From positions 1-34,759 of the forward strand of contig CALWCH010000017.1 of NCBI GenBank assembly GCA_944376335.1: a stretch of DNA of 34,759 nucleotides. The letters are read 5' to 3'. The stretch's first letter is position 1. Every line of letters starts with the position of its first letter. A program made the position numbers and the translations under genes. The DNA comes from an uncultured Clostridia bacterium. Lineage in GTDB: Bacteria; Bacillota; Clostridia; Christensenellales; Borkfalkiaceae. The notes under the pieces were generated by a model, which searched no databases, was not told the DNA's origin, and worked only from the letters and a program-made list of their open reading frames with translations. This document shows positions 1-34,759 of the stretch, piece after piece.

Positions 1-625
1 GCTCGGACGCAAACGGAATGACGAAGTCGTAGAAATCTGCCCGCGTGATGTCCTCGAAGTGGCAGCGCGGGCGGATGCCGTAGGAAAGCGCGCTCTTGAC
101 GATGCCGAGATACTTATCGAGCGCCTGTTTGCGCGTCAGGTGCATCTTCTTGAAGATGTGATAGTCCGAGCAACTGACGAGGATGCCCGTCTCCTTGACG
201 TCTGCCTGTTTGACGAGCTCGAAGTCGCGCTCGTCGGCGCGGATCCACGTCGTGATCTCGGGGAACTTGAGCCCCGTATCCTGGCAGGCGCGGAGAGCCT
301 CCTTGTCCTTCTTGGAATAGAGGAAGAACTCCGACTGCCTGACAAGCCCCTTGGGGCCGCCGAGGCGCGCCATGAGCTTATAAAGATCGACGATCTGCTT
401 GACCGTGAAGGGCGAGGTGGACTGCTGCCCGTCGCGGAAGGTGGTGTCCGTCATCCAGATCTCGTCGGGCATGTTCATGGGAACATGGCGGTGGTTGAAG
501 GCGATCTTGGGAATGGACTCGTAGTCGAAGAGCTCGCGATAGAGGTTGGGCTCGGCGACGTCCTGCAGCTGATACTTGTAGACGGTATCCTCCAAAAGGT
601 TTGACTTATCGTTGTAGATGATCAT
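1..625 (-). CDS. LeuA-like DRE-TIM metallolyase family protein (5' part, runs off the left edge)
   Basis: The N-terminal 208 or so residues are present and the gene continues past the window edge. The protein contains WMTDTTFRDGQQS near residue 50, the metal-binding D-T-T-x-R-D-G-x-Q signature of the isopropylmalate/homocitrate/citramalate synthase (DRE-TIM) superfamily. It continues with a TIM-barrel-like stretch including RQSEFFLYSKKD and IRPRCHFEDITRAD. The conserved N-terminal extension (KYQLQDVAEPNLYRELF) before the barrel resembles a Clostridia subgroup often annotated as 2-isopropylmalate synthase, but true LeuA proteins normally begin close to the DRDG motif. The substrate is therefore uncertain; an acyl-CoA/2-oxoacid condensation or related aldol cleavage is the family expectation. 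The ATG at 625 is preceded by CAGGAGGAAACGCGC, a strong ribosome binding site. It has its own promoter at 669-697. No leucine pathway neighbours are visible. Confidence 0.75.
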   Translation of the reverse strand, partial: MIIYNDKSNLLEDTVYKYQLQDVAEPNLYRELFDYESIPKIAFNHRHVPMNMPDEIWMTDTTFRDGQQSTSPFTVKQIVDLYKLMARLGGPKGLVRQSEFFLYSKKDKEALRACQDTGLKFPEITTWIRADERDFELVKQADVKETGILVSCSDYHIFKKMHLTRKQALDKYLGIVKSALSYGIRPRCHFEDITRADFYDFVIPFASE

Positions 626-668
626 GCGCGTTTCCTCCTGAAAACAAAATCTCGTAACGTTCCCTTTT

Positions 669-697
669 ATCGTACCAAGAAATGCAATTTTTGTCAA
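669..697 (-). promoter_or_regulatory. Sigma-A promoter of the LeuA-like gene
   Basis: On the minus strand TTGACA (692-697) is followed by a 17-bp spacer and TACGAT (669-674). The leader to the ATG at 625 is about 37 nt and carries an AGGAGG site. Confidence 0.7.
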
Positions 698-786
698 GCG
701 AAAGTGAGCTTATAACCACTTTTACGGGAAAACTCCCGCTTTTCGTGCATATTTTGATGAATAATTGTATATTAAGAGGGCGGAAA

Positions 787-812
787 GAAGAGAGGCACAA
801 TGCCTCTCCCCT
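787..812 (-). terminator. Possible terminator of the feo operon
   Basis: An 8-bp perfect stem, GAGAGGCA/TGCCTCTC with a 3-nt loop (790-808), lies 38 bp past the last feo gene. On the minus strand it is followed by TTCTTTCC, only a weak U-rich tract, so intrinsic termination is plausible but not certain. Confidence 0.4.
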
Positions 813-846
813 TTCCAAGATCTATGAAGATAACAGGATGGATGAA

Positions 847-1026
847 CTATTTTTTCTCCTCGCTCTTCTTCTTGTGTGCCGAGGCGCAGGCGGAACAGTT
901 AGAGCAGTCCGAGCAGCCGCAGTCACAGCCGCCCTTGCCCTGCTTCCTGCGGATGATGCGCCATGCGAACACGCCGATGACGAACGCCGCCGCGAGCACG
1001 ATGACGAGGATCTCATACCAGGTCAT
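847..1026 (-). CDS. FeoB-associated Cys-rich membrane protein
   Basis: This is a 59-residue protein. It has one N-terminal transmembrane helix (about residues 5-22, EILVIVLAAAFVIGVFAW), a basic turn (RIIRRKQGKGG), a cysteine cluster at about residues 34-47 (CDCGCSDCSNCSAC, six Cys) and a lysine-rich tail. This architecture matches the small Cys-rich membrane proteins encoded behind feoB in many Firmicutes; their exact role is unknown, and binding of iron or tuning of FeoB is only inferred. The start ATG (1024-1026) overlaps the feoB stop by 4 bp (ATGA), which strongly supports both the start choice and translational coupling. It is the last gene of the feoA-feoA-feoB operon. Confidence 0.85.
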   Translation of the reverse strand: MTWYEILVIVLAAAFVIGVFAWRIIRRKQGKGGCDCGCSDCSNCSACASAHKKKSEEKK

Positions 1027-3323
1027 GCATTCACCTTCTTCGCCTTGCCCTTACGGGGCGCCTCCCCCACGGGGTGCTTCTTGTTGTAGAGCACGATGGA
1101 GAGGATGACGATCGCCGCGGCTGCCGCAAAGATGAACACCGTCCACCACCAAGTACCGATGAGGTACACCGCCATGGAGACGACGTACGAGGTCGCCAGC
1201 CAGAAGACGAGCGTGCTCCCGAACTTGCCCTTGGGGAGCTCGGCTCTCGCCGTCGCCGTTGCGGCGAAGCAGGGGATGGTGGTCATGTTGAAGGCGATGA
1301 ACGCGATGAGCCCGGGGATGCCGATGCCCGTTGCGTCGATCATGGCCTGCACATAGGTGACGCCCGTCTCGTCCTCGGCAAGTGCCGCGCCCGAAATGCA
1401 GGCAGCCAGCGTTGCGAAGGTGGAGATGACGTTCTCCTTTGCGATGAGGCCTGTGACGGCAGCGACTGCGAACACCCAGCCCGCGTCGCCCAGCTGCGCG
1501 CCGAAGCCAACGGGAGTGAGGATGGGCTGCACCACTTTGCCGAAGTTTGCAAGGATACTCTCATCGATCTCCTCGTCCGCAAGGAAGCGGAGATCTGCCG
1601 AGAAGTGCGAGAGCACCCAGATGATGATGGTGGAAGCGAGGATGATGGTGAACGCCTTCTTCACGAAGTGCTTGGTCTTATCCCACAGGTGGATCATGAG
1701 GGAAGAGAACCGAGGCGCATGGTATGCAGGCAGCTCCATGATGAAGGGAGGTACATCGCCGCGCATGGTCGTCGAGCGCATGAGGATGACGCACACGATG
1801 GCGGTGATAATACCTAAAAGGTACATGCCGTAGGTGATGAGGTCGGCATTGCCGATGCCGAACTGCGCGACGATGGCACCCGCGACGCCCGTTAAGATGG
1901 GCAGCTTCGCGCCGCACGAGAAGAAGGGAATGACGCGGATGGTCGCCGTCCTCTCGTTGTCGTCGGCAAGCGTTCTCGTGTTGATGGTTGCGGGGATGGA
2001 GCAGCCGAAGCCCATGATCATGGGCATGAACGCTCTGCCCGAGAGGCCGAATCTGCGGAAGATCCTGTCGAGAATGAACGCGACACGCGCCATGTAGCCC
2101 GAGTCCTCCAAAATGGAGAAGAACAGGAAGAGGACGAGGATCCAAGGGAGGAAGGAAAGGACTGCGCCGATACCTTCGATGATACCGTTGTTGATGAACC
2201 CTGCGACCCAAGCGACGGGGATATTCTCCACCGCGCCCGAGATGAGCCCGAGGATCTCACCCACGATGATCTCATTCCACAAATTATTCAGGATACATCC
2301 CGGGGAGAACACGGTGCCGTCGTAGAAGCAGGCGAGCACTCTCGTGCCGAAGGCGTCGGGATCATACCCGAGGTCCTCGAGGGAGGGCATCCAGCCTTCG
2401 CCGAAGCCGTTCAAGTAAAGGAAGTTCTCCGAGAACGTGAGGTGGAACACCGCAAAGAGAATGACGATGAAGATGGGAATACCCCAAATGCGGTGGGTGA
2501 GCACCTTATCCGCCTTGTCGGAGCGGGTGAGTTTGGTCTTTTGATCCTTTTTGGTGAGGACGGACGAGAAATTCGCTGAGATGTACTTATAGCGCGCATC
2601 CGCCACGACGGCTTCGAGGTCGTCGCCGAACACGTCGTCCTTGAAGGTCGCCTTAAAGGCTTCCACCGTGGGAACGAGTGCGGGGTGCGCTTTGACTTCG
2701 AGCTCATCGAGCTCGGAGAGCTTGACCGCATGGAAGAGGGGCGCTTCGACGCCCTGCCCTTCGAGGGCAATGGAGACGTCGCCGATGAGGTGCGCGACGG
2801 GGCTGTCCTTTAGGACGGTGATCCCCTTTCTGGGCTGCTTGGACGCCTTGATGGCCCTGTCCATGAGCTCCTTGATGCCCGTGCCCTTGAGTGCCGAGAT
2901 GGTGACGACGGGGATGCCGATCTTGCGCTCGAGCGCGTCGGCGTCGATCTTGTCGCCGGACTTCTCCACGGCGTCCATCATGTTGAGGGCGATGACCATG
3001 GGTACATCGATCTCCATGAGCTGGGTCGTGAGATAGAGGTTGCGCTCCAAATTGGTCGCATCGACGATGTTGATGACGCAGTCGGGGCGCTCGTCCAAGA
3101 TAAAGTTACGCGAGATGACTTCTTCGGGCGTATAGGGCGAGAGCGAATAGATACCGGGCAGGTCGACGATGTCGACAGGCTCGGAGCCGCGCTTGTAGGT
3201 GCCCTCTCTCTTATCCACCGTGACGCCCGGCCAGTTGCCGACGTACGCCGTGGAACCGGTGAGGAGGTTGAAGAGCGTCGTCTTACCGCAGTTGGGGTTG
3301 CCCGCCAAAGCAAACTTCTTCAC
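1023..3323 (-). CDS. feoB: Ferrous iron transporter FeoB
   Basis: FeoB is a membrane GTPase-coupled Fe(II) importer. The protein has about 766 residues, normal for the family. The N-terminal G domain shows G1 GNPNCGKT (residues 8-15), G3 DLPG (54-57) and G4 NMMD (114-117). A helical spacer follows, then a C-terminal channel with two Gate-type regions and many hydrophobic segments (for example GCSIPATINTRT and IPCFAATATARAEL, which carry the conserved membrane Cys). An upstream in-frame ATG exists at 3347, but a GTG at 3323 has GGAGGTG at ideal spacing and overlaps the preceding feoA stop by 4 bp (GTGA), so I use GTG. At the 3' end its stop overlaps the next ATG by 4 bp. The FeoA proteins encoded upstream are the expected cytosolic partners. 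Confidence 0.95.
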   Translation of the reverse strand: MKKFALAGNPNCGKTTLFNLLTGSTAYVGNWPGVTVDKREGTYKRGSEPVDIVDLPGIYSLSPYTPEEVISRNFILDERPDCVINIVDATNLERNLYLTTQLMEIDVPMVIALNMMDAVEKSGDKIDADALERKIGIPVVTISALKGTGIKELMDRAIKASKQPRKGITVLKDSPVAHLIGDVSIALEGQGVEAPLFHAVKLSELDELEVKAHPALVPTVEAFKATFKDDVFGDDLEAVVADARYKYISANFSSVLTKKDQKTKLTRSDKADKVLTHRIWGIPIFIVILFAVFHLTFSENFLYLNGFGEGWMPSLEDLGYDPDAFGTRVLACFYDGTVFSPGCILNNLWNEIIVGEILGLISGAVENIPVAWVAGFINNGIIEGIGAVLSFLPWILVLFLFFSILEDSGYMARVAFILDRIFRRFGLSGRAFMPMIMGFGCSIPATINTRTLADDNERTATIRVIPFFSCGAKLPILTGVAGAIVAQFGIGNADLITYGMYLLGIITAIVCVILMRSTTMRGDVPPFIMELPAYHAPRFSSLMIHLWDKTKHFVKKAFTIILASTIIIWVLSHFSADLRFLADEEIDESILANFGKVVQPILTPVGFGAQLGDAGWVFAVAAVTGLIAKENVISTFATLAACISGAALAEDETGVTYVQAMIDATGIGIPGLIAFIAFNMTTIPCFAATATARAELPKGKFGSTLVFWLATSYVVSMAVYLIGTWWWTVFIFAAAAAIVILSIVLYNKKHPVGEAPRKGKAKKVNA

Positions 3324-3553
3324 TTCGTCACCTCCATCATCACGCAAGCCGCCTCCGTCTTGCGAAGGGTGAGTTCGTAGCCGCGGATGGTGACCTCAAG
3401 CGGGTCTCCGAGCGGCGCCTTCTTGCGGAGCAGGATCTCCGCACCGGGCGTCACGCCCATGTCGAAGAGCCTTCTCCTAGTTTTCCCTTCGCCCGAGACG
3501 GCGGTCACCCTGCCCGTCTCGCCGATGGAAAATTCGCTGAGAAACTTATTCAT
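3320..3553 (-). CDS. feoA: FeoA domain protein (second copy)
   Basis: This 77-residue SH3-like FeoA protein has the family pattern: SIGETGRVTAVSG near the N-terminus, then RRRLFDMGVTPGAEILLRKKAPLGDPLEVTIRGYELTLR split over residues 26-65 (the L-x-x-M-G-x-x-P-G core and the GDP-x-x-x-x-x-x-G-Y-x-L-x-L-R motif). FeoA acts in the cytosol with FeoB and is needed for Fe(II) uptake, probably by modulating the G domain. The start at 3553 is the Met directly before the conserved region; GGAGGT lies about 12 nt upstream, slightly far. The stop overlaps the feoB GTG start. The longer open frame reaching upstream to 3664 has no family similarity in its extension and I reject it. Confidence 0.92.
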   Translation of the reverse strand: MNKFLSEFSIGETGRVTAVSGEGKTRRRLFDMGVTPGAEILLRKKAPLGDPLEVTIRGYELTLRKTEAACVMMEVTK

Positions 3554-3597
3554 CTTAGTTTTTTCTACCTCCGTAATACGATCACTTCTCTCTATCG

Positions 3598-3810
3598 TTA
3601 CGCCACAAGAATGTGTGACGCAAGATCGCGGTCGATGGCAAGTTTGCCGTCCTTGACGATGCACACGAGGCTCCCCCCGTTCGAGGAGAACACGGTAACG
3701 TTGCCCCCCTCCATCATGCCGATGTCGGCAAGGTGCTTTTTGGTCTTTTCGTCGGAAAGAACCTTTACGATCTTCATTTCCTGCCCCAAGGGGGCGAGCA
3801 TCAAAGGCAT
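3598..3810 (-). CDS. feoA: FeoA domain protein (first copy)
   Basis: This 70-residue FeoA-family protein is the first gene of the iron operon. It has MPLMLAPLGQEMKIVKVLSD, then a shortened FeoA core (KKHLADIGMMEGGNVTVFSS) and a C-terminal KLAIDRDLASHILV that corresponds to the usual G-x-x-L-A-L-x-x-x-x-A-x-x-I-x-V end. It is more divergent than the second copy and lacks the GDP motif. Two FeoA proteins in front of one FeoB is a common Clostridia arrangement, but the division of labour is not known. AAGGAGAAACC precedes the ATG at 3810. The palindrome at 3827-3852 lies just upstream of this ribosome binding site. Confidence 0.9.
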   Translation of the reverse strand: MPLMLAPLGQEMKIVKVLSDEKTKKHLADIGMMEGGNVTVFSSNGGSLVCIVKDGKLAIDRDLASHILVA

Positions 3811-3826
3811 GGTTTCTCCTTCCTTT

Positions 3827-3852
3827 GTTGAGTTAGCATATGCGAACTCAAC
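3827..3852 (-). promoter_or_regulatory. 26-bp palindrome in the feo leader, candidate iron-regulator operator
   Basis: Arms GTTGAGTT and AACTCAAC are perfect complements around a central GCATATGC that is itself palindromic; only the one base pair flanking the centre mismatches. The symmetry, length and position in front of feoA fit a DtxR/MntR-family (iron-dependent repressor) site better than a terminator, since no U-run follows. It sits 17 bp before the feoA start codon and about 30-60 nt downstream of the predicted transcription start. The identity of the regulator is inference. Confidence 0.6.
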
Positions 3853-3891
3853 GTCTTAAAAAAATGTTATCTTCTCTTGATTTGCGGATTT

Positions 3892-3920
3892 ATTATAGCA
3901 CACACCCCTCCCCTTGTCAA
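3892..3920 (-). promoter_or_regulatory. Consensus sigma-A promoter of the feo operon
   Basis: Minus strand TTGACA (3915-3920), 17-bp spacer, TATAAT (3892-3897), with TGC directly before the -10. This is a perfect consensus promoter, which suggests strong expression unless repressed. The leader to feoA is about 75 nt. Confidence 0.8.
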
Positions 3921-3941
3921 ACGTTTAAACGCCCTTCGGAC

Positions 3942-3971
3942 AAAAAAGTTCGCTACTGCGAACCTTTTTTT
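3942..3971. terminator. Bidirectional terminator between xfp and the feo operon
   Basis: A 6-bp stem GTTCGC/GCGAAC with a TACT loop is flanked by a run of A on one side and a run of T on the other (AAAAAA before, TTTTTTT after), so it can act on both strands. For the minus strand it is a second stop for xfp transcripts before the feo promoter. Confidence 0.6.
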
Positions 3972-4003
3972 CGCTGTTTCGCCCCGTTTTTCGGGCTTGA
4001 AAG

Positions 4004-4040
4004 CAAAAAGGAAACGGGACCCGCGAGCGGATCCCGTTCC
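4004..4040 (-). terminator. Intrinsic terminator of xfp
   Basis: Minus strand hairpin with arms GGAACGGGA and TCCCGTTTCC plus inner CCGC/GCGG pairs, followed by TTTTTG. It lies about 55 bp past the xfp stop codon. Confidence 0.75.
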
Positions 4041-4093
4041 GTTGAACTTTTATCGGGTTGGCGGAGTGTAGAAAGCCGCTTCCGATTTTAGCA

Positions 4094-6514
4094 TTACTTG
4101 TTGTCCTCGGGCGTGTGCCACTTCCAGTTCTGGATCTCGGGCAGGTCTTCGCCGTACTCGGCGATGTAGTTCCTGTGCTCGACCAACTTGTCGTTCATCA
4201 TCTGAACGAGGAAGGAGCCCTTGTTGCCCAGCTGAGGCAGGCACATCATCGCCTCGCGGACGAGGTGGAAGCGGTCGATATGGTTCTGAACGCGCATATC
4301 GAAGCCCGTGGTGATGGTGCCCTCCTCCATATAGCCGAACACCTTGATGTTGCGGTTATGGCGGGTGTAGGTGAGCTCGTGGATGAGCTTGGGATAGCCG
4401 TGATACACGAAGATGACGGGCTTATCCTTGGTGAAGATGGCGTCGAACGCGCTGTCACGCAGGCCGTGAGGATGATTCTCGTGCGAGTCGAGCTTCATGA
4501 GGTCGACGACGTTGACGAAGCGGATCTTGAGATCGGGCATGTAGTCGCGCAGGATGGTCGTTGCAGCGAGCGCCTCGACGGTGGGCGTGTCGCCGCAGCA
4601 TGCCATGACGAGGTCGGGCTCTTCGCCCGCATCGTTACTTGCCCAAGGCCATACGCCGATACCCTGCGTGCAGTGCTTGACCGCCTGGTCCATCGTCAGC
4701 CACTGATAGGTGGGGTGCTTGCTTGCCACGATGACGTTGATATAGCCCTTACTCTTGACGCAGTGGTCGAAGCAGGAGAGCAGGCAGTTGGTATCCGGCG
4801 GCAGATAGCAGCGGATGACGTCTGCCTTCTTGCAGGTGACGTGGTCGAGGAAGCCGGGGTCCTGATGCGTGAAGCCGTTGTGGTCCTGCTGCCAGACGTT
4901 GGACGTCAAGATAAGGTTCAAAGACGAGATGTCCTGTCTCCAAGGAAGCTCGTTGGTGACCTTCAGCCACTTTGCGTGCTGGGAGACCATCGAGTCGACG
5001 ATACGGATGAAGGACTCATAGGACGCGAAGAAGCCGTGGCGGCCGGTGAGGATATAGCCCTCGAGCCAGCCCTCGCACATGTGCTCGGAAAGATATGCGT
5101 CCATGATGCGGCCCTCGGGCGCGACGTTGTCGTCTGCGACATACACGCAGTCCTCGGGGCACGCCTCGTCGTAGATCTTCGCCTCGAAGGGACGGGAAGA
5201 TTCCTCGAATGCCGCATACATGCGGTTGGACATCGTCTCATCCGGCCCGAAGATGCGGAAGTTGCGGCTGTCCTTATTGAGCTTGAGAACGTCGCGGATA
5301 TAGCTGCCCAGAACGAGCATATCCTGCGCCTTGACGGTGCCGGGAGCCGACATCTCCACGCCGTACTTGGTGAAGTCGGGAAGGCGGAGGTCCTTTAAGA
5401 GCTTGCCGCCGTTGGTGTGCGGGTTGGCGCTGATGCGGTGGTCGCCCGTGGGAGCGAGCGCCTTGAGCTCGGGCTTGAGCTTGTAGTCCTCGGTGAAGAG
5501 TTCCTCGGGGCGGTAAGAGAGCAGCCAGTCCTTGAGCAGGTCGAGGTGCTCGGGCTTGTCCATCGTGATGGGCACCTGATGCGCACGGTAGCTGCCTTCG
5601 ATGTGCTTGCCGTCGACGACCTTGGGGCCCGTCCAGCCCTTGGGGGTGCGGAGGACGATCATCGGCCAGAACGGGCGCTCCACGACGCCCTCTTCGCGCG
5701 CCTTGCGCTGGATCTCTTTGATTTCCTTGATGCACTTGTCGAGCGTCTCCGCCATCTTCCTATGCATTGCCATGGGCTCGTCGCCCTCGACGAAGTAGGG
5801 CTTCCAGCCGCAGCCGTGGAAGAAGCTGCGCACTTCCTCCTTGGAGATACGCGCGAACACGGTGGGGTTGTTGATCTTGAAGCCGTTGAGGTGCATGATG
5901 GGCAGCACGGCGCCGTCCGTGACGGGATTCAAGAACTTGTTGGAGTGCCATGCCGTTGCGAGGGGGCCGGTCTCTGCCTCGCCGTCGCCGACGATGGTCG
6001 CCGCGATGAGGCCGGGGTTGTCGAACACGGCGCCGAACGCGTGGGCGAGCGAATAGCCGAGCTCACCGCCCTCGTTGATGGAACCGGGGGTCTCGGGCGC
6101 GACGTGGGACGAGATGCCGCCCGGGAAGGAGAACTGTTTGCAAAGTCTCGTCATGCCCTCTTCGTCCTCGGAGACGTTGGGGTAAACTTCGCTGTACGTT
6201 CCTTCGAGATAGGAATTGGCGACGAAGAAGTTGCCGCCGTGGCCGGGGCCGGAGAGAAGGATGAGGTCAAGGTCAAACTTCTTGATGACGCGGTTGAGGT
6301 GGACATAGATGAAGTTCTGCCCGGGCACGGTACCCCAGTGGCCGACGATCTTCTTCTTCACCTGATCGCGCGTCAAGGGTTCCCTGAGGAGCGGGTTCTT
6401 AAGCATGTAGAGCTGTGCCGCCGCGAGGTAGTTTGCCGCGCGCCAGTACGCATCCATCTTCTTAAGGTACTCTTCCGTCAGGGGCTTCTTTTCGGGACAA
6501 TCGTTGCTGCTCAT
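4094..6514 (-). CDS. xfp: Xylulose-5-phosphate/fructose-6-phosphate phosphoketolase
   Basis: Thiamine-diphosphate enzyme that splits xylulose-5-phosphate (and often fructose-6-phosphate) with phosphate to acetyl-phosphate plus glyceraldehyde-3-phosphate (or erythrose-4-phosphate). At 806 residues it has the usual family length. Visible signatures are SGPGHGG (about residues 88-94), the motif [20 protein letters not shown] split over 143-162, the TPP-binding [19 protein letters not shown] (176-194), and the C-terminal [10 protein letters not shown] and HPHGL regions. The ATG at 6514 has AGGAGGAG upstream. It is monocistronic, with its own consensus promoter and tandem terminators, and no pentose genes adjoin it. 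It implies acetate and ATP formation from pentoses or hexose phosphates through acetate kinase encoded elsewhere. Confidence 0.96.
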
Positions 6515-6569
6515 GAAAAAAACTCCTCCTGATATTGCAATTGTGGGATGTCTCCCCTATTTAGGAAAT

Positions 6570-6598
6570 ATTATATACGAAGTTTTTGCGAATGTCAA
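6570..6598 (-). promoter_or_regulatory. Consensus sigma-A promoter of xfp
   Basis: Minus strand TTGACA (6593-6598), 17-bp spacer, TATAAT (6570-6575). The leader is about 50 nt and ends in a strong AGGAGGAG site. Confidence 0.8.
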
Positions 6599-6854
6599 TA
6601 GCTGCCCGCAAAAATACCGCCCGTTTTACGGAAATTTTACAACCTTCGCGGCGATTTTCGCAAAAATCGTCCCCCGCCGCGGAAGCCCTCCCCCGATTTT
6701 GGAGATTTTTGCAGCCTTGCCCCTCCCCCGCCGCCCGATTTTGCCCCCGTTTTTTTGACCCCCGTGAAAATTCCGTTCATTTTCACATTTCTTTCACAAC
6801 TCAAATATTGCCCCCGAATACCCGTTGATGCCAAAATCAAGCAAAAACGCCCGC

Positions 6855-7042
6855 CAACCGACGAGCGTTTAGAAATGATTGCCGCGAGCAACACCACGCT
6901 TTTCCGTAGCCAATTCAACAGACAGGCGTTATCAAAATAAACTCCCGCAAGCAAAACAACGCTTTTGCGCGCTCCCGAACAGGCGTTCCCTAAAATTATT
7001 CTGCAAGCAAAACCACGCTTTTGCGCAGCAGGACCCAATTTG
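6855..7042. repeat. Interspersed repeat family, cluster 1 (three diverged copies)
   Basis: Three head-to-tail units (about 6855-6914, 6915-6976, 6977-7042) each contain an AGGCGTT-like start, an AAAAT(G/A)A stretch, then (C/G)GCAAGCAAAACCACGC and TTTTGCGCAGCAGGACCC or diverged forms of these. The third unit is closest to the two copies at 8760-9005. No terminal inverted repeats or coding capacity are seen. Confidence 0.75.
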
Positions 7043-7230
7043 CCCGATACCTCGGGCTTATTGTCTTTGAGAACAAAGCAGTGCGCGGGCGACGGGAGCA
7101 GAGAGATGTTGATACTCCACCCCTCACGGAACTTATTTTGCGCAGCAAAAGAAGTTCGTGAACTCTCTTTTTGGGGTGGGCGGGCGGGAATTATAATAAT
7201 GGCGCAAGAAGGCTGCGCCTTCGCCAGCGC

Positions 7231-7416
7231 ACCCAATTTGCGTATGCTTACGCTTATGGGGGAAAGAGTGAATTTGCGCGAGCTAAATTGAAAGCCCCTA
7301 AATTTCGCGCAAAGAGAGAAAACGAGCCGCCGAGCGTAAAACGCAAGGCGGCGGTGTTTTTCCTCAACCTCACGGCAAAGATTTTTGCCTTCGCAAAAAG
7401 ATTTGCGTGAACTTTT
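7231..7416. repeat. 3'-flank segment shared with the full-length guaA gene (copy A)
   Basis: From ACCCAATTTGCGTATGCT up to the TTCATTCCCATTCAATCG that encodes the TIEWE C-terminus of the adjacent gene, this segment matches 8953-9137 with few changes over its first 110 bases and more changes near the stop codon. It includes the terminator hairpin of the short GMP synthase gene. Confidence 0.8.
7317..7362 (-). terminator. Terminator of the short GMP synthase gene
   Basis: Stem GCCGCC/GGCGGC (7326-7331 with 7347-7352) with an inner CGT/ACG pair. It is flanked by A-rich and T-rich runs, so it could work on both strands. It sits about 65 bp past the stop codon of the minus-strand gene. Confidence 0.6.
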
Positions 7417-8394
7417 TCATTCCCATTCAATCGTCCCCGTGGGTTTCGGGGTGAGGTCATAGCACACGCGGTTGACGCCCTTCACCTCCGCCGTGATGCG
7501 CGCGGTGATGTGCTGCAAAAGGGCAAACGGCACGTCCTCCACCGTGGCAGTCATGGCGTCCTTCGTGTTGACGGCGCGGATGATGACGGACCACTCAAAG
7601 GAGCGCTTGCCCTCCTTCACGCCAACCGACTTGAAGTCGGGCACGATGGTAAAGTACTGCCACACCTTGCCCTCGAGCCCGTTCTTTTGGAACTCTTCGC
7701 GGAGAATGGCGTCCGACTCTCTGACCGCCTCCAGCCTGTCTCTCGTAATGGCGCCAAGGCAGCGAACGCCGAGGCCTGGGCCGGGGAAGGGCTGGCGGTA
7801 GACCATCCCGTCGGGAAGCCCCAGCGCCTTGCCGACGACGCGCACCTCATCCTTAAAGAGGAATTTTAATGGCTCGACAAGCTCAAACTGAAGGTCCTCC
7901 GGAAGCCCGCCCACGTTGTGGTGCGCCTTGACGGGCCCGCTCTCGAGGATATCGGGATAGATGGTGCCCTGCGCGAGGAATTCGATGCCGTCGAGCTTTC
8001 TCGCCTCTTCCTCAAACACGCGGATGAACTCCGCGCCGATGATCTTGCGCTTTTTCTCGGGCTCTTCAACGCCCGCGAGCTTATCGAGGAAGCGGTCGAC
8101 GGCGTCCACATAGACGAGGTTGGCGTCCATCTGATGGCGGAACACTTCGATGACCTGCTCGGGCTCGCCCTTTCGAAGAAGGCCGTGGTTGACGTGCACA
8201 CACACGAGCTGCTTGCCGATCGCCTTGATGAGAAGGGCGGCGACGACGGAGGAATCTACCCCGCCCGAGAGGGCTAAAAGCACCTTCTTCTCCCCCACCT
8301 GCGCCCTGAGGGCTGCTACCTGTTCTGCGATAAACGCCTCTGCAAGCGCCTCGGTCGTGATGCGCTCCATGCTTTCCGGTCTGACATTGCTCAT
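7417..8394 (-). CDS. GMP synthase, ATP-pyrophosphatase and dimerisation domains only
   Basis: This 325-residue protein corresponds to the C-terminal two thirds of GuaA. The P-loop SGGVDSS is at residues 43-49, followed by family motifs [54 protein letters not shown] and the C-terminal TGTIEWE. The class I glutaminase domain (Cys-His-Glu triad) is absent and the gene starts cleanly with MSNVRPESM behind AAGGAGAATTTT, so this is not a truncation at the window edge. Such proteins (like archaeal GuaA-B) aminate XMP with free ammonia or with a separate amidotransferase subunit; none is encoded nearby. It has its own consensus promoter. It shares many motifs with the full-length guaA product at 9138-10673 but is clearly diverged. 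A longer in-frame start at 8430 lacks a ribosome binding site. Confidence 0.88.
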   Translation of the reverse strand: MSNVRPESMERITTEALAEAFIAEQVAALRAQVGEKKVLLALSGGVDSSVVAALLIKAIGKQLVCVHVNHGLLRKGEPEQVIEVFRHQMDANLVYVDAVDRFLDKLAGVEEPEKKRKIIGAEFIRVFEEEARKLDGIEFLAQGTIYPDILESGPVKAHHNVGGLPEDLQFELVEPLKFLFKDEVRVVGKALGLPDGMVYRQPFPGPGLGVRCLGAITRDRLEAVRESDAILREEFQKNGLEGKVWQYFTIVPDFKSVGVKEGKRSFEWSVIIRAVNTKDAMTATVEDVPFALLQHITARITAEVKGVNRVCYDLTPKPTGTIEWE

Positions 8395-8452
8395 AAAATT
8401 CTCCTTGATCAAATAACGTGTTCCCCGCATCGCGCGGGCATAATCCTTAATT

Positions 8453-8481
8453 ATTATAAGGGAGGTTTCTCACATTGTCAA
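8453..8481 (-). promoter_or_regulatory. Consensus sigma-A promoter of the short GMP synthase gene
   Basis: Minus strand TTGACA (8476-8481), 17-bp spacer, TATAAT (8453-8458). The roughly 50-nt leader contains a small hairpin, CCCGC/GCGGG (about 8424-8438), whose role is unknown. I saw no purine riboswitch core. Confidence 0.78.
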
Positions 8482-8670
8482 TACCCATTTTATAAATATG
8501 ATGGAGACGGACGCGCCATATAAATACGAGAAATACAGACGCGCCTGCCGCCTTTCAGCGCCGCTTATTTCTATGAAAATCAAAACAACATGGCTGCTCT
8601 ATTTCGATGCGCCTCGAAATAACGCCGCGCGAGCGTATTATGCGAATGATTTTCGGCGTAGGAACAACTT

Positions 8671-8710
8671 GCGGCGCGGGGCGCGGACTACCGTCCGCGC
8701 CCCGCGCCGC
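8671..8710. repeat. Perfect 18-bp inverted repeat, GC-rich hairpin
   Basis: GCGGCGCGGGGCGCGGAC, a TACC loop, then its exact complement. All 18 pairs match. No U-run follows on either strand, so it is not a standard intrinsic terminator. It may be the core of a small non-autonomous repeat element. Confidence 0.8.
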
Positions 8711-8759
8711 CCCTACCCAACAAGTAAAACCCAAATCAAACGCAAAACGCCCGTTCACC

Positions 8760-9005
8760 GAACAGGCGTTTCCAAAATGAACTGCCGCGAGCAAAACCAC
8801 GCTTTTGCGCAGCAGGACCCAATTTGCGTATGCTTACGCTTCCGGGGGAAAGAGTGAATTTGCGCGAGCGGGGTTACCCTGCGGCGCACATTCAACAGGA
8901 AGGTGTTCCTAAAATGAACTCTGCAAGCAAAACCACGCTTTTGCGCAGCAGGACCCAATTTGCGTATGCTTACGCTTCCGGGGGAAAGAGTGAATTTGCG
9001 CGAGC
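8760..9005. repeat. Interspersed repeat family, cluster 2 (two long copies)
   Basis: Copies at about 8760-8869 and 8892-9005 share GCAAAACCACGCTTTTGCGC, AGCAGGACCCAATTTGCG, TATGCTTACGCTTCCGGGGG and AAAGAGTGAATTTGCGCGAG in the same order, with a 22-bp unrelated insert between them. A partial third copy of the right half is at 7231-7283, and diverged left halves are at 6855-7042. Confidence 0.85.
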
Positions 9006-9137
9006 TAAATTGAAAGCCCTTAAATCTCGCGCAAAGAGAGAAAACGAGCCGCCGAGCGCAAAGCGCAAGGCGGCGGTGTTTTCTCAAAAAATCGCGGAAA
9101 GATTTTCGCCTTTGCGAAAAGATTTTCGCGAAAACTT
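8953..9137. repeat. 3'-flank segment of guaA shared with the short GMP synthase gene (copy B)
   Basis: Collinear with 7231-7416, beginning at ACCCAATTTGCGTATGCT and ending at the guaA stop codon. The sequence similarity crosses into the last codons (TTCATTCCCATTCAATCGTC in both). Confidence 0.8.
9041..9084 (-). terminator. Terminator of guaA
   Basis: Stem GCCGCC/GGCGGC (9048-9053 with 9069-9074) enclosing GCGC/GCGC, flanked by AAAA and TTTT runs. It lies about 65 bp past the guaA stop codon and is the counterpart of the hairpin at 7317-7362. Confidence 0.65.
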
Positions 9138-10673
9138 TCATTCCCATTCAATCGTCGCCGGCGGCTTGGAGGTAATATCATAGACGACGCGGCTCGCGTG
9201 CGGCACCTCGCCCGTGATGCGGAGGGAAATTTTCTCCAGCACCTCGAAGGGAATGTGCGCCCAGTCTGCCGTCATGGCGTCCACGCTCGTCACGGCGCGG
9301 AGGGCGATGACGTTCTCATACGTCCTGAAATCGCCCTGCACGCCCACCGTCTTGCTGTTGGTGATGACGGCGAAGTACTGCCAGATCTCCCTCTGCAAGC
9401 CTGCCTTTGCGATCTCGTCGCGGAAGATGAAGTCGGCAAGGCGCAAGGTTTCGAGCTTCTCCCGCGTCACTTCGCCCATGATGCGGATGGCGAGCCCCGG
9501 GCCGGGGAAGGGCTGGCGCTGGACGACGGAATCGGGGAGCCCCAACTCGGTACCCACGCGGCGCACTTCGTCCTTGAAGAGGTCGCGGAGCGGCTCGACG
9601 ATCTCCTTGAAGTCGACGACGGACGGGAGCCCGCCCACGTTGTGGTGCGACTTGATGACGGCGCTCTTATCCTTGCCGCTCTCGATGACGTCGGGATAGA
9701 TGGTGCCCTGCACGAGGAAATCGACGGCGCCGATCTTCTTGGCTTCCTTCTCGAAGACGCGGATAAATTCCTCGCCGATGATCTTGCGCTTTGTTTCGGG
9801 GTCGGAAACGCCTGCAAGCTTTTCGAGGAACAGCTCGCACGCATCCGCCTTGACGAGATTCATGCCCAATTTGTCGCGGAAGACGGACATGACTTCCTCG
9901 GCTTCATGGAGGCGCAGCAGGCCGTGGTCGACGAACACGCAGATGAGGTTGTCCCCCACCGCACGGTGGACGAGGGTCGCCGCGACGGCGGAATCGACGC
10001 CGCCCGACATCGCGCACAGCACCTTCTTGCCCGCGAGCTTCTCTTTGAGCACCTTGACTTGCTCTTCGACAAAGCCGCCTATCGTCCAATCGCCCTTGGC
10101 GCGGCAGACGTTGTAGAGGAAGTTCTTGAGAATCTCGTTGCCGTATTCGGAGTGGACGACTTCGGGGTGATACTGCACGCCGTAGATGCGCTTTTCTTCA
10201 TTCGCATACACGGCGGCGGGGCAGCTGTCGGTGACGGCCAGAATCTCAAATCCTTCAGGCACTTCCGAAACGTAGTCGGTGTGGCTCATCCACGAGACGC
10301 TCACCTCGGGGATATTCTCCGAGAGCGGGCTCTCCTTTATAAACGTCACATAGCGCTTGCCGTACTCGCTCGTGGGGGCGTGCTCCACCTTGCCGCCCAG
10401 GGTATAGGCGATGAGCTGGCAGCCGTAGCAGATGCCGAGGACGGGAATGCCGAGCTTGAAAATTTCGGGGTCGATGTGGGGCGACTTCTCGTCGTAGACG
10501 CTGTTGGGCCCGCCCGTGAAGATGATGCCGATGGGCGCGTACTCCTTGATCTCCTGGATGCTCATGGAGCAGGGCTTGAGATCGCAGTAGACGCCCAAAT
10601 CTCTCACGCGGCGCGCGATGAGCTGGTTGTACTGGCCGCCGAAGTCGAGGACCAAAACTCTTTCGTGTTGCAT
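9138..10673 (-). CDS. guaA: GMP synthase (glutamine-hydrolysing), full length
   Basis: Converts XMP to GMP with ATP and glutamine, the last step of guanine nucleotide synthesis. The 511-residue protein has the complete two-part structure: an N-terminal class I glutaminase with nucleophile Cys82 in GICYGCQL and His169/Glu171 in YHPEV, then the ATP-pyrophosphatase P-loop SGGVDSA (223-229), [45 protein letters not shown] and the C-terminal ATIEWE. I chose ATG 10673 over the upstream GTG at 10679 because AAGGAG lies 5 nt before the ATG and would overlap the GTG. The gene follows guaB on the same strand after an 82-bp gap that contains a terminator and a second small hairpin, so it is either read through from guaB or has a promoter I cannot identify. 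Confidence 0.97.
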
Positions 10674-10695
10674 ATTCACTCCTTAAAATGGGTGA

Positions 10696-10714
10696 GGCGG
10701 TCATATCTACCGCC
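10696..10714 (-). promoter_or_regulatory. Small hairpin in the guaA leader
   Basis: Perfect 6-bp stem GGCGGT/ACCGCC with a 7-nt loop, about 23 nt upstream of the guaA start codon and downstream of the guaB terminator. No U-run follows. It could influence guaA expression, but nothing in the sequence proves it. Confidence 0.35.
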
Positions 10715-10724
10715 CCGTATCCTT

Positions 10725-10755
10725 GAAAAACGCCCGAATGGTCGGGCGTTTCTTG
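10725..10755 (-). terminator. Intrinsic terminator of guaB
   Basis: Perfect 8-bp stem AACGCCCG/CGGGCGTT (10729-10736 with 10743-10750), followed on the minus strand by a TTTTTC run. It is immediately downstream of the guaB stop codon and can fold on either strand. Confidence 0.75.
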
Positions 10756-12868
<2,113 letters not shown>

Positions 12869-12909
12869 TTGGTAAGTCCTGTATATATGCAATGGGGATA
12901 ATTTAAGCT

Positions 12910-12938
12910 ATTTTACCATATCGACCCAAAAAAATCAA
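12910..12938 (-). promoter_or_regulatory. Sigma-A promoter of the unknown gene-guaB operon
   Basis: Minus strand TTGATT (12933-12938), 17-bp spacer, TAAAAT (12910-12915), with TGG before the -10. The leader is about 35 nt. Confidence 0.65.
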
Positions 12939-12990
12939 CCGAAATTGTAAAAAAAGTCATGCGCGCTCCCCCGTTTTCATAAGTTAGAGC

Positions 12991-13641
12991 ATGAAAAAGC
13001 TGCTCCTTCTTCTCATTCCCCTCCTTGCCCTCCCCCTTCTCTCGGGCTGTAAGGGCGAGGACTACACCAAGTACCTCTCCGAAGTCAAGAGCGACGTCTT
13101 TGCCGCCGAGACGGAGGACTTTTCCCTCACCCTCTCGTGCATCCGGCGGGAGGAGCCCTATCTGTTGGACGGCGTCGCCTGCCCCATGCAGCCGCTTATA
13201 GAGATCGTCTTAAAGCCCGCCGCGGCGGACGGCACGGAAGAATATTCCCTCTCTCTTGCGGGCGTGCCCGCCCTCTCGGGAGAGCTCTCCTACCGCACTG
13301 CAAAGGGCGACTACTACCTTCTGCAGCCCGCTTCGGAGTTTCCCGAGGGCAGCGTCTCCCTCACCGTTACAAAGAACGGCGAGAGCCTTCAACTTACGGC
13401 AATGTCCGTTAAGACGCATACGATGCTCACGCCCGAAGAGGCGCTCTCGGCTGCCATCGAAAGAGAGGGCGAGCTCATCTCGCGCATGACGGCGGGGAAA
13501 CAATTTCAGGGCGAATTTCAGGTGCGCCTTCTCCGCCGCGGGAGCAATTATTACTATGTGGGCATTGTCGGGAAGGAGGAAAACGCCGCGCTGCTGCTCG
13601 ATGCCGAGACGGGCGAAGTGCTTGCAAGGCGCATCCGCTGA
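12991..13641 (+). CDS. Putative lipoprotein of unknown function
   Basis: This 216-residue protein has a lipoprotein signal peptide: MKK, a leucine-rich core, then LLSGC with the lipidated Cys at residue 20. The mature part contains beta-rich segments (FSLTLSCIRREEPYLLDGVAC, YSLSLAGVPALSGELSYR) and ends in YYVGIVGKEENAALLLDAETGEVLARRI, which resembles the end of a PepSY-like domain where an oxidised or liganded residue is read out along a beta hairpin; that likeness is only suggestive. The start ATG lacks a good Shine-Dalgarno sequence. It is transcribed divergently from the operon at 12200-12868, and the next gene on the same strand follows after 73 bp. Probably attached to the outer face of the cytoplasmic membrane. 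Confidence 0.72.
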   Translation: MKKLLLLLIPLLALPLLSGCKGEDYTKYLSEVKSDVFAAETEDFSLTLSCIRREEPYLLDGVACPMQPLIEIVLKPAAADGTEEYSLSLAGVPALSGELSYRTAKGDYYLLQPASEFPEGSVSLTVTKNGESLQLTAMSVKTHTMLTPEEALSAAIEREGELISRMTAGKQFQGEFQVRLLRRGSNYYYVGIVGKEENAALLLDAETGEVLARRIR

Positions 13642-13652
13642 GCGCTCCCTGT

Positions 13653-13700
13653 TTGAAAAATGCCCGCCCGAGGTATAAATAGGCAAGGGCAAGTTTGCCC
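13653..13700 (+). promoter_or_regulatory. Possible promoter and adjacent small palindrome before the flavin reductase gene
   Basis: TTGAAA (13653-13658) and ATAAAT (13675-13680) are separated by 16 bp. Starting about where transcription would begin, GGGCAA/TTGCCC (13687-13700) forms a 6-bp inverted repeat that could be an operator or hairpin. Both calls are weak. Confidence 0.4.
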
Positions 13701-13714
13701 CAAAAGGAGAATTT

Positions 13715-14275
13715 ATGCGAAAGAACTTCGGCGCAAAGCCCATTCTGTATCCCGAGCCCGTGCTCATTGTGGCGACCTATGACGAGAACGGCACGCCCGA
13801 CGCGATGAACGCCGCCTGGGGCGGCACCGCAGACGAGGATAAGCTCTTCCTCTGTCTGAGCGCCGACCACAAGACGACGAAAAATCTTGTAAAGCGCAAG
13901 GCGTTCACGGTGAGCGTTGGCACCAAGCAGCAACTTGTGCCCTGTGACTATGTGGGCGTCGTTTCGGCAAACAACACGCCCGACAAGTTCCAAAAGACGG
14001 GCTGGCATGCCGTTAAGAGCGAGTTTGTCGACGCGCCCGTCATTGAAGAACTCCCCCTCTGCTTCGAGTGCGAGCTTGAAAGCTACGACGAAGACACCTG
14101 CATGCTGCTCGGGAAGGTCAAGAACGTCTCGGCGGACGAGCGCATCTTAAATGAAAAGGGCAAGGTGGATGTGAAGAAGCTTGCCCCCATCACCTTCGAC
14201 CCCGTACAAAATACCTATCTGGAGCTCGGCGAAGTGGTCGGCTATGCCTTCCGCGACGGCCTGCAATTAAAATAA
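13715..14275 (+). CDS. Flavin reductase family protein (FMN-binding split barrel)
   Basis: This 186-residue protein has the flavoredoxin/flavin reductase-like pattern: PEPVLIVATYDENGTPDAMNAAWGG at about residues 13-37 (the N-terminal strand and G-x-P-N-A-x-x-x-x-x loop that holds FMN), KTTKNLVKRKAFTVSV (53-68), and DYVGVVSANNTPDKFQKTG (78-96). Members bind FMN and pass electrons between NAD(P)H or ferredoxin and partner proteins, in the cytosol. The ATG at 13715 has AAGGAGAATTT. Its physiological partner is unknown; neighbours give no hint beyond the upstream lipoprotein gene. A strong terminator follows at 14296-14331. Confidence 0.87.
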   Translation: MRKNFGAKPILYPEPVLIVATYDENGTPDAMNAAWGGTADEDKLFLCLSADHKTTKNLVKRKAFTVSVGTKQQLVPCDYVGVVSANNTPDKFQKTGWHAVKSEFVDAPVIEELPLCFECELESYDEDTCMLLGKVKNVSADERILNEKGKVDVKKLAPITFDPVQNTYLELGEVVGYAFRDGLQLK

Positions 14276-14295
14276 CTTCTCTTGCAATACGCATT

Positions 14296-14331
14296 GCGGC
14301 GCGCCCCGATTCGGGGCGCGCCGCCTTTTTT
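14296..14331 (+). terminator. Intrinsic terminator of the flavin reductase gene
   Basis: Perfect 13-bp GC-rich stem GCGGCGCGCCCCG/CGGGGCGCGCCGC with a 3-nt loop, followed by TTTTTT on the plus strand only. The final T of the run abuts the pyk stop codon on the other strand. Confidence 0.88.
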
Positions 14332-15743
14332 CAGACCGTTTCGATGTTGACGAGGTTGGAATTTCCGCTCTTGCCGTTGGGGGTGCCGCCCGTGATGACG
14401 ACGACGTCGCCCCTTTGCACGAGCCCCGAGTCCTTCGCCGCCTGTTTTGCGAAGTGGAACAGGACGTCGACGGAGTGGTATTCCTCACTGAGTGCGGGCA
14501 AAACGCCCCAGCTCAAAGCGAGCTTCCGGTAGCTCCTTTCGTCCGTCGTCATGCCGATGATGTCGATCATGGGGCGGAAGCGGGAGACCATCTTGGCGGT
14601 GCCGCCCGTCCTCGTACAGACGACGATCGCCTTCGCCTGAATATCTCTTGCAAGCAGGCACGCGGAGTGCGAGAGCGCGTCCGAGAGGCTGGTGATCACG
14701 AAGTCCTGATCGTCCAGCTTCTGGATGAACTTGGGGCGGGATTCCGCCTGCACGCAGATGCGCGCCATCGCCCTCACCGCCTCGACGGGATACTCGCCCG
14801 CCGCCGTCTCGCCCGAGAGCATGACCGCGCTCGAGCCGTCGTACACGGCGTTTGCGACGTCGGAGATCTCCGCACGCGTGGGGCGGGGCTTGCTGATCAT
14901 GGACTCGAGCATCTCCGTCGCCGTGATGCAGCGCTTGCCCGCCAAACGGCAGGCGCGGATGATGGTCTTTTGAATGTCGGGCAGTTCCTCGTAGGGGATC
15001 TCCACGCCCATGTCGCCGCGGCCGATCATGATGCCGTCCGAAACTTCCAAAATGGCGTTGAGGTTATTCACGCCCGCCCTGTTTTCGATCTTTGCGATGA
15101 GGTCGATGTCGTCGGAGCCGTTCTCGTGCAGGAAGTTGCGAACATCGATGATGTCCTGCGCGCGGGAGACGAAGGAGCATGCAATGAAGTCGACCTGGTG
15201 CTCGATGCCGAAGAGAAGGTCCTTCTTGTCCTGTTCGGAAAGATAGGTGAGGTGCAGCTCCTTCTCGGGGAAGAACATGCTCTTGCGCGAGGAGAGCTCG
15301 CCGCCGATGACAACTTTCGTGACAACGTCGGGCGCCTTAATTTCGGTCACTTCAAAGACCATGAGGCCGTTGTTGAGCAAGATCTTGTCGCCGGGGCAAA
15401 GGTCCTCGCAGATGCCCTTGTAGGAGACGGAGACGCGCGTCTCGTCGCCCTCGACCTCGTCCGTCGTGAAGGTGAAGGTATCCCCTTCATTCAAGGTGAC
15501 TTTGCCGTTCTGAAAGGTGCGGATGCGGAATTCGGGGCCCTTGGTATCCAGCAGAATGGGCAGGGGGATGTTCTTCTCCTTGCGCACGCGCTTGATGATC
15601 TCGATCTTCTTGGCGTGGTCCTCATGCGTCCCGTGCGAGAAGTTGAGGCGCACCACGTTCATGCCCGCATCCGCCATCGCGGAGATGACTTCCTGCGTCT
15701 CGGACGCGGGACCCAACGTACAAACGATCTTTGTCTTTTTCAT
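14331..15743 (-). CDS. pyk: Pyruvate kinase
   Basis: Transfers phosphate from phosphoenolpyruvate to ADP, giving pyruvate and ATP, in the last step of glycolysis. At 470 residues it is the compact (E. coli PykF-like) form, without the extra C-terminal PEP-utilising domain seen in many Bacilli. Visible are KTKIVCTLGPAS at the N-terminus, NVVRLNFSHGTHEDH (about 29-43), LLDTKGPEFRI, the metal-binding IENRAGVNNL region, the signature ITATEMLESMISKPRPTRAE (split across the conserved Lys/Glu/Asp active site) and VMLSGETAAGEYP. The ATG is supported by AGGAGAG. It is monocistronic with its own promoter and no visible U-run terminator; it meets the terminator of the convergent flavin reductase gene. 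Confidence 0.96.
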   Translation of the reverse strand: MKKTKIVCTLGPASETQEVISAMADAGMNVVRLNFSHGTHEDHAKKIEIIKRVRKEKNIPLPILLDTKGPEFRIRTFQNGKVTLNEGDTFTFTTDEVEGDETRVSVSYKGICEDLCPGDKILLNNGLMVFEVTEIKAPDVVTKVVIGGELSSRKSMFFPEKELHLTYLSEQDKKDLLFGIEHQVDFIACSFVSRAQDIIDVRNFLHENGSDDIDLIAKIENRAGVNNLNAILEVSDGIMIGRGDMGVEIPYEELPDIQKTIIRACRLAGKRCITATEMLESMISKPRPTRAEISDVANAVYDGSSAVMLSGETAAGEYPVEAVRAMARICVQAESRPKFIQKLDDQDFVITSLSDALSHSACLLARDIQAKAIVVCTRTGGTAKMVSRFRPMIDIIGMTTDERSYRKLALSWGVLPALSEEYHSVDVLFHFAKQAAKDSGLVQRGDVVVITGGTPNGKSGNSNLVNIETV

Positions 15744-15775
15744 CGAAACTCTCCTCTTATCGGTTTGTTATCTCT

Positions 15776-15803
15776 ATTTTATCATATTTCCCGAAAAATA
15801 CAA
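15776..15803 (-). promoter_or_regulatory. Sigma-A promoter of pyk
   Basis: Minus strand TTGTAT (15798-15803), 16-bp spacer, TAAAAT (15776-15781), with TGA before the -10. The leader is about 25 nt. Confidence 0.6.
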
Positions 15804-15837
15804 GTACCTTTTCAAAAAATATTATGCGGAAGGGCAA

Positions 15838-15866
15838 GAAAAAAGCCCCGTTTGCGGCGGGGCGTT
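15838..15866 (-). terminator. Intrinsic terminator of the lipoprotein gene at 15901
   Basis: Stem GCCCCG/CGGGGC (15845-15850 with 15858-15863) with a 7-nt loop, followed on the minus strand by TTTTTT. Confidence 0.78.
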
Positions 15867-15900
15867 CTCACTTTTTAAAGAGGCGTTAAAGGTGCGGGTA

Positions 15901-16419
15901 TTAGCGCAGTTCCGAAAGGCCGATCGCATGCAGGGTGATTTCCTCACTCTCCCCCAATTCGCTCGTCACGGTGAGCGAAACCTCGCTCCCGTTCTCATAG
16001 TCGAGGATGCCCCCTCCGTATGTCATATAGCCGACAAAATCATACTCCCCTTCGGAGACCTCTTCAAGATTCCCGGAAAGTTCGAACCAAGTCTCTTCCA
16101 GCGCAAAGACAAAGTCGTACTGCTTGAGGTCGAAGGTATAGTTCGCAGAGACAGTCACAAAGGCCTCGCCGTCGACCTCGAATATCACACGGAAGGTGTT
16201 CTCGTTTTCCTTCAAAAGGGTGTCCTCAGGCACGGCGGAGGAAAGCGTTTCGTTGTGCGCGACCGTCATCGTGAGCTCGTCGATGACATTTAACCCGACG
16301 ATGATATTCTCCGCCCGCCAATTTCCCGCATACAGCTCGGCTTTCTTTTGCGCACAGCCCGTAAACAGCAGCGGAAAGAGCCCCAGCATCAAACACATCG
16401 CGCGAATCATCTTTCTCAT
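15901..16419 (-). CDS. Putative lipoprotein of unknown function
   Basis: This 172-residue protein has a type II signal peptide: basic MRKMIRA, hydrophobic core, LLFTGC with the lipidated Cys at residue 22. The mature region is beta-strand rich and acidic, and includes ELYAGNWRAENIIVG, FRVIFEVDGEAFVTVSANYTF and LDYENGSEVSLTVTSELG. This resembles small lipocalin-like surface domains found in Clostridia lipoproteins, but no family can be named. AGGAGGGG lies 4-5 nt before the ATG at 16419. It is monocistronic, with a strong promoter at 16458-16486 and a terminator at 15838-15866. Probably an exported lipid-anchored protein. Confidence 0.78.
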   Translation of the reverse strand: MRKMIRAMCLMLGLFPLLFTGCAQKKAELYAGNWRAENIIVGLNVIDELTMTVAHNETLSSAVPEDTLLKENENTFRVIFEVDGEAFVTVSANYTFDLKQYDFVFALEETWFELSGNLEEVSEGEYDFVGYMTYGGGILDYENGSEVSLTVTSELGESEEITLHAIGLSELR

Positions 16420-16457
16420 CGGTCCCCTCCTGTATTTTATGTATTATTTGTATTTTT

Positions 16458-16486
16458 ATTTTAGCACAGAATGGGAAGCTTGTCAA
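16458..16486 (-). promoter_or_regulatory. Sigma-A promoter of the lipoprotein gene at 15901
   Basis: Minus strand TTGACA (16481-16486), 17-bp spacer, TAAAAT (16458-16463). Confidence 0.75.
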
Positions 16487-16568
16487 GCCTTATATAAAAA
16501 TTCTCTCCCCCATCGCATAAATTATTTTTGGAAGGCGGGCAAAATTCAGCGTGTTTTTTTGCGCGGTG

Positions 16569-16577
16569 TGGTATAAT
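16569..16577 (+). promoter_or_regulatory. Extended -10 promoter of rnpB
   Basis: TGG followed by TATAAT (16572-16577). The expected start 7 nt downstream coincides with the 5' base of the RNase P RNA pairing arm at 16584. No convincing -35 hexamer is seen. Confidence 0.65.
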
Positions 16578-16583
16578 AACTTC

Positions 16584-16937
16584 GATCCGAGCGGGCTGCG
16601 CGGCCGCGGCGCTTAATTTTAAGCGATGAGGAAAGTCCGGGCATCACAGGGCAGGACGCCTGATAACGTCAGGTGAAGGCGACTTCAAGGAAAGTGCAAC
16701 AGAAATAGACCGCAGCGCCTTTTAGCGCTGTAAGGATGGAAAGGCGAGGTAAGAGCTCACCGACGGGACGGTAACGCCCCGTGCCATGTAAACCCCGTCC
16801 GATGCAAGTTTGGGCTCTGTTCATATGGGCTGCCCGTCCGAGCAGAGCCGTGAATAACGCTGGAGCCCGTCGGTGACGGCGGGTGTAGATAAATGACCGC
16901 GCTCGACAGAACCCGGCTTATAGGCCCGCCTCGGATC
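16584..16937 (+). ncRNA. rnpB: RNase P RNA component
   Basis: Catalytic RNA that trims the 5' leader of tRNA precursors. The conserved cores are present in order: GAGGAAAGTCCGGGC (about 16627), CAGGGCAGGACGCCTGATAACG, ACAGAAATAGACCGC, GGAAAGGCGAGGTAAGAGCTCACCG (given in two overlapping halves in the sequence), ATGTAAACCCC and the 3' ACAGAACCCGGCTTATAG. The ends are set by pairing of GATCCGAG...CGGGC (from 16584) with GCCCG...CTCGGATC (to 16937). The layout looks like the type A fold of Clostridia rather than the Bacillus type B. It has its own promoter and terminator, and a tRNA gene lies 580 bp away on the other strand. Confidence 0.95.
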
Positions 16938-16949
16938 AATTCGACCCAT

Positions 16950-16976
16950 CCCCCCGCCGATATCCGCGGGGGTTTT
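16950..16976 (+). terminator. Intrinsic terminator of rnpB
   Basis: Stem CCCCCGC/GCGGGGG (16951-16957 with 16966-16972) with an 8-nt loop, followed by TTTTG. Confidence 0.75.
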
Positions 16977-17213
16977 GTATTTGATTTGGCGTCCGATTTG
17001 CGCCTTTGGCATGATATACTGACCTCTTGGTCCCGAACCTCGTCGGAGCAGGCTTTGCTCACCCGTCGGTCGCTGCGCTTCCGACGCATGCTCGCCGCCG
17101 CTCCGCCTCTTCCCGTGAAAGCTTTGCTTTGCAAATCTTTCATGGGAGCCCTATACAAATAGCGCGCTTGGCAGTGGGACCAAGAGCCGAAGTCCAACCT
17201 CTCAACTCAAAGC

Positions 17214-17250
17214 AAAACCGCCGCAAGGAAACATCCTTGCGGCGGGTTTT
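17214..17250 (-). terminator. Extra copy of the tRNA-Pro terminator hairpin (in repeat copy 1)
   Basis: Same CCGCCGCAAGG/CCTTGCGGCGG stem as at 17482-17518, 268 bp away, preceded by CAAAA and followed by TTTTGG. It is not behind an intact tRNA gene. Confidence 0.6.
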
Positions 17251-17481
17251 GGTCGAGGCGTCCGATTTGCGCCTTTGCCCGATATACTGACCTCTTGGTC
17301 CCGAACCTCGTCGGAGCAGGCTTTGCTCACCCGTCGGTCGCTGCGCTTCCGACGCATGCTCGCCGCCGCTCCGCCTCTTCCCGTGAAAGCTTTGCTTTGC
17401 AAATCTTTCATGGGAGCCCTATACAAATAGCGCGCTTGGCAGTGGGACCAAGAGCCGAAGTCCAACCTCTCAACTCAAAGC

Positions 17482-17518
17482 AAAACCGCCGCAAGGAAAC
17501 ATCCTTGCGGCGGGTTTT
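17482..17518 (-). terminator. Intrinsic terminator of tRNA-Pro
   Basis: Perfect 11-bp stem CCGCCGCAAGG/CCTTGCGGCGG with a 6-nt loop, followed by TTTTG on the minus strand, directly behind the encoded CCA end. Confidence 0.85.
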
Positions 17519-17594
17519 GGTCGAGGCGACGGGATTTGAACCCACGACCTCTTGGTCCCGAACCAAGCGCGCTACCAAACTGCGCTACGCCTCG
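17518..17594 (-). tRNA. tRNA-Pro, anticodon CGG
   Basis: The minus strand folds as a full cloverleaf: acceptor stem CGAGGCG/CGCCTCG, D-arm GCGCAGTTTGGTAGCGC, and anticodon stem CTTGG/CCAAG around loop TTCGGGA, giving anticodon CGG, which reads the proline codon CCG. The T-arm is GTGGGTTCAAATCCC. Discriminator A is followed by an encoded CCA. It has its own promoter at 17605-17633 and terminator at 17482-17518. A CCG-specific tRNA fits the high GC content. Confidence 0.95.
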
Positions 17595-17604
17595 AACAGC
17601 GTTT

Positions 17605-17633
17605 ATTATACCAAATGAGCCGCTGTTTTGCAA
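17605..17633 (-). promoter_or_regulatory. Sigma-A promoter of tRNA-Pro
   Basis: Minus strand TTGCAA (17628-17633), 17-bp spacer, TATAAT (17605-17610) with TGG in front. The predicted start is only a few nt upstream of the mature tRNA 5' end. Confidence 0.72.
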
Positions 17634-17685
17634 GCAATTTTACTATACGCAAGCATGAGAGTGCAAACAATTTCTTCGCCACACG

Positions 17686-17714
17686 CAAAAAGAGCCGAAC
17701 GGTCGGCTCTTTTC
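17686..17714 (-). terminator. Terminator of the small gene at 17725
   Basis: Stem AGAGCCG/CGGCTCT (17691-17697 with 17704-17710) with a 6-nt loop, followed by TTTTT on the minus strand. A-rich and T-rich flanks allow action on both strands. Confidence 0.72.
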
Positions 17715-17724
17715 TCTTTTCAAA

Positions 17725-17967
17725 TTACAGCGGATAGCGCTCTTCGATCTCAAAATCGAGGCCGTATTCTTCGGCGCGCTCCCAAAGCTGCAGAAGCTCC
17801 AGACACTCGGTATAAGCCGTGCGCTCGCCATAGAGAAAGGGCTCGTCCGCGCGCACGTCGGCAAGCTCGCCCAAGTAAAAGACGAGCAATTCGATGAGTG
17901 CCCCGAGCGTCTCCTCCGCCGTCAGTCCGCGCGAAAAATCAGCCGCCGTTTCGCACAAATTCGCCAT
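17725..17967 (-). CDS. Small hypothetical protein
   Basis: This 80-residue protein (MANLCETAADFSRGLTA...IEERYPL) is acidic and mostly helical; it shows a leucine/glutamate-rich middle (TLGALIELLVFYLGEL) and a second helix (YTECLELLQLWERAEEYG). No family is recognised. It has no signal peptide or clear membrane segment. AGGGGAG lies 3 nt before the ATG at 17967, so I chose this start over an in-frame ATG 9 codons upstream. It follows nadE after about 96 bp and ends at a terminator, so it could be the last gene of the recA-nadE transcript or have its own promoter (an extended -10 TGATACGAT occurs upstream near 18000). Confidence 0.65.
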   Translation of the reverse strand: MANLCETAADFSRGLTAEETLGALIELLVFYLGELADVRADEPFLYGERTAYTECLELLQLWERAEEYGLDFEIEERYPL

Positions 17968-18063
17968 AAGCTCCCCTCTTTCGTGTGATGTCACTTCATC
18001 GTATCACGAAAAAGGGCGCGAATTTTCCCAAATTTTGGCGAAAACCGTCGAACTTTCGCGAAT

Positions 18064-19968
18064 TTACAGCTCTTCCGCCTCTTTCAGCCAAAGAGCCGCC
18101 GAAGCATCCGAGGGCATGCGCCAATCGCCGCGGGGCGAGAGGGAGACCGAGCCCACCTTCACGCCGTCGGGCACGCAGTTGCGCTTAAACTGCTGCGCGA
18201 AGAATCGGCGGTAGAAATTCACGAGCCACTTCTTCAAAGTCTCTCTGTCATATTTCTCCGAAAACGCGTTCTCTGCAAGATAGAGCGTCTTTTTGGGCGA
18301 GAAGCCGCGGCGCACAAAACTATAGAGATAGAAATCGTGCAGCTCGTAGGGGCCGACGATGTCCTCCGTCTTCTGCGCGATGGCGCCCTCCTCGTCGGGG
18401 GGGAGCAGTTCGGGGGAGATGTCGGTATTCAAAATGCCGCGCAGCACCGCCTCTAACCTGCCGCCCGCGCGCCTGCCCTCGTAGTCGACGAGGGACTTTA
18501 CGAGCGTCTTGGGAACGGAGCAGTTGACGGCATACATGCTCATGTGGTCGCCGTTGTAGGTGCACCAGCCGAGGGCGAGCTCCGAAAGGTCCCCCGTGCC
18601 CACGACGATGCCGCCCGTCTCGTTGGCAAGGTCCATGAGGATGAGCGTGCGCATGCGGGCCTGCGCGTTCTCGTAGGTGACGTTTCTCTCCTCGGGGTCG
18701 TGTTCGATGTCCTTGAAGTGGCGGTTGACGGAGGGCCCGATGGGGATGGTGCGGATGGTGACGCCCGTCGCCTGCATGAGCGAGAGCCCGCTCTGCCGCG
18801 TCTTAGAAGTCGTGCCGAAGCCCGGCATGGTGACGGCGATGATGTCCTCGTGCGGCTTCTTCAGAAGGTCGAAGGCGCGCACGGTGACGAGCAGCGCGAG
18901 CGCGGAATCGAGGCCGCCCGAGATGCCGATGACGGCAGTCTTGCTGTGCGTGTGTTCGAGGCGGCGGGCAAGCGCACTGCTCTGCATGGAGAGGATGAGC
19001 CCGCATCTTTTGTCGAGCTCTCTCCCCTCGGGCACGAAGGGCATTGCATCCACTTTTCTGAGAAGTTTCCCCTCCGCAAGCGGGAAGGAGAAGGCAATTT
19101 TCGTATAGCCTTCGTCATTGCCCGCGAAAGTATTCATGGCGCGGCGCTCGTGCTCGAGAAGCTCGACGTCCACCTCGCTTGTCGCTTTGCCCCCCATAAA
19201 GGGCGCGCACTCGGAAAGCATGCTGCCGTTTTCGGCGATCATGTCGTGCCCCGCGAAGATGAGGTCGGAGACGGATTCCCCCTCCCCCGCGTCGGCATAC
19301 ACATAGGCCGAGACGAGCTTGCCCGACTGGGCTTTTACAAGAAGGCGCCTGTATTCGAGCTTGCCGATCGCCTCGTTGCTCGCAGACAGGTTGACGATGA
19401 TGTTCGCGCCCGCAGCCGCGTGCCCCTCCGCGGGGGAATGGGCGGCCCAGAGGTCCTCGCAGATCTCCGCCGCGACGGAGAAGGCGGGCATCTTCTCGTG
19501 ATAGAGAATGATCTCTCTGCCGAAGGGAACGCGCTCGCCCGCAAAGAAAAGCTCGCGGACGCCCTCCTCGGCGGGGGTGAAGTTTCTCAGTTCGTAGAAC
19601 TCGCGGTAAGTGGGGATATTCGTTTTCGGGATGAGCGCCAAAAGCTTGCCCTCCGCAAAGGCGGCGGCGCAGTTGTAAAGGTTCGCCCCCACCGCGACGG
19701 GCACGCCCGCAAACACGAGCATATGCCTGCCCTCGGAGGCCTTGACGAGCGATTTTAACGCCCTCTCGGCGGCGTCAAGCAGCATCCTCTGCCCGAATAA
19801 GTCTCCGCAGGTGTAGCCCGTTACGGAGAGTTCGGGAAAGACGAGAAGCTCCACGCCCTCATTTTGCGCCTCTTCCATGCCCTCCTTCATGCGTTCGACG
19901 TTGTATTCGGGGTCGGCGGGTCTCAGCTTGGGGGAGAGGGCGCGCACCCGCACAAAACCGTATTTCAT
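18064..19968 (-). CDS. nadE: Glutamine-dependent NAD+ synthase
   Basis: Amidates nicotinate adenine dinucleotide to NAD with ATP and glutamine. The 634-residue protein is the two-domain type. The N-terminal nitrilase-fold glutaminase has the triad Glu46 ([10 protein letters not shown]), Lys115 (LIPKTNIP) and Cys170 (AEICEDLW). The C-terminal synthase has the P-loop SGGLDSA (350-356), then [12 protein letters not shown] and the conserved [24 protein letters not shown] stretch (in two parts). The C-terminal [28 protein letters not shown] is typical of the family. Its ATG overlaps the recA stop by 4 bp (ATGA), so it is translationally coupled to recA. This joins NAD synthesis to the recA-cinA operon. 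Confidence 0.96.
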
Positions 19969-20993
19969 GCCTCACCCTCTTCGCCCGAGACGGTCTCCAC
20001 GGGGCTGCCCTTGGCGGCGAGACGGATCTTCTGCTCGATCTCCTTGGCAAGTTCCTCGTTGTCCTTCAGGAATTGGCGCATCTTCTCCTTGCCGTTGGCG
20101 ACCTTGTTGCCGTTGTAGCTGTACCACGCGCCGCTCTTGCCGAGGATATCGTACTGCACGCCGAGGTCGATGAGGCACCCCTCCTGCGAGATGCCCTCGC
20201 CGTACATGATGTCGAACTCCGCCTGACGGAAGGGAGGCGCGAGCTTATTTTTGACGACTTTGGCGCGCGTGCGGTTGCCCGCCGCCCCCTCGGTGTCCTT
20301 TAAGATGTCCGTCTTTCTCACGTCGATGCGGATGGAGGCATAGAACTTTAACGCCTTGCCGCCCGGGGTGACTTCGGGGTTGCCGAACATCACGCCCACC
20401 TTCTCACGAAGCTGGTTGATAAAGACGACGCACGTCTTGCTCTTATTGACGATGGCGGTGAGCTTTCTCAAAGCCTGCGACATGAGCCGCGCCTGAAGGC
20501 CGACGTGCGAATCGCCCATATCCCCTTCAATTTCTGCCTTCGGGGTGAGCGCCGCGACCGAGTCGACGACGATGATGTCGACGGCGGACGAGCGCACGAG
20601 GTGGTCTACAATGTCGAGCGCCTGCTCGCCCGTGTCGGGCTGGGAGACATAGAGCTCATCCAAATTGACGCCGAGGGCCTTGGCATACACGGGGTCGAGC
20701 GCATGCTCCGCGTCGATGAAGGCCGCGATGCCGCCCAGTTTTTGCGCCTCTGCCACGGCGTGGAGGGCGACCGTCGTCTTGCCCGAGGACTCCGGGCCGT
20801 AAATTTCGATCATTCTGCCGCGCGGAAGCCCGCCGATGCCGAGCGCCAAGTCGAGCGAGAGGCACCCCGTGGGGATGACCTCGATGTCGGTATTGCCCGC
20901 ATCTTCGCCGAGCTTCATGATGGCGCCCTTGCCGTAAGCCTTTTCGATCTGGGTGAGGACGGCGTCCAGCGCCTTGCGTTTTTCTTCGTTCAT
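19965..20993 (-). CDS. recA: Recombinase RecA
   Basis: Forms ATP-dependent filaments on single-stranded DNA for homologous recombination and triggers the SOS response through LexA. The 342-residue protein shows Walker A GPESSGKT (66-73), [19 protein letters not shown] (Walker B and loop 1), [23 protein letters not shown], and the C-terminal [20 protein letters not shown]. The start is supported by AAGGAGACACAT. It is preceded by cinA (30 bp) and overlaps nadE. The usual Clostridia order cinA-recA is kept. No clear LexA site was seen immediately upstream, so the gene may be read from distal promoters. Confidence 0.97.
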
Positions 20994-21023
20994 ATGTGTC
21001 TCCTTAAAAATTAGGATATTTCC

Positions 21024-22106
21024 TTAACCGTTGACTTCCTTATAGGCGAGGAAGAGCGCCAGATTGATGGCCCGTTTGGTGACGGCCTCTCGGTCTCCAT
21101 CCAATAAAAAGCGGAAGACGCGCACCCGTTCCATCGTGCCGACGGCGATATAGCAGAGGCCGACGGGCTTATCCGTGCCGTCCGCATCGGGGCCCGCGAT
21201 GCCCGTCGTCGCAACGGCGAGATCGCACTTCCCCTCCTTCAAGAGCCCCGCCGCCATCTCGTAGGCGGTCTCGTTGGAGACGGCGCCGAACTTCTTCAGC
21301 GTATAGTCGGAAACGTTCAGCCGCGCCATCTTCGCCTCGTTACTGTAGGCGTTGATGCCCTCGAAAAAGACCTTGCTCGCCCCCGCATTTTCGACGACGG
21401 CATATCCCACGCCGCCGCCCGTGAAGGACTCCGCCGTGGAGAGCTTCATGCGGTGCAGTTTTAAGACGGTGAAGAGCCGCTCTTGAATGCTCTCGTCCTC
21501 ATGCGAATAGACGTAGTCATTGAGCTCCGTCGAGAGCACGCGAACAGCTTCGTCCACCGAGCGCTTGGGGGTGTCCTCATCGTAGATGACCTCAATGCGC
21601 CCCGCGCCGTATTCCTCCGAGGTGTGGATCATGACGCGGTCGCGGCTGACCTCCCGCGCCGAGGCGATGGCGGAGAACACGCGCTCCGCGGGCGCCGCCA
21701 CCGTGCGGAGGAACGCCTTGTAGTACGTCTTGCCGCGGCGCTTGTCGACGGCGGGAATACACGCCTCTTTGACGAGCTCTACCCCTTCCCTTGTGGCGGG
21801 CAGCACGCCGAAGAGCGTCTTTTCCGTCTCGAGCAGGCACTCGCCCGAGAAGTTCTTGCCCGCTATACCCGAGACGGCGTCCTTTGCGAAGGGCATCAGA
21901 ATGCGATCGCACACAAAGAACACGCCGTCGCACTCCGCGGCGAGGCGGTCGAGCGTCACGGTGACGAGGTTGCGGTCGGCATACGAGAGCACGGCGACTT
22001 CATCGAGCGGAACTCCGCCCGACAAAAATGCGTCCGCCACCTCCCCGAATTTAACTTGGGAGATGGGGTTCGCCGTATTCCTGAGTACGATCGCCGCGTA
22101 TTTCAT
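21024..22106 (-). CDS. CinA-like protein with NMN deamidase (PncC) domain and reduced N-terminal domain
   Basis: The C-terminal part (about residues 200-360) is a nicotinamide-nucleotide amidohydrolase domain (LSTAESFTGGGVGYAV, FEGINAYSNEAKMARLNVS, TTGIAGPDADGTDKPVGLCYIAV) that converts NMN to nicotinate mononucleotide. The linker HTSEEYGAGRIEVIYDE... and YVYSHEDESIQE match the middle KH-like section of CinA. The first 130 or so residues replace the normal molybdopterin-binding-like domain: the family's G-x-E-L-L start and the G-G-L-G-P-T motif are not seen. The motif usually written ESCTGG reads ESFTGG here. At 360 residues it is shorter than typical CinA (about 410). It lies between pgsA and recA, the usual Clostridia position, and feeds the same pathway as nadE two genes on. 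The ribosome binding site is weak. Confidence 0.82.
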   Translation of the reverse strand: MKYAAIVLRNTANPISQVKFGEVADAFLSGGVPLDEVAVLSYADRNLVTVTLDRLAAECDGVFFVCDRILMPFAKDAVSGIAGKNFSGECLLETEKTLFGVLPATREGVELVKEACIPAVDKRRGKTYYKAFLRTVAAPAERVFSAIASAREVSRDRVMIHTSEEYGAGRIEVIYDEDTPKRSVDEAVRVLSTELNDYVYSHEDESIQERLFTVLKLHRMKLSTAESFTGGGVGYAVVENAGASKVFFEGINAYSNEAKMARLNVSDYTLKKFGAVSNETAYEMAAGLLKEGKCDLAVATTGIAGPDADGTDKPVGLCYIAVGTMERVRVFRFLLDGDREAVTKRAINLALFLAYKEVNG

Positions 22107-22121
22107 GGGTAAAAGCCTAAT

Positions 22122-22754
22122 TTAATCGCTCTCTTTGAGCACTTGCCTGTTTTTGACGATGTAGTTAACGCCCGAGAGCACCGTAAAGAAGGTGCAGAGG
22201 AAGAAGAACACGAGGCCGACAAGGCCCGCGATCTGCCCCGCCGTCGTGTCCCAAAAGCTTGCGCTCGCCAAGAGGATGGCGATGGCGGCGTCCTGGCAGG
22301 TCGTCTTGATCTTGCCGAGCTTATCCGCCGCGATGACGAGCTTGCGCTCCGCCGCCACCATGCGGAAGCCGCTGACGATGAGCTCGCGCGCCAGAATGAC
22401 AGCGACGCACACGCCCGAGACGATGCTCGTAATACTCTGCACGCTCAGCATCTCCAAGTCCGTATCGAAAAAGAGCAAGAAGGGCGCGTAGAAGATGAAG
22501 GAGCGCGTAAGAAGCAGAATGAACGCCGTCGAGACGAGTACCTTGTCCGCAATGGGGTCCAAAAACTTTCCGAGATTGGTGACGAGGTTCCTCGAGCGGG
22601 CGATGTGGCCGTCCAAAGCGTCGGTGAGGGCCGCCAGCACAAAGATGACGGCGGAGATGAGGTAGTTGTAAGGGATGACGTCGAGGTAGAACACGACGAC
22701 AAAGAGCGGGATCATGCAGATGCGCGCCAGCGTGATCTTGTTGGGTAAATTCAT
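22122..22754 (-). CDS. pgsA: CDP-diacylglycerol-glycerol-3-phosphate 3-phosphatidyltransferase
   Basis: Makes phosphatidylglycerol-phosphate, the precursor of phosphatidylglycerol, at the inner membrane. The 210-residue protein has several hydrophobic helices and the CDP-alcohol phosphotransferase motif D-x2-D-G-x2-A-R-x8-G-x3-D-x3-D, seen as DALDGHIARSRNLVTNLG then KFLDPIAD at about residues 44-69. The N-terminus MNLPNKITLARICMIPLFV is typical of PgsA. It sits in the conserved rimO-pgsA-cinA-recA order. The ribosome binding site before 22754 is modest (ACAGGT). Confidence 0.95.
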   Translation of the reverse strand: MNLPNKITLARICMIPLFVVVFYLDVIPYNYLISAVIFVLAALTDALDGHIARSRNLVTNLGKFLDPIADKVLVSTAFILLLTRSFIFYAPFLLFFDTDLEMLSVQSITSIVSGVCVAVILARELIVSGFRMVAAERKLVIAADKLGKIKTTCQDAAIAILLASASFWDTTAGQIAGLVGLVFFFLCTFFTVLSGVNYIVKNRQVLKESD

Positions 22755-22811
22755 GAAAAAAACCTGTCTTTTATAGTTTGCGCCGCGCCGCGGCGCTTCT
22801 TGCGGGAGCGC

Positions 22812-24140
22812 TCAGTCTGCGCTGCCGAATAAATCGTAGCTCTCCGCGCGGTCTACAAGGACGGAGTAAATTTCCCCTTCCTTTGCCTCCCTCGCGGTGA
22901 AGTAGACGACGCCGTCGATGTCGGGCGCCTGAAAGTAGGCCCTTCCCACAAAGCAGGAGCGCTCCATGTCGATGCCGTCGCAGAGGACGTTGAGCCTCTT
23001 GCCCACGAACTGTTCCATATTGGCGCGGGCAATGGGCTGCTGGGCGGCGTAGAGCTCGCGCACCCTTCTTTGCTTGGTGCTGTGATGCACCTGCCCCTTC
23101 AATTTATAGGCGGGCGTGTTGGGCTCGCGCGAGTAGGCAAAGCACCCGAGATTCATGAACTTCGCCTCTCGGATAAATCCGATGAGCCCCTTGTGTTCCT
23201 CCTCCATCTCAGTGGGAAAGCCCGAAATAAAGGTGGTGCGGAGGGCGATCTCGGGAATTTCCTCCCTCAGCCTTTGAAAGAGCGCCAGATACTCCGCTCG
23301 CGTGCCGCGCCGCCCCATGAGCTTTAGGACGCGGTCCTCCGAGTGCTGGAGAGGGATATCGAGATACTTCAAAATTTTCTTTTCGTCGCGGATGAAGGCG
23401 ATGAGTTCCTCGGTGATCTTCTCGGGATAGCAGTAGAGAAGGCGGATGTGATGAATATTTTCGAGCGCCGCAAGCGCCCTTAAGAGCGGAATGAGCCGGT
23501 TTTCGCCCTTGTCCTCGCCGTAGCGGGTGATGTCCTGTGCGACGACGATGAGCTCCTGCGTCTCACCCAAACTTCTCGCCTCTTCGACGATCGCCTCCAA
23601 GGGATAGGAGAGATACCGCCCGCGGATGGACGGAATGAGGCAGTAGGTGCAATGGTTGGAGCAGCCCTCGGAAATTTTCAGGTACTTGTAGTGGTCGGGC
23701 GTCGAGAGGACGCGCGGAAAGAGCGTTCCCTCTTCGACGGGGCACTCATTCCCCTTGCCGACGGCATTGACGCGCTCCCCCGCATACGCCCTTTCAAGCG
23801 CGGGAAAGAGCGCTTTGCAGTCGGTGGTGCCCAAAAACACGTCCGCCTCGGTGAGGGCGGGGTAGAGCTCCTCCTCATACCCCTGCGGAAGGCACCCCGT
23901 GACGACGAGCTTTTCAAGCTTTCCCTCGCGCTTCAATTTGCTCGCCTCGAGGACGCTCAAAATGGCTTCCTCGCGCGCCGCCGTCAAAAAGGCGCAGGTG
24001 TTTACGATGACGACTTGCGCCCGATAGAGGTCGGTCGTCACCTTCGAGCCGTTCTTTTCGATCTCTCCGAGCAGACGCTCGCCGTCCACTCTGTTTTTAT
24101 CGCACCCCAACGAGATGAGGGCAAATGTCTTTTGCAGCAT
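22812..24140 (-). CDS. rimO: Ribosomal protein S12 methylthiotransferase RimO
   Basis: Radical SAM enzyme that methylthiolates Asp in ribosomal protein S12. The 442-residue protein has the three expected parts. The N-terminal UPF0004 domain carries Cys13, Cys49 and Cys83 (SLGCDKNRVDGE, VNTCAF, TGCLPQ). The radical SAM core has Cys160/164/167 in EGCSNHCTYCLIPSIRGRY, and the C-terminal TRAM domain is near VGRAYFQAPDIDGVVYF. The SLGC(x)KN and IPSIRG forms favour RimO over MiaB. The start ATG at 24140 lacks a clear Shine-Dalgarno sequence; the leader is AT-rich and contains a CCCGC/GCGGG hairpin (24188-24201). It lies between the FtsK-gamma-like gene and pgsA. Confidence 0.95.
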   Translation of the reverse strand: MLQKTFALISLGCDKNRVDGERLLGEIEKNGSKVTTDLYRAQVVIVNTCAFLTAAREEAILSVLEASKLKREGKLEKLVVTGCLPQGYEEELYPALTEADVFLGTTDCKALFPALERAYAGERVNAVGKGNECPVEEGTLFPRVLSTPDHYKYLKISEGCSNHCTYCLIPSIRGRYLSYPLEAIVEEARSLGETQELIVVAQDITRYGEDKGENRLIPLLRALAALENIHHIRLLYCYPEKITEELIAFIRDEKKILKYLDIPLQHSEDRVLKLMGRRGTRAEYLALFQRLREEIPEIALRTTFISGFPTEMEEEHKGLIGFIREAKFMNLGCFAYSREPNTPAYKLKGQVHHSTKQRRVRELYAAQQPIARANMEQFVGKRLNVLCDGIDMERSCFVGRAYFQAPDIDGVVYFTAREAKEGEIYSVLVDRAESYDLFGSAD

Positions 24141-24209
24141 AGATTTAAAAAATGAGTTGAAGTTGCCGAAAATGCGCTCGGCGCTTCCCGCACTTGCGGG
24201 AGAGCAAGT

Positions 24210-24665
24210 TTACCCCATGCGGGAGAGGAGCTCCAGCGCCTTGAGATACTCGGGATCTGCCCCCTCTTCTTCCGCTACTTCATGCAGCGGAAGCGGACCC
24301 GCCAAGCACTCCTCCGCCTCGGCGCAAGCGCGCTCTGCCCCGTATGCATCGAGGCTTCCGAACTTTTGCTCAAATTCTTCCTTTGTGAGCAGCACCTCGC
24401 GCGGCTTTCCCATGCCCGAAGAGGGAGCGATGTAACCCATGCTCTCCATCCACTCAAAGATCTTGCCCGCGTGGTTATACCCCAAACTGAACTTGCGCTG
24501 GATGTCCGAAATCGTCAAAGTGCCCTTCCTGACGGCAACGGCGAGCGCCTTGATATATTCGGGCCCGGGCGCAATGCCCTCTTCGAGGAAGATGCACTCC
24601 GCTTCGCCGTCTCCCGGCGTTCCGTCGCACATCATATACGGAAATAAAAAACTTTTTTGCATCAT
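24210..24665 (-). CDS. Free-standing FtsK-gamma-like winged-helix protein
   Basis: This protein of about 151 residues starts 13 bp after ftsK. Residues about 33-67 (GPEYIKALAVAVRKGTLTI, DIQRKFSLGYNHAGKIFEWM) closely match the last domain of the FtsK encoded just upstream (GPEYIKALAIVVKLGSASI, LIQRKCGVGYNHAGKIIEWM). The following KPREVLLTKEEFEQKFGSLD also matches the FtsK C-terminus (ARTTLLTKEEFESKYGNLD). The gamma domain of FtsK binds polar DNA motifs (KOPS) and XerD, so this protein may bind DNA without a motor. The last 17 residues, GADPEYLKALELLSRMG, look like the beginning of a further gamma domain that stops abruptly. Start choice among TTG 24668, ATG 24665 and ATG 24662 is uncertain; CGGAG is 4-5 nt before 24665. 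Confidence 0.85.
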   Translation of the reverse strand: MMQKSFLFPYMMCDGTPGDGEAECIFLEEGIAPGPEYIKALAVAVRKGTLTISDIQRKFSLGYNHAGKIFEWMESMGYIAPSSGMGKPREVLLTKEEFEQKFGSLDAYGAERACAEAEECLAGPLPLHEVAEEEGADPEYLKALELLSRMG

Positions 24666-24677
24666 CAATACTCCGTT

Positions 24678-27600
24678 TTAGTCGAGATTGCCGTACTTGC
24701 TCTCAAATTCTTCCTTGGTGAGCAGCGTCGTGCGCGCCTTCGCCTTGCCGTCGAAGGGAGAGATGTAGCCCATGAGCTCCATCCATTCGATGATCTTGCC
24801 CGCGTGGTTATACCCCACGCCGCACTTGCGCTGGATGAGCGAGATGGACGCCGAGCCCAATTTCACGACGATGGCGAGCGCCTTGATGTACTCGGGGCCC
24901 ACCGAACCGCCGTCACCGTCGTCATCATCGTCGCTGCCGCCGTCATCGGGCGAGGTGCGGTTGATGTAGTCGGAGACTTCCTGATCGAAGTACGCCTCGT
25001 TGTTCTCCTTGATGTTCTGCACAACGGCGGCGGCCTCCGAATTGCCGACGAACGCGCCCTGCACGCGCAGGCAGTTGAACATGCCGCCCGTCTTATACAG
25101 CATATCGCCGTTGCCGAGCAGCTTCTCCGCGCCCGATTCATCCAAAATGGTACGCGAGTCCACTTCCTGAATGACACGGAACGCCATACGCGTGGGCAGA
25201 TTGCCCTTGATGACGCCCGTGATGACGTCGACGGACGGCCGCTGCGTCGCGATGACGAGGTGGATGCCCGCCGCGCGCGCCTTCTGCGTCAGCCGCTGGA
25301 TGCGTTCCTCGATGTCCTTCTTGGCGACGGACATGAGGTCGGCGAGCTCATCGACGACGACAACGATCTTGGGAAGTTTCTCCTCGTCGGGCGTCAGATT
25401 GGCGTTATAGTCGTTGATGTTCCGCACCACCGTGCCCGAACGCGTCTTCTGCTCAAAGACGTCGTACCTTCGCTCCATCTCCTTGATCGCCCAGTTGAGC
25501 GCCATGATGGCCTTCTGCGCATCCGTAATGATCTCGTTGATCATGAGGTGCGGCAGCCCCTCGTAGAGGACGAACTCATTCTTCTTGGGGTCGACGAGAA
25601 TGAGGCGGAGATCCTCGGGCGAATACTTTGCGATCAGGCTGATGAGCATGGAGTTGAGGCAGACGCTCTTACCGGAGTTGGTCGTGCCTGCAACGAGGAT
25701 GTGCGTCATCTTGACGATATCGCCGCACACGGCGCGGCCCTCGACGTCCTTGCCGATGACGAACATCAGCTTGGTGGGATCGTCGTTGCGGTAGTCGGGC
25801 GATGCCATGAGGGAGCGGATGCCCACCATTGCGCGGTGTGCGTTGGGCACCTCGATGGAGATGGCGCCCACCTCCGAGTTGGAATACATATTCACGCCGT
25901 CGCGCGCATGCAGGCGCATGGCGATCTCCTCGTCGTGACGGATGACCGAGCGCACCGAGATGTTGCGGGGGATATCGATGTCGTACCGCGTGACGGCGGG
26001 GCCCGAGGTCACTTTGACGATGTTGGCGTCCACGCGGAAGCCCTCCAGCGTCTCCACGATGACGGAGGAATTGTATTCGATCTCCTTGGGCGAGACGGTC
26101 ACGGAGTCGTCGTACTCCTTAAAGAGATCGAGCGACGGGCGGCGGTACCGCTTATAGGTATGTTTTTTCGGCTTGGGTGCGGGCGGCGCGGGAAGATCCA
26201 TGGGATCGGGCACGCTCTCCCCTCCCCCACCGCGTTCCGCTTTCGCCCTCACGGGGGCAGGCGCGGCTGCAGGCACTTCGGGAAGTTCGGAAATGTCGTC
26301 GTCATCGAAGAGGTCGGCGGCTGACGTGCGCCCGTTCCTGAGCCCTCTCACGGCGCGGCTGTCCTCAAAGCTGCCCGTCTCCGCGGGCGGTTCGGGCTCG
26401 AAAGTTGTGCGGCGGTCGGAGACTTCTTGATCGCCGAACCCCGCCCTTCTCGTCTCTGCGGGCGGCTCGGGCTCAAAGCTCGTCCTTCTGTCCGAAACGG
26501 GCGGTTCGGGCTCAAAGCTCGTCCTTCCTGTCTCCGCGGGCGAGCCGAAGCCCGCCTTCGTATCGGTCTCGTCAAAGCGGCGGGCGTTCCGCTCGCGGGA
26601 GACATCCCCCACATAGTCGACGCCGTCGTTCTTGAGCTGCACGCGGTCGGGCCCTCTCTGTGAGGAAAAGAGGCTGCGGAAGCCGCGCTCGCTCGCACGG
26701 GGGTCGTAGTCGTCCTCGCTCTGCGGCTGCGGCTCGGGCACGGGTGCCTCCTCGGTGCGCCCGAAACTGCGCCCCGTCTCGCGGGAGGCACTGTCCGCCT
26801 CCAAACCGCGCGTGCGGCTGTTCGTATCATCAAAACGGTCGGAGCGGCTGCCCGCATCTTCGAGCCCGCGGGAGCGCTCGTTATTCACATCAAGGCCGCG
26901 GGAACGCTCGCCGCGCGCACGCTCTCTCGTATCAAAGCTGCGGGAGCGGTCGGCGGCATCCTCTGCGCGGGGGGTATCGAAGGGGTTGGGCTCCTCCGGG
27001 AAGTCCGTGCGGACGGGCTCGGGCGCGGGATCGCGGCGGGCACGGCGCAGCTCGCTCTCTGCGGGTGCGGGCGGCTCGGCGATATCGTCGATGCTGGGCG
27101 CGGAGGAAAACTCCGTGTCGTCCACGTCGTTGGCGTAGGCGTCGCGCGCCGTTTGCTCGGGCGTCGTCTCGGGCGACTTAAAGACGGGCACGCGGGGATA
27201 GTTGAGGTCCTCCGCGCGGAAGGAATACGTCTGCTCGTCGCGGCGCGGTTCGGGGCGCTCATGCACCACCTTGCGCGGCATCTGCCCTCTCGGCTCCTTC
27301 TCCTCCTGCTCCGAATAGGCATTGCGGTAGCTCGAGGGCGCGGGCGTCGTACCCGCGTTCACACCGCCCGATGTGCTCTGCGGCGTTCCCTGCCCGTTCC
27401 TGCCGAAATCGGGGCGCAGAAAATCGTCCTTTTTCTCCGAGGCGCGGCCTTCGCTGCGGCTCGTCTCGCCGCGGCGGTCGGAGCGGGGAATGTCGGTGTG
27501 GTCGGTGTATCTCGGCACCTCGCGCGTCTCCCCGAGCGTCTTTCTCTCGGAAAGGCGCTCCCCCCTCTCGACGGGGCGCTCGTACGTCTTGCCAATGGTA

Positions 27601-28925
27601 TAGTCGGGCTTGCGCACGGGCGAGGTGTCGGGCTCGACGCTGCTCCGCCTCACGCGCAAATTGAAGTAGGAATCTTGGTTATAGATGAGGTTCTTGGTGT
27701 AGTCCTGCGCGGGCGTATTCGAAAAGAGGATATCCCTGCCCGAATAGGAGCGCGGCGTCTCGGGCGCGGACGGGCGGTCCGTGCCGTAGTAGCCGACGTG
27801 CCCATTGCGGCCATACCCCTGCGACTCGCGGTCCTGCGGCGCATAGTACCCCTGCACGGGGCGGCTCGGCTGCTGACCGTAGTAGCCCACATACCCGTTC
27901 TGCCCGTAGCCGTTCTGCGGCTGATACTGCTGCCCGTACCCGTACTGCGGCTGCTGCCGATGATCACTCTCGGGATAGGACGGGTACTGCGGATACGTCT
28001 GCTGCGGCTGCCGGTACTGCTGAGGATACCCCTGCATATTCTGCGGGGCATAGCCGTTCTGCGTATAACCATTTTGCGGCTGGTACTGCGGGGGATAGTA
28101 GCCCTGCATATTCTGCTGCTCGGGAGCCTGCGGGACATAATAGCCCTGCATATTCTGCGGCTCGGGGGCGTAGTAGTTGTTGATGTCGTAAGGGTCGCCG
28201 TAGGTGTCGGCATACGCTGCCTCGCCATAGGGCTCGCCGTAGCCGTACCCCGCATACTCTGCCGCAGGCTCGGCACTCGGCACCTCTTGGGGGCTCTGCC
28301 GCTTTTGGCTCCTCTGCGAGGGTTCCCCCTTCTGCCGCTTCGCCTTGGGCGGCTTGAGGGAGCGCGTCCTCTCCGTTCCGACGAGGGAGGCCTTCAAAGG
28401 CGTCGCCCAGAGAAGGACAAAGAGCGCCAGCGCCGCCAAAAGCCCGAACAGCACATACGCCCCCACGGGGGAGATGAGCGCCTGCACGGGATAGACGACG
28501 AGGCCGAACGCCGCCCCGCCCGCCGTTGCCGCGCCCTCCGCGGCGGCAGTATAACAGCCCGAGAGATACGCCCCGTACCCCTCACCCGTCAGGCGGGTGC
28601 TCGTTGCGAGGTGCGCGATGAGGAAGGCGGCAAACAGCACCGCCGTAAGTTTCAGCATGAACTTGGCGGGAATGAGGTTTTTGCCTGCGACCATGCACAC
28701 GGAGCCGTAAAAGCACAGCACGAGCAGCGGGTACACGAAATAGCCGAACGTACCCAAAAGAAACGCCGTGATGTTCACGCCGATCTCGCCGAAGATAAAG
28801 CGCCCTACCGTTGCGATGACGAGTAAAACAACGCTGAAAATGAGAAACGTCATCCCGAACGTCTCCCTCGTCACCACGCCCTTGCCGCGCTCCTGATTGT
28901 CTGCTCCGCGCCCGTAGCCGTTCAA
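24678..28925 (-). CDS. ftsK: DNA translocase FtsK/SpoIIIE with a very long repetitive linker
   Basis: Membrane-anchored ATPase that pumps chromosomal DNA at the division septum. The N-terminus has about four transmembrane helices in the first 170 residues, followed by a low-complexity linker of roughly 750 residues with repeats such as PQNMQGYY, NGYGQNGYVGYYG, ERSRGLE and FEPEPPAETRR. The motor is at the C-terminus: VAGTTNSGKSVCLNSML (Walker A, near residue 1080), DPKKNEF, VVDELADLM (Walker B), GIHLVIATQRPSVDVITG. A gamma winged helix (GPEYIKALAIVV...YISPFDG) ends the protein. I use TTG 28925 because AAAAGGAG lies 6 nt upstream; an ATG at 28997 lies only 5 nt after the -10 hexamer and could be used only as a leaderless start. 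About 1415 residues is well above the family norm of 750-1300. Confidence 0.92.
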   Translation of the reverse strand: MNGYGRGADNQERGKGVVTRETFGMTFLIFSVVLLVIATVGRFIFGEIGVNITAFLLGTFGYFVYPLLVLCFYGSVCMVAGKNLIPAKFMLKLTAVLFAAFLIAHLATSTRLTGEGYGAYLSGCYTAAAEGAATAGGAAFGLVVYPVQALISPVGAYVLFGLLAALALFVLLWATPLKASLVGTERTRSLKPPKAKRQKGEPSQRSQKRQSPQEVPSAEPAAEYAGYGYGEPYGEAAYADTYGDPYDINNYYAPEPQNMQGYYVPQAPEQQNMQGYYPPQYQPQNGYTQNGYAPQNMQGYPQQYRQPQQTYPQYPSYPESDHRQQPQYGYGQQYQPQNGYGQNGYVGYYGQQPSRPVQGYYAPQDRESQGYGRNGHVGYYGTDRPSAPETPRSYSGRDILFSNTPAQDYTKNLIYNQDSYFNLRVRRSSVEPDTSPVRKPDYTIGKTYERPVERGERLSERKTLGETREVPRYTDHTDIPRSDRRGETSRSEGRASEKKDDFLRPDFGRNGQGTPQSTSGGVNAGTTPAPSSYRNAYSEQEEKEPRGQMPRKVVHERPEPRRDEQTYSFRAEDLNYPRVPVFKSPETTPEQTARDAYANDVDDTEFSSAPSIDDIAEPPAPAESELRRARRDPAPEPVRTDFPEEPNPFDTPRAEDAADRSRSFDTRERARGERSRGLDVNNERSRGLEDAGSRSDRFDDTNSRTRGLEADSASRETGRSFGRTEEAPVPEPQPQSEDDYDPRASERGFRSLFSSQRGPDRVQLKNDGVDYVGDVSRERNARRFDETDTKAGFGSPAETGRTSFEPEPPVSDRRTSFEPEPPAETRRAGFGDQEVSDRRTTFEPEPPAETGSFEDSRAVRGLRNGRTSAADLFDDDDISELPEVPAAAPAPVRAKAERGGGGESVPDPMDLPAPPAPKPKKHTYKRYRRPSLDLFKEYDDSVTVSPKEIEYNSSVIVETLEGFRVDANIVKVTSGPAVTRYDIDIPRNISVRSVIRHDEEIAMRLHARDGVNMYSNSEVGAISIEVPNAHRAMVGIRSLMASPDYRNDDPTKLMFVIGKDVEGRAVCGDIVKMTHILVAGTTNSGKSVCLNSMLISLIAKYSPEDLRLILVDPKKNEFVLYEGLPHLMINEIITDAQKAIMALNWAIKEMERRYDVFEQKTRSGTVVRNINDYNANLTPDEEKLPKIVVVVDELADLMSVAKKDIEERIQRLTQKARAAGIHLVIATQRPSVDVITGVIKGNLPTRMAFRVIQEVDSRTILDESGAEKLLGNGDMLYKTGGMFNCLRVQGAFVGNSEAAAVVQNIKENNEAYFDQEVSDYINRTSPDDGGSDDDDDGDGGSVGPEYIKALAIVVKLGSASISLIQRKCGVGYNHAGKIIEWMELMGYISPFDGKAKARTTLLTKEEFESKYGNLD

Positions 28926-29002
28926 ATGTATCTCCTTTTCCGAAGGGAGGGAAGTTTTTCTCTCCTTCTCCACCCTGTGGTATCGCCATTTTCTCATGCT
29001 TC

Positions 29003-29031
29003 ATTATATCATTTTTGAACGGACATTTCAA
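29003..29031 (-). promoter_or_regulatory. Sigma-A promoter of ftsK
   Basis: Minus strand TTGAAA (29026-29031), 17-bp spacer, TATAAT (29003-29008). The expected transcription start is at or next to the ATG at 28997, about 70 nt upstream of the TTG start that has a ribosome binding site. Confidence 0.72.
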
Positions 29032-29197
29032 CAATATCGGGAAGAAATTTTTACACATTTTGATTTTTCTTCCCCGCCTACCCCAAAATAGCCGATTTTT
29101 GCCCGTTTTTGCCCCCCGCTCCCGCATCGCGCACGGTCCCCCTTCCGCCCATATGACGGAAAAGCGCAAATTTTTGCCGCAAATTTCACTCTATCCC

Positions 29198-29226
29198 TTG
29201 TTTTTTGCGGGAAAATGTGGTAAAAT
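29198..29226 (+). promoter_or_regulatory. Sigma-A promoter of the NifU-like/GGGtGRT operon
   Basis: TTGTTT (29198-29203), 17-bp spacer, TAAAAT (29221-29226), preceded by TGTGG. The leader is about 45 nt and ends in GGAGG before the ATG at 29277. Confidence 0.65.
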
Positions 29227-29276
29227 GACGGGGAAAGCTCCCGATAGGGATGAAAGATCATAATGGAGGACATCAT

Positions 29277-29978
29277 ATGCAGTATTCACTTGAAGTGGAA
29301 CACATGATGTGCGTTGCCAAGGGACCCAAGCACGATCCTGCCCCCATTCCGGAAGAGGGCAAATGGGTATGCGCAAAGCAGATCACGGACATCAGCGGGT
29401 TTACGCACGGCGTGGGCTGGTGCGCACCGCAGCAGGGCGCCTGCAAGCTTACGCTCAACGTCAAGGAGGGCGTCATTCAGGAGGCTCTCGTTGAGACGCT
29501 CGGCTGCTCGGGCATGACGCATTCGGCGGCCATGGCGGCAGAAATTCTGCCCCACAAGACCATTCTCGAAGCGCTCAACACCGACCTTGTCTGCGACGCC
29601 ATCAACACCGCCATGCGCGAACTGTTCCTGCAGATCGTCTACGGCCGTACGCAGTCGGCATTCTCGGAGGGCGGCCTCGTCGTCGGCGCGGCACTCGAAG
29701 ACCTCGGCAAGGGCCTTCGCTCGCAGGTCGGCACGATGTACGGTACGGCGCTCAAGGGCGTGAGATACCTCGAGATGGCAGAAGGCTACGTCACCCGCCT
29801 CGCCCTCGACAAGGACGATCAGGTGATCGGCTATGAGTTCGTTGCGCTCGGCAAGATGACCGACTTCATCAAGAAGGGCATGGAGCCCAACGAGGCATGG
29901 AAGAAGGCCATGGGCCACTACGGCAGGTTCGCCGAGGAACAGGGCGCGGTGAAGTACATCGACCCTCGTAAGGAATAA
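29277..29978 (+). CDS. NifU-like iron-sulfur cluster scaffold family protein
   Basis: This 233-residue protein belongs to the family annotated as iron-sulfur cluster assembly scaffold proteins that is encoded next to GGGtGRT proteins. Cysteines that could hold a cluster are at 12, 32, 49, 56, 77 and 106; LGCSGMTHSAAMAAEIL (75-91) parallels the NifU/IscU segment where a Cys in a G-C-x-x-x-x-A-S-x-S-x-M pattern binds iron. It is larger than IscU/SufU, and the second half (about 140-233) has no clear parallel. The start Met at 29277 follows GGAGGACATCAT; a longer start at 29250 is less likely. It has its own promoter and precedes the GGGtGRT gene by 11 bp. No cysteine desulfurase gene is present in the window. 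Cytosolic. Confidence 0.85.
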   Translation: MQYSLEVEHMMCVAKGPKHDPAPIPEEGKWVCAKQITDISGFTHGVGWCAPQQGACKLTLNVKEGVIQEALVETLGCSGMTHSAAMAAEILPHKTILEALNTDLVCDAINTAMRELFLQIVYGRTQSAFSEGGLVVGAALEDLGKGLRSQVGTMYGTALKGVRYLEMAEGYVTRLALDKDDQVIGYEFVALGKMTDFIKKGMEPNEAWKKAMGHYGRFAEEQGAVKYIDPRKE

Positions 29979-29989
29979 GGAGGACAAAG

Positions 29990-30991
29990 ATGGCTCTGTT
30001 TGAAGGTTATGAAAGAAGGATCGACAAAATTATGGGCGTACTCAAGGAGTACGGCATTAACTCTGTCGAAGAATGCAAAGACATCTGCCTTTCCAAGGGC
30101 GTAGACTGCGACAAGCTCGTGCGCGGCACTCAGCCCATCTGCTTTGAGAACGCCGTCTGGGCATACACCGTCGGCGCGGCGATCGCCATCAAGTCGGGCT
30201 GCGTCAAGGCAGCGGACGCGGCAGCCGCCATCGGCGTGGGCCTGCAGGCATTCTGCATCCCCGGCTCGGTCGCAGAGAACCGCAAAGTCGGCCTCGGCCA
30301 CGGCAATTTGGGCAAGATGCTCCTCTCCGAAGAGACGGACTGCTTCTGCTTCCTTGCAGGGCACGAGTCCTTCGCGGCGGCTGAGGGCGCTATCTCCATT
30401 GCAATGAACGCCAACAAGGTGCGTCAGAAGCCCCTCCGCGTCATTTTGAACGGCCTCGGCAAGGACGCGGCGTTCATCATCTCCCGCATCAACGGCTTCA
30501 CCTATGTCGAGACGGAATTCGACAACAATACCGAGACGGTGAAGGTCGTCAAGGAAGTTCCCTATTCGGACGGCCCCCGCGCCAAGGTCAAGTGCTACGG
30601 CGTGGACAACGTTCCCGAGGGCGTTGCGGTCATGAAGCTCGAGAAGGTTGGCGTCTCCATCACGGGCAACTCCACCAACCCCACCCGCTTCCAGCACCCC
30701 GTTGCCGGCACCTATAAGAAGTGGTGCGTCGAGAACGGCGTGAAGTACTTCTCCGTTGCATCGGGCGGCGGCACGGGCAGAACGCTGCACCCCGACAACA
30801 TGGCAGCCGGCCCTTCCTCCTACGGTATGACGGACACGATGGGCAGAATGCACTCGGATGCGCAGTTCGCAGGTTCTTCCTCCGTTCCCGCGCACGTCGA
30901 GATGATGGGCCTCATCGGCATGGGCAACAACCCGATGGTCGGCGCTACGGTCGCCGTCGCGGTCGCCGTCCAGGAAGGCATGACGAAGTAA
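29990..30991 (+). CDS. GGGtGRT family protein
   Basis: This 333-residue protein carries the name-giving motif GGGTGRT at residues 259-265 (SVASGGGTGRTLHPDN). Other conserved-looking segments are RGTQPICFENAVWAY (45-59), GLQAFCIPGSVAENRKVGLGHGNLG split across about 89-108, CFLAGHESFAAAEGAISIAMNANKVRQKPLR, and the glycine-rich C-terminus MGNNPMVGATVAVAVAVQE. The function of the family is unknown. The glycine motif could bind a nucleotide or phosphate group, which is inference. AAGGAGG is 7 nt before the ATG. It forms a two-gene operon with the NifU-like scaffold and ends at a terminator at 31009-31040, so an Fe-S related role is plausible. Confidence 0.92.
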   Translation: MALFEGYERRIDKIMGVLKEYGINSVEECKDICLSKGVDCDKLVRGTQPICFENAVWAYTVGAAIAIKSGCVKAADAAAAIGVGLQAFCIPGSVAENRKVGLGHGNLGKMLLSEETDCFCFLAGHESFAAAEGAISIAMNANKVRQKPLRVILNGLGKDAAFIISRINGFTYVETEFDNNTETVKVVKEVPYSDGPRAKVKCYGVDNVPEGVAVMKLEKVGVSITGNSTNPTRFQHPVAGTYKKWCVENGVKYFSVASGGGTGRTLHPDNMAAGPSSYGMTDTMGRMHSDAQFAGSSSVPAHVEMMGLIGMGNNPMVGATVAVAVAVQEGMTK

Positions 30992-31008
30992 CACGATAAA
31001 ATCAAAAG

Positions 31009-31040
31009 CGGTTTCGGTATTCTCCGAAGCCGTTTTTTTT
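31009..31040 (+). terminator. Intrinsic terminator of the GGGtGRT operon
   Basis: Nine-pair stem with one G-U wobble (CGGTTTCGG with CCGAAGCCG), 6-nt loop, followed by a run of eight T. Confidence 0.85.
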
Positions 31041-31111
31041 GCGCTTTTTTTGAGGCGGGCGATGCAATACGGCCGCCCCCTTTATAGGGGCCCTCTCCCC
31101 TGCAGCGCCGC

Positions 31112-31438
31112 TTATGCGTCCTCGCCCAACAGACGGATATAATACAAGTCGTCGAAGGAGAGGATGCCGTCGCCGATGCGCAAGGTACGGCGGACGAGGT
31201 CGACGTCCTCGATCGTTCCCCTCGCCTGCAAGTAGAAGCCACCCTCGAAAAAGAGCGCCTCCGCCCTTCTCCCGCGCGTGAGAAGGGGCAGCACCCGCTC
31301 GAGCGCCTCCGTCTCCTCGTCCGTGCGCGCGCGCTTCTCCTGCCGCTCGTGCTCGAGCTCCTTCCTCTCCAGCGCCTCTCTCAAGCCCCGAAGGGCGTCG
31401 AAGGGCGCAAACTGCTTGGCGCGGTCTCCCCTATCCAT
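31112..31438 (-). CDS. YolD-like family protein
   Basis: This 108-residue protein begins MDRGDRAKQFAPFDALRGLREALERKE, matching the YolD-like family whose members pair with UmuC/DinB-type polymerases. The middle is charged and helical; the C-terminus (GFYLQARGTIEDVDLVRRTLRIGDGILSFDDLYYI) forms the expected beta-rich end. YolD proteins are thought to be functional counterparts of UmuD in Firmicutes, which is an inference in the literature rather than proven here. It starts 8 bp inside the polymerase gene (shared ATGGATAG), so both are translated from one SOS-type transcript. Confidence 0.88.
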   Translation of the reverse strand: MDRGDRAKQFAPFDALRGLREALERKELEHERQEKRARTDEETEALERVLPLLTRGRRAEALFFEGGFYLQARGTIEDVDLVRRTLRIGDGILSFDDLYYIRLLGEDA

Positions 31439-32696
31439 CTGCGTTGTGACCTCCGATGAGTTTATTTCTTTCGATGAGCGTCGCCCCCTCCTGGAGGTCT
31501 GCCGCCGTGATGAGCGCGTTCTTGCCGAACTTCTTCTGAATTTCGAGGGCTGCGCGGTTGACGCGCTTCTCTTTTTCCACCTCCTCCCAATTGGTGAAGA
31601 GGTCGTAGCCCTCGCAGCTCTCGTCGCTTAAATTTTCAAACCCGACCCCGAGGCGGCGGATGGGCACGTTCCGTTGCGTCGTCTCGTCGAAGAGCGCCAT
31701 GAGCGCGGGCACCAGCTTCTTGGGAAGGTTGCTCGAAAAGGGCAGCTTGCGCGAGCCGCCCGTCGGCGCGTGCGCATCCTTGGAATAGCCCACGAAGAGG
31801 GAGATGCGCCCCGCGATCACCTTTCTGCGCATGAGCTCCAGACACCCCGTCCGCGCCATCTCTTCAAAGACCAACCGCGCCTTGTCGAAGGGGTAGTCGG
31901 AAAAGAGCACCTGCGAGTGGGAGACCGAGCGTGACTTGGTTTTGTAGTTCTTGATGTCCTCCATCGTGCAGCTCTCCCGTCCCCACGCGTGGTCGATGAG
32001 CAGCTCGGCATTGACGCCGAACTCCTTGTAAAGCGTCTCTTCCGGGAGCTGCGCAATGCCGCGCATCGTATAGACGCCCTTTTTATCCAGCCGTGCCGCA
32101 ATGCCCTTGGCGATGCCCCAGAAGTCGGTGAGCGGCCTGTGATCCCACAGCGTCTCTTGGAAGAGCTGTTCGTCGAGGTACCCGATGCGGTCGGGCGAGT
32201 GCTTGGCGGTGATGTCGAGCGCGATCTTGGCAAGGTACAGATTGGTGCCCACGCCCGCCGTCGCGGGGATGTGCGTGCGCCGCGCGATCTCCTCGATGAG
32301 AAAGCGCACGAACTCCTTGGGCGTCTTTTTGTAAATCGAAAGATAGTCGGTGATATCGAGAAAGCTCTCGTCGATGGAATAGACGTAGATGTCGTTCTTG
32401 TGCATGAAGTCGAGGTAGATGCCGTAAATTTCGGCGGCATAGTCGATGTACTTCTGCATGCGCGGCTTGGCGACGATGAATTCGAGGTTTTTCGGCACTT
32501 CAAACATGCGGCAGCGGTTCTTCACGCCCAGCGCCTTTAACTTGGGCGAGACGGCGAGGCAGATGGTGCCCTCCCCCCTCGTCTCGTCGGCGACGATGAG
32601 CTGCGCTTCCATCGGGTTGAGCCCGCGCTCGGCGCACTCCACCGACGCAAAGAAGGACTTCATGTCGATGCACGCATATACTCTCTGCTCCTTCAT
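31431..32696 (-). CDS. Y-family DNA polymerase (UmuC/UvrX/DinB type)
   Basis: Error-prone translesion polymerase of 421 residues. The palm motif CIDMKSFFASVEC at residues 9-21 provides the first catalytic Asp and an aromatic steric gate. SIDESFLDIT (about 110-119) gives the Asp-Glu pair. The thumb/HhH region is TDFWGIAKGIAARL and the little finger follows. The domain order and the YolD partner favour the UmuC/UvrX (YqjW) group over plain DinB. The start ATG 32696 has AAGGAGGGCAAC; the longer frame upstream reads the promoter. The promoter at 32737-32765 overlaps a LexA-like palindrome at 32716-32729, suggesting SOS control with recA encoded in the same window. Confidence 0.93.
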   Translation of the reverse strand: MKEQRVYACIDMKSFFASVECAERGLNPMEAQLIVADETRGEGTICLAVSPKLKALGVKNRCRMFEVPKNLEFIVAKPRMQKYIDYAAEIYGIYLDFMHKNDIYVYSIDESFLDITDYLSIYKKTPKEFVRFLIEEIARRTHIPATAGVGTNLYLAKIALDITAKHSPDRIGYLDEQLFQETLWDHRPLTDFWGIAKGIAARLDKKGVYTMRGIAQLPEETLYKEFGVNAELLIDHAWGRESCTMEDIKNYKTKSRSVSHSQVLFSDYPFDKARLVFEEMARTGCLELMRRKVIAGRISLFVGYSKDAHAPTGGSRKLPFSSNLPKKLVPALMALFDETTQRNVPIRRLGVGFENLSDESCEGYDLFTNWEEVEKEKRVNRAALEIQKKFGKNALITAADLQEGATLIERNKLIGGHNADG

Positions 32697-32715
32697 GTTG
32701 CCCTCCTTAAAATTA

Positions 32716-32729
32716 CAAACGTTTGTTTG
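32716..32729. promoter_or_regulatory. Candidate LexA-type operator of the polymerase/YolD operon
   Basis: Perfect dyad CAAAC-N4-GTTTG. The Bacillus/Clostridia LexA box is close to CGAAC-N4-GTTCG; this site differs by one symmetric base in each half. It spans the predicted transcription start, a suitable place for repression. Confidence 0.6.
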
Positions 32730-32736
32730 TACGTCT

Positions 32737-32765
32737 ATTATAGAACAGTTTGGGCGCTTTGTCAA
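32737..32765 (-). promoter_or_regulatory. Consensus sigma-A promoter of the Y-family polymerase gene
   Basis: Minus strand TTGACA (32760-32765), 17-bp spacer, TATAAT (32737-32742). Consensus strength implies a need for tight repression. Confidence 0.8.
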
Positions 32766-32808
32766 GGGAATATGCGCACTTTCAAGAGGAAAAATGAGGA
32801 AAATAGCA

Positions 32809-32843
32809 GGCGCCCGCCGCGGCTTTTGGCCGCGGCGGGCGCC
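32809..32843 (-). terminator. Strong hairpin behind yhbY, probable terminator
   Basis: Perfect 15-bp stem GGCGCCCGCCGCGGC with its complement and a 5-nt loop. The minus strand continues GCTATTTTCC, a short U-rich tract. Confidence 0.6.
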
Positions 32844-32854
32844 CCCGTTCTCCC

Positions 32855-33145
32855 TCAAAACTTGATGTGGTCGAATCCCTCGCGCGAGGAACGGCGGTAA
32901 AGAACCGCGCGCCGCCCGATGACGATGACGACCTCGGCGTGAAGTGCCGCCGCAATGTCGGCAGCCAGTGCGTCCTCATCCTCCCCCGAGGCGGGAAGAA
33001 GGTTGAGCTTGATGAGCTCGTGCGCCTCGAGGGCGTCCGAAAGGCCCTTTAGAAGGTTCTCCGAAATGCCCTCCTTGCCCACCTGCGCGATGGGCTTTAA
33101 GTTGGCGGCGAGCGCTTTTAAGTTGCTTCTCTGTTTGCTGGTCAT
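32855..33145 (-). CDS. yhbY: YhbY family RNA-binding protein
   Basis: This 96-residue CRS1-YhbY (CRM) domain protein has MTSKQRSNLKALAANLKPIAQVGKEGISENLL at the N-terminus, the KPx-x-x-x-G-K-x-G region typical of the family. ALEAHELIKLNLL and VVIVIGRRAVLYRRS near the C-terminus are also typical. It binds 23S rRNA precursors during 50S subunit assembly, working in the same process as ObgE. AGGAGAAAT precedes the ATG. It lies 60 bp after obgE and probably shares its transcript; a strong hairpin follows. Confidence 0.93.
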   Translation of the reverse strand: MTSKQRSNLKALAANLKPIAQVGKEGISENLLKGLSDALEAHELIKLNLLPASGEDEDALAADIAAALHAEVVIVIGRRAVLYRRSSREGFDHIKF

Positions 33146-33205
33146 AGTATTTCTCCTGAAACGCCGCGGTTGCGGCTTGTGTTCGACGGTTTAACCTTCC
33201 ACCCT

Positions 33206-34483
33206 TTACGGCACGAAGTCAAATTCGGTATCCCCCACCATCACGGTGTCGCCCTCCTTGCAGCCCGCGGCCTGCAGCGCCTTGATGACGCCCCTGAGCT
33301 TTAAAACGCGCTGGAAGTACGCCATCGACTCGGGGTTGGTCATCACCACGTTGCGGCAGAGCATATCGGCGAGGCCGCCCACGACGACGTACGCGCCCGT
33401 CTCGTCGCGGAAGATCTCGAACTGCGCATTGTCGCCCTCATCAAATTCAAACTCGTCGGCGGGGATGCGCTCGGCGGGCGGCAGCGTTTTCAGCATCTCG
33501 ATGACTTCGGAAAGCAGCGCCTCCAGCCCCTCACTCTTCACGGCGGTGATGGGGAAGATGCGGTACTTGCCGCCGTACGCCTCTTGGAAGCGCTCCAAAT
33601 TCTCCTCCGCGCCCATACAGTCGCACTTATTGCAGGCGACGACCTGCGGGAGCGCGGCAAGCTTTTGGGAGTAAGCGGCGAGCTCCTCGTTGATGGCGGC
33701 AAAGTCCGCGACGGGGTCGCGCCCCTCCATGCCCGAAATGTCGACGACGTGCACGATCATGCGGGTGCGCTCGATGTGGCGCAAAAAGGCGTGCCCGAGG
33801 CCCGCGCCCTCCGCGGCGCCCTCGATGAGCCCGGGGATATCGGCACAGATAAAGCTCTCGTCATACACACGCACCACGCCGAGGTTGGGCGAGAGCGTCG
33901 TAAAGTGGTAGTCGGCGATCTTGGGGCGGGCGGCGGAAATTTTGGAGAGCAGCGTGCTCTTGCCCACGTTGGGGAAGCCGACGAGGCCGACGTCGGCGAT
34001 GACCTTCATCTCGAGGATGAGCTCGTGCGGCTTGGTGAGAACGCCCTTCTGCGCAAAGTCGGGGGCGTGGCGGCGCGCCGTCGTAAAGCGCACGTTGCCC
34101 TTGCCTCCCCTTCCGCCCGAAAGGAGCAGCAGCTTTTCGCCCTCTTCAAAGACGTCCATGATGACCTTGCCCGTCTCCGCGTCACGGACGAGGGTGCCGA
34201 GCGGCACTTTGATGACGACGTCCTCCCCCTGCTTGCCCGTACAGCGGTTGGTCCCGCCGCGCGCGCCGTTGCCCGCAAAGTACTTGGAGGTATAGCGGAA
34301 GGAGAGAAGGTCGTGCATGTTGCGGTCGCCGAGAAAGTAGACGGAGCCGCCGTTGCCGCCGTCGCCGCCGTCGGGGCCGCACGCGGGCTTGCCCTTGTAT
34401 GCCTGGAAGCTGTTCATGCCGTCGCCGCCGTTGCCCGCTTTGACGGTGATCTTTACTCGGTCGGTAAAAGGTTTGTTGTCCAT
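33206..34483 (-). CDS. obgE: GTPase ObgE/CgtA
   Basis: GTPase that checks late assembly of the 50S ribosomal subunit and responds to (p)ppGpp. The 425-residue protein has the three standard parts. The glycine-rich Obg fold is at 1-158 (KAGNGGDGMNSFQAYKGKP, GPDGGDGGNGGSVYF). The G domain shows GFPNVGKS (169-176), DIPGLIEGAAEG (215 onward) and NKCD, and the C-terminal OCT domain ends in MVGDTEFDFVP. There is no Shine-Dalgarno sequence before the ATG at 34483; the -10 hexamer ends 6 nt upstream, so the mRNA is probably leaderless. The usual rplU-rpmA genes are not upstream; a divergent gene begins at 34739. Confidence 0.96.
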   Translation of the reverse strand: MDNKPFTDRVKITVKAGNGGDGMNSFQAYKGKPACGPDGGDGGNGGSVYFLGDRNMHDLLSFRYTSKYFAGNGARGGTNRCTGKQGEDVVIKVPLGTLVRDAETGKVIMDVFEEGEKLLLLSGGRGGKGNVRFTTARRHAPDFAQKGVLTKPHELILEMKVIADVGLVGFPNVGKSTLLSKISAARPKIADYHFTTLSPNLGVVRVYDESFICADIPGLIEGAAEGAGLGHAFLRHIERTRMIVHVVDISGMEGRDPVADFAAINEELAAYSQKLAALPQVVACNKCDCMGAEENLERFQEAYGGKYRIFPITAVKSEGLEALLSEVIEMLKTLPPAERIPADEFEFDEGDNAQFEIFRDETGAYVVVGGLADMLCRNVVMTNPESMAYFQRVLKLRGVIKALQAAGCKEGDTVMVGDTEFDFVP

Positions 34484-34489
34484 GCGGAC

Positions 34490-34518
34490 AGTATATCAAA
34501 CTTTCTCGATAAAATCAA
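34490..34518 (-). promoter_or_regulatory. Sigma-A promoter of obgE giving a leaderless transcript
   Basis: Minus strand TTGATT (34513-34518), 17-bp spacer, TATACT (34490-34495). Six bases separate the -10 from the A of the obgE ATG, so transcription should begin at or next to the start codon. Confidence 0.7.
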
Positions 34519-34531
34519 GCGAATACGGCCG

Positions 34532-34707
34532 CCCTCACGAGGGAACAGCCCGCAGCCCGTCCTTTGGACGGGCTGCGGGCTCGGGAGCATCCGCTCCCAT
34601 CGGCCCGCCTTCATTAAAATGAAGGCAACCCGAAACCCTCGTGGGGGAAAAGGGCTGGATAAGACGGCTCTCTGCTTTCTCCTGTCATATCAGCAAGATA
34701 TGGCCTC
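34532..34707 (+). promoter_or_regulatory. Strongly structured leader, candidate cis-regulatory RNA
   Basis: Upstream of the plus-strand gene at 34739 several hairpins are stacked. A perfect 16-bp stem AGCCCGCAGCCCGTCC/GGACGGGCTGCGGGCT (about 34548-34582), GGGAGC/GCTCCC, GCCTTCAT/ATGAAGGC and CATATC/GATATG occur in order. The outer CCCTCACGAGGG (34532-34543) can pair with CCCTCGTGGGGG (34637-34648), enclosing three of them in a multi-branch junction. I recognise no known riboswitch or T-box core and see no confident promoter. A small repeat element is the alternative. Confidence 0.5.
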
Positions 34708-34738
34708 AGTCTCGAAAAATATTTAAAGGAGAATCATT

Positions 34739-34759
34739 ATGGAAAAACAATCAACCAGA
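34739..34759 (+). CDS. Start of an unidentified plus-strand gene (cut by the right edge)
   Basis: Only seven codons (MEKQSTR) are in the window. The ATG is preceded by AAAGGAGAATCATT, a good ribosome binding site with 7-nt spacing, so this is probably a true start. Nothing can be said about the product. It is divergent from obgE and lies behind the structured leader at 34532-34707. Confidence 0.6.

Follow-up and report, generated by a model that had tools for sequence, protein, structure and literature searches.

Directly behind a complete ftsK, in a stretch of 34,759 nucleotides from an uncultured Clostridia bacterium of the family Borkfalkiaceae (contig CALWCH010000017.1; hereafter the window), lies a small gene whose product resembles the last part of its neighbour's. 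Within FtsK it is the gamma domain that reads the direction of the chromosome and turns on dimer resolution, and the locus poses a twofold question: where does a gamma encoded apart from its motor come from, and does it act on its own? The relevant features of the window, all on the minus strand, are as follows:

22812..24140, minus strand: rimO (TIGR01125, 428.9 bits, cut-off 356.95)
24141..24209, minus strand: 69-bp spacer before rimO, with two predicted hairpins (folding z -1.93)
24210..24665, minus strand: orphan FtsK gamma gene, 151 aa (open reading frame; PF09397)
24213..24254, minus strand: C-terminal tail resembling a gamma start, PEYLKALELLSRMG (7/14 aa; 18/20 nt)
24348..24566, minus strand: gamma winged-helix domain of the orphan, residues 34-106, recognition segment QR....GYN..A retained (identity to own FtsK; AF2; Foldseek)
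24671..24674, minus strand: Shine-Dalgarno-like GGAG, 5 nt before the ATG (by eye)
24678..28997, minus strand: ftsK, 1439 aa, motor and gamma complete (PF01580, PF17854, PF09397)
24681..24899, minus strand: FtsK's own gamma, its last 73 residues, the presumed parent (HMM, alignment, DNA identity)

A profile HMM search, as advised by the initial annotation of this locus, returned a strong FtsK_gamma match (PF09397) in the orphan, whose residues 37-93 align to positions 7-62 of the 63-position model (56.3 bits, E 2.7e-15; curated cut-off 30.6 bits), as compared to 53.3 bits for the gamma of the adjacent FtsK. Neither the RecA-type motor (PF01580) nor the alpha domain (PF17854) was detected in the orphan (HMM scan, E up to 1), which by these two domains places it outside the FtsK/SpoIIIE translocases. 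The description of a small motorless gamma protein behind ftsK is thus borne out, and so is the claimed repeat of the last residues of FtsK, as 49 of 73 positions are identical in a gapless alignment that runs collinearly to the C-terminus (LLTKEEFE-K-G-LD). The annotated spacing of 13 bp needs correction to 12 bp between the ftsK stop and the orphan start codon (ATG at 24665; a TTG is also present at 24668), and it is in this gap that the GGAG is located. Beyond the gamma domain the orphan carries a head of 33 residues, in which the HMM scan found no motor similarity, and a tail of 45 residues. The second gamma start that had been proposed for this tail is short and yet exceeds chance: its match to the start of either gamma (18 of 20 nt) was equalled by 2 and 3 of 2000 in-frame codon shuffles, and by 5 and 4 of 1000 out-of-frame triplet shuffles. 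Gamma is not continued in any of the three frames between the orphan stop and rimO, the next gene in the ftsK-rimO-pgsA-cinA-recA cluster (as judged by the gene order in relatives). A scan for promoters and terminators found none, with no terminator-like site in the spacer at 24141..24209, in which we also saw no clear ribosome site ahead of rimO by eye.

The fold modelling that had likewise been suggested assigns to the orphan the known gamma winged-helix fold: the AF2 model contains one confident domain (residues ~35-108, block pLDDT 78-91) between low-confidence ends, the tail being given a single low-confidence helix. The top eight Foldseek matches are the FtsK gammas of E. coli and P. aeruginosa (target TM 0.74-0.88), of which just the first has an E-value under 0.001; the matches include 2j5p, 2ve8 and the KOPS-bound 2ve9 (target TM 0.87-0.88 for the latter), and MarR-type folds follow as weaker matches ranked after the FtsK gammas. 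In a sequence search of the PDB, all six matches at E up to 0.1 were FtsK, including the XerD-FtsK gamma fusion 5dcf.

Regarding the origin of the gene, 169 of 220 aligned DNA columns are identical between the orphan and the 3' end of ftsK, and in a comparison of 35 genus FtsK gammas aligned gaplessly out of 38 loci (one congener and two loci of another genus being dropped) the own FtsK comes closest to the orphan in DNA identity (0.758), ahead of that of the nearest sister species (0.744). As the orphan's DNA matches its own FtsK best and rimO follows ftsK directly in 50 of the 54 congener junctions seen, the duplication of the ftsK 3' end put forward by the initial annotation is supported, and we regard the orphan, on sequence comparison, as being such a duplicate, copied either as gamma alone or as part of a larger motor-and-gamma unit of which it is the remnant. 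In the trees, all five topologies fell within the 95% set for both DNA and protein (IQ-TREE warned of too few replicates for the AU test, and the paralogue of congener G080, described below, was absent from the trees), and the orphan branch measures 0.50 as compared to 0.02 for its own FtsK. A frameshift or assembly artefact joining the orphan to ftsK, named in the same annotation as an alternative, is ruled out: FtsK is complete through its own gamma, the copy differs from it at 53 of 219 bases, and in most congeners rimO stands directly after ftsK. A horizontal or phage origin is without support as well, since the best DNA match is the own FtsK and no relative turned up in either of two pattern scans over viral contigs; the 127 phage and 39 plasmid records matched in the database all remain below 60% identity, and the orphan is located between ftsK and rimO, not in a phage or prophage. 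Vibrio phages make up 103 of these 127 phage records, and a Vibrio phage RdgC (MW824417.1; L111:1568-2728, plus strand) was observed to carry a C-terminal FtsK gamma (83.5 bits).

The same slot was then compared across the genus. A RimO-like GCDKN motif lies within 62 nt of the ftsK stop at 61 of 73 genus loci (from 50 congeners) and farther away in G064 (201 nt), G006 (916 nt) and G080 (1539 nt); the window's genome also lacks a close GCDKN, and the seven loci devoid of the motif are other gamma genes or sequences ending short. The 151-aa form itself was found in 1 of 103 congeners' genomes (99 with a match), a count which, beyond the junctions read, rests on the match table and includes some ftsK ends at contig edges. 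Its absence from all the other congeners indicates that the orphan is dispensable in the genus, and the DNA identity together with the congener junctions marks it as a copy of the ftsK end restricted to one lineage, at a site that has repeatedly received partial copies of ftsK. Two congeners exemplify the latter:

L145:1590-3077, minus strand: FtsK paralogue of G080 with motor and gamma, 495 aa (PF01580 79.5 bits, PF09397 64.0 bits), between ftsK and rimO
L067:3008-3871, minus strand: FtsK motor fragment of G006, 287 aa, partial PF01580 (52.6 bits), without gamma, between ftsK and rimO

The G006 fragment has a changed Walker A region (85 of 275 residues identical to the motor of the window's FtsK), and looks like a duplicate in decay. 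If these two copies represent other stages of one process (motor plus gamma in G080, a degenerate motor alone in G006), the orphan may be what is left of a larger motor-and-gamma duplicate, a proposal that concerns origin only and is compatible with any function. We consider it possible, if on balance unlikely, since the orphan shares more residues with its own FtsK (49/73) than with the gamma of the G080 paralogue (36/70), and the HMM scan found no motor similarity in its first 33 residues. Other gamma-bearing proteins were also encountered in the genus: a second, weakly gamma-like protein of 132 aa in the orphan's own genome (L073:4430-4828, minus strand; 27.1 bits, below the cut-off), with a match of equal score and frame length in congener G055, and a cpYpsA SLOG protein fused to an FtsK gamma in two congeners (L090:1754-2515 and L147:2439-3224, both on the plus strand), where, in L147, a VirD4-like frame and a gamma protein of 371 aa stand ahead of the fusion (by eye).

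A gene confined to one species, with a long branch, a short gamma-like tail and a degenerate motor-only copy in the corresponding slot of G006, might be nothing but a relic, i.e. a partial duplicate of the ftsK end that drifts without function and is to be lost. We therefore compared the orphan with neutral expectation. Against a gamma model built from 34 genus FtsK gammas and 6 others (minus the window genome's own), the orphan scores 111.8 bits and its own FtsK 146.5 bits. This orphan score was reached by 0 of 600 neutral open-frame simulations at each of 53, 46 and 39 changes (7 or 14 changes being assigned as silent to the FtsK side in the latter two), with maxima of 85.1, 95.2 and 106.4 bits, respectively, and the position-specific test thus rejects neutrality in all three settings; the small gamma gene of G129 (a genome from another genus of the family, see below) gave 0, 0 and 1 of 600. 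A test by identity alone is weak and not decisive: with all 53 changes placed on the orphan, the observed 49 identities were reached by 0 of 1000 simulations (0 of 782 open ones), and at kappa 2 by 14 of 881 open simulations at 46 changes and by 261 of 1077 at 39 changes, the last of which would be compatible with a relic. Pairwise NG86 dN/dS amounts to 0.222/0.615 for the orphan and 0.064/0.439 for that of G129 (values that mix both branches). Five of 25 genus-invariant columns are altered in the orphan (A50L, S51T, L54D, F82S and A86G), and conservation in the recognition segment does not clearly exceed that of the remaining domain (11/14 vs 38/59). The orphan is a constrained yet fast-diverging gamma domain. 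A functionless relic seems rather unlikely to us, as in addition to the position-specific test it is opposed by the ribosome-site-like GGAG before the orphan ATG, by a frame of 151 open codons and by the separate refilling of the slot in other lineages.

This refilling is apparent in the order beyond the genus. Second gammas (or gamma fusions) behind ftsK were recovered from the following genomes:

G129, another genus of the family: 82-aa gamma gene, with four-base overlaps at both the ftsK stop and the rimO start
G323, another family of the order: 196-aa gamma gene between ftsK and rimO, with GGAGG upstream
G511, another family of the order: 202-aa double-gamma gene between ftsK and rimO (149.5 bits)
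G291, another family: PgsA-gamma fusion between ftsK and rimO (28.8 bits, just under the cut-off)

No second gamma was present in either of the two G129 congeners examined, or in the three other genomes of G323's family. Among seven FtsK gammas compared, the own FtsK scores best for each of the G129, G323 and G511 orphans, which fits separate copies; with the same seven, the window's orphan scores 257 with its own FtsK vs 262 with the sister's. Within the family sample of 151 genomes, a second gamma appeared just in G000 and G129 among the matches listed, and at least 8 of the 131 genomes of the order sample, including four from genus g45, have one no more than ~2.5 kb behind the gamma of ftsK (again among the matches listed), both figures being lower bounds from which the weakest matches are absent. 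As judged by position, a second gamma lies ~2 kb behind ftsK in 9 of the 61 g45 genomes sampled, and G511 shows its double-gamma gene. Of 123 genomes sampled across the class at a completeness of 85 or more, 117 belong to other orders, and in none of these was a second gamma seen near ftsK. Conservation among relatives, on which the initial annotation had invited a judgement, is accordingly split: the strict form is limited to 1 of 103 congeners, and the arrangement recurs separately elsewhere in the order. That the slot has been refilled separately in several relatives suggests that gamma may do a job on its own.

The survey also yielded PgsA-type proteins (PF01066), from two families of the order, that bear an FtsK gamma at the C-terminus (61.9 bits to below the cut-off). 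In g45 the fusion stands behind rimO, and among the fusions of the eight genomes scanned the gamma score falls from 61.9 bits through 49.3 bits to no match at all; in G356 a gamma protein follows pgsA (30.1 bits, just under the cut-off). The PgsA-gamma loci are:

L114:2683-3753, plus strand
L115:1525-2433, minus strand
L093:1455-2309, minus strand
L094:2770-3633, plus strand
L095:1187-2038, minus strand
L120, L121 and L123

Moreover, a WYL-domain regulator was found near a small gamma gene in three g45 genomes (L116:28-1288, L117:1104-2853 and L118:209-2110). One could envisage that the ftsK cluster of this order repeatedly sheds a gamma that works in trans, be it a free protein with one or two gammas behind ftsK or a gamma tethered to the membrane through PgsA, forming a motor-independent layer that reads polarity and that would, for instance, hold polar-motif DNA at the membrane or gate FtsK loading and Xer; we deem such a general scheme improbable in this form. 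The abundance of non-FtsK gamma proteins in the order (cpYpsA-gamma, zinc-ribbon-gamma, double-gamma, and gamma genes beside WYL regulators) could be read as a sign that the orphan is an ordinary transcription factor, detached from segregation and binding its own operon or other promoters, and the residues changed near the presumed wing and the MarR-like folds among the weaker Foldseek matches would agree with this. Against it stand the position behind ftsK and the retention of an FtsK-like recognition segment, and we find it doubtful.

What we tentatively favor, at just short of an even chance, is that the duplicated ftsK end now encodes a free gamma which acts in trans on the polar motif and/or on Xer. 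Keller 2016 (PMC5052618) describes three gammas bound to each KOPS and XerD contacted through the same gamma surface, reports that fusing gamma to XerC or XerD activates recombination, and that nine residues (1289-1297, RQFRIGYNR) placed on XerC raise recombination, albeit far less than the whole gamma. The counterpart of this segment reads RKFSLGYNH in the orphan and RKCGVGYNH in its own FtsK, with the QR-GN residues kept. Given these roles of gamma and the residues kept, a free gamma could compete for motif sites or engage Xer; and because the orphan largely preserves the recognition segment found in its own FtsK (QR....GYNHAGKI), it would be expected to bind the same polarised chromosome motif as FtsK and/or the Xer recombinase, with F82S and A86G in or near the presumed wing suggesting a binding similar, though perhaps not identical, to that of FtsK. 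Occupancy of the motif sites or of Xer would then set how easily FtsK loads or Xer is switched on, and should one transcript make both proteins, the orphan would act in step with FtsK. Its most likely role would hence be to tune FtsK loading or dimer resolution, through the same motif or Xer contact in trans.

The partners of such a gamma were searched for in the genome. It holds five tyrosine-recombinase matches, of which four were scanned and a single one is close to the Xer families; the longest Xer-like match is nearest to XerS (201.6 bits vs a cut-off of 267), with XerC and XerD scoring lower and below their own cut-offs, which suggests a probable single-Xer system, although another Xer may be missing since the assembly is 86% complete. 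According to PMC5357621, XerS recombination also requires FtsK translocation, and XerS is described there as devoid of critical XerD contact residues, so that the XerD contact may not carry over. The XerS-like recombinase (L106:1060-2115, plus strand) adjoins hflX and has an inverted pair of 13-mers upstream (by eye). A dif search with a Bacillus-type pattern returned no match, and a KOPS-like octamer search of the window together with 400 kb of the genome, run on 36 of 44 ten-kb pieces (eight being dropped for weak skew), brought up no convincing polar candidate.

Natural free gammas that arose beside FtsK on several occasions within one order would offer a test of whether reading and pumping are separable and would inform how FtsK loading is dosed, and the PgsA-gamma fusions hint at a possible membrane-bound reader. 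The XafT-type Xer activation factors of phages are small proteins that turn on Xer without FtsK, and the orphan would work alike if the activator reading is right, a likeness in described function. With the gammas of FtsK/SpoIIIE (PF09397; PDB 2j5p, 2j5o, 2ve8, 2ve9) the orphan has in common the family, the fold and the QR-GYN segment; it differs from them in being free of a motor, altered near the presumed wing and extended at both ends. With the XerC/XerD-gamma fusions of PMC5052618 it would share, as they are described, a gamma working without the FtsK motor, whereas those were engineered in E. coli and the orphan is natural, its genome having an XerS-like protein as the longest Xer-like match. 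Among the open-access papers listed in literature searches, none described a gamma gene placed behind ftsK or a PgsA-gamma fusion. Separate FtsK_gamma ORFs of unknown role are, by the account in PMC8190038, occasional in phages, in which a terminase-gamma fusion is also described. Free gamma ORFs are thus known from phages, and one placed on the chromosome right behind ftsK appears to be new: as compared to the phage ORFs described there, with which it shares a gamma in a separate ORF of unknown role, the orphan is chromosomal, lies within the ftsK-rimO-pgsA-recA cluster and is most like the adjacent ftsK.
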